DNA of 64,000 bases from Cyanidium caldarium (lineage: Eukaryota; Rhodophyta; Bangiophyceae; Cyanidiales; Cyanidiaceae). Below, piece after piece: positions 1 through 64,000 of this stretch (position 1 is its first letter; the number at the start of each line of letters is the position of its first letter). The notes under the pieces were generated by a model. It was not told where the DNA came from and ran no database searches. It saw only the letters and a program-made list of their open reading frames with translations. The DNA lies in NCBI GenBank assembly GCA_026184775.1, contig JANCYW010000004.1, positions 124,001-188,000 on the forward strand. The letters run 5' to 3'. Made by a program: the position numbers and the translations under genes.

Positions 1-1
1 G

Positions 2-1030
2 CCCGTACCGCGGCAACTGCACGGCATGGCGGTGACCGGCGAGGATAATCCGCGTGCCTGCACGATTTATCTGTTCGGCGGGATGGATCGCGAAAAGGAG
101 CGTTTCTTCGGGGATATGCACGAGCTGCGCGGACTGCTCGCCTTTGGCCACCAGCTGCAGCCGCGGTGCGCATTGTGTACGGATTTGGAACGCGCCCTGA
201 ATCAGCCGGAATGGGCCGACGTGGAGTTTGCTCTCACCGCCGAGTCGACAGAGGAAGACTGGGTAGGGCATACGGATACGACCATTGCTGGGGTGCTGGT
301 GAACGCGTCCGCTACCGCCACCACCACCCTCTCCTCCGCTGACACCGCCAGCAGCACGCACGTGGCGGCGGCACCCGACGTGAGGAGCGAGACCGGCGAT
401 ACAGCGTCGGCGGAAGAGTCGCCCGAGGCCCACCGAGCGCCACCGCCCAGCACCGCGGCCACCGTGCGCTTCTTCGCGCATCGCGTCATCTTGGCGGCGC
501 GCTCGGAATACTTTGCCAACATGTTCCGCAGCGGCCTGCTAGAGTCGTGCTCGTCCACCGCCCACGCACGCCTGACCATACCGATCGCTGACGTATCCCC
601 GTCGGTGTTCTGGGCGATGTTGCGATACCTGTACACCGGTCAGGTGGTGTTCCCGGACCGCTTGCAGGCGGACGCCTCCGACGCTGCTGCCTCGGCCGAA
701 CAGCGCGGCCGCTTCGCCCTGCGCCTACTGCAGGCCGCCGATCGTTTCGGCCTGGAGACGCTGTGCAGCACGTGCGTGAGCCTTGTCGAGCGCGCCATTA
801 CCATCCACAACGTGGCATTCGTCCTGGAGGTGAGCGCCTCCGGCCTCCAAGGCACGAGCGGACTCAAGTCGTACTGCCTGTCGTTTATCGTGCACAACTT
901 TCGTCGCGTCATCGAGACCGACAGCTGGCACCAGCTGCTGCGCCGCGACCCCGGCGGGCTCGGCCAAGAAGTACTACGCGCCTACTACGAATCCACCCAC
1001 ACCGAGTCCACCAATTCCAGGACGCTATGA
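2..1030 (+). CDS. Kelch-repeat/BTB domain protein, 5' end outside window
   Basis: The reading frame is open to the window edge, so the true start lies upstream; the first ATG inside is at 26. The first residues include YLFGG followed by GDMHEL, the typical end of a Kelch blade. A BTB/POZ region follows, with WADVEF, then FFAHRVILAARSEYF and MLRYLYTGQV, interrupted by a roughly 60-residue Ala/Thr/Glu-rich insertion between its first strand and the HRVILAARS helix. A BACK-like helical tail ends at the TGA. Such Kelch-BTB proteins usually act as substrate adaptors for cullin-3 ubiquitin ligases or as scaffolds (family knowledge). The specific partner cannot be told. It lies upstream of the uS5m gene on the same strand, 242 bp away. 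Confidence 0.8.
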   Translation, partial: PVPRQLHGMAVTGEDNPRACTIYLFGGMDREKERFFGDMHELRGLLAFGHQLQPRCALCTDLERALNQPEWADVEFALTAESTEEDWVGHTDTTIAGVLVNASATATTTLSSADTASSTHVAAAPDVRSETGDTASAEESPEAHRAPPPSTAATVRFFAHRVILAARSEYFANMFRSGLLESCSSTAHARLTIPIADVSPSVFWAMLRYLYTGQVVFPDRLQADASDAAASAEQRGRFALRLLQAADRFGLETLCSTCVSLVERAITIHNVAFVLEVSASGLQGTSGLKSYCLSFIVHNFRRVIETDSWHQLLRRDPGGLGQEVLRAYYESTHTESTNSRTL

Positions 1031-1272
1031 ATAGCGTGTCGAGTAAACGAGCATGAGAGCGAAAGAGCCGGTGAGGAGGCATCGGGTGTGCGGCAGCGGA
1101 TGGGAGGCTCCACGCGGTGCTGCGCACGGCGTGACGAAAGCGGTTGCAGGCAGCACGCGTCGGGTGCTGTCGGCAGCGCGGTGCGATGCGACTGAAAGGG
1201 GCGGAAGACGATACCGAGGAGTGCAGGAGGGCATGAATTAGATTCTCGGGGACGTTGACACTTTCTCGAAGC

Positions 1273-2592
1273 ATGTCGCACGGCTGGAGCACGCTGGCGG
1301 GCAGGTGGGCGACGACGCTGTTCGCTCGAAGATGGTCCGGGCGCCTCGCTGCAGAAACCATGCAGCGACAAGCCGCCAGCGTCAGCACGCTCATCGAGGC
1401 GTATACCTCTCGATTACGAAGAACACCGGCACTGGGATCGGAGCTTTACCGACCAACCTCAGAACGTCGTCTACCGTCTCATCCTCTTCCCGTTCCCCGC
1501 ATCCCGCGACGGCGACTCACCGACGGGACGCGGTCGGCCGAGACCGTGGCCGCATTGCGCGAGGAGCATCTCTCCGACGTGCACAAACTGGAAGGTGTGG
1601 TGCAAACCGCCAAGATTGGTCTGCCGAGCATCCTCCGCACGCAAGACTCGATGATGGCGCAGCAGCTGACCGCGGAGCTGTACGAGGCCGATCGGCTGGC
1701 CAGGGAGGCGCGCGCCGAACTGGATCAGGCGTTGGACGCGACACTCTCTTTAGAACGTTTGGCCGCAGTATACGAGACCACCGATACGCTGCGACGCACC
1801 TGCAATTTCTTGTCGGTGGTGCCGCCGGCGGACACCCTGCCGGCCGGCACCGACCGCATGCCTGGCAAACCGTCGCGCACCGCGCGCGGCAAGCGCCAGC
1901 AGACGCTGGAGATGCAGGAGGCGGCGGCGCTGGAGCGCGAGCGACTGACGGTCACCCAAGTGGATGGCGGCGATGCGGTGCCGCTGTCACGCTCGCGCAC
2001 CGGCGGGTTCGCCGAACTGTACGAACTGGGCACCGATCACAAAACGCTGCTGCGTGGGTTTTACACCGCGCTGCTGGAGATGCGCCGCGTGGCCAAGGTG
2101 GTCAAGGGCGGGACCACGTTACATTATCGGGCGCTGGTGGTGGTCGGCAACCGCGCCGGCGTCGTAGGCTACGGAGTCGGCCGCGCCGAGAGCACCATCG
2201 GGGCCATCGAGCGCGCCACCCGTCGTGCCCGCCGCACCGTCATCCACGTGCCGCTGTTTCAGCAGCGCACCGTGCCGCATGAAGTGCGCGGCAAGTTCTG
2301 CAAGTGTCTGGTGTATTTGTGGCCCTTGAAAGCGGGCACCGGCCTGCGCATGAACCGCGTATACCATTGTGTGATGGAGGTGCTGGGAGTGCGCGACGCC
2401 GGCGCCAAGCAGCACGGTGCGCGCAACAAGCTGAATTACGTCAAGGCGCTGTTCGATGCGCTGACACAGTTGCGGGACATGCAGGACGAGGCGGTGCAGA
2501 AGGGCATGCGGGTGACCGATTTGGCCTCGTTTATCGAACGCAAGCTCAGCACCGAGATGCACGTGAAGACGCCGTCACGGTTGACGGCGTGA
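1273..2592 (+). CDS. Mitochondrial ribosomal protein uS5m
   Basis: Small-subunit ribosomal protein S5. The conserved core begins near residue 260 with a GGTTLHYRALVVVGN double-stranded RNA-binding segment and the glycine-rich NRAGVVGYGVGRA loop. It continues with IERATRRARR, the KAGTGLRMN stretch and the LGVRDAGAKQHGARN helix typical of the C-terminal half. Red algal plastid genomes normally encode their own rps5, so a nuclear copy points to the mitochondrial ribosome (inference). I start at the ATG at 1273, not at an upstream TTG, because it opens an Arg/Ser/Ala-rich presequence lacking acidic residues. The protein has 439 residues, much longer than bacterial S5, because of a roughly 250-residue N-terminal extension, as in other mitochondrial S5 proteins. 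Confidence 0.88.
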   Translation: MSHGWSTLAGRWATTLFARRWSGRLAAETMQRQAASVSTLIEAYTSRLRRTPALGSELYRPTSERRLPSHPLPVPRIPRRRLTDGTRSAETVAALREEHLSDVHKLEGVVQTAKIGLPSILRTQDSMMAQQLTAELYEADRLAREARAELDQALDATLSLERLAAVYETTDTLRRTCNFLSVVPPADTLPAGTDRMPGKPSRTARGKRQQTLEMQEAAALERERLTVTQVDGGDAVPLSRSRTGGFAELYELGTDHKTLLRGFYTALLEMRRVAKVVKGGTTLHYRALVVVGNRAGVVGYGVGRAESTIGAIERATRRARRTVIHVPLFQQRTVPHEVRGKFCKCLVYLWPLKAGTGLRMNRVYHCVMEVLGVRDAGAKQHGARNKLNYVKALFDALTQLRDMQDEAVQKGMRVTDLASFIERKLSTEMHVKTPSRLTA

Positions 2593-2660
2593 GAGCTCCA
2601 TATAAAGGGATGCGCAGCACCAAAAAGGGACGCGAGTCGCCCGGCGCTCCTCACGCCACC

Positions 2661-3125
2661 TCACAACATCCCGATGGAGTGCGCCACCTCCACCGCATCC
2701 ACATCGGGCGGGAAGCGCACGTACGCCTTTTTCTTCCCATCCGGCCGGATGAGCGTGTTCACTTTGAGCACCCGGGTCTTGTACATCTTGATGATGGCCT
2801 CGCGGATGCGCGGTTTGTTCGCTTGCAGGTCCACGATGAACACCAGCGTGTTCTCGTCCTCCATCTTCTTCATAGCGCTCTCGGTGGTCAGCGGGTGCTT
2901 GATGGTGGAGAAATCGTCCAACCGCGGCGCTCGCGGAGTGGATCGGCGGGCGTACTTGGGCGCACGGGGCAGTTTCTTGGTGGTCGGCCGCCGAAAGTGC
3001 ACCCGGTCGCCGATCTTTTTCGGCTCGGCGCCGCGGCGATACTTGCGCTTCGCGGGCTTTTTGCGCTGCCGCTTCATCGCCCGCTTCGATGGACGCTCGG
3101 ATGGATTGGCCTCTGTCGGGGCCAT
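2661..3125 (-). CDS. RPL23A: Cytosolic 60S ribosomal protein uL23 (L23A/L25)
   Basis: A 154-residue protein of the usual length for eukaryotic uL23. The N-terminal third is a Lys/Arg-rich extension used for nuclear import and rRNA contact. The C-terminal two thirds contain the diagnostic [39 protein letters not shown] and [12 protein letters not shown] motifs of the L23 fold near the polypeptide exit tunnel. The ATG at 3125 has a near-perfect ACCATGGC context. The gene is convergent with uS5m, only 68 bp from its stop codon. A twice-repeated 11-mer lies 115-175 bp upstream. Confidence 0.95.
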
Positions 3126-3239
3126 GGTGAGATGAGTGTGGCTGCGGGGAGGGAACGGGACGCACCCGGCTGAGAATGCGAGCGCGAGGGGTACGCTTGG
3201 GAGGCGTCGAACGCGGCGGTCTGCCGCGCCGAGTGGTCT

Positions 3240-3299
3240 CGAGAAAAATGAGACAAGTTGTGGCGGGCGCGCAAGGCCGATGCGACCCCGAGAAAAATG
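3240..3299 (-). promoter_or_regulatory. Duplicated CATTTTTCTCG element upstream of uL23
   Basis: The 11-mer CATTTTTCTCG, read on the minus strand, occurs twice exactly (3240-3250 and 3289-3299), 49 bp apart and 115-175 bp before the uL23 start codon. It stands out in GC-rich DNA. A ribosomal-protein-gene promoter element is an inference. The rest of the 3126-3460 gap shows no gene. Confidence 0.35.
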
Positions 3300-3460
3300 C
3301 GTCAATATGGGACGTTCCACCCCCGCACGAGAGTTCATCGCTGCATGCCCGCCGATCTCTTCGAGGCGCTCTGCAAATCACGCACCCCTCTCTCTCAGTA
3401 CGAAACCCCTTTACCGAGTACACGCTGTACAGTTCGCCCCCTCTTGTCCCCCATCCTTCC

Positions 3461-3777
3461 CTAAACGGGACGATGCCCGCCACTCGTGCGCATCGGTGCT
3501 CCCGATGGCTCTCCTCCGGCCCCGCGCCCACCAACCAAACGCACCGATCGACCGGGCGAGGGGGGCGGTGGGTGCTCCCAACGCGGCGGGCTCGGATGCA
3601 TCGGCGGCATCGGTGGCGGCGGCGGCGCCTCATAGTATGGTGGCTGGGGCGACGGTCGCATGCCCGAATACAGCGGCCGCATCGACCTCGTATCCGCATA
3701 AGGATACGAGCCCACATACGGCATCGGCGGCGCGTACGCTCCATATCCATTCGTGGGGCCGTAATACGCCGACTCCA

Positions 3778-3808
<31 letters not shown>

Positions 3809-6800
3809 ATACATCGGCGCCACGGTGCCGCTCTCATCGGCGGCATACCTACCCGCCGACGGCAACGTCTGCCAACTGCGTGCCCCGTGGCCATTGTGCG
3901 CCTTCTCGGCCATTGTGCCGCCCACATTCCGGTTGCTCTTGCGCTCCGTCACTTGGCGCTCGTTGGACACCTCCACCGCCGGCGCCCTCTCGCACGCTTT
4001 CAGCTCCTCCGCCGGCCGCCGCGGCCCCTCCCGTCCGTCCGGCAGGATGGGCGGTCCGTTCGGCCGCGACCGCAAGTAGATGTGCGGGTTCAGCGGGTGA
4101 TCGGTATCGATCCAGAAAAGCTCCGAATGACGCTCCAGAAAGCGCTTCAGACCACCGAATCGCTCCTTCAGAATGGCCGACCAATCCTGTCCGCCAAACG
4201 TGGTGCGCAGCGCCTGCCCGATCTCCCCGATGAGCAGCGTCTTGCGCGTCACCAGCGTCTGCGTCAGGAACACCAGCAGACCGATCTCCGACACATGGCT
4301 GTGCACCAGGAAGCGCACATACTCAAAGTTGTGCTTGAGCTGCACCGCATCCGGCACCATCAGCGGTGCGCTCTGTCCCGCAAAGCAACGGTTCGGGTCG
4401 GCATGCAACAGGCCGCTCTGCATCAAGTACTCCAGCGGCCGACTGCTGATGCGATGTGCGCCCAGTTCGGCAGCGCCGCCATCGACCTCCTCGTGCTCCT
4501 CGTACACCAGACTGCGACCTCCGTCGGTCGCCTTGCGACGCTCAATGCCGCCGCCGCCGCCGCCGCCAGCTTGCGATGACAGCATCGGAAACGCCGGTGC
4601 CGCGTATGCCCCGCGCAACGTGTCACTCAACACGTCGCCCAGGTGTTCGCGCACCGTCTCCAGCGCATCGTCCACCGCGCGCTCGGCGCCCAGCAACGCA
4701 TCCAGCTGCTCGGCAGTGGGCTGCTCGCGCAGCGCTACACAACGGGCGAACGCCGTGCGCAACGCCTCCTGCACCGCCGTGCACTCGTCCTCGTGGCGCA
4801 AATAGGACGCGCCCACATTCTGGCGCGCATCCAGCACATCGAACACGTTGAGCGCATGCCGACACGATGCCGCGTGTTGGCGCGCCCGCTGCACCGCAGC
4901 CGCATTGGGCGCACCCGCTGCGCCACCCGCCCCCGGCAATGGCGATGGCGACGACGGCGACGACGATGACGTTCCGTTGGCGGCACTTGCATCACGACTC
5001 GCTCCGTTGCGATCGGCGCGCGGTGCACCTCCCACACACGACGCATACTCGTCCACAAAGGTCCGCAAAAACGCCTCCGAGAAGAGGGGCTTGGCGTCGC
5101 CGGCCGCACCCGGCTCTAGCGCGCCCGTGGCCAACTCCACCGGTCCCCACACGCTGATGCCGTAGCGAGACCAATCCAGCTCGGTACCGTAAAAGGCGAA
5201 GAACCGCAACAGCACCTGGAACGGCGTCGGCAACGTCGCCTCGAACAGGTTGAACAGGCACAGCGCCATCATGTCCAACAGCGGCGGCGGCAGCAGCGGT
5301 GACAGAGGCGCACCGCCATTCACCGCAGCAGCAGTCACGCTCGCGGCTCCTCTGGGCGCGTACAGCGACCACGCCTTGAGCAGCTGCAAACTGCGCAAAA
5401 ACAAGTGCTCGCGCCCGATCAACGCGTCCACCTCGGCATACAGACGCGCCCGACACAACTCCTCCACCGGGTTCAGCGCCAGCCGCACGGTGTAGCCGTC
5501 GGCCACACAACTGACGAATGCCGTCGGTCGCCCGCCGTCGCGGCTCACGTAGCACGATAGGTTCGATATCGATTCCAACAGCGGCGCTCGCTGGTGAGAG
5601 TCAGCGCCCTCGGAGGGTGCCGCCGTCGTCGCAGCTGCCGACGGAGCCACCGTGACACTGCGCACCGTCATGCCCTCCGTCGCCCCTGCGCCGGGCAGCG
5701 CCGCGGCATCAGCCGCACCGCCACTGCCACTACTGCCTCCGTGTTTGCCGCGCCGTTTGCGCCGCCGCCTCAGCGCATCCCGCCGCGCCGCCAGCACCTG
5801 ATCTCCATGCAAACTCATGCCCGGCATCGCCATGCCGCCGTCGCCGATGCCCGCTTCGCCTACCCGGTCACCGCCACCACCGCCACCGCCTGCCGCACAT
5901 CGCACCGCCTCCAGACCGAGCGCGCCCATCAACGTCGCACACCACGCGGTGCTGCAGGGTGGTTCGCGAGACGCTTCTTCGGACGAAATCTGCTCGCTGC
6001 CGCTACCTCTCTCTCCAGCAGCTGTCGACGAGAGCGTCGGGGCGCCCTCTACCAGAAAGATACCAACGTTCAGGTCGCTCGGATGCAAGTACGTCTTGCC
6101 CACAAACGAGCCGTACACAAACGTCTGTGCCCCGAGCGTGCGTTTCACCATGGCGCTCATGGCCTGGAAGACGTGTTCGCGGCTCTCCTCGGTGAGCCGG
6201 TTCGGTGCGACAATGTCCAGAAAGCGGTTCAGGCGGTCGTCGATGGCACTGTCTCCAGACACGCGTTGGAGGCCAGCAGTGGCGCGCGGCCCAAACCCCA
6301 GCGGCATCGTGGCCGCTAACGGTCGTTCCTGCCGCGATCCGGCCTTGTCGTGCAGCGACCGCGGCGATGCCGCGCCCGGTGCCGTGGTCAGCCGCATCGC
6401 TGCCGCCTCTGGCGCTGGCGGCGAGGCCGACGATAACGACGACGACAGCTCCGATGAGTTGCGATGCGTTGGCGAAGTGCTCGGCGACAAGCCCGCCGAC
6501 GCCGAGTCGCTGGCGGTGCGCGGCGTCAGGATACCCGAGTCGGCGTTTGCGCCAGCACCGCGCACCGTGGGACGTTGCTCACTCGGCAGCAGCACCACGT
6601 GACCGCGCTCCCCGAACGGCAGGCGGCCTTGACAACGCGACACCGTCGCCGCCCAGCCGTGCTTTTCGAACAGGTGCGCAAACGCTGCGCCCACCTGGAA
6701 GGCCCGCAACGCCGCCCCAGCCATGTTCCAATGCGCATCGACCGCCGTATGGTCGGCCGGAGCCGTTTCAGCAAAGGCGGACACAGTCGCCTCGCCGTTC

Positions 6801-8428
6801 AACGCCGCTCCCAACGCGCCCACAGCGGCCTTGACGTCAGCCGCGCGGAGCGCACCCGCCCCCCGGCTGGCGCTGGGCATGAAGAGAAATCCGCCGTGTT
6901 GCGATGCCTCGCGCGATTCATTGGCGTCCGACAGCAAGTCGTTGATGCCGGCCTCCAGAATGCCCGCCACCGAGCCGGAGTCCGGATCCGTCTCGCCTGT
7001 CTCCAGCGTCGTGTTCCATCGGTCATGGACAGCCTGATGCGCTCGGCTGCTGCTGCTGCCGCCGCCGCCCCCACCACCACCACCACCACCACCGGCCTTT
7101 CGCTTCCCCTCTTCTCGTAACGCACACGCTGCCGGATGCTTCACAAACAGGCGGCCGCCCCGAATCGATTGCAACAGGTGGCGGCATTGAAACTCGGCCC
7201 CGGCCATGGCCAGGTGATACAGCCGTCGCAGCGGTATCGGTTGAGCATCACCCGATACGCCGCCGACGTCACTCATACCTGGCACCGTCGCCAGGTACCG
7301 CACATCCACCACGCGCGGCAGCACCCGATCCAGTTGGAACAGAAACGCACTCAGGGTGTTGGGCAGGGGCGCGTGAAAGGCGTCATACAGCGACAGGATA
7401 TCGTACATGCCATCGTACACGATCAGCGGCACGTGCGCCTCGGCCAGCATGCGAAACAGCATGGCGCCGTCGCCTTGCGCCAGCGACGGCGGCAGCGGAG
7501 CCCAGTCTCCCAGGCGCCCGTCGGCCGCCGTGGTGATGTTCCCGTCGCTGCCCACCGACCGCATCGCCATTCTGTCCGATGCCCGTTCGGCTTGGTCACT
7601 GACGCCCGCGTGACCGCGTGCGCGCCCCGAATGAAGGCTCAGGTGCGAATGCGGTCGCGGCGGTGCGTATCGAATACCGTGCCGCAGCGCGAAGCGTAAC
7701 ACGTCCCGTTCGGCCGCTCCCCACGGGACCGTCTCGCCCCGGACGCCGTCATGGTCGCCATGATCTGCATCGCTGATCGAAGCGCCCTCGTCGTCCTCCG
7801 CAGAGGTCAGCGAACTGGCGTCATCGGACGCACTGCTGGCGCCGTTGCTGCCCTCCTCACCCGTCGTTCCCTGGGCACCGCAATCGGGCCGTGAGAGGCG
7901 GCGCAAAGCGGGCGCGGTCACCACAAAGCCCTGCAAGGCGCCACTGCCCTCCGGCACATCGCGCACGAAAAGGTACCGAAACGTCTGCACATCAAACGCC
8001 GCCGGATCCTTCTCGAGCGGCGCGTTGCCGCCGCTGCGCTCTCGACGAACCGGTTTGCGGCGGAACGTGGCCAGCCCCACCTCCACGATGCCCTGCTCGG
8101 ACACCCATCCGCGATACGCCTGGTATCGCTGCTCGTCTCGCGCCCGGTGCGGCCCATGTCCATCTAGGTCGTGCGAACCGCTGCGGTCAAGTCGCGAACC
8201 GTGTTCTGCACTACGCAGTTCGGTTGCCGGCGCCACCGTCGTCCGCGGGTGCGTGGCCCACCCGCCTCGACTCTCTCGCTCCCGAAACGCGCGCTCGCAA
8301 TCCTCTTTCCGCACCGTCGTGCGCACCGACAGCGCTACAAACGTCGCCGAGCAGATAGCCGCCTCGGCCAGCGGTCGCGCCAACTCGGCCAACGCCTCGT
8401 CGCGTGTGACCAACACGTCGCCGCTCAT
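3461..8428 (-). CDS. PARN/CAF1-like domain fused to noncanonical nucleotidyltransferase, both apparently inactive
   Basis: A 1655-residue protein starting at the ATG at 8428; the frame extends upstream only through a GTG. Residues 8 to about 470 resemble the CAF1/PARN deadenylase fold (VTRDEALAEL, FVA at 30-32, RYQAYRGWV, DGMYDILSLYDAFHAPLP, FPRVVDVRYLA). The DxE pair expected after FVA is replaced by Ser34 and Arg36, and the HEAGYDA motif reads MAGAEFQ. Around residue 770 comes GSFVGKTYLHPSDLNVG, matching the GS...L..DxD signature of TRF4/plant PAP-OAS1-like nucleotidyltransferases, with the second Asp changed to Asn. The third catalytic Asp position (VRLALN, near 981) is Arg. A PAP-associated core follows (GREHLFLRSLQLLKAWSLY; FYGTELDWSRYGISV), then a small winged-helix-like segment near 1400-1450 and a poly-Pro tail. 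It probably binds RNA or scaffolds RNA-decay factors (inference). Confidence 0.75.
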
Positions 8429-8952
8429 GAGACGAGAGTGCAGTCGACGTCCGCTTGCAGAGAGAGCGGAGGCGCAGGCCCCCACCCGAGACGCCGCTCC
8501 CGTCCAGCCGCACTGCCCGATACAATGAGCGCCTGCAGCGCCCCTTCACCCACACCACTCGCCAGTTGCTCCTGGGCAGCGCTCGTCTCCCTCCAGTGCT
8601 CCACTCTTGTGCTGTTTGCAGCTTCAATCCCTCCCACGAACCCCTCTCAGCGACCACCCAGCTCCTGAGCGTGGGCGCAGCGTGATTTCGACCGGAGCGC
8701 CCATCCACGGGAGAATGGCGGGGTGGCGCGACGCGGAGATTCACCGCGGTAGGGCGCGCCGGCGTCGGCGGGGCACACGCGCGTGTCGCTGGCAGCGGTG
8801 CTGGATCGGTGACTATCGTTGTGCTGGGAGACTCTACTGCACAGTGCTTTGTTGGAGATGGTCTGGCTGGCAGTCGAGGGCTATTTGTTGGGCTAGTTGG
8901 CGGCTGAATAGGGAGTCTGGCGGGCGGCGGCCATCCGTCAGGTTTCTCTCGC
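8429..8952. promoter_or_regulatory. Divergent intergenic region
   Basis: The 524 bp between the start codons of the CAF1/nucleotidyltransferase-like gene (minus) and dymeclin (plus) must carry both promoters. I see no conserved ORF, no TATA box and no RNA gene. The several short open frames here are neither conserved nor ATG-led in any convincing way. Confidence 0.5.
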
Positions 8953-11614
8953 ATGGGAAACGTCGTGACAGACGATGCGATTGTGGTAGAGGAGGCGCAG
9001 ATAGTTCGTATGGCCGATATCGATGACGCGACTCCTGCGGTTCGCAAGACGGACCGCCTTTATCCGCCGCGAATCGATCCGCTGAGCGCGTTGACGGTGT
9101 CGGAGCGACTGCAGCGACTGGAGGAGCGTCTCGAGTGGGTGGTGGAAGTGGAACCGCCTGGCGCAGATGCCGCTATGGCCTTGGCGGACCTGCTTCCTTC
9201 GGCGGTGGAGGGCGATCGAGTGCTGGCGCTACGGCCGAGCGACCCCCGGTGGCTCGGTGTCTTCCGCGCGGTCTCCGCCCTCAAGACGTACGCGCGCGCT
9301 TTCCTAGAGCGACGGAGAATGCCGGGCGCTGACGATGATGCCCCTGCACAATTCCAGCTCCTGCGCGCGCTGTACCGCCTCGGGGTGAATAGCGCTACTG
9401 CTGTTGCTGCTGCTGCTGCCAACCCTCCCTGCGCGCTGGTGAGCGTTGCGGCGCTGCGATTGTTGCACGAGGCGCTCGTGTGCGTACCGTCTACGGACGA
9501 TGCCGCCGACGAAAAGACGCCTTGGTCGGCGCTGCGGCCAGCTATTGCCGGTGCGTTGATGCTGTTGCGGTGGGTGCTGTTGCGACCGGCGCTGCCGAAT
9601 GGAGCAGACCAAGAGTGGCAAGCGGAGGCGCAGGCACTGACAGTACGCCTGGCGTGCCAGTACTTGCAGCGACTGCGCGTCGCGCCGGATGCGGTGTCGG
9701 CCACGGTGATGGAGGAGCTGCTGCTCATCCTCCTGTTGACGCTGCATGCGTCGTATGCGCACCGAGCACCGATCCGATTGTGGGTGTTGACGGAACGCCC
9801 GGCAGCGCTGGTATCGGCGTTGCTGCATGCGCTGAGTCACACTACCCGACTGGCGGCGACGCCAGAGGTGCATTCGCCGGACTCCAGCGACGTCATCTCC
9901 CGTGCCGAAGTGTACATGTACACCGAACACAAAGCGCTGGATCTGCTCATTACGCGACGCCCGTTAGGCGCCCAAGCCGCCAACCGCCACGATGTTGCTT
10001 CGTCGTCGCATCGGTGGGCAGAGGCGATGAAGGGCGACGCGGCCGCGGCCGCCGCAGCGTCGCGACCCCGAAGTTGGTCGTCGCTGCTCATCTATCTGTT
10101 GCCATTCGGGAGATCCAGCGCGAGCCGCAGTACAGAGGAGGGCAGTGAGAAGGACGCATGGCAGCGTTGGACGCGAGAGTACACCCGTTTGAGCGACGCC
10201 GAGCGCGAGTTTCTGCGGCTGCTTGCCGAACCGTTGTCGGATGTGCCAGAATCACCGAGAGAGACCACCCTTGCAGACGCGGGAGCAACGGCAGCTGTCG
10301 ATGTGAAGGAGGCTGCGACCTCACGGACGCTGCCCTGCTTGACGATGATCGTGTTGCTGGCGCTGCTGGTGACGCCCGCGCCCGTCGCTGAGGTCGATGC
10401 GGCAACGGATGCGAGGAAGCATGCGCCTCGCGCGCATTACCCTTTTCTGGCAGCGCTGACAGCGCTCACCGACGCGAGTCGCACTCGGAGGGCGGCCCCA
10501 TCGGGCGACGCCTTGCGCTCCAATCCCCTGGCGGGCGGTTATGGCGAGCCGGCCGGAGCCCGCTGCGCGTTGAACGCGTTGTTCGAAGCGCTCGCCTGTT
10601 GGCTGCAAGAGCGCGAAGGCGCCCATCTACTGTATCATCTGCTACAGGAACGCGGCTGCTCGTGGCGGGTGTACGTGGCCGCACGTTCCGATCCCGAGAG
10701 CATCGTGCTGCCGCTGCTGCATCGCCTGTACGATACGGCGCGCGTCGGCGGGGCATACCTGCCCATCAGTTGTCTGGCGATGCTGGTGGAAGACGACGGC
10801 TGGTGCGATGCCGTGGCGCACAAACGCCTGGAGCGCAGCGTGGAGTGGTTCCGGGAGCGCCGCCTCGAGGCGGAGCGTACTACCCTCGCCGACCTGATGT
10901 TGTGCGTGTTGGTGCGGCTGGTGCGACGCTGTCGCGGCGATGCTTATTTGCGGACAATGGCGCTGGCGGTGCTGTCGGGTTTAGCACTGCCCATGGGGCG
11001 TGCCAGCCGGCCCATTCCGGTGGATCCGTATGTGCCCGGACGACTGGTGGCACTCTTCGATCTCCTCTGGCGGCGCCGAGCGCCCGCCGGCAATGTCGTC
11101 GACAGCACCGATGACGGAGCGCGGCGTCGCTATTTGGGCACGGTGCTGGAGGTGCTGTTTCACATGCTGGTGGCCGCCGAATTCGACGAGCACAAATGCG
11201 GCCCGCTGCTGTTCGAGCTGTTCAACCGGCGCGAGGCGCTGCAACGCGCCTTGCTGGAGACCGGCCGCGCCGACTCACCGCTAGACGCCGCGCTGCAACT
11301 GCTAATGCAACGGTACGCACGTCTACAAGGCGCGCGCCAGCGTTACAACACCCTGTCCGTGTTTCTGCCAGCGGACACCGCTCAGGAGAGCCTCGTCACC
11401 CAGGTGGCCGCCTCTGCCGACGCCGCCGAGCCGTCCGTCGACCAGGTCGAGCACATGATCCGCCAAACCGCCCGCCATATGCGCCGCGCCCTAGCGTGCC
11501 CTACCGGCGCGCCTCGTCTACCACTTTCATGCGGACGCAAGCGCCCTGCCCACTTGGCACGCGCCCACCGTGTGGACAATGGCCGAATCACACGCCGGAT
11601 TGCAGTGGTTGTAG
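8953..11614 (+). CDS. DYM: Dymeclin, with apparent +1 frameshift near the C-terminus
   Basis: A Golgi-associated dymeclin-family protein. The ATG at 8953 gives MGNVVT, an N-myristoylation signal (Gly2, Thr6), as in known dymeclins. The best-conserved core, around residues 530-690, includes ALNALFEALACWL, HLLYHLLQERGCSWRVYVA, ESIVLPLLHRLYD, CLAMLVEDDGW and SVEWFRERRLEAERTTLAD. The frame runs on to 11949, but its last 150 residues are His/Pro-rich nonsense that crosses a tandem repeat. Shifting by one base near 11485-11510 gives LVYHFHADAS...PTVWTMAESHAGLQWL and a stop at 11612-11614. This matches the family's C-terminal EEFF-PYVW region. I therefore read the gene as ending at 11614 with one extra base, either real or a sequencing error. 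Family knowledge: Golgi organisation and vesicle traffic. Confidence 0.82.
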
Positions 11615-11667
11615 AGGATATCCGGGCGTCTCCGTGTCGACCCATCACACATCGATGTCGACATGCC

Positions 11668-11833
11668 CCTCTTCCCATCTTCTCTCTCTATTCATCCGTT
11701 CCCGACGTCTCCGACCACGTCGTCCGACCATACCATGACCCACACCCACACACCCACTCCCATCCTCTCTCTATTCATCCGTTCCCGACGTCTCCGACCA
11801 CGTCGTCCGACCATACCATGACCCACACCCGCC
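11668..11833. repeat. 83-bp tandem duplication between dymeclin and DHQ-SDH
   Basis: Two adjacent copies of about 83 bp lie between 11668 and 11833. The core TTCATCCGTTCCCGACGTCT recurs at 11691 and 11774 and continues identical through GACCATACCATGACCCACAC. The period is not a multiple of three, and the copies lie after the true dymeclin stop, so this is noncoding. It falls in the 342-bp gap (11615-11956) that holds the dymeclin 3' end and the promoter of the next gene. Confidence 0.85.
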
Positions 11834-11956
11834 CGTGCACGCCCGTTGCGCCCTCGCAACACCGACCGACGTCCGATCGGAGGGCGACGCGTTCGGATTG
11901 TGGCGGTCGACGTTCCGTCGGTGTGTGCGGAGCGGCCCGAACGCGGTGAATTGGAA

Positions 11957-13702
11957 ATGCGGGCAGGAGGCAATGGCGTTGCGGGCGCGTGCCTTGTGTG
12001 TGCCTCCATTATGGCCGAATCGGCGGAGCAGGCCATAGTGGACATGGTGGCGGCTCAGGGGATGGGCGCGGACGTGGTCGAGTTGCGCGTGGACGCGCTG
12101 CACGACGGCGAGACGTGGGAGCGCGTGGTGGCGGCGCGGACGCTGCCCGTGATCGTCACCTGTCGGCCAGTGTGGGAGGGTGGTCTGTGTTGTCTGCCGG
12201 AGGAGGAACGGTTGCGAGTGTTGGAGCGGGCTGTGGAGTGCGGCGTGGAGTATGTGGATGTGGAGCTGGCGGCGATGGACCGCTTTCGTATGCCTCGAAA
12301 CGGGCGGTCGACGCGGCTCATCGTGTCGCACCACTGCTATGGCCGGGCGCTGACTGCCCAAGAACTCATCGAGGTGCAGGCGGCCATTATCGCTACCGGG
12401 GCGGACGCTTGCAAGATCGCGTTCATGTGCAGCGACGTGTGCGACAACGCGGCCATCTTCGACGTGTTGCAGCGGTCGGCGGCCGCCAACAGTTTGCCGA
12501 CCATCGTGTTGGGTATGGGCGAGCACGGCCAGCTGAGTCGATTGCTGGCCGGCAAGTTCGGGCCCGCACTCTTAACTTTTACCGCGGTGGATGCGCGGCG
12601 GGCCTCAGCGCCCGGCCAGCTGCTGACCCGCGAGCTGGTGTCGATGTACCGCTTCAAGCAGCTGAATGTGGACACCGAGGTGTACGGCATTATCGGCTCA
12701 CCGGTGGCACACTCGATGAGTCCACTGGTGCACAACCGCGCTTTCGGTGCCCTGCAGATGAACCGGGTGTACGTGCCGATCCTGGTGTCGGACGGGGAGC
12801 GACTGGGCGAGTTTTTCCAGCGCATGCTACGGTACGGCATGCGTGGTTTCAGCGTCACCATTCCGCACAAGGAGCGTGCGCTGAAGCTGATGGACGAGGT
12901 GGATGCGGCGGCGGCGGATATCGGCGCCATCAACACCGTCGTTGTGGATGCGCGCACCGGCAGGATGCGCGGCAGCAACACGGACTGGGAGGCCGCGGTG
13001 TCGGCGATCGAGGAGGCGTTGCAACGGATGCCGCAGCCGCCGCTGCCGTCCACCGCTGCGGAATCGGCAGCGGTACCGTGGGATACGCTCGGCGAACCAG
13101 ACCCTGAACCGATGTCCTCGTGGGCGGAACGAGCGCCGACGGAACCGCCGAATTGGTACCAACCCAACCCGCTGGTGCCGCTTCAAGGCAAGCGGGTGGT
13201 GTTGGTGGGAGCGGGCGGGGCGGCGCGGGCGATTGCCTACGGCGTGCTGTATCGCCAATGCGAGACGTTGCTGTTGGTGAACCGCACGCGGGAACGCGCC
13301 GAAGCGCTGATGCGCGACCTGGTGGCGCTCGGGCATCTGAACGTGCTGGTGGTGAGCTGGGATGATTTCCTGGCGCAGCGCATGCCGGAAGCGTTGGAAA
13401 TCGACTCCATCGACGTGCTGATCAACTCCACCTCGATCGGCATGCACCCGCGAGAGCACGAGACGCCGGTGCCGCCCGAGTTGTTGCGACCGCATATGCT
13501 GGTGTTCGATGCCGTGTACAATCCGCTGGAGACGCGCCTGCTGCGGGATGCGCAACGCATCGGCTGTGCCACTGTGAGCGGGCTGGAGATGTTCGTGCGG
13601 CAGGCAGTGCTGCAATTCAAGGCGTGGACCGGCTGTCGAGCGCCGGTGGAGAAGATGCGGGCGGCCGTGCTCGAGCGTCTGCGCGCGCCCGCGCCAGTCT
13701 AG
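11957..13702 (+). CDS. Bifunctional 3-dehydroquinate dehydratase/shikimate dehydrogenase
   Basis: A 581-residue fusion catalysing two consecutive steps of the shikimate pathway, dehydroquinate to dehydroshikimate to shikimate. The first half is type I dehydroquinase: CLVCASIMAES, GADVVELRVDAL, EYVDVELAAMD, the Schiff-base lysine in ACKIAFM (near residue 152) and GPALLTFTAV. The second half is shikimate dehydrogenase: GIIGSPVAHSMSPLVHN, SVTIPHK with its catalytic Lys (near 304), GAINTV, GSNTDW with its Asp, the NADP-binding GAGGAARAI and NRTRERA, then INSTSIGM and GLEMFVRQA. The same order is found in plants and algae. The first ATG (11957) leaves only about 10 residues before the enzyme fold, so no clear plastid transit peptide is visible; the upstream frame is reached only from a TTG. 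Confidence 0.95.
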   Translation: MRAGGNGVAGACLVCASIMAESAEQAIVDMVAAQGMGADVVELRVDALHDGETWERVVAARTLPVIVTCRPVWEGGLCCLPEEERLRVLERAVECGVEYVDVELAAMDRFRMPRNGRSTRLIVSHHCYGRALTAQELIEVQAAIIATGADACKIAFMCSDVCDNAAIFDVLQRSAAANSLPTIVLGMGEHGQLSRLLAGKFGPALLTFTAVDARRASAPGQLLTRELVSMYRFKQLNVDTEVYGIIGSPVAHSMSPLVHNRAFGALQMNRVYVPILVSDGERLGEFFQRMLRYGMRGFSVTIPHKERALKLMDEVDAAAADIGAINTVVVDARTGRMRGSNTDWEAAVSAIEEALQRMPQPPLPSTAAESAAVPWDTLGEPDPEPMSSWAERAPTEPPNWYQPNPLVPLQGKRVVLVGAGGAARAIAYGVLYRQCETLLLVNRTRERAEALMRDLVALGHLNVLVVSWDDFLAQRMPEALEIDSIDVLINSTSIGMHPREHETPVPPELLRPHMLVFDAVYNPLETRLLRDAQRIGCATVSGLEMFVRQAVLQFKAWTGCRAPVEKMRAAVLERLRAPAPV

Positions 13703-14138
13703 GGAAAAAGGCGAGGTCTGTATACGCCGTGCGGATAGGGGACGGATATCTAGGGGACCTCTTGTACCATAACGCTGAATTTCCACAAGGCTGGGCATAA
13801 AAGAAGGACGATGCCAGTGCGAACAGTGAATAGCGATGAGAGGCAAGGGTGTGCTGTCGATGCCGATAACGTTCGGGGGCTCCTCGCGTCCTCCTCGTCC
13901 GCGCGGCTGTCCGGCCACGCGACGCTCGCGGCCATCGATTTCCGTCGCGGCGTCGTCTGCGGCGCTGCCGTGGTTGTGTGTGCTCATCCCGACCACGGAA
14001 CACACCACCCAGGAACGAGGAGGCAGATTGCTCCGTACAAGATCGGATACAGGGAGTCGTTCTCGGGGATCTCTCCACTAGGCTCACTGGTGGCGTGGTG
14101 ATCGGTTCGTGCCTGAGGTGACTACGCTTCCGCTGGCT
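13703..14138. other. Intergenic region, no gene seen
   Basis: The 436 bp lie between two plus-strand genes. A TATA-like ATAAAA occurs at about 13797-13802, but it is more than 330 bp from the next start codon, so its role is uncertain. The open frames here are short and not recognisable. Confidence 0.4.
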
Positions 14139-14996
14139 ATGCAGCTCGGCTCGCGATCCGCGTTCAGCACCCTGGGCGGCCTCGTGCTCGGCCGCACAGC
14201 CCCGCGGCGACAGCTCTCAGCGTCAGCGTACCAGAACATCCAAACTGAGGTGCGGGACGCGGTCGGTTTGCTCTCCATTCACCGGCCGGCGGCGCTCAAC
14301 GCGCTCAACGAGGAGACCACCGGGGAGATCGTCGCGGCGCTGCAGGAATTCGATCGGGACCGCACCATAGGCGCCATCGTGCTCACCGGCAGCGATCGTG
14401 CGTTTGCCGCCGGGGCGGATATCAAGGAGATGGCGAACCGGAATTTCGCGCAGGTGCAACGCCGCAACCTGGGCGCCTTCATGGACCACATCGCCGCCGT
14501 GCGGACGCCGCTCATCGCTGCGGTGCGCGGGTATGCGCTGGGCGGCGGCTGCGAGCTGGCCATGGCCTGCGACATCGCCTACGCCGCGGAAGACGCGCAG
14601 TTCGGTCAGCCGGAGGTGCAGATCGGCACCATACCCGGCTGGGGTGGCACGCAGCGGCTGTTGCGGGCGATCGGCAAGGCCCGCGCCATGGACATGATCC
14701 TCACCGGCCGCCGCATATCCGCTGCCGAAGCGGAACGATGGGGTCTGGTGGCTGCGGTGTACCCCAGCGAGCAGTTGTTGCCGCAGACGCTGGAGACGGC
14801 CGCCAAGATCGCCGCGCTGTCGCAACCGGTGGTGCAGATGGCCAAGGCGGCGGTGAATGCGGCGCAATCGCTCGGGCTGGCCGACGGGGTGCGGTACGAG
14901 CGCGCCCTATTCCAGGCCACCTTTGCGCTGCAGGATCAGAAAGAGGGCATGAATGCGTTTGTGGATAAGCGCGAGGCGGAGTGGACCAACGGCTAG
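14139..14996 (+). CDS. Enoyl-CoA hydratase, mitochondrial-type (crotonase family)
   Basis: A 285-residue crotonase hydrating trans-2-enoyl-CoA in fatty-acid or amino-acid degradation. Evidence includes the oxyanion-hole and CoA-binding sequence AFAAGADIKEM, GYALGGGCELAMACD with the first catalytic Glu, and QFGQPEVQIGTIPGWGGTQRL with the second catalytic Glu in QPEV. The GRRISAAEAERWGLV segment follows. The ATG at 14139 opens a roughly 35-residue Arg/Ser/Leu presequence (MQLGSRSAFSTLGG...APRRQLSASA) of mitochondrial type; peroxisomal targeting is unlikely because the protein ends in WTNG. The stop lies 8 bp from that of the convergent metalloprotease gene, so the transcripts must overlap. Confidence 0.93.
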   Translation: MQLGSRSAFSTLGGLVLGRTAPRRQLSASAYQNIQTEVRDAVGLLSIHRPAALNALNEETTGEIVAALQEFDRDRTIGAIVLTGSDRAFAAGADIKEMANRNFAQVQRRNLGAFMDHIAAVRTPLIAAVRGYALGGGCELAMACDIAYAAEDAQFGQPEVQIGTIPGWGGTQRLLRAIGKARAMDMILTGRRISAAEAERWGLVAAVYPSEQLLPQTLETAAKIAALSQPVVQMAKAAVNAAQSLGLADGVRYERALFQATFALQDQKEGMNAFVDKREAEWTNG

Positions 14997-15004
14997 TCGG
15001 GCAT

Positions 15005-18000
15005 TTAGGGGCACGGGAGCGTGGCGGCGTGGTTCGGGCCCGGGGCATCCAACGGTGAATAGTGCTTGGCGATGCGGGAACTCAACGCCACCCACTGCGC
15101 CGCCGCTTCCGATACCCGTCCCGTGGATGGCGGCAGCGCACGCAGCGCCCGTTGGAGCTGACAGTGTATCCGACGCAACTCGAACACCATCAGCGCGTGC
15201 GCCGTCGGCTCCGCTGCCGACTGCGTGCTGTTGGTGACCGCGTCCAGCAGCGCGGAGACGTATAGCGTTTGCGAGTCGTGCAGCGCCGCTGCCGCCATAC
15301 TGGGATAGACCATCGCGCCCCAAACACTAGCGTTGCCCATCAGCATCTCGGTCAGCAGCGACAGATACTCCGTGAACGGGAGCGGAGCCGGATCGTCGGC
15401 CGTACCCGCCGCTTGGCGTATGCGCGACAACCGCTGCGGTCGCAGCAGTTCGCCCAGTATCGATTGTTTGGATTCGCGCAGCAGCCGCAACACGTCCACC
15501 ACCTCCATGCCCAGACAGTACGTGTCCACGCCCGAGCAGGTGCCGCGCTCGGCGATCAGCTCGCGATTCCACTCCGGACGGCCGACGCCCAGCAGCGCGC
15601 CCGGCTCGGCGGGCGATATCAGCCGCGCCAGCAGTTGCAACGCTCGACGCATGTCCGCACCGCGCATCGGCCGTCGCGGACTCGCCGTGCCATCCTCCTG
15701 CGGCCGCGCTCGCCACACCTCCACACTGCCCAAATACTTGGCGGCGTAAAGGGCGGTGCGTTCGGCCAGGCGCAGGCTGGTGTCTACGAACCGCCCGTAG
15801 TCGGTCCACGGCAGGCGGTACCGCTGCAGGAGTTGCTGCGCGTGCGGGGCCATGCGCTCCAATAGCAGCCGCACATTGTCGTGATACTGCAGCGGGTCGC
15901 TGGACATGTCCCACATGGACACCAGGGCGTCGGGGCCAGTCGGTGTGGGATCGTCCTCGTCGGTGCCAAAGTGCAGACCGTCGCGCACCGCCGTCTGCGC
16001 GATCGACTGCCACTGCTGTTGCTGCGGGTGCTGCAACACCGCCTCCAGATCGTCCACCTGCGCCAATACCGCCTTGTCGGTGTCGGTGAGTGCCACAGAG
16101 GACACGGCACTCGAAGAGGAGGCGGCGGATGCTCGATGGGTCACCCGGCGGTCGACGGCATCGATGGCGGCGGTCGCCGCCAGGTCGGCATAACCGTAAC
16201 GTATTGCCAGGACGTCGTAATCGCCCACCACGTGCTGAAAGTAGCGCACTTGCCGGGTCGCATCCGCCATCACCAGCACCGGACAGTAATCCATCACGCT
16301 GGAGGTGATGCCGTGCGCCTCGACGTACGCGCGATCGCTTAGCTTGTCCCACGGCACATTGGCGCTTCCGCGAAAGTTGTGTCGCAGGCCCAGTGTGTGA
16401 CCCACCTCGTGCATGGTGGTGTCGATGAGCGCGTCCTCCACAAAAGTGTCCGGCACCGCGCCGACATCGGTGCTCAGGGCCACGCTGTGCAACAGGTGCG
16501 CGGACAATGGGTCCACGCGGGAGGCCACCACCTGTCGGTGGCCGAAAGAGGCCGTGGCCCATCGCCGGCGCCCGCGGAGAGGCCACTGGCGCTCTCCACT
16601 CGGCCTCGGATATCGGGCACTGCCTTCTGGTGCGACGCCGGCCATGCGCTCGTACGCCTCCAACCAGGCGCGTATCCACCCGTGCGTGAACACGATATTC
16701 GAATGGATGACCTCCCCAGTGCGCGGATCCACATTGCTGGGACCCAGCGCGAACGTCTGTCGCACCGACGGCGCCCAACTGATGGTGTTGTATCGCACGT
16801 CTGACAGGTCGTAGTCGGCAGGCCAGTCGGCGTCGCCCGGAAGCACCGCCCGAATCGCCGGCTGACCGTGATGGCGCGCCGCGTCCCAACCGGCCGCCTG
16901 GAACGCGCGTTGCCAGTTGTGTACGGCGCGGCGAATCGGTTCGCGCCATCGCTGCGGCACCGTCTCATCCACATAATACGCCACCGGCAGGCGGCGTCGA
17001 TTCAACAAGTCCACCCGCGCGCGCACCCGCTCCGCATGATCCAGCAGGGTGAACGACGTGGTGAAATACCCGATGCGTTCGTCGGCCAGCCGTAACGGCA
17101 ACGGTCGCTCCGGCAGCCGCACCAGGTTGAAGGCGATCTCCGCGGCATACTCGCTACCCGGATTGACGGTGCTATCCACATCCACACCGCGCACCATGAG
17201 CTGCGTGCGCACTTGCGCGTTCTGCGGGAACGTGCGCACCGCCACTGCACGCATGTCCCACCCGATGGCGGTACGGCCAGGCGTCTGGAGCCACTGGCGC
17301 AGCTCGGCGGCCGACTGTCCGAGCACGCCCATGCCCTCTGCCACCCAGTCGGAGACGTCTACCACCAGCCACGGTATGCGCCGCCGCGGTGTTGCATCCT
17401 GCGGCGCCACCACCGCCTTGAGCTGCAGCGTGCGCGACCAGCCGGTCCACGTACCGCGGGCAAACGCCAACGCCAACTCTGAGCGGTTGGAGCCGATCCG
17501 GTAATCCAGCTGCGGCCGATACACGTCCAGCGTGCGCGCTGGCCGCGGCTCCGATACGCGCAGCGCGAACCAGTTCTGGCGCAGCATGTTGGCCGGCATA
17601 TCCAGCAGCAACGCCTCGCCATCGCCGCGGGTGTAAAGGGCATCGATGACGAAGGCGCGGTCCAGTTCGGTCACCGGCACCTCCAGCAGCACCCTGTTGG
17701 CGGTGTCGTTGTGGGCACTGTTGCCGAGGTACAACCCGAAAAAGCCGCGGCGCTTTGCGTGAACATACTGGTCGGCGATGTGCTTCTGCCACTGTTTCTC
17801 GCTGTAGAATGGCACTGCGGTGATCTGCGGCCGCTGCGGATCGAACAGTGCAGGGAAATCGCCCACCACATCCGCGGGCGGTCGGTGACTCCCCTCCTGC
17901 AACCACTGCCTCGCGAGCACCACCACCACCGCTGCTATGGACAGGGTCGCCAATAGGATCACCGCCAGCAGTGTCCAGCCGCAATATCGCCTCCTCCAGA

Positions 18001-18133
18001 CGCTGTGCCGTGGCGTGTTGTGGGGCGGCAACGATGCCACTCCCCAATAATCGTCCGGTTCCACCCCGTCTCCCCCATTATCTCCCACCAACGGCACGTG
18101 GGCCTCCTCAGCACTCACGCCCTGTCGCACCAT
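15005..18133 (-). CDS. Membrane-anchored zinc metalloprotease (DUF5117/DUF4953-like, metzincin)
   Basis: A 1042-residue protein from the ATG at 18133. A short acidic cytosolic N-terminus is followed by RRRYCGW and a single transmembrane segment at about residues 50-72, so it is probably type II with its bulk outside the cytosol. The catalytic motif MHEVGHTLGLRHNF (HExxHxxGxxH, near residue 574) and a Met-turn SSVMDYCP downstream mark a metzincin. Upstream, YFTTSF and VRYNTISWAPS...VDPRTGEVIHSNIVF follow the layout of the large zinc-dependent metalloproteases common in Bacteroidota and Proteobacteria. Its substrate is unknown. The bacterial-like architecture suggests old horizontal transfer (inference). 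No frameshift is seen. Confidence 0.82.
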   Translation of the reverse strand: MVRQGVSAEEAHVPLVGDNGGDGVEPDDYWGVASLPPHNTPRHSVWRRRYCGWTLLAVILLATLSIAAVVVVLARQWLQEGSHRPPADVVGDFPALFDPQRPQITAVPFYSEKQWQKHIADQYVHAKRRGFFGLYLGNSAHNDTANRVLLEVPVTELDRAFVIDALYTRGDGEALLLDMPANMLRQNWFALRVSEPRPARTLDVYRPQLDYRIGSNRSELALAFARGTWTGWSRTLQLKAVVAPQDATPRRRIPWLVVDVSDWVAEGMGVLGQSAAELRQWLQTPGRTAIGWDMRAVAVRTFPQNAQVRTQLMVRGVDVDSTVNPGSEYAAEIAFNLVRLPERPLPLRLADERIGYFTTSFTLLDHAERVRARVDLLNRRRLPVAYYVDETVPQRWREPIRRAVHNWQRAFQAAGWDAARHHGQPAIRAVLPGDADWPADYDLSDVRYNTISWAPSVRQTFALGPSNVDPRTGEVIHSNIVFTHGWIRAWLEAYERMAGVAPEGSARYPRPSGERQWPLRGRRRWATASFGHRQVVASRVDPLSAHLLHSVALSTDVGAVPDTFVEDALIDTTMHEVGHTLGLRHNFRGSANVPWDKLSDRAYVEAHGITSSVMDYCPVLVMADATRQVRYFQHVVGDYDVLAIRYGYADLAATAAIDAVDRRVTHRASAASSSSAVSSVALTDTDKAVLAQVDDLEAVLQHPQQQQWQSIAQTAVRDGLHFGTDEDDPTPTGPDALVSMWDMSSDPLQYHDNVRLLLERMAPHAQQLLQRYRLPWTDYGRFVDTSLRLAERTALYAAKYLGSVEVWRARPQEDGTASPRRPMRGADMRRALQLLARLISPAEPGALLGVGRPEWNRELIAERGTCSGVDTYCLGMEVVDVLRLLRESKQSILGELLRPQRLSRIRQAAGTADDPAPLPFTEYLSLLTEMLMGNASVWGAMVYPSMAAAALHDSQTLYVSALLDAVTNSTQSAAEPTAHALMVFELRRIHCQLQRALRALPPSTGRVSEAAAQWVALSSRIAKHYSPLDAPGPNHAATLPCP

Positions 18134-18373
18134 ACCCTCCACTCCGCCGCGGTCCTATTCGGTCGGCGCCTCGGCCGCACGCTGCCTCCCGCCATACGCT
18201 TCACGGGCGCCGTTTCCGGTCCCGGCCGCGCGCGGCCACTTGCTGCGCGAACGGCGTGACGCGGCGTGGAGGAGGACGTGTTCCGGCGCGCTGCACAACA
18301 GGGGAGGGGTACGGTGTTGGGAAGCCGGCTCCCATCTCATCTTTTCAGCAGACGTGTTTCCTCTTTCTCCCCA

Positions 18374-18682
18374 ATGACCAACCCTGATACGGCACTCGAT
18401 CATCCGGAAACCGCCACCCCAGCGCCTACTCCGGACTTGGACGCCGACCCGTCGGGCGGCGGCCTGGAGGCGCTGGAGGAGGATGACGATTTTGACGAGT
18501 TCGAGCTGCACAACTGGCAACCTGATGAGGCAGCCGTGGAAGAGGAACAGATCGATTGGGATGAGGACTGGGACAGTATCGAGCAGGAGGACGACTTTGC
18601 CAAGCGCCTGGCCGACGAGTTGCGACGCAACGGGTACGAGGTGGTGTTGCCCGCCGCCGCTGCCGCCGAAGGCCGCCGCTGA
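18374..18682 (+). CDS. SEM1: 26S proteasome/TREX-2 subunit DSS1 (SEM1)
   Basis: A 102-residue acidic protein. Its C-terminal part has the complete DSS1 signature: EEDDDFDEFELHNW, then a second acidic stretch with DWDEDWDSIEQEDDF, then KRLADELRRNGYEV. DSS1 is a disordered acidic peptide that binds the proteasome lid, BRCA2 and the TREX-2 mRNA-export complex (family knowledge). The N-terminal 35 residues are less conserved. The ATG at 18374 is chosen over an upstream GTG frame. Its last four codons and stop form the beginning of an 87-bp tandem duplication. Confidence 0.93.
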   Translation: MTNPDTALDHPETATPAPTPDLDADPSGGGLEALEEDDDFDEFELHNWQPDEAAVEEEQIDWDEDWDSIEQEDDFAKRLADELRRNGYEVVLPAAAAAEGRR

Positions 18683-18844
18683 ACACACCGCGCTGCGCTT
18701 TATGGGCTACTCGGCTCTGCGTCACGCGCTCGCCGAAGCTCTCAGAAGACTGACGCCGGCCGCCGCTGAACACACCGTGCTGCGCTTTATGGGCTACTCC
18801 GCTCTGCGTCACGCGCTCGCCGAAGCTCTCAGAAGCTTGACGCC
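18671..18844. repeat. 87-bp tandem duplication spanning two convergent gene ends
   Basis: Copy 1 is 18671-18757 and copy 2 is 18758-18844, differing at only about four positions. Copy 1 begins in the last four codons of DSS1 and contains its stop. Copy 2 contains the stop and final codons of MPP-alpha on the other strand. The original unit therefore held the ends of both genes with about 39 bp between the stops. Confidence 0.92.
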
Positions 18845-20858
18845 GGCGGCCTCAATCAACTGATCGTACGACGGGGTGTGGTACATCTCGCCGTACAACA
18901 CCACGGCGGGTTTGGAGGCGGCCACCCGCGAGGCCACCCGCTCGATATCCTTCTCGGTGACGCCCTCCACCGCCGTGTATAAAGCTGTTGGTTCGATGTA
19001 CACGCCCGAGGTGAGCACTTGGCGTCCGAGATCCTCGCATGCCACGGCGCGGTGCTCCAGATTCATCAGCAGCGACGCCTTGGTCTGGTTCTTGGCGCGC
19101 GCCAGCTCCGCCTTGGACACGTGACCTATCTTGGAGAACTCCTCGCAAACCACCTCGGCCAGGTCGGGCAGACGGTCGGCGTCGGCGGTGGCGTGGATAC
19201 CGAACAGGCCCGAGTCGGTGTAGCAGTGGTTGAACCCGGAGCACGAGTGCACCCACGGGTGGTGGTTGAGGATGTTGGTGTACAGACGCGAGTACATGCC
19301 CTTGCCCGGCCCGCCGGCGGAGAAGGAACCACCGCCACCCATCAACGTGTGCAGCACACAGATGGGCACCAGGTCGGGGTCGCTCCAGGAGACGCCCTCG
19401 GCGCCGAACGCCAGCTGCGCCAAGCCGTCACAGGTGAGGCGCGACTCGCCGCCGGTGTAGCGCGCCGGCTCGATGGCCGTGTCCGCGGCCAGCTCGTGGC
19501 GCAACGGCAAATGGCCGGTCTGCTGCTCCACCAACGACACCAGCTCGTCGTGCCCGATGCCCACCGCCGACACCACCACGTCCGCCGGCCGCGACAGCCG
19601 CGACTCCCAGAACGCCTTGACCGCCTCGGGTGTTATCGTTTTGATTCGTTGCTCATTCATCAACAACGGAAGACCTGAAATACCCGCTGGCGGGTTGCGG
19701 TTAGTGCTTTTGCTGCTTTCTCCTGCGCGCCTTGGCGCTTATCGGTGTGGGTGCGATCCGACACAGTCGCGCGGTTACAATGGCCACCGGCCGCAGCGCG
19801 ACTGCTCTAACAAGCACCCGACGGGTGGCAGCGCCATGGCCGCAAAGCACCGGCACGCGCGCGAGCTCCGGACACGGAACACGTGCCCGACGCGTCGCGG
19901 CATGCCCGGTCACGCCGGGTCGGTGGTCGGCGTGGGCGGCGCGTGCCCACCCTTTCGATCTACGAAGCGAAACCAGCGACGGGGCCACGGTGCGGCGCCC
20001 AACGGATGCCGCCCTCGCCCGGTCGCACTCTCTATGCCATCCGCTTCGCCCGGCCTCTCGTTCTCGTGCTCGCTCTCAACTGATCCACTTACCCAATGTG
20101 TTGCCCTCGTAGGCGGCCGCATGCAACGCCTCCGTCACTTGCGTCTGCGCATCCTTATCGTGCACTTCGCGTATCTCGCGCTCCAGCAAGTGCAGCGTCT
20201 CCCGCACTTGAGCCCGAATATCGTCATCGTCGGCGACGACGCCCTCCCCATATCCCAGAAACTGCGGCTGCAGCGCTGCCTCCCCCACCAGCCGGAACAG
20301 CGCTGGCGCCTGGTCGCGCATGCACTCTCCGGTGTACGCTATCGACTCCCGGCCGGCAGTGCACGCCACCGACCCGCCGGTGTCCTCGATGCCGCGCGCC
20401 AACCGCCACGCCGAGCGCTCCAGCGTGGCCGTGCGGAACGCCAGCGCCTCCAACAAGTGCGTGCTGCCACTGGTCTCGCGCATCTCGTGACGCGATCCCG
20501 CGTTGACGAATACACCAAAACAAGTGATCAGGTCATTGGCCGAGTGCGCCCGCGTGCTGGCGTTGGCCGGCGTCACGACGCGAACCCCGTTGTCCAGCTG
20601 GGTTACGCGCGCGCCCTTGGGATGCGGCACCACATTGGCCGCTGTCGGTGCCGCCACGTACGGTAGAGGCGATGACAGTGGCACCTCGAAATCGAACAGG
20701 CCGTGGAAGCGCCTCCACAACCACGGCGGCCGCTCCGATCGACCGGAATCGCCGGCGGCGGTCGCGCTGAGCCGACGCCGTGCCGTCCACCGCGTCGCCG
20801 CCACCCGAGCCGACGAGTAGTGCCGCCGCACCGCCTGCTGCATCGCCGCCACGTACAT
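18809..20858 (-). CDS. Mitochondrial processing peptidase alpha subunit, two exons
   Basis: Two exons, 20858-20093 and 19674-18809, encode 543 residues. Spliced across the junction, NTLG|LPLLMNEQRIKTITPE restores the family sequence. MPP-alpha binds the presequence of imported mitochondrial proteins alongside the catalytic beta subunit. It is alpha rather than beta because the HxxEH zinc motif is replaced by HLLEALAF. The alpha-specific glycine-rich loop GGGGSFSAGGPGKGM is present, followed by YSRLYTNILNHHPWVHS. The ATG at 20858 opens an Arg/Ala/Ser presequence (MYVAAMQQAVRRHYSSARV); the frame continues upstream but only from a TTG. The 3' end is part of a recent tandem duplication shared with DSS1. 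Confidence 0.93.
19675..20092 (-). other. Spliceosomal intron in MPP-alpha
   Basis: A 418-nt intron. The donor is GTAAGT at 20092-20087, a CACTAAC branch site lies about 30 nt before the end, and TTTCAG ends it at 19675. It is the only intron I can support in the window. I see no snoRNA or ORF of note inside it. Confidence 0.93.
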
Positions 20859-21276
20859 AGAGAGCGTGCTGCTGGCGGTGAAGGTTGAAGGCGATGAGCA
20901 GGCACGGAGGTCCCGCACTGTACTCGCTCGGGACGAACGGGCGATCGCCAGCGTCCGCGCACGGCCAGGCCGAAATACGGGCACGGATGCGCAGTAGATC
21001 ACGGAGACGGTCTGGATGGTGATGAAGTCTGCAAGGTGGTTCCTTAGCGAGTACAAACCGCAGTTTCTTGCGGATCTGATGCACGAGCACTTGCTTTAGC
21101 GATCCTCCTTTTTAGATTGGTACGCGAATTCCCACAGCCCGAGTGGCAACCGTAGCCGATACCGGCAGTGCTCTCTCCCTCGGGAGCGCCCGCGGCTCGC
21201 GCCGCTCCCACCACTCCCACTCGCGGCGCCCGCCCTTCCTACGATTCCCCCGCTACCCGCCAGTGCAGAACCCGCC
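20859..21276. other. Upstream region of MPP-alpha
   Basis: The 418 bp run from the MPP-alpha start codon to the stop of the next minus-strand gene. The MPP-alpha frame stays open upstream but begins only with non-ATG codons and reads as untranslated sequence. No other gene is seen. Confidence 0.45.
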
Positions 21277-21795
21277 CTACTCTTTGGTGCGCCGCGACTC
21301 AAACTCTTCGATGAGCTTGGAGCGCTCCCTAGCCAGCTCCCTCATCTCGTCCTGCAGCGCCTGCTTCTCCTTGAGCAACAGTTCCTTCTCCTTCTGCTCA
21401 TATTCGGGCGGCTTTTGTACCTGTTTGGTGCGGTACACCTCCTTCTCGGCCGCGTCCGGGTTGGCGTACAGCTCCTCGTCGTACTTGATGGACTCCGCCT
21501 GTTTCTGCAACTCCTTCAACTCATCCGGTTTCGTCTCCTCCTCGGCCCGCTTCTTCGCTTCGGCCTCTTTCTTGGCCACGCGGCCACGGGGCAGCGCCGA
21601 CGCCGGCTCAGGCGACCGCAACAACGCCGCCGCCAACGCCGCGCTCACCGCATACTTGAGCAGCTCGCGCCGCCCCAGCCGCGGATTCACCGACGCGCGC
21701 AAACCGCGCACCCCCACCGCCCGACATCCCGCCACCCCACCGGACGGGCTGCGACCCGCAACACTCCCCCTGAGCGCAAAGCTCGTCACGAACAT
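21277..21795 (-). CDS. Predicted thylakoid-lumen protein with Tat signal, unknown function
   Basis: A 172-residue protein I cannot assign to a family. The first 40 residues are Arg/Ser/Gly-rich and look like a plastid transit peptide. They are followed by GRRELLKYAVSAALAAALLR and an ASA-LP site, a twin-arginine plus hydrophobic core plus cleavage site, as in Tat-exported lumenal proteins. The mature part, about 105 residues, is almost entirely Lys/Glu/Gln-rich helix (KKEAEAKKRAEEETKP ... KELLLKEKQALQDEMREL), probably a coiled coil, with no cysteines. It is divergent from the phycobilin lyase gene, 380 bp apart. A photosystem-associated role is possible but unsupported. Confidence 0.7.
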   Translation of the reverse strand: MFVTSFALRGSVAGRSPSGGVAGCRAVGVRGLRASVNPRLGRRELLKYAVSAALAAALLRSPEPASALPRGRVAKKEAEAKKRAEEETKPDELKELQKQAESIKYDEELYANPDAAEKEVYRTKQVQKPPEYEQKEKELLLKEKQALQDEMRELARERSKLIEEFESRRTKE

Positions 21796-22175
21796 GTCTG
21801 GCGCTACTGCTGCGTTATCCCTCTGCCCGGCGGCTCGCTGAATAAGGCGCTGACGGTTCCCGAACGCCCCTCAACAGACACGATGCCCTTGCGTCCTCTG
21901 TAAGTGAGCCGATCCCGTCACCCGCTCGCTTGACTCTGGTGCTTGCAGCGTTCACGCAAAGACGCAACAGCCGTGACCGTGAGCGACAGCGTTGCACCCG
22001 TGCGCGCAGTGCTCGCCGACCGCCGCACTGGCGAGATCACTGCGTGCGCGCACGTCATCGGCGTATCGATCGTTCGCGCTCGGGCAACGCGTTCCCGTCG
22101 AGGGAGGCGCCGCAGCGTTCCGAGCACCACCTTGAGAGTGGAAAAGTGGTGGGTGATTCTGTCTCGTGCTGATAA
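21796..22175. promoter_or_regulatory. Divergent intergenic region between two plastid-protein genes
   Basis: The 380 bp hold the promoters of the lumenal protein (minus) and the CpcT/CpeT lyase (plus), so co-regulation is possible. A GTAAGT at 21900 on the plus strand resembles a splice donor, but no CTAAC branch site follows it. Confidence 0.45.
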
Positions 22176-23063
22176 ATGCAACTACCAGCAAGCGGAATAG
22201 ACACGGCTTCTTCCAAGCTCGCGTTTGTGATGGCGGTCTGGAGTGGGGGAGGCGGTGGACGCTCGAGGGTGATCGGGCGGACGGGCAGCACGGCATTGCG
22301 GCGACCACTGACGTCGCCGCGTTTCCGGCACCGGTGGCCTCTGCGACGAGCCTGTGCAGCGGGACGCCACTCTCTCCCACTGCGAGCGGTGATGGACGCG
22401 GTGTCACCAGGGTCGTCGCTGGCGGTTCCGGGCACGGCGTACCACTTGGCGCGGTGGCTGGCCAAGGAGTGGGACAACTACGACCAGCACGTGGCCAACC
22501 CGCCATTCTGGGCACACATCCGCGTCAGTTACCGGCCACTACCGTGGTCGTTTCTGGACGGCTTCTCGTTCTACGTGGAGTCGGTGTACGAGTACGCGCC
22601 CAAACTGCCGTACCGAACGACGATCATCAAGATCGTGCGCAACGAGCACGGCCAACTGGAGACCGAGTCGTACAAGTTGGAGGGCGTGGAGGAGTTTCAT
22701 ATGGCTGCATTTGATCGCACCAAGCTGGAGCAGCTGGTGCGTACTGTGAATTCGGCCACCTCCCAGCGCTGCGTGAAACTGCCCGAATGCTGCAACGCGG
22801 TGTTCGAGTGGAGCACTCGCGACAACCTCTACCGCTGTCGGACGCGGCCCGGCAAACAGTGTATCGTGCGGCGTGGTGACCGCGACTCGTACGTTGACGC
22901 CTCCATGACCCTCAGTGCAGAACGCTGTACGTCCTGGGACGTGGGCCGCTGCCCCGACACAGACGAGGTGCTCTGGGGCGCCGCCGCCGGGGCGTTTGAT
23001 TTTGTGGTGAAAAACTCCTGGAGCCACGAGGTGCCGTCCCCACCATCGGGAATGAACTGGTGA
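22176..23063 (+). CDS. CpcT/CpeT-type phycobilin:cysteine lyase
   Basis: A T-type chromophore lyase that attaches bilins to the beta subunit of a phycobiliprotein. Such lyases serve phycobilisome assembly in cyanobacteria and red algae, so it is a strong taxonomic marker. The domain starts near residue 85 with LARWLAKEWDNYDQHV and continues with PFWAHIRVSYRPLPWSFLDG, FYVESVYEYAP, PYRTTIIKI, and near the C-terminus SYVDASMTL, DEVLWGAAAGAFDFV. These correspond in order to the family's blocks. The ATG at 22176 gives an 80-residue Ser/Arg/Gly-rich N-terminus that suits a plastid transit peptide; an ATG at 22230 is a possible alternative. 295 residues. Confidence 0.9.
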   Translation: MQLPASGIDTASSKLAFVMAVWSGGGGGRSRVIGRTGSTALRRPLTSPRFRHRWPLRRACAAGRHSLPLRAVMDAVSPGSSLAVPGTAYHLARWLAKEWDNYDQHVANPPFWAHIRVSYRPLPWSFLDGFSFYVESVYEYAPKLPYRTTIIKIVRNEHGQLETESYKLEGVEEFHMAAFDRTKLEQLVRTVNSATSQRCVKLPECCNAVFEWSTRDNLYRCRTRPGKQCIVRRGDRDSYVDASMTLSAERCTSWDVGRCPDTDEVLWGAAAGAFDFVVKNSWSHEVPSPPSGMNW

Positions 23064-23452
23064 GAGGAGCCGGTCGGATGACGCGGGAGGAGGGCGAGGT
23101 GGTGTGCATGACGCCGGACGACATATCCCGCGATTCGCTGTCATGCTTAAACACCGGGACATCTCGAGCGGCCATTCCGTAGCATCCACCAGCGCATCTG
23201 TCTTCGGCTTGTCATGGACTGTCATCCCAACGCCCAGAACGCATTTGCCAACGCGGACCGTCCACCTTTGTGCCTCCCACACGTGGCGTCCACTTCTGCG
23301 CATTCCCCGGGACGCGCGCACTCGGTCGGGAACGGGAGAACGCATTCGGGCATCGCTGCGACGACAGAGCGCCGGTGTTGGCCACCGAGCAACAGAACAG
23401 CACTGGCCAGTTGAAGTGTCCTGTGGATGCTGAGCACGCGTTTGCCGACACC
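23064..23452. other. Intergenic region, no gene seen
   Basis: The 389 bp lie between two plus-strand genes. The downstream frame remains open here but lacks an ATG until 23453, so I treat it as 5' untranslated or promoter DNA. Confidence 0.4.
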
Positions 23453-26400
23453 ATGAGTGAAACGGTCGCTGGAGACGGGGCGGTGTCGGACAGTCCCGAG
23501 GCTCACACGGCTGCTTCGACGCGTGAACCCGAACCCTCGGGTGTGCGTTCTGGCTCGGATGAGCTGCGGCTCCTGGAGGAGTTGGACGCGCTGGAGCAGT
23601 TGCGCCTCTCTACGCCGCCGCCGCCGCCGTCACCTTTTGACGAAGAGATCACCTCGAAGGCGGGAGGGCCGACCGGGCTGCGGCCCGGCGACTGCGAACG
23701 GGCGCGGCGGTTGTCGTCGCGACTGGTGGTGGACTCGGTGGAGGGCACGGATGATTTTCCGCCGGAGGAGGCAGGCACTACTGGTGAGACGGCTGAGGCG
23801 GCTGCGTCGGCTGCAGCACAGCGGCGCGAGTCGTCGGTGTCGCTGGTGACCGCGCGCGCGGCCCACGGCGACGGCGGCAGTGCGAGTGCGCGACGACGTG
23901 AGGACGACAAGTGGAGCGGGCCGCCGACGAGCGATTCGGTCGTGCGGGAGATTATCGGGAGAGCGCCGGTGGTGGCGGGCACCACCGACTGGTCGGACGA
24001 CTTTCTTTTAGAGGCGGTGCCCAACGAGGACCCGACGGCGGCGCCGGCGTCCGGCTCCACTGCCACCGGCAGCGTGGCGAGCGGCTCGTGGGCGCGGGCA
24101 TGCACTCCGCGTCCCCGGGTGGGCACGCCCACGCCCAGCTGCGTTCGCAGCGGCGGCCAGCGCTCGCGATGTGGATCGGGCGCCGCTTTGGCGGCATCTT
24201 CCGGACCGGCGTCCGCGGCTGCGCCGCGGGAATGCTCTCCGTGCCTGACTCGCAGCGCCGAGAGTCGACGCCTCGGTAGTCCGGCAGGCAAGCACCTGCG
24301 CGAGCGATCGCCCGAGTCGTACAGCACCATGCCGCTGTCGCCGCGAGCACGCGTGCTCAGCCGGACGCGACAGCTGCACAACCATATGGAGCCGCATGAC
24401 CCGCGGTTGCGCGCGCGCTCCCTGTACGGCAGCGACACGGGCGCCCGCTTGGTGAGCGCTGAGGCGCCGAGTGAACACGCTGTCGGTCGGGCGGCGTCGG
24501 TGGTGCCGCGATGGGAATCGTCGTCGCCGACCGACCACCGCACGGGTGACCCCGCAGGCCATTCTGCCCGAGCCACTGCCGCTACAGATACATCCTCCAG
24601 CAGCACCTCCGGCGGCGAGTCCGATTGGGATGCCGACGACAGCGCCATCGGGGAGGCGCCGTCGGCCACCACCGGCAGCCAAGTCGATGCGTTCACTGTG
24701 CCGCGGACATTGTTCGCCCAGAGCGGCGGCCTGTTCAGCCGGACCGAGGCCGACACCATCCCCGGCTTCTTTCGCATGGTAGACCGTGCGCGCCTCTCTT
24801 ACCGCGGCCGCATCATCGTCCGGTATCCGAAACCGTCGGTGCTGGTGTACTCGAAAATGCCCGAGACCGGCAAGAACCAGTTCAGCGAGAAGGAACTGGA
24901 ACGCTGGCTGGTGCAGTTTGTCGCCTGCGCCCCCAATGCCGAGCGAGACAAGGAGGAGGTGCCCGATGACGCCGTGGCACTGTCAGAAGAGGCGGGACGC
25001 CCGCTCACTGCGGCGCGAATCGAGGCGACCGCTCGGGCGTGCACACGCCTGTACCGGAGCGCTGCGTATCCGGCCGTTCTACGCGGCATCCTTCGTCTGT
25101 TGAGCGATCCGGCGGCCATCGTCGACCTCCTCACCGCCGCGAGCACCGGAGGGGAGCCAGAGACATCCCGACGAACGTTCTCGATGCTGCTGCACCTGAT
25201 CCGTCTGCTGCGCCGCCTGCTGCGACACTTTCCCGTCGAGACGGCGCTATATCGCCGCACCTGCGAAGCACTCAGCGCGCTGACCCGGCAGTTCAGCTCC
25301 GCCGGCTGTCCAGCGTTTAGCGATGCGCTGCGCTGCGAGCTGGCCGAGCTGTTGATCCATTATGGAGCCGATGCGTTTGGCATGCCGCCGCCCGTGCTGG
25401 AACGCCAAGTGCTGCAGTTGCTGGAGCGAGTGTTGCGCAACCGGCCGCAGTGGCCGCGATCGGTGGGTGGCGTCGGACACAATGCCGCTGGCGCCACCAC
25501 CACCGCCACCACCTCTGCGTCGGAGTGCCGATCACTACACCTGTATGTGCGCGCGCTGTTCATCCTGTTCGCGTGCCTGAATGAGCTCACACCGGCCGAC
25601 TGGCAACCCGGACGCCACGATGCGCTCGAGGCCGACGCTGTGACCGCTTTCATCGAGGACATGCTGATGCGGCGCCAACCACCGGCCGCCGAGACCGCCA
25701 CCGGCGCCACCGGGTGGTTGGTAGAGCATTTGCGCACCGCGTGTCTGCCGCAGCTGCCCAAGTGGTGTTGGGCGCGCAGCCGCTGCTCGCTGGTGTTGGG
25801 CACTTGGGCGTCGGCGCACGGCGACTTTGCCACCGCCGAGTCGCACCTGTTCGAGGCGCTCTACGTATTGAGTCGCTGCGATGAGTGCGAGGCGGCGGGA
25901 TCGCCGCGTACCATCGAGCTGAGCGAAGCCGCCCTCACTGCCTACGCGGACACGCTGCTGCGCAACGACAAGTACCGTTTCGCCATCGCCGCGCTGCGAG
26001 CTGCCGCCAACGCCTACGAGGCGCGCGAGGGCCAGCCACCGCACCTGCTATTGCAGCGGATGCGCGAAGTGGCGCTGTCTCAACAGGATTACGTACGGGC
26101 GGCGCAGGCCGGCTTTGCGTTGCTGAGCACCGCCTGCCACTGCGGCCGTTCCATCGAGGCGCTGCACCTGACGGCGCAGTTGGCTCGCATCATGACCGAC
26201 GCCGGGTGGTTTATGCGCGCTGAGAGCCTGTTGGCAGCGGTGTGGCACGCGTTTGACGCCTGCGCTGCGGAGGACGGGGCGGCGGCGGCGGCGACGACAG
26301 ACGCCTTGGAAGGGCGCTCTTCCGGCGGCTGCAACGGGCCGTCGCGGCATCGTCGCAGCCGCAGTCTATCGCACAGCGACCCGGGCAGTAGCATCGAGCA

Positions 26401-29400
26401 GCACCTCTTCGAACTGCTGATGCTGCTGGCCGAAGTGCACTTGCGCACCGGCCGGCTGCAGGAGGCGCTGCTGCCGCTGCAAAGACTGCTGCAGGTGCCG
26501 CTGCTGTGGAAAGAGGCCATCGTGCACCGCAAGATGGCCGAGGTGTGGTTGCGGCTGGGCGTTCCAGACCGATGCCTGGCGGCGTGTGCTCAATTCATGG
26601 CCATCGCCGTGGCGGCGGTGGCCGGCCGTGCCGACGACGTCTGTCGCCGCAGCGTCAGCAGCGCCAGCACCGAGAGTTGGTCCACCTCGCACAGTGCGCG
26701 GTCGCGATTGCGCGCCCCGCCCGAGACCGCCATCCTGGCGCTGCTGTACGCCGGCCGCCTACCCGAAGCGCTGCAAGAGGTCGACCGCGCCATCGAGTGT
26801 ACCTCTGCGCGGCGACTGCGCAACCTGGCGCGCCTGGCGCATTTGCGCGGCACGGTGCTGTACGAGTGGACGCGGGCGGACGGCCAGGACGGCGTGGCCA
26901 GTGCGACGGAGCGGCAGCCGTGGCCGCAGCGCTCCCAGCTGGCGTTGCCGCGCAAGATCCGCGACCAGCTGCTGATGGACGTGCCGCCGACCTTCAGTGC
27001 GGACGCCGCTGATGTGTGCAGACGGAATGGCGCGCCGCCGACGCCCACGGCGAACCGGCGCGAGTTGGTGTTGGCAGCGCAGTTGTGTTACGAGGCAGCC
27101 GCCCAGCTGTACCACATCATGTCCGATGAGGTGTACGCCTCGTTATCGGCACTGGCGGCGGTACAAGTGCAGATTGAATGGGAGTTTGAGCGACGGTGGT
27201 TGCGCGGCGCCCTGCCTGAGCCTCACGCAGCGCTGCAGCGTGCCGAGCAGTGTGAGTGTCTCAGCACGGCGTCGGCGCCGCCGTGGAATGCCCTGAAAGA
27301 GGGAGTGATCGATGCGGCGTATGTTATCGCCGAGGCCAACCTCGTGCAGCCGTCGCTCGACGCCAGCCTCTCCATGGCCGAACTCATGGTGCTGTGTGGC
27401 GACGGGGAGGCGGCTCTGGCATTTATGCGCGAGGCCTGGGCCACGCTCTCCTCGCTACTGGTGGACGGGCGTCACGGCCGTTTCGCCTTCGAGGCCGAGG
27501 CGTCGTTCACCCTGGTGCACGAGCTGACGCGCCTCTGCGAGCGCCTGGTGAAGCTGCTGATGTGCTTTTCGCGCGAGGTGGTGAACGAGATGCTGGCGGT
27601 GCTGGATGTGTACCACGGACTGGTGTTTCTGCGGTTGCAGACGCGAGAGCGCAGTCGGCGCGTCAGCGAGGAGTGGGCGGTGCGGACCGGAACGGCCGAT
27701 GCGGGTCGGGAAAAGGAGGACGTGAGGGGAGAGGCGCCGCCGCCGCCGCCGTCGCGGGAGACGACGAGAGCACCCCTTGGTGGAGGCGGTACGAGGCGGC
27801 TGTTGTCGGCAGCGCTGCATCGGCGCCCCACCACCCAGACGCAGCGAGCAACACCGCCAGAGAGCAACGGATCACATCCCGCCCGGGTGCAGTCGGCCAC
27901 GCCCTCCGAATCGCACCCCGCCTCATCGCTGCCGCCGTCGAAGACGCCCTCGCAGCGGTCGATATCCTCGCAGCGGAGCCGTGACGCGTCCGCCACGCGC
28001 TTGGTCGATGCCGCCTACACTCGCGTGCTGCGCGATGTGCTGTTGGATACGGCGCGCAGTGAGACCGCCCAGCTGCATCAGCTGTTGCGCGGGCTGGAGT
28101 GGTCCGACGCCGACTCGCCGCAGGTGCACGCGACCATCGCCGGGGCGGACGACGCCCGCACGCTGGCCTGGTCGATGCTGCAGCGGTGTGAGCTGCAGAC
28201 CGAGCGGTATCGACGCGGAGAGATATCGGCGTCGGAGTATTCGCGCCTGAATGAGGATGCGCTGGAGACGTGGTTGGATGCCATGTCGCGACAGGCCGAC
28301 GATGCGGCAGTCGAGGCGATGGAGGAGATGCCGAGGGAGTTGTTGGCAGAAGTGCTGTATGTGTGCCGTGTGGGCGAGGTGCTGCTGATGTATCAGCCGC
28401 GGGACGGATTCCGACAATGGATGCACATGCCGCGGCCATTTTCCGACGGCGCAGAGACGACGGAGTTGGATGCGTGCAGCAGCGTGGTGGTGCGCGGGGG
28501 CGTAGATGTGGGAGAGGAGGCGGCGCCGGCCTCGGATGGCGTGTTGTGTGCTCTGCGGCCGGTGCGGATCAGCGCGACAGGGGCGCACAAGGACGGGCAA
28601 CGACTGGGGTCGTGCCGCGAGCCGACCGCCGGAGTGCCGGACCAGGCCAGTCCGCCATCCGTCGACGCGGTCCTCGCTTGGCGTCACTTGCTCGCCATCG
28701 AGCCACAGCAGTGGTGGGGTTGTCGGGACGAGCCGCTCCACCCCAAACCGAACACGCAGAGTACAGCGACACCGTTTCCGCGGCCATCGCTGTACACTGT
28801 GATCGGCGACCCGACGCTGCTGATGTTGCCGTGGGAGTTGCTGCTCGACGTGCCGCTGTTGCGCGCCTTTACGCTGCGCGATATGCGCAGCAGCCGACAA
28901 CGCCTGCAGGGCGCGGTGGAACAGATCGCCCAGGTGGTGGTGTTTGGCGAGGAGACCGCCGCCGCGATCATGCCCGGGCGGTCGCGTGCCCGAGAGACCG
29001 CACCGGCAACATCAACGACAGCAGCAGCATCCGCCAAGTCCGCCGGCCGACCGCATCTACGGTGGATACAGCGGTGGCGACGTGCATGGGAAGCGACGAT
29101 GGGAAGCGATCGTCGCACTCGCGTTTCCCGGTCGCCTCGGCCAATACGCGCAGCGGATACGACATCCGCTCCGCGATCGAGGCCGACCGGTGGCAACACC
29201 GGCAGCAAAGCGATGGCGGCTGCGGCGGTGGCTCCGGTGCGCATTATTCCGGTGCGCCAATTTATCGGGGCGGTCAGGGAGCCGCCCGCCGACACCGGCT
29301 TGTTCGGCGCCCGCGCGCCCTGGCCCTTCCGCGCGTCTGCCGCACGGGCGGCGGCCGTGGAGGTGCGTCGCGGCAACGGCGATTGGCGGCCGCCACCACC

Positions 29401-29758
29401 GTCGCCGCTCGCCGCCGCCTCGAACGAGGTCATCGGCGCGGCCGGCGTCCGCCGCGATGCCCGCAACGGCTTGCGCGAACTCGATACGGTCAACGCGCTG
29501 TGCATCTTTCCGTACGCTGACCTGCTGGAGCCGTGCAAGACGGTCAGTCGACTGCGCGCACTGTGTCGCAATGCGGTGGTGGCGTTCGTGGCGGATGCAC
29601 AAGCCGGCGCCTTTCACGACGCGCTGACGGTGGCGTTTCGCCAGACACTGCAGCCGGCCCGACACGCCACGGTGCAGATGTTGTTGACGGCGTTGGCGCG
29701 CGAATGTCTGCAGCGCCGCCTGCAGGTGGTCTTTTTCCACCATCTGAGTGTCGAATAA
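23453..29758 (+). CDS. Large TPR-rich protein with C-terminal CHAT-like domain
   Basis: A 2101-residue protein starting at ATG 23453. The first 430 residues are low-complexity and acidic. A conserved-looking globular stretch follows near 437 (FFRMVDRARLSYRGRIIVRY). The central 1000 residues are helical, with many TPR-like pairs (for example DFATAESHLFEALYVLSRC, RYFAIAALRAAANAYEAR-like segments, LQEALLPLQRLLQ). The C-terminus resembles a CHAT caspase-like domain: YTVIGDPTLLMLPWELLLD near 1792, and DLLEPCKTVSRLRALCRNAV near 2024, aligned with the family's LSACeT...GA-aV motif, so the catalytic Cys may remain. I could not find the partner His. CHAT domains occur in separase and in bacterial TPR-CHAT proteases (family knowledge). 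The function here is unknown. Confidence 0.6.
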   Translation: MSETVAGDGAVSDSPEAHTAASTREPEPSGVRSGSDELRLLEELDALEQLRLSTPPPPPSPFDEEITSKAGGPTGLRPGDCERARRLSSRLVVDSVEGTDDFPPEEAGTTGETAEAAASAAAQRRESSVSLVTARAAHGDGGSASARRREDDKWSGPPTSDSVVREIIGRAPVVAGTTDWSDDFLLEAVPNEDPTAAPASGSTATGSVASGSWARACTPRPRVGTPTPSCVRSGGQRSRCGSGAALAASSGPASAAAPRECSPCLTRSAESRRLGSPAGKHLRERSPESYSTMPLSPRARVLSRTRQLHNHMEPHDPRLRARSLYGSDTGARLVSAEAPSEHAVGRAASVVPRWESSSPTDHRTGDPAGHSARATAATDTSSSSTSGGESDWDADDSAIGEAPSATTGSQVDAFTVPRTLFAQSGGLFSRTEADTIPGFFRMVDRARLSYRGRIIVRYPKPSVLVYSKMPETGKNQFSEKELERWLVQFVACAPNAERDKEEVPDDAVALSEEAGRPLTAARIEATARACTRLYRSAAYPAVLRGILRLLSDPAAIVDLLTAASTGGEPETSRRTFSMLLHLIRLLRRLLRHFPVETALYRRTCEALSALTRQFSSAGCPAFSDALRCELAELLIHYGADAFGMPPPVLERQVLQLLERVLRNRPQWPRSVGGVGHNAAGATTTATTSASECRSLHLYVRALFILFACLNELTPADWQPGRHDALEADAVTAFIEDMLMRRQPPAAETATGATGWLVEHLRTACLPQLPKWCWARSRCSLVLGTWASAHGDFATAESHLFEALYVLSRCDECEAAGSPRTIELSEAALTAYADTLLRNDKYRFAIAALRAAANAYEAREGQPPHLLLQRMREVALSQQDYVRAAQAGFALLSTACHCGRSIEALHLTAQLARIMTDAGWFMRAESLLAAVWHAFDACAAEDGAAAAATTDALEGRSSGGCNGPSRHRRSRSLSHSDPGSSIEQHLFELLMLLAEVHLRTGRLQEALLPLQRLLQVPLLWKEAIVHRKMAEVWLRLGVPDRCLAACAQFMAIAVAAVAGRADDVCRRSVSSASTESWSTSHSARSRLRAPPETAILALLYAGRLPEALQEVDRAIECTSARRLRNLARLAHLRGTVLYEWTRADGQDGVASATERQPWPQRSQLALPRKIRDQLLMDVPPTFSADAADVCRRNGAPPTPTANRRELVLAAQLCYEAAAQLYHIMSDEVYASLSALAAVQVQIEWEFERRWLRGALPEPHAALQRAEQCECLSTASAPPWNALKEGVIDAAYVIAEANLVQPSLDASLSMAELMVLCGDGEAALAFMREAWATLSSLLVDGRHGRFAFEAEASFTLVHELTRLCERLVKLLMCFSREVVNEMLAVLDVYHGLVFLRLQTRERSRRVSEEWAVRTGTADAGREKEDVRGEAPPPPPSRETTRAPLGGGGTRRLLSAALHRRPTTQTQRATPPESNGSHPARVQSATPSESHPASSLPPSKTPSQRSISSQRSRDASATRLVDAAYTRVLRDVLLDTARSETAQLHQLLRGLEWSDADSPQVHATIAGADDARTLAWSMLQRCELQTERYRRGEISASEYSRLNEDALETWLDAMSRQADDAAVEAMEEMPRELLAEVLYVCRVGEVLLMYQPRDGFRQWMHMPRPFSDGAETTELDACSSVVVRGGVDVGEEAAPASDGVLCALRPVRISATGAHKDGQRLGSCREPTAGVPDQASPPSVDAVLAWRHLLAIEPQQWWGCRDEPLHPKPNTQSTATPFPRPSLYTVIGDPTLLMLPWELLLDVPLLRAFTLRDMRSSRQRLQGAVEQIAQVVVFGEETAAAIMPGRSRARETAPATSTTAAASAKSAGRPHLRWIQRWRRAWEATMGSDRRTRVSRSPRPIRAADTTSAPRSRPTGGNTGSKAMAAAAVAPVRIIPVRQFIGAVREPPADTGLFGARAPWPFRASAARAAAVEVRRGNGDWRPPPPSPLAAASNEVIGAAGVRRDARNGLRELDTVNALCIFPYADLLEPCKTVSRLRALCRNAVVAFVADAQAGAFHDALTVAFRQTLQPARHATVQMLLTALARECLQRRLQVVFFHHLSVE

Positions 29759-29775
29759 GCAGCGTGACGCGGTGG

Positions 29776-30384
29776 TTATCGTTCGCGAACGGCGGACGCA
29801 TTGTTATTGCCGCCGCCGCCGCCGCCGCCGCCGCCTATAGCACGAAACACCCCCAGCGCCAACATCACCGTGGTGCCGGCCGCGCCCACCACCCACTTGA
29901 TCACGCGGTTCTCGATACGTTCCAGCTCGGTGTAGATCTGCGCGGTGGTCGTCTCCATCTTCTTCTCCACCAACTGTAAATCACTGCGCAGCACGGCAAA
30001 ATCCGCCTTTTCCAATATCTGCAGTTCGCTCTTGAGCGCGGAGAACTCCGCCTTGGTGGCCACAATCTCCGTGTTGTACGCGAGCGCCTCGGAGATGATG
30101 CGCGTCAGCGCCACCGATAGCGCTTCGGCCTGCTGCGGCGTGAAATTGGACGCTTCGAAAGTGCGCAACAGTTTCAGGGTGTCAAAGGCGATGCGACCGC
30201 TGGGCGGCTCGCGCAGCGTGCGGGTGGCGTGCAGACGTCGCAGCGAACCGTCCTGCGGTGCGGAGCCGGAGCGGGAGGCGTCCAGTGCGGTCCATCGCAC
30301 CCGCGGCCACGACCTCCACCGACGCTGCGATCTCGTGGCACTGTCCGCGGCCGCCACCGCTGCCCTTCGCCACACGGATATCAT
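29776..30384 (-). CDS. MCUR1/CCDC90 family mitochondrial coiled-coil protein (DUF1640)
   Basis: A 202-residue protein of the CCDC90/MCUR1 family, inner mitochondrial membrane proteins linked to calcium-uniporter regulation or respiratory-chain assembly. It starts at the ATG at 30384 with an Arg-rich presequence (MISVWRRAAVAAADSATRS). The family block is FDTLKLLRTFEASNFTPQQAEALSVAL, followed by a long coiled coil (KAEFSALKSELQILEKADF...) and a C-terminal membrane segment near WVVGAAGTTVMLALGVF, then poly-Gly encoded by a GCC run. The stop lies 16 bp from that of the TPR-CHAT gene on the other strand. Confidence 0.85.
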   Translation of the reverse strand: MISVWRRAAVAAADSATRSQRRWRSWPRVRWTALDASRSGSAPQDGSLRRLHATRTLREPPSGRIAFDTLKLLRTFEASNFTPQQAEALSVALTRIISEALAYNTEIVATKAEFSALKSELQILEKADFAVLRSDLQLVEKKMETTTAQIYTELERIENRVIKWVVGAAGTTVMLALGVFRAIGGGGGGGGGNNNASAVRER

Positions 30385-30678
30385 GGATAGAATCCGTCCG
30401 CAACGATCGCCAGCGTCGCCCCGCGCGGAACGCCCCAAGGGAGACAGCGCCACGGAGGGAAATCGGACCGAGTGTGTGACCGGAAGTGCGAATGCCGATG
30501 CATTTTGGCGCGTACATAAGGGTTCGATAAGGGACGCAAAGATGGCATAAGGGAATCATAAGGGACACCGCATGTTGCGCGCATGCTCGCGGCTTTACCG
30601 CTGCGGCCATCGTGTCAGCGTCACGACACCAGGCCGTCTCCCCGCACGCCAGACGCCCTATGCCTCGCCACCCATTCT

Positions 30679-32523
30679 CTAACCGACACACGCTCTCTCC
30701 GCTCCTCTTTCCTCCATCTCTCGGTGTACGGCGTGCATCAATCGTTGGGCAATGCGGTCGGCAGCGCCAGGTCGACCCATCACCGCCACACCGTTTGCCC
30801 GCCACCGATTCCGGTACTGCGGTGCCTGTTGAGCATCGCGCAGCACGGCGCACACGTTCCGCAGCGCCTCGCTCGCAGCATGCGGGTGCTCCCGTGTCGG
30901 ATCCGCTAGGATGACATTGGCGCCCAGCAGACGCGCCTGCGCCTCCCAGAAATCCCGGGTGAATTGCGGGCCGGCGCCCGGCGTGGTCACCACCGGCTTG
31001 CCGATGCCGACGGCCTGCTCGGTGGCGGTGCCAGCGCAGGCAAACACCACATCAGCGCGCGCGAGGCACCTGTAGAACAGCCGCTGCCCTCCGCCGCCAG
31101 CAGTGGTATCCAGCACGACCAAACGATGTCGTCCGTGGCGATCCCGCAAATACCGGCAAGACCCCGGCTTCCCCGAACCGTCGACACACTCGGACATCCA
31201 GCCCTGGGCGCACGCTATCTCCATCAATCGCTGCCGCTCCAGCCCACCTGCCGCCGGCACCTCCACTTGTATCCGCTGTTGCTCGCGGGCGAGCCATTCC
31301 GCCGCCTCCTGCAGCATGCGTGAGAAATTCTTGTACGCCTCGGGCACGCGCGAGCCCGGCAACAACGCCAGACGCAACATTTCTCTGTCGGCACTTTCCA
31401 CAACAGAGGTGGCCATTGCCGCGAAACCGTCCATCATCGGGTTGCCGCTGGCGTCCGTGCAGACATGCACCACGCCACACTGCTGCAATCGCTGGGCGGT
31501 GAGGGCGTCGCGCACGAACACGCCCGCCCCGCTACATTGCCGCATCAGCCGTCGCTCCCACGGATAATACACGCTGTGCCAGCAGGAGAGCGCCTCCAAA
31601 AATCGCCGCAGCCGCCAGGCCAACGGGAATCGCCACAGGCGATGTCGCCAGCACATGTGCCCGGCGTACTGCACGTCGCGCCAGAGAATGTGTAGGATGG
31701 ATGCCGCCAGCAACGCCCATCGCCACCACAGGCGCAGTTGCTGCTCCCGCGGTGCCCCGATGGTATCGCGACACCAAGAGAAGCACTCCGGCTGTCGATG
31801 ATACGTCCAGGCGTCGCTGTCGAGTCGGTGCGGTCGCGGTTGCGCAAACCGAAAGCGCCCATCCAAACTGCGCACGTACAGCTCGGACTTGGCAGTGCCC
31901 ACAAACGCACATTGCGGCACGCCCGTCACGGATGCCAGCCATAGCGGCAGCACATCGCCCACGGCTAGCACCAGCGGGAGCTCTTTAACGGGTGCAGGGG
32001 ATGGATCGGGCGGGTCGGTCATCGCCGGCGATCCTGCACCACGCCGTGGCCATCGACGACATACCCGCCACTGTTCGTACAGCAACCATCCCAGCCCATG
32101 CCATACGTCTCGCACCAACGCTGCAGGCCGCCCCAGCACGAACCCGCCGCTGGGCATTTCCCGCTTCGGCCCGATGAGCTCCACGGAGTGGATGCGCGCA
32201 GAGGCATCGGCGGTCACGAGATCGCCTCGCAACGCCGCCTGCAACTCACTGTACGCCCGGCCGGTGCCCACCAGCGGCATCGCTTCCGCACGCACCGCGA
32301 ACGGAGATATGCGCAGCAGAGCGCGCAACACCTCCGTGGCCACCACGTCCTCTCCGTGGCCGTTGCTCAGGCACAACACCCGCAGCCGCCAGGATGGTCG
32401 CGGCGCCGTCGGTTCGTGTTGCCATCGCAACGCCGCCACGCCTCTGCAATTCTGGCGATGGCGCCGACAATTCCACGGCCTCGATCTGTTCACTTTCCTA
32501 TACGAGCTGGTGACGAAAGTCAT
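30679..32523 (-). CDS. Cyanobacterial-type LpxB-related glycosyltransferase
   Basis: A 614-residue protein from the ATG at 32523 (MTFVTSSYRKVNRSR, a plausible plastid transit peptide). A farther ATG at 32820 would add 99 residues. It matches the lipid-A-disaccharide-synthase-related family seen in cyanobacteria and algae. Evidence: LCLSNGHGEDVVATEVLRAL at the start of the fold, PLVGTGRAY, VLAVGDVLPLWLA, FVGTAKSELYV, GNPMMDGF, LLPGSRVPEAY, and near the end FACAGTATEQAVGIGKPVV with TPGAGPQFTRDF, the nucleotide-sugar site. Real lipid A synthesis is not implied. A plastid-envelope lipid or glycan role by descent from the cyanobacterial endosymbiont is inference. Confidence 0.75.
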   Translation of the reverse strand: MTFVTSSYRKVNRSRPWNCRRHRQNCRGVAALRWQHEPTAPRPSWRLRVLCLSNGHGEDVVATEVLRALLRISPFAVRAEAMPLVGTGRAYSELQAALRGDLVTADASARIHSVELIGPKREMPSGGFVLGRPAALVRDVWHGLGWLLYEQWRVCRRWPRRGAGSPAMTDPPDPSPAPVKELPLVLAVGDVLPLWLASVTGVPQCAFVGTAKSELYVRSLDGRFRFAQPRPHRLDSDAWTYHRQPECFSWCRDTIGAPREQQLRLWWRWALLAASILHILWRDVQYAGHMCWRHRLWRFPLAWRLRRFLEALSCWHSVYYPWERRLMRQCSGAGVFVRDALTAQRLQQCGVVHVCTDASGNPMMDGFAAMATSVVESADREMLRLALLPGSRVPEAYKNFSRMLQEAAEWLAREQQRIQVEVPAAGGLERQRLMEIACAQGWMSECVDGSGKPGSCRYLRDRHGRHRLVVLDTTAGGGGQRLFYRCLARADVVFACAGTATEQAVGIGKPVVTTPGAGPQFTRDFWEAQARLLGANVILADPTREHPHAASEALRNVCAVLRDAQQAPQYRNRWRANGVAVMGRPGAADRIAQRLMHAVHREMEERGAERACVG

Positions 32524-32818
32524 CAGCGCACGCCTCCGTGCCCCGCCTCCAACGCAGCGGTGTGCCGCTTTCCGAACGGTCGCTCGATCGCGCAGCGCAG
32601 CGATGCGTCGTCGTGGGGGTGGGCAGGCATCCGATCGGGGTCTGCCGCCCGGAGACGACCTCGCCAGTCCGTGGACAGGAGCACGACTCTCCTCTTGGGC
32701 GGAGATAAGCGTAGTTCGAGGCACGCCGCTGGGGTGAACGAGTGGTCGTGGCAGTGCAAAGTGGTGAATGGGTGCCAGTTGCCTCGATTTTGTGGAGAAG
32801 TTGACAGCGCTGACGGCC
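32524..32818. promoter_or_regulatory. Divergent region with back-to-back ATGs in CCATGG
   Basis: The 295 bp between the chosen starts of the LpxB-related gene and the glycerate kinase. At 32817-32822 the palindrome CCATGG supplies an in-frame ATG for the kinase on the plus strand (32819) and one for the LpxB-related frame on the minus strand (32820). No TATA box is obvious. Confidence 0.5.
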
Positions 32819-34129
32819 ATGGCGTTTGCGACCACTGCGCCCGTGCTGGGCCGCGGCCCGTCCACTCGAAGAGATCTGGTCGTGCTACGCGCGCCTCATG
32901 GCCAACATTTTGCGCGTCTCGGTCGATCTCCATGGCGTGGCGCGTCTCTTCTGCCCACTCACCTCCACGGCAAGCGCCTCATTTCCACTCACCACCGTCT
33001 CCCGCGTCTCCTCTGCCAACAGAAGCGCGAGGAGCGAACGCTGCCGGAGAGCGAGGCAGTTCAGGAGATCGCCCGCTGGAGCGATGAACGACTGCTGCAA
33101 CTGACACTAACGGGCCCGCTCTCTGAGGCGGCGCCCAGCAGCGTCAAGCACCCGCAAGCGCTGCCGCAGTGGCGGCGCCTCGGCGAGCTGCTGGTGACGC
33201 AGTTGGGTATTCGGGAGATGAGCCGAGATGCCCGGGTGCGCATCTTCCAATACTACCTCCCGCTGTTCTTCTGGATGCGCGAGACGATGCATCGCGTGCG
33301 CAAGTCGCGTGACACCGACGCCGACCCCCGTCACGGCGTCGTCATCGGCATTCAGTGCCCGCAGGGCGGCGGCAAAACCACCCTGACCACTGCCCTCGAA
33401 CAACTCTTCCGCGAGGTGCGTCTGTCGTGTGTGGTGCTCAGCATCGACGATTTTTACTGGACGCGAGCGCAGCAGCAGGCGCTGGCGGACAGCCATCGGT
33501 TCAATCCGCTGCTGCAAATGCGCGGCAATCCGGGCACGCACGATATCGAATTGGCGATGCAGACGCTGACGCAACTGGTGCGACGACCGGTAGACGGTGA
33601 AGAGGCCACCGTGGCGGTGCCGCGGTACGACAAGTCGGCATACAATGGGCGCGGCGATCGGGCACCGCCGGAGATGTGGCCGCGGGTACACCGCCCGGTG
33701 GACGTGGTGCTGCTGGAGGGCTGGTGTCTGGGGTTTCGGGCGCTGCCGCCCAACGCCCCGGCGCTGCACGAGCAGGCGATACGCGCGAACGGCCTGGTAG
33801 AGGTGAATCAACTGCTGCAGGAGGAGCTGTCGCGTCTGTATGGGCTGTTGGATGCCTTTGTGGTGATCGGGCTGGAGGGCGACGACACCCACCGCGCGCT
33901 GCAGGTGGTGTACGACTGGCGCCTGCAGGCGGAACAGGAGATGCGCGCCCAGGGCAAAGACGGTATGACGGACGAGCAGGTGCGGGCGTTTGTGGACAAG
34001 TTTATGCCGGCATATCACGCGTACCTCCAGGGGTTGTATGACGGCCCGCCACTGCTGGGTGACCGCAGCCGCGAGCTGCGCTTCCGCATCAACCGGTCGC
34101 GGCAACCGACGCGGCGCACGCGGATCTGA
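32819..34129 (+). CDS. GLYK: D-glycerate 3-kinase (photorespiration)
   Basis: A 436-residue P-loop kinase that phosphorylates glycerate to 3-phosphoglycerate, the last step of photorespiration. Walker A is CPQGGGKTT near residue 180, followed by VVLSIDDFYWTR, RGNPGTHDIELA, PRYDKSAYNGRGDRAP, the Walker B-like VDVVLLEGWCLGF and DWRLQAEQEMR...MTDEQVRAFVDKFMPAY, all typical of the plant/cyanobacterial enzyme. The ATG at 32819 gives MAFATTAPVLG, like other red algal plastid-targeted proteins; an in-frame ATG at 32768 would add 17 residues. It is divergent from the LpxB-related gene, possibly with overlapping starts. Confidence 0.92.
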   Translation: MAFATTAPVLGRGPSTRRDLVVLRAPHGQHFARLGRSPWRGASLLPTHLHGKRLISTHHRLPRLLCQQKREERTLPESEAVQEIARWSDERLLQLTLTGPLSEAAPSSVKHPQALPQWRRLGELLVTQLGIREMSRDARVRIFQYYLPLFFWMRETMHRVRKSRDTDADPRHGVVIGIQCPQGGGKTTLTTALEQLFREVRLSCVVLSIDDFYWTRAQQQALADSHRFNPLLQMRGNPGTHDIELAMQTLTQLVRRPVDGEEATVAVPRYDKSAYNGRGDRAPPEMWPRVHRPVDVVLLEGWCLGFRALPPNAPALHEQAIRANGLVEVNQLLQEELSRLYGLLDAFVVIGLEGDDTHRALQVVYDWRLQAEQEMRAQGKDGMTDEQVRAFVDKFMPAYHAYLQGLYDGPPLLGDRSRELRFRINRSRQPTRRTRI

Positions 34130-35238
34130 GGCGGATGACGCCGCGATGGTGTGGATGTCGGGGGTCACAAGCGTGACGGAGTCGCATGCCGTAAAGGCGT
34201 TAGGGTTAGTGTCTGGATTTTGGGGGATGTTTCGGGGGAACTAGCCGCGGATGACAGAGCACTGTCTTCATCGCCACGGACGACCGGAATGCCCGATGGC
34301 AACCCGGCGTGGGGTTTGTAAAGGTGTTGCGTCGCCCGCCCAATTCCTCCACTCACCTTGAGGCCGATGCTCATAAGCCCGTCCTCCCTGCCTCGCCACG
34401 GACCATCTCCTGCTCCACTGCAACGTTCACACCCCGTCGACGCCGCCTTTCGAGAGCACACGAAGAGAGTGAGCCCCATTCTGTTCACGAGTCTGGCCTC
34501 AGCACCCGACTCGCTCATTTCATATCTGATGGTGCGCGGCGTAAGACGCCAATCAGAACCGCGCATCGACGAGCAGCGTAAGCAAAGCACGCGGGGTGCC
34601 GCTTCACGCCCGGCCATACAGGTTCACGGCTGACACTTTCTGACTCAGTGTCCGGGGACTTTCCCTAGAGCGGGGCGGCCGCGGCCGGTCCACAAGCGAC
34701 GTCTTCATGAAAGGCGCATCGCTCGCAACCGTATGTAGTGCTCCATAGAAATGCTTCCTCGAGTCTCTCGACGGTGCGACGAGTGAACGGTGGGAGCGCG
34801 TGAAGATCAAAGAGGGGAGCGCGGGAACGTGGAAGGTTACGGCCGGTATCGGCCGAGACGACTCACAACCGCGGCGACGATCTCCCTTGAAGCGTCACAA
34901 GGGAGATCTGCGAGAGACTTGGAAGTGGACATTTTCCTGAAAATGGTTACTCCATCGCCGTCGGTCCATCACCGCGACGACGAACGCGGCCGCGCAGGAT
35001 CCGTGGCCAACGACGTCACGACAACTGCCTCCGCGCTGCTCCATTTCGTCACGCGCCGCGGATTGGGAAACCGAAACGCGCCGGGCATTCAAATAGGGCG
35101 CGCATTCGCGGTTTTTTGCGCGCCGTCCAGAGCTGGGCACCTGGTTGGGAGGGAGAGAGAGAGAGGAGGGTGTGTCGGAATAACGAGGCGCCCGAAGAGC
35201 CGAGTAGAGAATCGGGACATCACCTGGCAGTCAGCCGA
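34130..35238. other. 1.1-kb gene-free gap
   Basis: The largest gap in the window. It contains a short TTAGGGTTAG at 34200-34209 and a GA run at about 35152-35165, close to the next gene. I looked for tRNA T-loop motifs, other structural RNAs and conserved ORFs on both strands and saw none. Long antisense ORFs here have no recognisable similarity. Confidence 0.5.
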
Positions 35239-38200
35239 ATGGATTGCTGGACCTTCGGAGATAGCGTTCACCGTGGCGCACCCTCGGCGGTCAAGGAGAT
35301 GCGCAAGGAGAATCGGCCGCCGCCGCTGGAAGATGCTGACGGAGACGCCGAGCGCGGAGTGTTGCGAGGCGCGACAACAACGCCCGCAGCGTCAGCCGAC
35401 GTAAGACCATCGAATCGAGCGGCCACGTTTGAGAAAAGCAGAAGCGAATTCGTGGCACTTGAAAAAACGCCGGCCAGCCCAAGCCGCAGCGCAACGCGCG
35501 CCTCCCCGCAGCGGCGACCCGGCTTGACGGTGCGGGAGAGCAGCAACTCGCCGCTTTCTTCAGCCGGAAAGATGTCCCAATCCGTGACCGAACAAGCGGT
35601 GAGGTCGCGGTCGCTGACTGGTGAGGTGAATACACCAAAAGACACGCGCGACGGTCGTCGGGAATGGGAGTCGCGTGTGGCGCAGGCCGCCCGCGAGAAC
35701 CCCGCCGACCCGCTGGCCGTTTGGCTCGCGTACATACGCTGGATGCAAGCACAGTCGCCGCGCGACCTGCCGCCCATCGTGGAACGCGCAATGCGGGCGT
35801 TCCTGCCCAGCGAGGCACCGGAATGCGCCCAGTCGTACGCCGCGCAGTACCGCGACGATGCGCGATACGTGCGCTTGTGCATCCAACACGCGGACGCCTG
35901 CGCCGACCCGACGGAGATCTTCACGCTGATGCGCCAGCATCAAATCGGCCAGAGGCTGGCGCTCTTCTACGAGGCGTACGCAGTGGTGCTGGAGACCAAA
36001 CGGCAGTACGCCCTCGCCGATCGATGCTACGCGCTGGGACTGGAGCGGTCGGCGCAGCCGATGGATCGGCTGCAACGGCGCCATGCCGAGTTCAAAGCGC
36101 GCATGATGCGACGGCTGGAGCGCCAACAACGAGAGGGGCGGAAAAACGCCCGAAAAGCCTCTCCAGAGCAGGAGAGGCGCCCGCTGACAGGAAGCGCTTC
36201 CGAGGCGAGTGCGCGCGCCTCTGGTAACGTCCGGACCTCTACTTCCACGTCGCCATTGCGGATGGGTGCACCCGGAGGCGACCGGCACATCGACGCACCG
36301 CCGGCTCCCTTTCAGGTGTATGTCGATGAGGATGCGGCGGGAGAGCAACTGACCGTCGCCGCTCCGTCTGCAGTCACCCGCAACCAGCACGAGCAAGAGT
36401 GGCACCCAGCGACGTCGGCGACGCCCAACGCCCTCCACACCTCCCGTCACGGCGATACGTTCAGCGACAGCGATCCGGATACCGCCGGCTCGCAAGCGCA
36501 TTCACCGGGGCAGGCGCCGCCATCGCCCACCATCAACACCAAGTTGGCGCTGGCCGAAGTGGAATCCATGTTTCGCATGCCGCTGCCGTTTGAGAATGCC
36601 GTCGAAACCGATCACGAGCACTCGCCGCCGCCGCCGCAGGCGACGGAAAAGAGGGAGCACGTGTCTGGCATGCCAGCAGCAGTGCCGACTCCCATCCGGC
36701 CCGTCGAAGTGGAGCAGCGCGACCAGCGCCTGACGCAAACGGTAACGGATGACGGCTCCGACAAGGAAAACTGCGGCGTAGAAGAGACACTCCCGGAACA
36801 CGCCAGCGCCACCGCCGCCTTGCGCCATGGCCCTGCGGGCGAGTCGCACATTCTGCGCGAAGTGAAGCTGGATACCGATGCAGCGGCCGCGGACATCCTG
36901 GTGCCCTATGAGGATGAGGAGGCGACAGCGCGTGCGGTCAACTTGTCCACCGAGGAGCAGACGGAAATTCTGGAGGCGCTCTCGGCGTGCGCGCTGCACG
37001 ACGACGACCGACCGGGTTCGGCGGCACGGAGCGACACCGGCAGCACCCACGCCTCCCCGTCACCCACGGTGAGCTCGGAGGGAGTGCGGCGCGAGGTGGA
37101 CAACGGACACGGTGGAGATGTCACAGGCGCCGTGGTGACCAGCGCACCGGTGGGCGCACTGGATGGGTCCGCGGCACGACCGGAGGCATCGGGCGCCGCG
37201 GCGATGTCTCCGCCGCTGGCGACGGCAGATCACGATGCGCCTCCACTCAGGGCCGCAAATGATCCCTCGATGCCGCCGCCATCGCTGCTGTCCGCAGCCG
37301 TCGCGATGGGGAGCGCCCACGATTCCCGCACCGACGAGTCGTTCCTCTGGTCCGAGGACGAGGCGTTGCGCGATAACGAGCGGCATCTGCAGGGCTTGGC
37401 GCCAATCCGCTTGGGACACTTGAGCACCATCACCGAGACCAGCGAACACACCGGCTCCAGCACCTTCAGCGGCAGCGCCGGTCACCAGACCTCGCGCATA
37501 GGGCCGCAGCCGCCGGCGTCGCTGGGCAACTCGCCACGCCCGTTGCCGCGCCTGCGTCGCGCATCGGCCGGCAGCGCGATCCGTCGCGGCGCCGACGACG
37601 ACCCGTCCGTCCGTCGCCGCAGTTTTCCGTTGATGCCGACTGTGCGCGACAGTCCAAACGATGATGGTGCGCCCGACGCCATCGTACATCCGTACGACCC
37701 GCAAGTGCGCGCCCTGCTGGACGAGCACCTCGCCGCCTGGTTTGCGCAGCTGCCCGATGCGCAGTACTGTCTGTTGGAGCGCGCCCCGGATCTGCGCATC
37801 GGTGCACCGTGCCTGTTGGGTGCCGAGTCCGCCAGCGAAGCCGCCCGGCGCACGCTGTATGTGTACGCGGAATGGGCACCAGGTGACACATCGACGACGT
37901 ACCTGGTGGAGTGGATGCAACCCGAGGACGACATGGAAAGCCGGAACCGTGACGGCGCCGTCGAGTCATCCACACCACCGCTGTATGCGCTGCAGGTGCA
38001 GTCGCCGTCGTCGCCGTGGCCGTACTACATTGCGCGCACCGTGCACGAACGCTGGCACCGCCTGCACCGCGAGTCGCAGGATACCGACGACGACGACGAC
38101 GACGACGACGACAACCCCTATCGCCGGCATGTGTCGTGGGTGGAGCCGGTGGCGTTGTACGATGCCGACGAGTGCAGCTGTCTGTTGACGCGCGGATACG

Positions 38201-38904
38201 ACCAGGGCAGTTTAGACGACCTGCTGCAGTTGCTGCCGGCCGGCAGCGGCAGCGGCTGCGGCGGTCTGGAACCGGCAGTGGTGGCGTTCCTGACGGCGAC
38301 GCTGTTGACCGCCGTCGGGCGCTTGCATCGTGTGGGCGTCATCCACATGGGCCTGCGCCCCGACAAGGTGCTGTTGCGGTTGCACGGCGGACTGGGCGCT
38401 CACAGCGGCATCGCCTTGTTGCCCAGCAGCACCCGCAGTATCGACACGCGCCTGTTGCGCCGTGTCGACGCGCTGCATCTGCCCTCCTCCTCCCCATCCT
38501 CCCATCGATTGCGCTGTCGCGGCGGCTGGGTGCGCGCAGAGTACCGCCCGCCGGCCATGCGCGCCGGCCAGCCGTGGTCGTACGATGTCGACTGGTACGC
38601 CGTAGCGGTCATGGTGAGGAAGATGGCGGGTGGAGCAGCAGAGAGCAGCACCCGTGAGGAGACGAGTCGAAAAGAGTGGCGCTGGTTGTCGCCGCTGCTA
38701 CGCGCGTTGGAGTCGGCGCGACCGCGCACCGGCCACGCCAGCTATCGACAGTGCCTCCAGTGGCGTGACCAGTACCTGACGCCGTATTGGCAGCGCCGAG
38801 AAGCGCAGCTGCACCGGGCGCTGCTCACCCACTCCATCCGTCTGATGGAGTGCCGACCGGATCCTTCGCTCACGACGGCTGGTGCGACCGAGTCCTTAAA
38901 CTGA
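35239..38904 (+). CDS. BUB1/BUBR1/MAD3 spindle-checkpoint protein with dead kinase domain
   Basis: A 1221-residue checkpoint protein. KEN boxes lie at residues 23-25 (MRKENRPPP) and about 509-511 (DKENCG), and there is an ABBA motif FQVYVDED near 358. The Mad3/BUB1 TPR region spans about 143-300 (WESRVAQAARENPADPLAVW, LFYEAYAVVLETKRQYALA). A conserved TKLALAEVESMF segment comes next. This layout is that of MAD3/BUBR1, which inhibits APC/C-Cdc20. The C-terminal 200 residues keep the BUB1 kinase outline, but the catalytic loop reads IHMGLRPDKVLL instead of IHxDxKPDNxxL, and the metal-binding DLG position is PSS in IALLPSSTRSID. It is therefore a pseudokinase. The ATG at 35239 is chosen; the upstream frame lacks ATG. 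Confidence 0.9.
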   Translation: MDCWTFGDSVHRGAPSAVKEMRKENRPPPLEDADGDAERGVLRGATTTPAASADVRPSNRAATFEKSRSEFVALEKTPASPSRSATRASPQRRPGLTVRESSNSPLSSAGKMSQSVTEQAVRSRSLTGEVNTPKDTRDGRREWESRVAQAARENPADPLAVWLAYIRWMQAQSPRDLPPIVERAMRAFLPSEAPECAQSYAAQYRDDARYVRLCIQHADACADPTEIFTLMRQHQIGQRLALFYEAYAVVLETKRQYALADRCYALGLERSAQPMDRLQRRHAEFKARMMRRLERQQREGRKNARKASPEQERRPLTGSASEASARASGNVRTSTSTSPLRMGAPGGDRHIDAPPAPFQVYVDEDAAGEQLTVAAPSAVTRNQHEQEWHPATSATPNALHTSRHGDTFSDSDPDTAGSQAHSPGQAPPSPTINTKLALAEVESMFRMPLPFENAVETDHEHSPPPPQATEKREHVSGMPAAVPTPIRPVEVEQRDQRLTQTVTDDGSDKENCGVEETLPEHASATAALRHGPAGESHILREVKLDTDAAAADILVPYEDEEATARAVNLSTEEQTEILEALSACALHDDDRPGSAARSDTGSTHASPSPTVSSEGVRREVDNGHGGDVTGAVVTSAPVGALDGSAARPEASGAAAMSPPLATADHDAPPLRAANDPSMPPPSLLSAAVAMGSAHDSRTDESFLWSEDEALRDNERHLQGLAPIRLGHLSTITETSEHTGSSTFSGSAGHQTSRIGPQPPASLGNSPRPLPRLRRASAGSAIRRGADDDPSVRRRSFPLMPTVRDSPNDDGAPDAIVHPYDPQVRALLDEHLAAWFAQLPDAQYCLLERAPDLRIGAPCLLGAESASEAARRTLYVYAEWAPGDTSTTYLVEWMQPEDDMESRNRDGAVESSTPPLYALQVQSPSSPWPYYIARTVHERWHRLHRESQDTDDDDDDDDDNPYRRHVSWVEPVALYDADECSCLLTRGYDQGSLDDLLQLLPAGSGSGCGGLEPAVVAFLTATLLTAVGRLHRVGVIHMGLRPDKVLLRLHGGLGAHSGIALLPSSTRSIDTRLLRRVDALHLPSSSPSSHRLRCRGGWVRAEYRPPAMRAGQPWSYDVDWYAVAVMVRKMAGGAAESSTREETSRKEWRWLSPLLRALESARPRTGHASYRQCLQWRDQYLTPYWQRREAQLHRALLTHSIRLMECRPDPSLTTAGATESLN

Positions 38905-38912
38905 GATATATC

Positions 38913-38944
38913 GTGTGTGTGTGTGTGTGTGGGTGTGTGTGTGT
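38913..38944. repeat. (GT)n microsatellite between convergent stops
   Basis: A near-pure GT run with one GG interruption fills almost the whole 41-bp space between the BUB/MAD3 stop and the RIF1-like stop. Confidence 0.9.
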
Positions 38945-38945
38945 C

Positions 38946-41501
38946 TCAGACGTCCACCGCGAAACGTACGCTCGCTCCACTGCGGGTGCCCGGCTCTCTG
39001 CGCGCCTTGAGTATCGATGATGGGCGGTGCGGGCAGTGGCGTTGTAGGCGCGCCCAAACGGCAGGCGAGCAGCAGCGCTGTCGCCAGGCGTTCACCGCTG
39101 CCTCAGCGCCGCCTCGCCATAGCCATTGGATGAGGGAGGCGGTGGCCGGCGCTTGTGGACAACACCACGGTAACAGCGCGGCCGCCCGCTCTATCGACAC
39201 CACCGCACGCCAGTGCCCGATATACGCGGGCAGATGGGTGCGGTGGCTGGCGCGGATAACCGTGGAATCCTGGAGGGCGCGGGTGCCGTCCGCGGTCAGC
39301 ACCCGTGCCTGACAAGTGTCCATAGGGGGAACGGTGTGGTGAGAATGGGCGGCGCGTCGCAACACCTCGGCCGCCACACGGTGCACCAGCGTCATCGGTA
39401 CGCGGCCACCGGGGTCGATCAGCGCCAACATGGCATTGGGATCGGGCAGCGTCTCTGCGAGCGCTGCACACAACGCCACCGCCTCTTCGTCCTCCTCCCC
39501 ATCCACCGACAGGCGGCGAATCAGCGGTCGCGCCAGGGCCAACACCGGCACCACCGCGTATCGCACCCCGGTGACCGCGTCCTCCACGGTTTCCGGGACA
39601 GCACTGCCGGTCGTGGCGCTGACGGCGAAGAATGTCGAGGCCAACGAGGTGAGGGAGCGGGCACGGCGCGCCCCGTGGTATATCTCGCGTGCCATCGTCA
39701 CCGCCTCGCTCAACGAGGAATGAGAAGCACGCGCTGCATACGCCTCCAACACCATTTGCCACAGACGACAACGCGTCGGATCCGGTGGTCGTTCGTGCTC
39801 GGCATGCAACCACGCCGCCTGCGTCAGCGCGCCCAACAGCTCCGGCGGCAGCGGATGGCGCAAGGGAGGCAGGAGGCGTTGGGTGAGCGCCAGGCGGTCG
39901 GCACGATGGCGAGGGAGCGATAGGCACGCCTGGCCGGGAGAAGCGGCGCCCGCCGGTGAATGGACCGCACGGTCGCTGCCGTACGTGCCCTCCTCCCCGC
40001 CGTCATCATCGTCATCGGAAGACACCAACGGATCCCTGTCATCCGCACTGCTGCCGTGTTCTGGATCGGGCGAACTCGACGCATCACCCTCCATACGCTC
40101 GGCTCCTGATGGACGATACGGCCGTCGGTCCCTCCGCATCCGCCGGTGTCGGAACACGCCGCGGATGATCGCCGCCAGCATCCACGGCCAGGCGGCTCGC
40201 ATCACTTCATTCGCCGTGTTCAGCCACTGGGCGCACAGCTGCTCCAACGACGCATCGGTGTAGAGCGCCATGCACGCACTTGCGTGGGACAGGGTGCGCA
40301 GCATCGCCTCGCGCACCGGTCGCATCGCCTCCTCCGCCGTCTCGTCAGCCTCTACAGGTGGCCACGCTTCCAGCGGCCGCGCCAATGCCTGTACCCACTG
40401 TTGGATGTTCGCTTCCCGCTCCGGCCGCTGTCGACGGAGGCACGGCATCGACACGTCGATCAGGGCGCACCAGGCGCGGTGCGCCGCGACGACAACCGGC
40501 ACGCGGCCGTCGGCCATGGCGCGCTCCATGATACCCAACAGTGGTGGTAGGAGAGGTGTTGGGCGGAGGAGCGGCGGACCCAAGGCGTGCACCAGCGCTG
40601 CCCACGCTCGGAGCGCGTCGACCGCACGGTCACCTTCCAGGGCGGCGGCCATGTCATCGACGAGCGTGTTCTCGCGCAACCCCCTCTCGAGCGACGGTGC
40701 AGCGGTGTGATGACGGCGAATCCGGCGACAGAGACGCCTGGCTACGGCGCGCACATCGGCACATTCATGCAGCAGCCAATGGCAGGCGAACGCGAGGTAT
40801 TCCGGCGCCACGTGTTGGGGCGCGCTCATGGCCGACAGCAACGCCAGCAGTTCGGCAGCGGTGCTGTGCGCGGCGGCAGCTGCCACCCGCATCAACGCGG
40901 CGGTCAGTCGCGGCGGGTGATAAGGCGACGGGGCGCTGGCCACCGCCAAGAACGATAACGGACGCACACGGCAGGGTGCACCCAGCGGCACCTCTTCCAA
41001 TACGCGCGCCAAACCGTCGAGCAACCGGGCGCAGTTCAGCTGGATACAGGGAGGAGATGCAGGCACTCGCTGTGTCCCTCGCGACTTGAACGGCTGCAGG
41101 GGAGCAGAATCGTTCAGGGACATCCATCGGTGTGCTCGCTCTTGGCGAAGCAACCAGGTGGTCAGGATGAGCACGTCTGACAGCTGCGCCACCGGTGCTC
41201 GCAGCAGCTGATCGCAAACTGCCCGCCACAGCGGCTCCAAACGCTCTCGCAGGAAATTCGACGCCGACGTTCGCCAGCCGCCCTCCTCCTCATCCTCCTC
41301 TCGCAGCCGCTGCACCCACCAACGGGCCGCGGCGACTTGGTGGACGGTGTCGAGACCGTCGGCCGCGCCATTCGCTTGCAGGAGTTCCGTACTCTCCCCC
41401 CAAGCCTCGCCTTTTCTCCCGTATGCCCGCATCAAGTCCGCCAGCCCCATCTCCCTCCTCATCACATAATCTCCACCTCCCTCCACATCCGACGTCTGCA
41501 T
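38946..41501 (-). CDS. RIF1-like HEAT-repeat protein with C-terminal SILK and RVxF-like PP1 docking motifs
   Basis: An 851-residue helical-repeat protein. The middle has VVVAAHRAWCALIDVS, resembling the Rif1 N-terminal HEAT block in which an A-W--LID helix recurs, and other HEAT-like pairs (LSDVLILTTWLLRQERAH). A short acidic/Ser insertion follows. The last 24 residues contain SILK (829-832) and SVRFAVDV at the very end, like the paired SILK/RVSFAD docking sites by which Rif1 recruits PP1. The RVxF site lacks the usual preceding basic residue. Rif1 controls replication timing and repair (family knowledge). The assignment rests on architecture and the tail, so it is probable rather than proven. 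The ATG is at 41501. Confidence 0.62.
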   Translation of the reverse strand: MQTSDVEGGGDYVMRREMGLADLMRAYGRKGEAWGESTELLQANGAADGLDTVHQVAAARWWVQRLREEDEEEGGWRTSASNFLRERLEPLWRAVCDQLLRAPVAQLSDVLILTTWLLRQERAHRWMSLNDSAPLQPFKSRGTQRVPASPPCIQLNCARLLDGLARVLEEVPLGAPCRVRPLSFLAVASAPSPYHPPRLTAALMRVAAAAAHSTAAELLALLSAMSAPQHVAPEYLAFACHWLLHECADVRAVARRLCRRIRRHHTAAPSLERGLRENTLVDDMAAALEGDRAVDALRAWAALVHALGPPLLRPTPLLPPLLGIMERAMADGRVPVVVAAHRAWCALIDVSMPCLRRQRPEREANIQQWVQALARPLEAWPPVEADETAEEAMRPVREAMLRTLSHASACMALYTDASLEQLCAQWLNTANEVMRAAWPWMLAAIIRGVFRHRRMRRDRRPYRPSGAERMEGDASSSPDPEHGSSADDRDPLVSSDDDDDGGEEGTYGSDRAVHSPAGAASPGQACLSLPRHRADRLALTQRLLPPLRHPLPPELLGALTQAAWLHAEHERPPDPTRCRLWQMVLEAYAARASHSSLSEAVTMAREIYHGARRARSLTSLASTFFAVSATTGSAVPETVEDAVTGVRYAVVPVLALARPLIRRLSVDGEEDEEAVALCAALAETLPDPNAMLALIDPGGRVPMTLVHRVAAEVLRRAAHSHHTVPPMDTCQARVLTADGTRALQDSTVIRASHRTHLPAYIGHWRAVVSIERAAALLPWCCPQAPATASLIQWLWRGGAEAAVNAWRQRCCSPAVWARLQRHCPHRPSSILKARREPGTRSGASVRFAVDV

Positions 41502-41691
41502 CCCGGCCACCACCTCACCACCCGCTCGTCGCCGCCGAGGCGCCAGACCGATCGGCTGACGCGCGCGCGCGCGCGCCCACGGCGGCTTTTCGGCGCGCGC
41601 TCCGCGGGTCGTTTCGTCGTCGAGGGCGCGGGCCAGGTCGGGTTTCGGTCGTGGCGCCCACCGACCGCATCACCCCACCGAATCACCGTTC

Positions 41692-42222
41692 ATGGCGAAT
41701 GACACCGCACCAGAATTTTCCCAAACACTACATCACGTGTTTGTGTACGGTACGCTGCGGAGAGATTATGTTCGTCTGCCGAAGACCGAGTATACGGCGT
41801 TGCGACCACCCGACGTGTTGCAGGTGCACGGGCGGTACTGCGGACGGGCGCGTCTGAGCGGTTATCGGTTGCTGGATCTGGGCAGTTATCCCGGTGTGAT
41901 AGAAGCGGACGGGGAACAGGGGAAAGAGGCGGTGGTCATCGGCGATTGGGTGTACGTGGAGGAGATGGCGCAGGTGTTGCCGCAGCTGGACGCGTACGAG
42001 GGAGTAGGCGAGGGCAGCGACGACGATGCGTATCGACGGGAGGTGTGTTGGGTGGCCGGCACGCCCGGTTATGTGTACGTGTACAAGGGGAGTGCAGACG
42101 GTCTGCCGGTGGTGGAGTCCGGTGATTACGTCGCATATCTATGCGGGAAAGCGGGGATAGACTTTCGATACGACAGCGTGGAGGGAGAAGCGGATGCGGG
42201 AAGGCCGCTCTGCTGCCGCTGA
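41692..42222 (+). CDS. Gamma-glutamylcyclotransferase-like (AIG2/GGACT) protein
   Basis: A 176-residue single-domain protein. VFVYGTLRRDY near residue 17 is the family's substrate-binding YGTL loop. GRARLSGYRLLDLGSYPGVI and GDWVYVEEMAQVLPQLDAYEG follow; the Glu in DAYEG is the catalytic acid of GGCT-like enzymes. PGYVYVYKG closes the barrel. These enzymes release 5-oxoproline from gamma-glutamyl peptides or amines (family knowledge); the exact substrate is unknown. There is no targeting signal, so it is probably cytosolic. Divergent from the RIF1-like gene with 190 bp between start codons. Confidence 0.88.
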   Translation: MANDTAPEFSQTLHHVFVYGTLRRDYVRLPKTEYTALRPPDVLQVHGRYCGRARLSGYRLLDLGSYPGVIEADGEQGKEAVVIGDWVYVEEMAQVLPQLDAYEGVGEGSDDDAYRREVCWVAGTPGYVYVYKGSADGLPVVESGDYVAYLCGKAGIDFRYDSVEGEADAGRPLCCR

Positions 42223-42596
42223 ACCGGATCCGGGACGATGCGCGTGTCTGCGGCGCGGCCGAACGGGCGGCTCGCTCGGATCCGCGACGCGTGCATCGCC
42301 AGTGGTGATGTTTGCCTCATTTCGTATCATAGGGTGTATACGGGGTTGTCTCCTTTCATCCATCGCTCGGCTTCCCGATCCGCCGCACGTCCGCCCTCTC
42401 ACCTCCACCGCCTCCCTGCGCGTCGGCTGCTCGCGTGTCTCGGCAGCCGCCGCCGCGTCACCCGTGCAACGACACCCGTCATGAGCGAAACGTCCATCGC
42501 CAGGGGACGCAGCACCCATCCACCTCCTGAACGCTCATTTCCCTAGTTCCATTGACGGACGCGACTCGTTCTCTGGCACCGAGGAATTCTCGGCGC
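42223..42596. other. Intergenic region, no gene seen
   Basis: The 374 bp lie between two plus-strand genes. The RSH frame is open for a short way before its ATG but starts with TTG. Nothing else is recognisable. Confidence 0.4.
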
Positions 42597-44141
42597 ATGC
42601 CACCGCGACATCGAACGCCGCCTTCACCGCTGTGGGTGACTTCCGTGGCGCCGTCGGCCGCGCTGCCCAGAATCGACCGCACCACGCTTTCGCTTTGCTC
42701 GACCACGTCCCGACGAGCGCGCCACCTCCGCCGACCGGGGCGCCGACGACGGCGGTTTGTGGTGAATCTGCGCGCCAGCCACGAACCGCCCACTCGATTG
42801 TCAGAGCGAACGGAGGCGCTGCCGCCCTCCGCACCAGCTGCCGCCGGTGATGGCGACGTCCGCAACCGTGCGCTGGCGCGGCGACCTTGCAGCGAGCTGG
42901 CGCTGCCGTCGACCGCGACCCTATCGACACATCCGGTATCGGTGCAGGGCTTGTGGTCGTCGCTGGCGCCGTCGCTGGATTATCTGGAGGGCGACGTCGA
43001 GCGCGAACGGGTGTTGCAAGCGCTGCGACTGTGTGCAGAGCAGTCGTGGCCGGTGTTGCAGCGCAGTGCGGCCGTCACCCGCTACCTGGCCAGCCTGCAT
43101 GCCGACACCGCCTGTCTGTGCGCGGCACTGCTGCTGGAAGCGCCCGCGCATGTGCTTCAGTACCCGCCGTTCGACGCTACCATGCGTCAGGTGGTGGAGG
43201 ACGCGCTCACCCTGCGACAACTGACGCACGCCTCTGCCTACCACCTCAGCGACCTGGACGAGGACAATGCGCGGCTGCTGCGCGAGCACACCATGATGGC
43301 GGCGCGCGACTCCCGCGCCATCCTCGTGCAGCTGGCCGAGACGCTGTACCAGCTGCAACACGACATCGACCGACAGGCACCGTTGTACGCGCAACAGACG
43401 CTTGCGCTACACACGCTGCAGGTGCAAGTGCCGCTGGCGCACGCCATCGGCGTCGGCAACGTCATGTGGCAGTTGGAAGACCTCAGCTTCCGCATCCTCT
43501 TCCCGCAGTCGTACCGCGCGTGCGAACGGTGGCATGAGCACATGTGGCGGCGCGGAGAGCGGGTGCTGGTGCGCGCGCGCACCGAATTCATGTGGGAGGT
43601 GCTGCGCGACCCGACACTCTCCCGATACCGCTACACCATCAGCGGTCGCACCAAGAACCTCTTCTCCACCTTTAAGAAGATGCTGCGCGACAACAAACGC
43701 CAGGAGGAGGTGCTGGACGTGGTGGCCATGCGCATCGTGATCGAACCGGGGGAGTCGACAGACGCCGAGTCGTTCCACACCGACCAGCACCACATCTGTC
43801 TGTCGGTGTACCGGGTGGTGGCGCGACTGTGGCCGGAAATCGCCGGACGCTTCAAGAACTACTGTGAACGCCCGAAAGCGAACGGATATCGCTCGGTGCA
43901 CACCACCGTCACCCACCCGCTCGGTCTGCCGCTGGAGGTGCAGGTGCGCACCCGCGACATGCACGACGAGGCCGAGTATGGTATGGCCGCGCATCGCTAC
44001 TACAAAGGCGAGCTGCACAAGTATCACGAGGGCAACTGGCGCGACTTTGCCGAGTACGCCGAGATGGTGCGCGCGGAGAATGCACACGTGTTGGTGGGCG
44101 GTGCGGATACGGCAGCATCCCACAACCGTCGTCGTCGATAA
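42597..44141 (+). CDS. Plastid RelA/SpoT homologue, synthetase-competent and hydrolase-dead
   Basis: A 514-residue (p)ppGpp enzyme with a long Arg/Ser/Pro-rich transit peptide. The N-terminal HD-hydrolase region is recognisable (YLASLHADTACLCAALLLEAP), but the HD dipeptide of the usual LLHD is replaced by LE, so hydrolysis is not expected. The synthetase domain is intact: SGRTKNLFSTFKKM, VLDVVAMRIVI, KNYCERPKANGYRSVHTTV and LEVQVRTRDMHDEAEYGMAAH, including the catalytic ExQ. No TGS or ACT domain follows. (p)ppGpp controls plastid transcription and translation in algae and plants (family knowledge). Plastid location is inferred from the transit peptide. Confidence 0.9.
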   Translation: MPPRHRTPPSPLWVTSVAPSAALPRIDRTTLSLCSTTSRRARHLRRPGRRRRRFVVNLRASHEPPTRLSERTEALPPSAPAAAGDGDVRNRALARRPCSELALPSTATLSTHPVSVQGLWSSLAPSLDYLEGDVERERVLQALRLCAEQSWPVLQRSAAVTRYLASLHADTACLCAALLLEAPAHVLQYPPFDATMRQVVEDALTLRQLTHASAYHLSDLDEDNARLLREHTMMAARDSRAILVQLAETLYQLQHDIDRQAPLYAQQTLALHTLQVQVPLAHAIGVGNVMWQLEDLSFRILFPQSYRACERWHEHMWRRGERVLVRARTEFMWEVLRDPTLSRYRYTISGRTKNLFSTFKKMLRDNKRQEEVLDVVAMRIVIEPGESTDAESFHTDQHHICLSVYRVVARLWPEIAGRFKNYCERPKANGYRSVHTTVTHPLGLPLEVQVRTRDMHDEAEYGMAAHRYYKGELHKYHEGNWRDFAEYAEMVRAENAHVLVGGADTAASHNRRRR

Positions 44142-44207
44142 TAATGAGGATGAGGATGAGGATGATGGTATGTGAACACGCGACCACCGTGTGGGAACAC
44201 CGCGGTC

Positions 44208-47200
44208 TCAGGAGGGCGGCGCGGCGATTTTAAAGTCGCGAGCGGCGGCGCGGCGTATCGGTCGCATCAGCTCCACATCGTTCCACCGGCGACTGATGGC
44301 GATCAGCGCGCGTTCACACACCTCGATCTGGTACACCAGGTTGGGGAAGAGGGTGCTCTCGCGCACCCGTTTGCGGTGGGATTCGTCGGCCACAGGTGTG
44401 TGCGCGGACTGCATGAGGTCGTAGGCGCTTTGGGAGAGGCGTGCGGCGGCCAGCTGCACAACGCGCTGCCAGGGCGATCGCAGTAGCGGCAGGCGATAGC
44501 GCAACACCGCTTGCGCCAACAGGGTGAGTGTTTTGAAGGCGTGCAGTTGGGCACGCGCTACGGCCTCTATGCAGTGCCACGGGGCGACGGTGGCCACTGC
44601 GGGCACCGCCGTGTCCTCGGCGTGTTCTGGCAGCGACAGGCGTTTGGCGGTGTTGCCGCTGCCGTTGCCGCACAGCGCCTCGGCGGCGATGGCCAAACCG
44701 CGCGCCAGCCGCATCCACGCCTCCAGAAGCGTCACGGTCGGTGCGTGCAGCGCTCCCTCCAGATAAACCTGCACGCCGCGCGTAACACCCCATTCCAGAC
44801 GTGCCAGGGCGGCGTCCGCCTCGTGAGCGACGGCGCGCAGGAGGCTGAACAGGCGATCCGCGGCGGCCGCCGACGTGCTGGGTGCCAAGACGCTCACGGT
44901 CTCTCGCACCAGTTGCGGCAGGGCGTCACTGGCATACGCGGGAGACGCGTGCACCCAATCGCACGCCAGCCGTACCAACGGCGACAACATCGCCGCGGTC
45001 CTCCGTTTGTTCACAGAACCGCCTTCGATTTCTGCCACCGATGGCGGCGCCAAGACGCGTTGCGCCCACGTCCGCAACCGCTCGTCTGTCGGTCGCGCCA
45101 GCCACGAAAGCATCTCCAGCGACGCCACCGTGGCAGCAGGCACAGCGTGCTCGTCGGCCAGCAATCGGCAGCTGAACGTCTCAAGACGCTGCACGGCCGC
45201 TTGACGAGCCGACTCGACATCGACCGCCGCGTCCATCTGGCCCAACACTCGGTATATCTTCGCGGCGGGCTCTGCATCCGCAGCCAGCTCGGCGGGTAGC
45301 TGCGCTGCCGCGACCGTCAATGCCATCGCCACGACCTGCGGCAGCTGCCGGTGGAGTGCCTCCTCCGCCGTCCGCAAGCATTCCTCCACGATCACCTCAC
45401 GTTCTGGTGCGCGCACCTCCATGGACGGCTTTGCGGCCAGCGCCTCCAGTGCGAGCGACGCCAGCGACGACCAATTGCCGCCAACCTGATTGCCTCGGTG
45501 GAGCCACTGCGACAATTGCAGAGCACGATGCACCGGCACGTGCTGCCACAAGTCGGCCGCAGCAGACGGCGCGGTCGCAGAAGCGGATGCCTTCTTCCCG
45601 GAGACACTGCCTGAAGCGGGCGCAGCGCTGGAACTCGACCGGCGGCGCTTGCCCTCGGCTCCCTTGCCGGCACTCGCTTCGATGGTCGGCGTCGTCATGC
45701 CCAGACGCAGTCGCCGGAGACGACCGACATGAGTACCCAGTCGCCGGAGACCGCTCTGTCGCAGGGCACCCAGCGCTTCGGCCACTCGGCGCGCCTCCGA
45801 TTCCGCCAGGCGACCGCCTCCGGTGTGATCGCCCTCAGCAACCACCGAGGGCAGCACCGCCAAAGCGGCCTCGGCGGCCTCCACCACCGCCACGCCCATG
45901 CACCCGTCCTCGGCGGACAGCGGCTCGCGCTCGTCCTCACCGCCCAAATCCACATCCACCCAGTGCAGCCGTGCCAGCCGCTGCACGGTGTCCAGCAGCA
46001 CCTGGTCGCAGCGACAATGCGCCGCCGCCGACAGCGCCATACCCAAACTGTCGCCGAGCCAATGCGTGCCCAAGCACAGCGCCGGACAGTCGTCGTCGGA
46101 TACTGTCGGCGCGTGAAAGGTCGTGCGAATGTGCGTCTCCAGCATCTCGGTCCAGGCGCTCGCAGCCACGCACGTCACGTCTGCGGCCGCCATGGCCGTA
46201 TACCAATCCAGCCGCGATGCCAGCGACGCGGTCGTTAGGGCGCGCGATGCCACCGCCCTCAACTCGGCGTCGGACAGCAGACCGCGGCGTGCGGATGCAT
46301 CGGCGCCCGCCACCCGCATGCTGCCCAAGCGCACCAACACCCAGATGGCCGCTCGGCGCGTCGGTGCCTCGCCGCTGTGCAGGCCTTTGCGACAGGTGAG
46401 CAGCGCCTCACCAACCCATTCCGGCCGATACGGCAGCAGCGGCAGCACGGTCGCCAGAGGGCGCGGCTCGTCGAGGCATTGTCGTATCCACGAGACGCGG
46501 TCCGCCTCCAGGAAAGCCGCCGGGCACTGTGTGATGAGACATTCTAGCAGGCGCGACCACGCTGACGATTGCAATCGCGCAGCGGTCGCTGCATACATCG
46601 CTTGCAGCACGCACGGCACCAAGCGGGCGCAATGTGACACACTGGCATCGGCGCCCAGCACTTCCGCGGCCGTCAACGCTTGCACATCCAACAACGCCGC
46701 CATGAGCGAAAATGCCACGCTGGCTATCGGTCCTGCCTCCCGGGCAGCTTGTCGCAGGTGGCGCCAATAGGTTTGGCGCGCCACCCGTTGGCGCAGCGTC
46801 GGTGGCGCCCACTGTGCCATCTCGCGATCCTGTCGCCAGTGGCGTGCGCTGGTCATACACATCCGCACACAGGTCTCGAAACGCGCGGGCAGCGACGCCA
46901 ACGCCAGCAGCAGCTGCACGCCGCGCTCCGAATGCCATGCCCACCGCTCAAGCGTCGCGTCGCACAGAAGACGCTGCGCCTCGTCGGCGTACGCTCGCTC
47001 TTGGCGAAACACGATCTCCAACGGCGGCAGCAACAGCTGGGCGGAGGGCGCTCGCAGCATCGCCACCAGCAGACGGCGCCGCAACGGACTGGCGCTGGCG
47101 CAGAACAGCATGGCTGCGTACAGCGATGTTGATGCCGCCGCGGGCCAGTCTTCCTGCCCCAAAGTGGCGAAGAGGGCCTCGGCCACTGCCGCATGCAGGG

Positions 47201-48014
47201 CTGCCGGAGGTGACGACTCGCGGATAGCCGCCAGCCATTCGGCGGCCGACAACGGCACATCATGCAAAACGCATGTCTCGGTTCCGCGTCGTAGCACCGC
47301 CAGTAAGCGCGTTTCCCAACTCTCAGCGGCATTGGTGCTCGAGGTGAATGGAGAGTCCGAGTCCGCTGCAGCGTCGTGGGCGCTTCCCGTGGCTGAGCAC
47401 GTCTTGGCATCCGGTGTGGAGGCGATACTCGCACGTTGGCCATTCTCTTTCTCAGATTCGTCCGGTTCGGAAGCTGTCTCCGTGGCAGTCGGAGAGGCAG
47501 TGCCTGCCGCCTCCGACACCGTTGTGGTGGTGTCTGTCACGGCCTGTGCCAACCACGCCGCTATCGACGGTAGCGGCGCCTCCCCGTCGCGTCGACGTTT
47601 GGCGGGCACGCTCCGCGACCGTCTCGAGTCGGTCCCCACCGTCTCCTTCCAGTCCCTGCACACGTATTGCATCAGCTGCTCAAAGAATGACACCAGCAAT
47701 CGTCCGCAACCACCTCTTTTCTGCTGACTGCTGAACGCCCTCCCCGGCAGCGCCAGCAACGCCTCCAGCAGTGCCCACCGCTCTTCTCGTGTTGCTCGCG
47801 GCAGCAGCGCCTCCAACTTGCGCTCCCTTTCCCAGCTGTTGCCACTTCCTGCCGCCACCCCCGCAGACACACTGGCCACGATGTCATAAAGTTGCCGCGC
47901 CATATCCTCTCCGGGCGGCATCGCCGCGACGTTTCGCACCCGACCTCTTGTCTGCGCGCCCCACTGCTTTCCGTTCCCGCCCGACGCGCGTTTCCGAAAA
48001 ATGCGTGCACGCAT
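44208..48014 (-). CDS. FANCI: FANCI, Fanconi anaemia ID2-complex subunit
   Basis: A roughly 1268-residue alpha-solenoid protein. The C-terminus is diagnostic: TLFPNLVYQIEVCERALIAI followed by RRWNDVELMRPIRR and AAARDFKI, matching the FANCI PNL-F-IEQ-EK-LI...RDFKI end. The rest is helical repeats, including LLQALTxAE-type and LVRLGSMR segments, with an Arg/Ser-rich insertion near the middle. FANCI pairs with FANCD2 and is monoubiquitinated at DNA crosslinks; I could not pinpoint the modified Lys. ATGs at 48014 (Arg-rich start), 47921 (MPPGEDMARQLYD) and 47903 are all possible starts; the second or third would fit the family length as well. The stop is convergent with RSH, 66 bp away. Confidence 0.8.
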   Translation of the reverse strand: MRARIFRKRASGGNGKQWGAQTRGRVRNVAAMPPGEDMARQLYDIVASVSAGVAAGSGNSWERERKLEALLPRATREERWALLEALLALPGRAFSSQQKRGGCGRLLVSFFEQLMQYVCRDWKETVGTDSRRSRSVPAKRRRDGEAPLPSIAAWLAQAVTDTTTTVSEAAGTASPTATETASEPDESEKENGQRASIASTPDAKTCSATGSAHDAAADSDSPFTSSTNAAESWETRLLAVLRRGTETCVLHDVPLSAAEWLAAIRESSPPAALHAAVAEALFATLGQEDWPAAASTSLYAAMLFCASASPLRRRLLVAMLRAPSAQLLLPPLEIVFRQERAYADEAQRLLCDATLERWAWHSERGVQLLLALASLPARFETCVRMCMTSARHWRQDREMAQWAPPTLRQRVARQTYWRHLRQAAREAGPIASVAFSLMAALLDVQALTAAEVLGADASVSHCARLVPCVLQAMYAATAARLQSSAWSRLLECLITQCPAAFLEADRVSWIRQCLDEPRPLATVLPLLPYRPEWVGEALLTCRKGLHSGEAPTRRAAIWVLVRLGSMRVAGADASARRGLLSDAELRAVASRALTTASLASRLDWYTAMAAADVTCVAASAWTEMLETHIRTTFHAPTVSDDDCPALCLGTHWLGDSLGMALSAAAHCRCDQVLLDTVQRLARLHWVDVDLGGEDEREPLSAEDGCMGVAVVEAAEAALAVLPSVVAEGDHTGGGRLAESEARRVAEALGALRQSGLRRLGTHVGRLRRLRLGMTTPTIEASAGKGAEGKRRRSSSSAAPASGSVSGKKASASATAPSAAADLWQHVPVHRALQLSQWLHRGNQVGGNWSSLASLALEALAAKPSMEVRAPEREVIVEECLRTAEEALHRQLPQVVAMALTVAAAQLPAELAADAEPAAKIYRVLGQMDAAVDVESARQAAVQRLETFSCRLLADEHAVPAATVASLEMLSWLARPTDERLRTWAQRVLAPPSVAEIEGGSVNKRRTAAMLSPLVRLACDWVHASPAYASDALPQLVRETVSVLAPSTSAAAADRLFSLLRAVAHEADAALARLEWGVTRGVQVYLEGALHAPTVTLLEAWMRLARGLAIAAEALCGNGSGNTAKRLSLPEHAEDTAVPAVATVAPWHCIEAVARAQLHAFKTLTLLAQAVLRYRLPLLRSPWQRVVQLAAARLSQSAYDLMQSAHTPVADESHRKRVRESTLFPNLVYQIEVCERALIAISRRWNDVELMRPIRRAAARDFKIAAPPS

Positions 48015-48334
48015 CGCCGCGGCGCGTCTTGGAGTCGACACATCTGCCGAGGCACAAGCACAGAGACACAACGAGCGTCTGTAGCACGGGCACAGAGCAT
48101 ACAGGTCAGTCGTTGCCAGTGCATAACGCGGACGCAGGCGCACCCTCAGCAAACCCTCAGGTCCGGTGCCGAATGGGGTATCTCGCTCGCTCTACGGCGT
48201 TCCCTCCGTCTCCGAACGACCACACACCCTATTCTCTCACTATCGCTTTCTGTTTGGCGACTAGTCTGCTTTAGAATCGTCACTAACATCCGTCCGCTCA
48301 CCCGTCCGTTCACCATTCAGCCACTCTGCCCGAC
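48015..48334. other. Intergenic region, no gene seen
   Basis: The 320 bp lie between the FANCI start and the EF-G stop, both on the minus strand. The plus strand is pyrimidine-rich. No RNA gene or ORF is supported. Confidence 0.4.
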
Positions 48335-50668
48335 TTACTTTTTGGCGGCCACGGCGCCCATCTTCTCCATCAGTGCCTTCTCTACGTTGACCGGCAGCCC
48401 GTCGTACTTTTCGAAGAACATCGAGTACTGGGCGCGACCTTTGCTCATGCTGCGCAACGCCGACACGTACTGGAACATTTCTGACAGCGGAACCATCGCC
48501 TTGACCAGCTTGAGGTTGCCGCGTTCGCCGACCTCGGTGATGATACCTCGCCGCGAGTTCACATCGCCCACCACATTGCTGAGAAACTCCTCGGGCGTGG
48601 TCACCTCCAGGCGCATGATCGGCTCCATAACGCGCGGGCGGCACTTGCGGATACCCTCGCGGTATGCGGCGCGCGTGGCAATCTCAAACGCCAGCACCGA
48701 CGAATCCACATCGTGGTACGAGCCGTCCACCAGCCGCGCCCGCAGCCCGAGCAGCGGCGCGCCCACCAGCACGCCGCGCGTCATCTCCGTCTCCAACGCT
48801 TTGACAATGCCCACAAAGTACTCCTTGGGTACTGCGCCACCCTTGATCTCTGACACAAACTCGAATTTCTTCTTCTCGCCGCTCTCGTCGGTGGCATCGA
48901 GCGGCTCGAAGATGATCTTGACGCGGGCAAACTGGCCGGCACCTCCCGACTGCTTCTTGTGGGTGTAATCCACTTCACCGCTCACGGTGATGCACTCGCG
49001 GTAGGCCACTTGCGGCGCGCCGACCTTGCATTCCACCTTGAACTCGCGCTTCATGCGGTCCACGATAATCTCCAGATGCAACTCGCCCATGCCCGAGATG
49101 ATCGTCTGGTTGGTCTCTTCGTCGCGCCGGAAGCGGAACGACGGATCCTCCGACGCCAACTTGGCCAGCGCGACGCTCATCTTGTCGCCATCCGCCTTGC
49201 TGGCCGGCTCCACTGCCACCGATATCACCGGATCGGGGAACGTCATGCGCTCCAGAATGACCGGACTCTGCGGATCGCACAGCGTGTCGCCGGTGGTGGT
49301 GTCTTTCAGACCAGAGATGGCCACGATATCGCCCGACCGCGCCGTCTCAACATCCTTGCGCTCGTTGGCGTGCATCTGCAGCAGCCGGCTGATGCGCTCT
49401 CGGGTGCCCTTGCCGGCGTTGAGCAGCGTATCGCCCCGCTTGATCACTCCCGAGTAGACGCGGCAGAAAGTCAGTGTGCCCACAAACGGGTCGGTCAGCA
49501 CCTTGAAGGCCAGCGCCGAGAACGGCTCCCGGTCGCTGGACATGCGCGTCATTTCCTCCTTCCCGTCCAGCGAGGTGCCACGAATCTGCTCCACGTCGGT
49601 CGGTGCCGGCAGGTAGTATATCACCGCGTCCAACAGCGTCTGCACACCCTTGTTCTTGAACGCCGAGCCGCACAGCACCGGCACCATCTGCAGCGAGCAG
49701 GTGCCCTTGCGCAGCAGCCGCCGGATCTCTTCCTCGGTGAACTCCTCGCCCTCCATGTACTTCTCCAGCGCCTTCTCGTCCACCTCCGCCACCTGCTCGA
49801 TCAGCTTCTCCCGCCACTTTTGCGCCTGCCCCTGCAGCGAGTCGCGAATATCGCGCACGTCATACTTGGCACCGAACTCCTCGGTGTGCCATACCACCTC
49901 CTTCATGGCCACCAGATCGATCACGCCCTCCAAGTTGGCCTCCGACCCGATGGGCAGCTGGATGACGACCGGGTTGGCGCCCAGCTGCTTGCGAATCTCC
50001 TCCACACAACGGTAAAAGTCGGCGCCCACGCGGTCCATCTTGTTCACAAAACACATCCTCGGCACCTTGTAGCGGTCCGCCTGCCGCCACACCGTCTCCG
50101 ACTGCGGCTCCACCCCGGCCACAGCATCGAACACCGCAATGGCGCCGTCCAGCACTCGCAGCGACCGCTCCACCTCGATGGTGAAGTCGACGTGGCCGGG
50201 CGTGTCGATAATGTTGATCTGGTGTTCCTTCCAGTTGCAAGTCGTGGCCGCCGAAGTAATGGTGATGCCGCGCTCCTTCTCCTGGTCCATATAGTCCATG
50301 GTGGCCGCGCCATCGTGCACCTCGCCTATTTTGTAGTTGATACCGGTGTACAACAGAATGCGCTCGGTGGTGGTGGTCTTGCCGGCGTCGATGTGCGCCG
50401 CAATCCCAATGTTGCGCACCGTCTCCAGCGGCACTTTGCGCGCCGCCAACACTTCCTCGGTGGCCAACACCATCTGGGTGACCGCCAGGACATTTCCTGC
50501 TGGCAGTCGCGCCCGACGCGCGCGCCCACCGACGGTCGTTGCCGCTGGCGTGAACGAGCTCGAGCGGCACATGGGGCGTTGCAGTCGGGAGGTTGCGACC
50601 GTCCCCCGCGCAGTGCTCAGCGACGGACACACCCAGACAAAACCCAACGGAGTGGAAGATCCCGTCAT
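48335..50668 (-). CDS. Plastid elongation factor G
   Basis: A 777-residue translocase GTPase. G1 is [16 protein letters not shown], switch II/G3 [10 protein letters not shown] and G4 FVNKMDR. Also present are [19 protein letters not shown] and [16 protein letters not shown], which match plastid and bacterial EF-G rather than mitochondrial EF-G1 (which has VGGVQCQTMTVNRQ-type sequence). Domains II-V follow, ending [22 protein letters not shown]. The ATG at 50668 opens a Ser/Thr/Arg-rich 60-residue transit peptide. It is divergent from phytoene desaturase, another plastid gene, with 292 bp between the starts. Confidence 0.93.
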
Positions 50669-50897
50669 TGTGGATTGGGAGCTCTAGTCGTCAAGGGGTG
50701 ACCGACAGAACGTGTCGGAGCGTCGAGGTGGGAGAAGCGCGAGGAATCGCTCGTCGTCGTCGGCGCCGGCCGTGCTCGTCGTCGTTCCTGTGAGCGGAAA
50801 CGCGAAATCGCTGCGGGCGATCGCGCCCAGACGAGACGTGAAGCGGGCGTGGCTTATCGTGGTCTGGGCGGGCGAGCACCTCGTCGGATTGCGGTGA

Positions 50898-52547
<1,650 letters not shown>

Positions 52548-52591
52548 GCGGATGCTCGGTAAAAAGAAGGGTGGCAGTCGGTCTGAGCAGG

Positions 52592-52876
52592 TCATCGTTG
52601 CGACTGCAGCACCAGTTGCTTCAGCCGTCGGTACAACTGCCTCTTCTCCTCTTGCAAGCGCTGCAGTTCCGCACGGTAATCGAGCAGGAGCGGATCCTCA
52701 GCGTCATCTGGGACGGGCTCGGCAGAAGGTGGTGGTGATGGTTGCGGTTGCGCTAGGGTGTGCTCTGCTTGGAGGCGCCGGCGGATTTCCGCCTCGAACA
52801 AGTGCATCTCCTCCAACTTTGGTCCCATGAAAGAGTACATGCGCGGCTTTTGCGCCGCCTCCGACACGAAGCCCAT
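52592..52876 (-). CDS. Small predicted coiled-coil protein, unknown
   Basis: A 94-residue protein from the ATG at 52876. I do not recognise it. A basic/aromatic start (MGFVSEAAQKPRMYSFMGPK) leads to KLEEMHLFEAEIRRRL, a Pro-rich spacer, then LLLDYRAELQRLQEEKRQLYRRL, a likely coiled coil. The second coil is strongly heptad-like, and codon use resembles the neighbours, which supports a real gene. The frame extends 38 codons upstream, but only to a GTG. The absence of other coding sequence in this stretch also argues for it. Confidence 0.5.
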   Translation of the reverse strand: MGFVSEAAQKPRMYSFMGPKLEEMHLFEAEIRRRLQAEHTLAQPQPSPPPSAEPVPDDAEDPLLLDYRAELQRLQEEKRQLYRRLKQLVLQSQR

Positions 52877-53599
52877 GATCAAATGAAGGATGGGTGAGGG
52901 GCGCGTCTCTAACACAAGCTCGGCGTGACGAGGACCTTGGCGGGGTCGCCTCGACGCTGAGGAGGAAGTCGTGAAGGAGACCGAGAACACGCGTGGCGCT
53001 CTACCGAGAACAGCGGGAGCGGGAGCACTTGGTTATTCAGAAAGCTGTTATGTGGATCAGGGTCTTCTAAATCGAAGGCGGTGTCGATGCGTCGTGGACT
53101 GCCGCACTTGCTGCACCCACCGAGGAGAAGAGACGTCCCACCTCCGTCACCTTGTCCTACACTCGTCTCCCACGAGGCGCGTGCCTAACGGGCACCCTCC
53201 CTTTTCTGGTGCAACCACTTTTCAAGTCCTCTTCCTCGCTGAGGAGGCGCTAGCCGACGCACGCTATATTTAGCGCCCGCCGCCTCCGACGTCTTTCTCA
53301 CAGGCACCTCCCTGCAGACACTATTTTCTCTCGCTCGAGTCGGATGGTGCGTGTCCGTCCTTTGCGCGTCGGCGGCCGCCTCTAAAAAATAGCGTTCGCG
53401 TGGATTCTGATTCATTCGCTCGGCGTCGGGACACGCGTCCGTGCCTCGTTACCACTCGTTTCAGCGGCGGGAAATTCGCAAATTCGAGTTGCCCGCGCGC
53501 GGGTTTTGCCCGCGATTGGGAGGGGAGCGTTGGCGTTGTCGTATTCTTCCAAACACCACAGTTCGCGATCATCGATCAGCTACTTGCCAGTCCATCATC
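52877..53599. promoter_or_regulatory. Long upstream region of the first cysteine-rich gene
   Basis: The 723 bp between divergent genes. Two AT-rich elements stand out in GC-rich DNA: CTATATTTAG at about 53264-53273 and TAAAAAATA at 53383-53391. Both lie on the plus-strand side leading into the secreted-protein gene. No ORF is supported. Confidence 0.45.
53265..53272 (+). promoter_or_regulatory. Candidate TATA box of the first cysteine-rich secreted-protein gene
   Basis: TATATTTA, flanked by CGC and GCG, 328 bp before the ATG at 53600. A second AT-rich stretch lies 217 bp before the ATG. A TATA element is unusual in this window and could mark a strongly or conditionally expressed gene (inference). 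Confidence 0.4.
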
Positions 53600-54604
53600 A
53601 TGAACGCTCGCGTTTCGATTGTGATCCTCGCCATCTTGGCGGTGCTAGCGTGCGTCTGGGTTGCGCCGGCGGCGGCGATCCCGACGGAGGAGCGCTGGGC
53701 TCAGCAGGCGGTGCAGGCGACTTCCTCGCCGGCGGTGACGTGCACGCCGAAGCAGACCATCCAGAACTGCCAGACGCAGAAGGAGTGCGTCCAGTACCAA
53801 ACGATACAGGAGTGCGTGAGCAAGTATCAGGTCTGCACGACGCCGCAGGTGCAAGCGGTGCAGGTGGTGCAGGCGCAACAGGTGGAGACGAAGAAGGTCG
53901 AAGTGCAGGCTAAGAAGCGCTGGTATCAGCAGGAGCAGCAGCAGCAGCAGCAGCAAACGCAACAAGTGTTGGCGACGGCGGTGGCGACGCCGTCGTGCAC
54001 CGAAAAGTGTAAGTATGCCAGCGTGCAGCAGTGCGTCGCCTACCAGCACTACAAGGTGTGCGAGGTGTGCGTGGAGGAGTATGCGGCGCAGAAGGTTTGC
54101 CAGGCGGTGCAGGCAACTCAGCAGCAGAACCAGCAGCAGAACCAGCAGTGGAACCAGTGGAGCCGGCGCTGGTATCAACAGCAGCAGGCAGTGCAGGCAG
54201 TGCAGGCGACGTCGGCGGTTCAGTGCATCTACAAGTGCGCGTCGCAGGGTCAGACGTGTCACGAGCAAAAGTTCCCGATCCAGACGGTGCAGCCGACGCA
54301 GTCGGTGTTGCCGACCACCACCACCACGGCCATAGTGACGGTGACGGTGCAGCCGACGCAGTCGGTGTTGCCGACCACCACCACCACGGCCACTAGCACC
54401 GCGACCTCCACGACGACGATGACGGCGATCCCCGTACCGACTTCGACGGCAACGGCGTCTGCGACCACGACGACATCGCCGACGCCCTCGGTGACCATTT
54501 CGACATCGCCGACGCCCTCGGTGACCATTTCGACGTCGCCGACGCCCTCGGTGACGATTTCGACGTCGCCGACGCCCTCGGCTTCGAGCGCCGTGATCAT
54601 CTGA
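53600..54604 (+). CDS. Secreted Gln-rich cysteine-array protein A, new family
   Basis: A 334-residue protein. MNARVSIVILAILAVLACVWV...AAA is a signal peptide. The mature part has three cysteine modules: C-x8-C-x5-C-x8-C-x6-C; C-x3-C-x7-C-x8-C-x2-C-x9-C; and C-x3-C-x6-C. The spacing is identical to that in the gene at 55367. Between them are Gln-rich linkers (QQEQQQQQQQTQQ) and recurring RWYQQ segments preceded by KKR or SRR. The tail is Thr/Ser/Pro-rich: two copies of VQPTQSVLPTTTTTA, then four of a ten-residue SPTPSVTIST unit, likely heavily O-glycosylated. The end (ASSAVII) is too short for a GPI signal. I know no family with this pattern. An extracellular-matrix or cell-wall role is inference. 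Confidence 0.8.
   Translation: MNARVSIVILAILAVLACVWVAPAAAIPTEERWAQQAVQATSSPAVTCTPKQTIQNCQTQKECVQYQTIQECVSKYQVCTTPQVQAVQVVQAQQVETKKVEVQAKKRWYQQEQQQQQQQTQQVLATAVATPSCTEKCKYASVQQCVAYQHYKVCEVCVEEYAAQKVCQAVQATQQQNQQQNQQWNQWSRRWYQQQQAVQAVQATSAVQCIYKCASQGQTCHEQKFPIQTVQPTQSVLPTTTTTAIVTVTVQPTQSVLPTTTTTATSTATSTTTMTAIPVPTSTATASATTTTSPTPSVTISTSPTPSVTISTSPTPSVTISTSPTPSASSAVII
54283..54392. repeat. Two 60-bp direct repeats coding VQPTQSVLPTTTTTA
   Basis: Period 60 (54283 and 54343); 50 bases are identical, a coding expansion in the mucin-like tail of protein A. Confidence 0.85.
54471..54590. repeat. Four 30-bp tandem repeats coding SPTPSVTIST
   Basis: Four 30-bp units with few substitutions encode the Ser/Thr/Pro decapeptide; the last unit degrades after PTPS. 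This is a coding repeat, not CRISPR. Confidence 0.88.
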
Positions 54605-55366
54605 AGCATCCTGATCGCTGGCTGGATAGCATAGTTTGCTGGTTCGCCCTCGGCGATCTTCCGACCGACTATGGCAAGTTCGGCCTCATGAGACGTAGTC
54701 ACGGCAAGCTTGCTGGTGATGAGGCCCGCATGTACGATCACTATACTCGATGGCCTTCGGGCGCCTGCGTGATGATAGGCGTTCCGATATGAAACGAAGC
54801 AATTTCGTGCACCGCAGCGCGTGCAGCGAGAGCCGCTTTCGCCAACACCACTGCCGCAGCGAGAAGTAGGGAACGGTTGCGAAGTGGCAGGCTAGATGGG
54901 CCATGAAGGCCCCGGTGGGTATTCCACGGAACGTAAACAAGTAGAGGAGTGGATGAGAAGAGGGTATTTCGTGCGTTGTGCTTTGGAGGGTTCCGCGTGA
55001 ATGGACTGCCGGGCTCGCAGCGGGGCGTCTCCAGGCGTGCCCGGGTGAACGATGTGGAGGTTTGCGCAAGTGCCAAACGCCACATTCAGACATTCATTTG
55101 GGGAGAGCGCTCGAGGTAGGAACTCCCCCTCCATTTCGTAAGCGCTCCGCACTCACGAATGCTATTTTGGGAAGTGGCGCAGGTTTGCCTGCCTCTATGT
55201 GCACTCCCCGGGGCGCAACGTGTACCGCACGAACGCACGCGTCGATCGGGCGTCCGCTCGGGAGAAGTGCGCGGCCGTGATGTAACGAAGGGTTTGGCGA
55301 CGACGTGAAGAGCCATTGGGGTTGTCAACGCTCCCCACAGTCTCTCTTTCTACGGAGCGAACTGTT
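54605..55366. other. Gap between the two cysteine-array genes
   Basis: The 762 bp hold the 3' end of gene A and the promoter of gene B. No clear TATA box, ORF or RNA gene. No remnant of a third paralogue is visible. Confidence 0.5.
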
Positions 55367-56035
55367 ATGACCAAGTCGCGCCTCTCATTGCTGTGGGCGG
55401 TGGTGGGCTGGCTGGTGCTGGTGAGTGTGTTGGTGGGTGCGGTGTTGCCGGCCAAAGCGGCTACGGAGGAGAACGTTGCCGAGATGCCATCGGTGGAGCG
55501 GTATCCGCAGTGCACGCCGCACATACACTACTATGATTGTCAGACGTATAGGCACTGCGTTCGCTATGACTATGTCAACTATTGCTATGAGACCTACAAC
55601 GACTGCACTTGCCCGAGCGGGCATGTTCTCGGCCACGAGGGCAGCTCATCGTACTGCTACTCCTCGTCGGAAACCTCAGCGCATACAGCACCGACTTGCC
55701 ACCGCAAGTGCCGCTACCGCCGCGAGCACCGCTGTGTGAGGTACGAGAGGTACAAGCATTGCCGCATATGTGAGTATCTCTACTGCCCGTACCAGTACTG
55801 CGGTTCTGGCAGCGACAACTCGCACATGCGTTTGGCGGAGGCGGTCGACGGCAACGCTGTGGAGCGCATGCCGTCGTGCTCGTACCGTTGTCGACCGTGT
55901 GGGCACCGGTGCTACGACAAGAACATCGACTTTTCCTACTACACGCCGTCCTACTCGTCGATGCCGACCTCCAGGCCGACTTCGTCTTCGAGTTCCATGT
56001 CGGCAGTCAGCTTCAACATCGTCGCCAACCACTAG
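55367..56035 (+). CDS. Secreted Tyr/His-rich cysteine-array protein B, paralogue of A
   Basis: A 222-residue protein with a signal peptide (MTKSRLSLLWAVVGWLVLVSVLVGAVLPAKA). Its cysteine modules have exactly the spacing of protein A (8-5-8-6; 3-7-8-2-9; 3-6), plus four extra cysteines. The CVxY...C core appears twice in each protein (CVRYDYVNYC and CVRYERYKHC here). The composition has shifted from Gln-rich to Tyr/Arg/His-rich, and the long mucin-like tail is reduced to a short Ser/Thr/Pro stretch. The two genes are neighbours on the same strand, so they probably arose by tandem duplication. The function is unknown. The ATG at 55367 is the first in frame. Confidence 0.8.
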   Translation: MTKSRLSLLWAVVGWLVLVSVLVGAVLPAKAATEENVAEMPSVERYPQCTPHIHYYDCQTYRHCVRYDYVNYCYETYNDCTCPSGHVLGHEGSSSYCYSSSETSAHTAPTCHRKCRYRREHRCVRYERYKHCRICEYLYCPYQYCGSGSDNSHMRLAEAVDGNAVERMPSCSYRCRPCGHRCYDKNIDFSYYTPSYSSMPTSRPTSSSSSMSAVSFNIVANH

Positions 56036-56264
56036 CGCAGATCATGTGTCTGGACCCCATTGGGGAAGGGAATGAGCGGGACAGGATATGCGAGGTGGTA
56101 TGCGGAGCGAGAAAGAGGCAGATGAAGAAGGGACATAGGCAACACACCTTCATGCAGCGGTTTCAGCTCGCTCTCTCAGGCAGGGAAGCACACACGCTCA
56201 TCCAGGTAAAAGCGCAGCAGGGTCGCTGCGCTCGGGTTTTATTCCATGCGCTTCCCCAACGCCT

Positions 56265-58502
56265 CTACTGCACCGTGACCGACTTGGCCAGGTTCCGCGG
56301 CTGATCCACGTTCAACCCGCGCGCCACCGCCATATGGTACGCAATCAGTTGCATGGGAATGATGCCCAGCACCACTTGCAGACAATCCACCGCCGGCGGC
56401 ACCGCCAGCACCGTGCTCACCCCGGCGCGCCGAAACTCGTCTTCGTCGCCCTCACAGCATACCACGATCATGCGGTGACTGCCGCCGCGCGCCAGCACCT
56501 GCTGCAACGCATTCTTCACCTTGTCGTAACAGTCGTCGCGCATGGCGAACAATACGATCGGCATCTCCTCGTCTACCAACGCCAGCGGGCCGTGCTTCAG
56601 CTCGCCGGCGTGTATGCCCTCGGTGTGCACGTAGCTGACCTCTTTGATCTTCAGCGCCGCCTCCAAACAGGTGGCGTAGTGAAAGCCGCGACCGAACAGC
56701 AGAATCGAGGTGGCGCGGCACAGCTGGGTACAAGCGATATCCCGCAGCACATCGTCCATCTGCAGCACCCGTCGCACCTGCTCGGGCAGGCGCGCCAGAC
56801 CGTCCATGATCTCCGCCCGCCGCGCCGCCTTGCTCAGACGGTCGGCGCTGAGCAGCAGACCGATCATGACCATCGCCACAATCTGCGAAGTGTACACCTT
56901 GGTGGACGCCACCCCGATCTCGCAGCCGGCATTCAAATGCACACCGCAGTCGGTGAGACGGGCGATGGCCGACCCCACCACATTCACCACACCTACCGTT
57001 AGCGCGTTGCGCTGCTTGGCGTATCGCAGCGCATCGAGGGTGTCGGCGGTCTCACCCGACTGGCTCAGGAAGAAACACACATCGGAGCGGAAGATAGGAC
57101 AGCGGCGATCCAAAAAGTCGCTGGCCAACTCCACCGCCACCGGCAGCTCGGTCAGCTGCTCCATCAGATGTCGACAGGCCAAGGCGGCGTTGTAGCTGGT
57201 GCCGCAACCGACAAAAATCAGTCGCGAGCTGCGCAGAATATCAGCCAGACGCTCGCGCAAGCCGCCCAAATGCACGGTGCGCGTGCTCGCCTGAAAACGC
57301 CCGCGCATGGTGCTGACCAGGCTGTCGGGCTGCTCGAAGATCTCTTTCAGCATGAAGTGGTCAAAGTTGCCCCTCATGATCTGTTCCAGCTCAAAGTCGA
57401 GGGTGATCAACGCGCGCGTCTGCGTGACCGCTCGCTGCACGCCCTCGTCCATGAACGAGAACACGTCCACCTCGCCGTCGCTATCCACATGTACCACGTC
57501 ACTGTCCTCCAGTACCACCACCTGTCGCGTGTGTTCCACGATGGCGCTGGCATCGGACGCGAAGAAAAGCTCGCACCGCTGCTCACTCTCTCGAGCCGGC
57601 CGGCCGTTGGTCCGCGGGCTGGCCGGGTGAAAACTGAAACCGCGCGGCAGCTCCGTCTCCAAGCCCACCTGCGCCACCTGATAGATGCTGGGGTCGCGAC
57701 GCGGCGTCCGTCGCAGCAGCCCGCCCTTCATACCGCTGGAGGGTATCTGGGTGGGCAAACTGTCCAGGCTGCGCGAACTGCCGCCGCCATCCCCTGACAG
57801 GTATTCGTGGTGAGGACTACCCTGCGGACTGGACATATCTGCCGCCTGAGCGGCAGTGGCCATGCCCATCACCAGTGGTGAGCCGCGCTTGCAGGCCACC
57901 ACTTCGCCCGGAAAGTGCTGGGAACGAATGATGAGGGCGTACGCGCCCTCCAGCTCGTGCATCAACAGCATCACTAAGCGCGGGAACGACAGCGCCTCAC
58001 TGGGTGTCTCTGACCCGCACAGCTCGTTGTACAGATGTGCCAGCAGCTTGGCCACCACTTCGGTGTCGGTGTCCGATTCGAACGGGAATCCTTTCTTGAG
58101 CAACACCTCTCGCAACGCCGCGTAGTTGGTGATGATCCCGTTGTGCACCACCAGAAACTCGTGGCCCGGCCCCGAGCTGTGCGGGTGGCTGTTGACGACA
58201 CTCGGCGCGCCATGCGTGGCCCAGCGGGTGTGCGCCAGCCCGACATGCGTGCTGACCGAGAAATCCGGCTCATTCGTCAGCGTCTGCCACACCTGGGCCT
58301 CCAGGATGGCCACCGTGCCCGGCGACTTGATGACCAGCGCCGAGCGGTTCCCACTGGGATCGGTGAGCGCGTCATCGATCGCAATGCCCGCCGAGTCGTA
58401 CCCGCGGTACTCTAGCCGCCGCAGTCCGTTCAGTAGGGTGCGAACGATGTCCTGGCGGGTTCGTTCCACGCCGTGGGTCACGTACGCGAAGATGCCGCAC
58501 AT
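56265..58502 (-). CDS. Glutamine:fructose-6-phosphate aminotransferase (GFAT)
   Basis: A 745-residue enzyme making glucosamine-6-phosphate, the entry step to UDP-GlcNAc. It starts MCGIFAYVTHG; Cys2 is the glutaminase nucleophile, so the start is certain. RLEYRGYDSAGIAI and HTRWATHGAPSVVNSHPHSS complete the Ntn domain. A roughly 85-residue Ser/Gly-rich insertion in this domain is of the kind seen in eukaryotic GFAT. Two SIS domains follow (FVGCGTSYNAALAC, FLSQSGETADTLDALR, ASTKVYTSQ, HAGELKHGPLALVDE), ending PRNLAKSVTVQ as usual. Confidence 0.96.
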   Translation of the reverse strand: MCGIFAYVTHGVERTRQDIVRTLLNGLRRLEYRGYDSAGIAIDDALTDPSGNRSALVIKSPGTVAILEAQVWQTLTNEPDFSVSTHVGLAHTRWATHGAPSVVNSHPHSSGPGHEFLVVHNGIITNYAALREVLLKKGFPFESDTDTEVVAKLLAHLYNELCGSETPSEALSFPRLVMLLMHELEGAYALIIRSQHFPGEVVACKRGSPLVMGMATAAQAADMSSPQGSPHHEYLSGDGGGSSRSLDSLPTQIPSSGMKGGLLRRTPRRDPSIYQVAQVGLETELPRGFSFHPASPRTNGRPARESEQRCELFFASDASAIVEHTRQVVVLEDSDVVHVDSDGEVDVFSFMDEGVQRAVTQTRALITLDFELEQIMRGNFDHFMLKEIFEQPDSLVSTMRGRFQASTRTVHLGGLRERLADILRSSRLIFVGCGTSYNAALACRHLMEQLTELPVAVELASDFLDRRCPIFRSDVCFFLSQSGETADTLDALRYAKQRNALTVGVVNVVGSAIARLTDCGVHLNAGCEIGVASTKVYTSQIVAMVMIGLLLSADRLSKAARRAEIMDGLARLPEQVRRVLQMDDVLRDIACTQLCRATSILLFGRGFHYATCLEAALKIKEVSYVHTEGIHAGELKHGPLALVDEEMPIVLFAMRDDCYDKVKNALQQVLARGGSHRMIVVCCEGDEDEFRRAGVSTVLAVPPAVDCLQVVLGIIPMQLIAYHMAVARGLNVDQPRNLAKSVTVQ

Positions 58503-59360
58503 GACAGCGGAGGGGAGCGTGGAGATGGAGGGAAATCAGAGACGGACGGATGGGGCTGGGCCGGGAAAAGACTTGACATGGAACACCTCCATTCCTCGCG
58601 GTACCCTGTGCGTCCTGGAGCCGTAAACGTCGGCTTGACGAATGCGGACCGTGGTGGCTGTCGAAAGGAGAACGGCGGACCGATCGCGTCTGCGCCGAGA
58701 GCGCGCGGCACACACACACAGATACACGCACACACACACAGATACACACACCCACGAGGAGCGCCACCGAGGCCGCAAGGCGCGCGCTACGCTGGGAAGG
58801 CGCACAGAGTGAGGGACGCGTGAGGAGCGGTCTGCTCAAGGGCAGATGGGGGCGTCGAGGATGGCGGCAGTGTATTCGGGAGACGTTGGTATGCAAGTCG
58901 TCGATTGGGTTGCACGCAAGGCGTCCGTCAAGACGCCGGCTTTCGGAAGGTCTCCGTCTCTTGTGCGCGTCTGCCTCATGAATATCGCGCTCTCTTTTCC
59001 ACGTCACGGCATAGGCTCCTCCGCTTGCCGTTTGTCGAGAGACGCAGCGCACACGGCACCGGGCGCAGCGCGCCCGGTGCGACGACGCGCTATCGACGTT
59101 CAGCGTCCGCGCGGGCACGCTCGCAAACGTATCGCTGCGCGACCGTTCCCCGCCTCCGCATCACCCTGCAACCCCTTCCTCTCGTTCAGCAACCGCCCGA
59201 GTTGCCAGCATTACGTCATCGGTGGCGCGGCCGTGGTGCGCAACGCGCCCATGCGTCTCGACACCAGCACGACCGGCCGTCCCAGCAGCGCCTTCCGCGC
59301 CTCGTGTGGACGTGCACCCACAACAACAAAACGGACTACAGCAACTTCACCTCCCCATCC
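58503..59360. promoter_or_regulatory. Divergent intergenic region with CA microsatellite
   Basis: The 858 bp between GFAT (minus) and the SLC25 gene (plus). It contains a CA/GATACA run at 58709-58753. The SLC25 frame is open through much of the region, but its first ATG is at 59361, so I do not treat the upstream part as coding. Confidence 0.5.
58709..58753. repeat. (CA)n microsatellite with GATACA interruptions
   Basis: CACACACACACAGATACACGCACACACACACAGATACACACA-type repeat in the shared upstream region. Confidence 0.88.
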
Positions 59361-60443
59361 ATGGGCGACGGAGTGGTGCCGGTGGCCGACGCCACCTCGG
59401 ACGAGTACGCGGTACGGACGCCGCCGCCCGCGCTGTTGCAATTCACGGCCGGCGCCGTCGCCGGGGTGATTAACACGCTGGTGCTGAATCCGTTGGACGT
59501 GGTGCGCACGCGAATGCAAGTGGCCGGCGCGGGCGCGTTTGCCGCCGCCGGTCAGCCGGCGCTGGAACGACGGAGTGTGCGGGACGTGGTGTTGGCCATG
59601 TGGCACACCGAGGGACCGCGCAGTTTCTATCGTGGCGTGTCGGCGTCGTTGGTGGCGTTCGTGCCCAACTGGGCTCTCTACTTTGCGCTGTATGAACACT
59701 TCAAAGGGCGTCTGCTGGTGTGGCAACGACGGCGACAAGAAGCCGCGGGCAAGCCGCCGTCGACGAGCACGCTGCAACGCGTGTTCCATCACTCGATGCC
59801 GTACACGCTGGCGGCCGTGGGCGCGGGTGCCATCACCGCGGTGGCCAGCTCGCCGCTGTGGGTGGCCAAAACGCGTATGCAAGCTGAAGTGGTGCTGCAC
59901 GGCAACGCGCCGCGGTACCGCCATCCGCTGAACTGCATCGCCATGGTCGCCCGCGAGGAGGGCGTCGGGGCGCTGTACCGCGGGCTGGCGCCAGCGCTGT
60001 TCGGGCTGGTGCACGCGGGCATCCAATTCCCGCTGTACGAGGCGATCAAGCAGCGCATGCAGCAACGACGATATCGACGCGTAGCCACGATGGCGAACAT
60101 GTCGCCCGCGCGAATGATCCCCGGCAGCACCGAGCCGCACGCATTCGATATCATGGTGGCGTCGGCGCTGAGCAAGTTGGTGGCCAGCACCGTGGCCTAC
60201 CCGCACGAAGTACTGCGCAGCAAAATGCAAGTGCTGCAGGTGAGCCAATCGGTCGCCCAGAGCGTACCGCTGCGCGCCGAGCTGGGACGCATGTTGCGAA
60301 TCGCCAGCGAGACTGTTCGCAACGAAGGCCTCATGGGACTGTATCGCGGCCTAGGGCCCACGCTGATGCGCACCCTGCCCGCATCGGTACTCACCTTCGT
60401 CTCCTACGAAGCGTGCCGCTCGCTCCTCCACGCCAACGAATAG
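59361..60443 (+). CDS. SLC25 mitochondrial-type carrier (NAD/folate/pyrimidine-nucleotide subgroup)
   Basis: A 360-residue inner-membrane carrier with three repeats and their signatures: NPLDVVRTRMQ near residue 43, SPLWVAKTRMQ, and YPHEVLRSKMQ. The PLW and YPHEVLR variants are typical of the branch carrying NAD+, folate/FAD and pyrimidine nucleotides. Q-box-like YRGV, YRGL and YRGLGP follow each repeat. The exact substrate cannot be told. The ATG at 59361 (MGDGVVPVADAT) gives a normal-length carrier; the frame runs far upstream without ATG. Confidence 0.88.
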   Translation: MGDGVVPVADATSDEYAVRTPPPALLQFTAGAVAGVINTLVLNPLDVVRTRMQVAGAGAFAAAGQPALERRSVRDVVLAMWHTEGPRSFYRGVSASLVAFVPNWALYFALYEHFKGRLLVWQRRRQEAAGKPPSTSTLQRVFHHSMPYTLAAVGAGAITAVASSPLWVAKTRMQAEVVLHGNAPRYRHPLNCIAMVAREEGVGALYRGLAPALFGLVHAGIQFPLYEAIKQRMQQRRYRRVATMANMSPARMIPGSTEPHAFDIMVASALSKLVASTVAYPHEVLRSKMQVLQVSQSVAQSVPLRAELGRMLRIASETVRNEGLMGLYRGLGPTLMRTLPASVLTFVSYEACRSLLHANE

Positions 60444-60804
60444 GAGTAGGAGGAGGCGGGGGGCGTCGCGTGGACGGTAACGTGTTTTGCTGCCGTGCCC
60501 GTAAAATGGATACGAGCCGGACACCTCGCCTGGTTCGTGTGCGCTCTCCCTCCACACCCACCCACAACGTGTGCAGCCGCGTTCGATTTCGATTGGCACG
60601 TCGCGTTCGGTGCACCGCGGAAGGGTTCAGACACCCCATCGATTGTCCTGTAGAACGCGTGTCTCCAGCGTCAAACGTACCGCCTCCTGCGAGCGACGAG
60701 GTAGTGGCGGGGTGTCATTCCGCCGACCCGTGAGACGCTGGCGTCCGGGGGGGAGCGTTTCCCTAATTTCTCGCGCACTTGTCGCCTCCGTTCCTCGTCA
60801 TCTC
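60444..60804. other. Intergenic region, no gene seen
   Basis: The 361 bp lie between two plus-strand genes. No gene or regulatory motif I can support. Confidence 0.4.
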
Positions 60805-61476
60805 ATGTCGACGCTGGAGGAAATGTACCGCTCGGTGCCGGTGGTGACGCGGCTGTATGTGACGCTGTCGGTGGTGACTACGCTGGGCTGCGCGCTGGAC
60901 GTCATTTCGCCGCTGAAGCTGTACTTGTCGTGGCCGCGCGTGCCCTACCAACCGTGGCGGCTGCTCACCAACTTTACCTTTTTCGGGTCGTCGTTGAATC
61001 TGGACTTTTTGTTCCACATCTTTTTCTTGACGCGGTACAGCCGCCTGCTGGAGGAGACTACCTTTCGCGGGCGCACTGCTGACTATGCGTGGTTTCTGCT
61101 GTTCTGCGGCGGTCTGCTGACCGCTGCGGCGCCGTTTGTGAACGTCATGTTCATGGGGCCGTCGCTGGCGTTCGCCATGGTGTATCTATGGGCGCGACGA
61201 AACGCCGATGTACCGTTGAGCTTTCTGGGGCTGGTGAATTTCTCGGCGCCCTATTTGCCGTGGCTGCTGCTCTTGTTCAGTTTCCTGTTCGGCGCCTCGT
61301 CCACCGTGGACGTGTTGGGCATCGCCGTCGGGCACGCCTACTACTACCTCACCGATGTGCACCCGAGCATAACCGGCCAGGAACCGCTGAACACCCCGAC
61401 CTGGCTCAAGGCACTCTTTCGCAGTGGCAGCGCCGCAGAAGATGCTCGACGCGCCCCCATCGCCCCGCTGGACTAG
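60805..61476 (+). CDS. Derlin, ER-associated degradation
   Basis: A 223-residue rhomboid pseudoprotease of ER-associated degradation. The N-terminus MSTLEEMYRSVPVVTRLYVT and PWRLLTNFTFFGSSLNLDFLFHIFFLTRYSRLLEE are the Derlin hallmarks (WR motif included). ADYAWFLLFCGG, an FMGPSLAFAMVYLWARRN motif, and VGHAYYYLTDVHP with the usual GxxxG-like segment follow, giving six membrane segments. No plastid signal is seen, so this is the ER version. The ATG at 60805. Confidence 0.94.
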   Translation: MSTLEEMYRSVPVVTRLYVTLSVVTTLGCALDVISPLKLYLSWPRVPYQPWRLLTNFTFFGSSLNLDFLFHIFFLTRYSRLLEETTFRGRTADYAWFLLFCGGLLTAAAPFVNVMFMGPSLAFAMVYLWARRNADVPLSFLGLVNFSAPYLPWLLLLFSFLFGASSTVDVLGIAVGHAYYYLTDVHPSITGQEPLNTPTWLKALFRSGSAAEDARRAPIAPLD

Positions 61477-61931
61477 GGTGATATCGCGTGCAAAGGGCAA
61501 GATAGGATGGATGGCGTGAGTGGAAGAAACGCGATATGGAAGCGTGTTCCGTTATGGACTGCTCGTGTAAAGCGTTCGCGCTGCACTGCTGCCCATACTG
61601 CCGCCATCGAACAGTTTGTACCGCTTGTCCATCGTGTTCGACTCGTGCGGCCGCTCTCCCCAGTTCCTTCCGCGCGGACCTTGTTTGCCCGCGCGTCTCT
61701 TTACAAGCGACCGCACGAGGCGCGCAATCTCGCCTCGGTTCGGAGATGAGCGCTCGTACCACCGGGTGGTAAACGGCACCGCTTGCGATGCCGGTGTGGA
61801 AGGGATAGGCAGAATTCGGTAGCACTGCGGAGGAGAATAGGCGCTTCGTCTGGAGAGCAGTGGGCGGGTCAACTGGGCAGTGACGTGGTTGTCGGGGCGG
61901 CTTGGAGAGGCTCTGAAACCCACCCGTTGCC
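61477..61931. other. Intergenic region before the UBR4-like gene
   Basis: The 455 bp hold no supported gene. An in-frame TGA at 61914-61916 precedes the next ATG by 15 bp, which fixes the start of the UBR4-like protein. Confidence 0.55.
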
Positions 61932-64000
61932 ATGGGGCAGGGCAGTGGGGCACGTTTGAAAGCGGTGCTCTCGCTGGTGGAACAACAGTTGGAATGGAGC
62001 AAGCAGGAGCCGTCTCACGTGGAAAAGAGTCCCTTTCAGAGGGTCTCGTCTCGCGTGTTCACCCCGGAATCTTGTTCTCTGGTTATGTTGAAGAGCCCGA
62101 CGCAAGAGGAGTACATTCGCGGCAGCCTGGGCGACGAGTCGGTCACGCTGCAGAGCATATGGGAGGCGGGGCGCAAGCGCTCGGGCGACACAATTCCAGT
62201 CCAGGCGCTCGACTGTCCCATGCGGGCCGTGCGCGACTATATCTGTCTCCGCCTGGGGCTGCACGGTCTGCAGGAGGACGATTTCGGCCTGCAACTGCTG
62301 GTGGACGGCCGCATGGTACCGCTGGCAGTGCGCGTGGCGGATGTGTTTACCTCGCGCGAGCGCCGCAACCACACCATGACGGTGGTGTACCGACTGGCGG
62401 GTCTGGATGGCGAACCCACCGAGGAGGTGTTTCAGGCGCCGCGAGATGCTGAAGCGGATGCATCCGCTGCGAGGATTGTGGACGACCGAACGGATGCTGC
62501 CTGTTTGCCCACCTTTCTGCGGTGCGCCGGGATGGAAGCGTTGTTGCAGATCGTGCACGCGGTGCCCGCCTCGGGCATGCGCCTGATTGCGGGCCTGTGG
62601 GACAGTGCCATAGCGCACCACGCGGAATCACTTTCCTCAGGCCGACTCGAGCAGCATCTGCTGAATGCGGTGGCGCGGTTGACGTGCACGGTCGATGCGG
62701 ATCGATGGCAAGCGGCCGACCGTCTGTTGGACTTGATGGAATCGCATCAAGGCCACCTGAATGCCGAGGCGCACGCTGCAGATGCGCCTTGGGCTCGGGC
62801 GCTGACGGACGAGGCGCGCACCGCGCTGGCTCGATGTGTTGGCGCACCCGCTTCGCGGTTGTCGCTGGAGGCGTTGCCCACGCAACATCGGCAGTGGGCA
62901 CAAACCCATCCCACGTTGCGCAGGGAGTTGGTGGTCATGCGGGCGTTGGGCTCCTGTTGTGCGGTGGAGCAGATCCTGTCGGTCATCGCGTCACACGTCT
63001 CCCCAATGGATGCGACGTCCGAAGCGTACCCTTGTCCAGGCGCGCTGGCGGCCATCGGATACCTGCTGCAGACGACGTCGCGACGGTGCTTGTTGCCGCT
63101 GCTGTGCAGCCGAGGCGTGGTGGTCACTTGGATCGCGTCGATACCTCGCCTGCATCGCTGCAGGGGTGATGATGGCTCGTCCGCGCATGCCCAACTCCTG
63201 CTGACGCTGCGCTTGTTGCAGACGTCGCTCGCCCGAGGCGACGAGGCGACCGTCAAACATATCGCTGAAATGCTCGATGACCCCGCGGTAGCCGAAACGT
63301 TGGTGCAGTTGGAACGCCACGCCAGCGCCGTGGGCGTGCTTGCCGAGGACATCTGCAATAAGGGAATGGCTGGGCGCACTCCCGGCAGTGCCTCCATTGC
63401 CGCCGCTCGACAGCGGCGCCTCGAGGCACGCAGGAGGGTCGCGGCCTGCGCCCGCCTGGAAGCCGAGCGGCGCATGCAGGCGCTCACCCGCCCAGAACGC
63501 CTGCAGCAATTGCTATCGCAACATGCCGTAGAGGGGAGTGCTGGCGACGCCGACCGCACAGCACTGCGTTGCGTGGTGTGCGGTGACGGGCACGGTCAGG
63601 AAGCGGGCACTGCTGACGGCCTCCTGACCGCCTACGTCTACAACGTCGTGGCGCTGCTGCAACCGGTGTCCATGACGCCCGCCCTACCGCTCCATGGCAC
63701 ACCCAACTGCCATCGCCCCGTGTTGCTGCGCGTTTGCAGCACCACCTCGCATTTCCACCTCATTCACGAGGCGTGCCATCGCCAGGCGGCGCTGATGGAC
63801 TGCCGGCGGCGGGTGCCGCGCAGCGAATGGGAGGGCGCGGCGTTGCGCAACTCGTGCACCCGCGCCAACTGCCTCCTGCCGCTGTGGGGCGGTGTGGACC
63901 ATATCGATTACGCCCGGCTGGCCGACGCGTACCTCGGTCACCTGGCACAGTGGATGGCGCCCGGGCCGACGCTACCGCCGCTGCCCACGCCGGTATCGGC
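61932..64000 (+). CDS. Short UBR4/BIG-like E3 ubiquitin ligase, C-terminus outside window
   Basis: At least 689 residues, with the frame open to the window end. The ATG at 61932 follows an in-frame stop closely. Near residue 100-160, GLQLLVDGRMVPLAVRVADVF and TMTVVYRLAGLDGEPTEEVF match the UBR4 region just before its E3 module. From about 545 onward is the UBR4 hemi-RING zinc region: LRCVVCGDGHGQ, LIHEACHRQA and NSCTRANCLLPLWG with HIDYARLADAYL. UBR4/BIG proteins are normally about 5000 residues; here the gene begins inside the C-terminal ligase part, with no UBR box or beta-propeller visible upstream. It may be a split or minimal version, unless another gene elsewhere carries the N-terminal part. 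Confidence 0.8.
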   Translation, partial: MGQGSGARLKAVLSLVEQQLEWSKQEPSHVEKSPFQRVSSRVFTPESCSLVMLKSPTQEEYIRGSLGDESVTLQSIWEAGRKRSGDTIPVQALDCPMRAVRDYICLRLGLHGLQEDDFGLQLLVDGRMVPLAVRVADVFTSRERRNHTMTVVYRLAGLDGEPTEEVFQAPRDAEADASAARIVDDRTDAACLPTFLRCAGMEALLQIVHAVPASGMRLIAGLWDSAIAHHAESLSSGRLEQHLLNAVARLTCTVDADRWQAADRLLDLMESHQGHLNAEAHAADAPWARALTDEARTALARCVGAPASRLSLEALPTQHRQWAQTHPTLRRELVVMRALGSCCAVEQILSVIASHVSPMDATSEAYPCPGALAAIGYLLQTTSRRCLLPLLCSRGVVVTWIASIPRLHRCRGDDGSSAHAQLLLTLRLLQTSLARGDEATVKHIAEMLDDPAVAETLVQLERHASAVGVLAEDICNKGMAGRTPGSASIAAARQRRLEARRRVAACARLEAERRMQALTRPERLQQLLSQHAVEGSAGDADRTALRCVVCGDGHGQEAGTADGLLTAYVYNVVALLQPVSMTPALPLHGTPNCHRPVLLRVCSTTSHFHLIHEACHRQAALMDCRRRVPRSEWEGAALRNSCTRANCLLPLWGGVDHIDYARLADAYLGHLAQWMAPGPTLPPLPTPVS

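Follow-up and report, generated by a model that had tools for sequence, protein, structure and literature searches.

A tandem pair of secreted-looking cysteine-rich proteins in Cyanidium caldarium and an apparently undescribed family of candidate wall proteins

The window, that is the whole stretch of 64,000 nucleotides of DNA analysed here, comes from Cyanidium caldarium, an acidophilic red alga of hot springs, and spans positions 124001-188000 of contig C4. It contains two neighboring genes, A and B, whose intact frames are separated by 762 bp and encode cysteine-rich proteins with signal-like N-termini. The features of the pair are as follows, in window coordinates.

53600..54604, + strand: gene A, 334 aa, stop included in the coordinates; secreted-looking, with Gln-rich linkers and a Thr/Ser/Pro tail (basis: open frame)
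53600..53677, + strand: putative signal peptide of A, residues 1-26 (AAA/IP; basis: hydropathy maximum of 3.25 at residue 5, and eye)
53741..53836, + strand: module I of A, Cys48-Cys79, spacing 8-5-8-6
53996..54100, + strand: module II of A, Cys133-Cys167, spacing 3-7-8-2-9
54224..54259, + strand: module III of A, Cys209-Cys220, spacing 3-6
54296..54601, + strand: mucin-like tail of A, residues 233-334, containing 60-bp and 30-bp tandem repeats
55367..56035, + strand: gene B, 222 aa, stop included in the coordinates; secreted-looking, Tyr/Arg/His-rich, 18 Cys (basis: open frame)
55367..55459, + strand: putative signal peptide of B, residues 1-31 (AKA/AT; basis: hydropathy maximum of 2.67 at residue 12, and eye)
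55511..55606, + strand: module I of B, Cys49-Cys80, spacing 8-5-8-6
55697..55801, + strand: module II of B, Cys111-Cys145, spacing 3-7-8-2-9, with an additional Cys140 within the 9
55877..55912, + strand: module III of B, Cys171-Cys182, spacing 3-6, with an additional Cys178 within the 6

The window has a GC content of 61-69% in 4-kb steps. The region is flanked by a phytoene/zeta-carotene desaturase-like frame (50937-52547, +) and a mitochondrial-carrier-like frame (58905-60443, +), and gene B is adjoined by a frame resembling glutamine-fructose-6-phosphate aminotransferase of the hexosamine pathway (56265-58502, -); all three were named by eye.

An earlier note on this DNA had placed the open frames at 53600-54604 and 55367-56035 and given both products a signal peptide. 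The coordinates are correct, and both proteins begin with a hydrophobic, signal-like stretch, as judged from hydropathy and from inspection of positions -3 and -1 by eye rather than with a dedicated predictor. The composition is also as that note described: A is rich in glutamine (59 residues, with only 2 His) and carries a Thr/Ser/Pro tail, and the 222 residues of B include 23 Tyr, 18 Arg, 12 His, and 5 Lys. Protein A contains 15 cysteines, one in the signal peptide and 14 in the mature part, arranged as 8-5-8-6, a linker of 53, 3-7-8-2-9, a linker of 41, and 3-6. Protein B contains 18, namely the 14 A-type positions together with Cys82, 97, 140, and 178, and its "9" and "6" spacings step over additional cysteines (4-1-4 and 2-1-3). 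An identical 14-cysteine array, as previously claimed, therefore exists in the sense that 14 positions are common to A and B, but the total number differs by the four extra cysteines of B. The linkers between the modules of the two proteins are unlike. A recurring CVxY core, likewise proposed before, is found in modules I and II of A and of B, and partially in the paralogues described below. These two modules have a common C-x5/7-C-x8-C core, which in A and B includes CVxY; the resemblance points to an old internal duplication.

Queries with A, B, and each newly found head against the 8,787,356-base assembly (20 contigs) yielded two further members on other contigs, paralogue C3 (C3:38656) and paralogue C11 (C11:408305). 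Only 4 to 11 candidates were scored in each search, so four members is a lower bound and more distant paralogues are possible. All three spacings (8-5-8-6, 3-7-8-2-9, and 3-6) occur in order and exactly in all four proteins, and each of the four has a signal-like N-terminus according to hydropathy and -3/-1 inspection. Aligned over 141 ungapped mature columns, the proteins have 14 all-cysteine columns and a single other invariant column among the remaining 127. Pairwise identity outside the cysteines is 9% for B and C3, 11% for B and C11, 17% for A and B, 20% for A and C11, 23% for A and C3, and 42% for C3 and C11. The strict spacing with free composition that had been claimed from A and B is thus stronger than stated, as it extends to four paralogues with 1/127 non-cysteine columns invariant.

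Chance was assessed in 200,000 shuffles for each of the proteins, in which the cysteines were redistributed within the scaffold region. The module I spacing arose in 78 shuffles for C11, 18 for C3, 30 for A, and 241 for B, and the module II spacing in 3, 0, 2, and 22, respectively; a chance origin of the spacing is excluded for these two modules. Module III is weak when taken alone, with its 3-6 spacing recovered in 16,572 (C11), 7,677 (C3), 9,625 (A), and 32,117 (B) of the 200,000 shuffles. When 137,697 bases were scanned in six frames, covering the window and ten fetched loci (one of them overlapping the window, with the overlap counted in that total), modules I and II were confined to the four genes. 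A four-member family with fixed cysteine spacing is well supported by these sequence comparisons.

Several weaker genome matches were rejected as members. The match at C1:41720 is a 212-aa frame with 2 cysteines lying antisense to a long frame, and that at C18:17879 is a 184-aa frame with 5 cysteines and without the array. Paralogue C11 ends approximately 2.7 kb from telomere-like repeats of the AATGGGGGG type near the end of its contig, where a 29-bp repeat passes into AATGGGGGG-type repeats (fetched locus L015, 7682-8086); we take AATGGGGGG to be the telomere unit, as in C. merolae. The match at C6:6662 was also rejected, since it resembles A through the tail only. By eye, this gene near a contig end combines kelch repeats with trefoil-like repeats rich in Cys and a linker of Thr/Pro/Ala, a kind of protein described in PMC9812998.

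None of the four proteins matched a Pfam or NCBIfam model above its curated cut-off, where Pfam covered C3 up to the ninth SPPPPP unit and NCBIfam covered the heads with the tails cut. The best family match was Extensin_1 on the Lys repeat of C11 (E 1.1e-12), which at 48.5 bits stays below the cut-off of 105. Among PDB sequences the best matches had E values of 0.1 (B) and 0.32 (profile), both to unrelated proteins, and 33 and 65 pattern matches in viral and GTDB contigs gave no confirmed relative. Searches of 5.8 billion proteins matched the window's own B and one other protein (P0005, EukProt ctg_3746.g644), the sequence of which is identical to the C3 protein over long blocks, with interruptions of the sort that an incorrect splice model would leave; a further search matched none of 301 candidates. 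EukProt includes other red algae. However, these searches require shared 5-letter words and scored few candidates (7,997 and 7,996 in the two with matches), so absence from other red algae is weak evidence. Among the libraries searched, the family thus appears to be known from Cyanidium caldarium alone, but this restriction carries little weight with respect to C. merolae, Cyanidiococcus, and Galdieria, none of whose genomes was searched directly. No description of the 14-cysteine family was recognised among the literature matches listed, with subscription papers and supplements outside the scope, and the parts of the wall literature covered name LOX, FAS1, and trefoil-like proteins and no cysteine-scaffold structural family. 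The proposal of an undescribed family is therefore upheld in that nothing exceeded the Pfam or NCBIfam cut-offs, no PDB, viral, or prokaryotic relative was found, and no paper was recognised; the sources searched thus appear to contain no description of the family.

The tails of all four members differ. That of A (residues 233-334) consists of 37% Thr, 19% Ser, and 13% Pro, and that of C11 (residues 186-479) contains 29% Thr and 25% Pro and ends in 14 Ser/Thr-Lys pentapeptides of the SKPPF type. Protein B has hardly any tail, only a short Ser-rich one, attached to a Tyr-rich head with five YxY motifs. Paralogue C3 carries approximately 168 extensin-like SPPPPP-type units, the starts of which lie between C3:39589 and 44134, within a 27-bp tandem array coding for SPPPPPTSR (C3 ~39578 to ~44150). 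After the array, Pro/Thr/Gly-rich repeats continue in the then-current frame to a stop ending at 45213. The reading frame switches 10 times within the array in this assembly, so the C3 array may be misassembled or broken; our guess is an assembly error in a GC-rich repeat, and a broken gene is possible. The SPPP motif occurs in none of A, B, and C11, and none of these three C-termini ends in a GPI-like hydrophobic stretch. An SPPPPP-like DNA stretch on contig C14 (68% identity) was rejected, as it lies within no ATG-started frame of 250 aa.

Structure prediction with AF2, based on a two-row, window-only alignment, gave a mean pLDDT of 52 for the best model of B (39-41 for the other four) and of 47 for A (28-34 for the others). 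In its best model, B has residues 26-99 (model numbering) predicted confidently and long strands at 22-50 and 79-105. Foldseek returned 32 matches to this weak model at E values up to 10, the best at 0.86 and none significant. An assignment of cysteine pairs from the AF2 strands was dropped in view of the low scores and the two-row alignment.

A possible regulatory element lies upstream of the family genes, with two copies in the window.

55220..55231, + strand: putative upstream element GTGTACCGCACG, 147 bp from the start codon of B
53450..53458, + strand: weaker copy TACCACTCG, 150 bp before the ATG of A, with 2 mismatches to the 9-mer

The sequence TACCGCACG was first noticed in the 200-bp upstream regions of three family genes out of four. 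The 12-mer GTNTACCGCACG has 12 sites in the 8.79 Mb genome (9 forward and 3 reverse; 2 and 3 for the reversed-pattern control), and three of these are coding-strand sites that precede the ATGs of C3 (C3:38542-38553), C11 (C11:408191-408202), and B (window 55220-55231) by 114, 114, and 147 bp, respectively. From the window's own count, 0.033 TACCNCNCG sites are expected per 300 bp of one strand. The other nine GTNTACCGCACG sites lie inside ORFs of more than 250 aa, but a contrast between coding sites elsewhere and noncoding sites in the family is weak, because shorter ATG-started ORFs also cover the family sites (184 and 149 aa, antisense, at C3; 109 aa, antisense, at B; 238 aa, sense, at C11), and only the closeness to the ATGs stands. 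The check for downstream genes at the nine other sites was made in the wrong orientation for two of them (L051 and L055). Since the motif was chosen after the fact and the upstream regions of C3 and C11 are alike, the independent fact is the copy before B. No full copy of the 9-mer was found in the fetched LOX and FAS1 loci. The element could be a shared regulatory site or the remnant of an ancestral promoter.

The earlier note had pointed to the protein-rich wall of Cyanidium. A protein content of 50-55% is indeed reported from a 1968 analysis, although the strain of that analysis is uncertain according to PMC13353863. Cellulose synthase genes are reported as lost in the lineage, whereas small amounts of cellulose are cited in PMC3797821; with the doubt about the strain, the reported wall chemistry is itself provisional. 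In a strain that was then called C. caldarium and is assigned to Cyanidiococcus in PMC13353863, a secreted LOX-like protein was considered a probable cross-linker of wall proteins. Expression of LOX and FAS1 is described as occurring mainly in walled diploids. PMC13353863 lists 2 LOX and 4 FAS1 genes in tandem for C. caldarium 063 E5, a genome given elsewhere as 8.79 Mbp with 65.7% GC and 20 chromosomes (PMC9812998). The genome searched here has two neighboring LOX matches on C16 and four neighboring FAS1 matches on C1. It also contains an ERO1 gene, which equips the alga to form disulfides. There are two peroxidase-family matches as well; however, class III peroxidase genes are reported as absent from Cyanidium in PMC13353863, so coupling of tyrosines would be conjecture. 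The sole match found in the genome to PF13640 (2OG-Fe(II) oxygenase, P4H-type) belongs to an Ofd1-type protein (C4:58363-58671, -), and extensin-style proline hydroxylation in the ER is therefore without support here.

We hypothesize, with a probability of roughly 0.6, that A, B, C3, and C11 are paralogues belonging to a small family whose members are secreted and have a structural role in the cell wall or extracellular matrix, each combining a disulfide head with an interchangeable tail. All four appear to be secreted, judging from inspection of their sequences, and each would consist of a signal peptide, a three-module Cys-rich head, and linkers and tails that are free to diverge. The head would be oxidised in the ER, for which an ERO1 gene is present, into a compact, disulfide-locked unit, and such disulfides would be suited to life at pH 1-3 because thiol exchange is slow there. 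Linkers and tails would then extend throughout the wall and supply its bonding chemistry, with possible O-glycosylation on the Thr/Ser/Pro stretches of A and C11, a long SPPPPP rod in C3, and YxY tyrosines in B that may be open to oxidative coupling. The lysine pentapeptides of C11 may be a substrate of the alga's lysyl oxidase; LOX needs substrates, and this repeat and the lysine-bearing A are candidates. The near absence of a tail in B, together with its 5 lysines, counts against a role in the wall.

It is less likely, by a wide measure, that the proteins are soluble or loosely held mucins of an outer slime or biofilm matrix, the disulfide head serving as an acid- and protease-resistant cap. 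Such a role would fit the lack of a GPI-like C-terminus in A, B, and C11 and the match of the A tail to the Thr/Pro-rich linker of the kelch-trefoil-like gene near the C6 end (named by eye), and protection against low pH has been suggested in PMC13353863 for trefoil-like proteins that occur in these algae. The Lys repeat and the YxY motifs, however, suggest cross-linking. Chlamydomonas agglutinins recognise the mating partner with a head on a Pro-rich shaft, and it is conceivable, if improbable, that these proteins are haploid or gamete surface adhesins in which a variable head does the same; C3 has a head and an HRGP-like shaft, divergence outside the cysteines is very strong, and haploid mating is reported for Cyanidiophyceae (PMC13353863). 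Nevertheless, the family has four members only, one of which (B) has 222 aa and no shaft. A function as extracellular Cys/His proteins binding hot-spring metals, to which the 18 Cys and 12 His of B might point, is very improbable, because fixed spacing, even cysteine numbers (14 and 18), and secretion favor disulfides, A has only 2 His, and at pH 1-3 thiols and histidines are protonated and bind metals poorly. Finally, although GC-rich DNA yields long chance ORFs on both strands and the codon positions of C3 are little contrasted (GC3 0.67, GC12 0.61), it is scarcely credible that the four genes are overcalled frames without kinship, given their matching spacing and signal-like starts at four loci, GC3 values in A, B, and C11 of 0.79-0.87 (compared with 0.49-0.55), and the presence of C3 as a EukProt gene model.

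Considered as wall or matrix proteins, the four members may be compared with several known systems. Extensins and other HRGPs of plants and green algae resemble them in the long SPPPPP repeat of C3, in the YxY motifs of B, which are linked to extensin cross-links, and in the secreted appearance of the proteins. However, repeated SPPP(P) is present in C3 only (~168 units), Extensin_1 stays below its cut-off on C11 and does not match A, B, or the scanned part of C3, PF13640 found no ER-type prolyl hydroxylase in this genome, and to our knowledge classical extensins have no Cys head. The pherophorins of Volvocales combine globular Cys-containing parts with a Pro-rich rod, and Hydra minicollagens work in a similar way in that Cys-rich ends lock a Pro-rich wall protein by disulfides, but with another Cys pattern and collagen triplets; neither model is among the Pfam matches of the family (C3 up to its ninth SPPPPP unit). 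Trefoil proteins have a Cys spacing unlike that of the family. The kelch/trefoil (TFF-like) secreted proteins of Cyanidiales, which PMC9812998 and PMC13353863 describe as often subtelomeric, occur in the same genome and likewise join Cys-rich modules to a Thr/Pro-rich stretch, yet neither the kelch nor the trefoil model is among the family's Pfam matches. By analogy, the 14-cysteine family would work like other matrix proteins with a Cys head and a Pro/Thr tail, while failing membership in the named families tested.

More tentatively, a lineage-specific disulfide domain might provide an unchanging socket for a variety of grafted tails that cross-link in different ways (glycosylated Thr/Pro, a polyproline rod, Lys for lysyl oxidase, and Tyr for oxidative coupling). 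The result would be a perhaps co-regulated kit with which to build an acid-proof wall of protein, in a lineage for which cellulose synthase genes are reported as missing. With four located genes and a testable pattern, the composition of an acid-resistant wall becomes directly testable, and genetic manipulation of haploids is reported for the genus in PMC13353863. The family also illustrates clearly how cysteine positions can be conserved when nearly all other positions drift.
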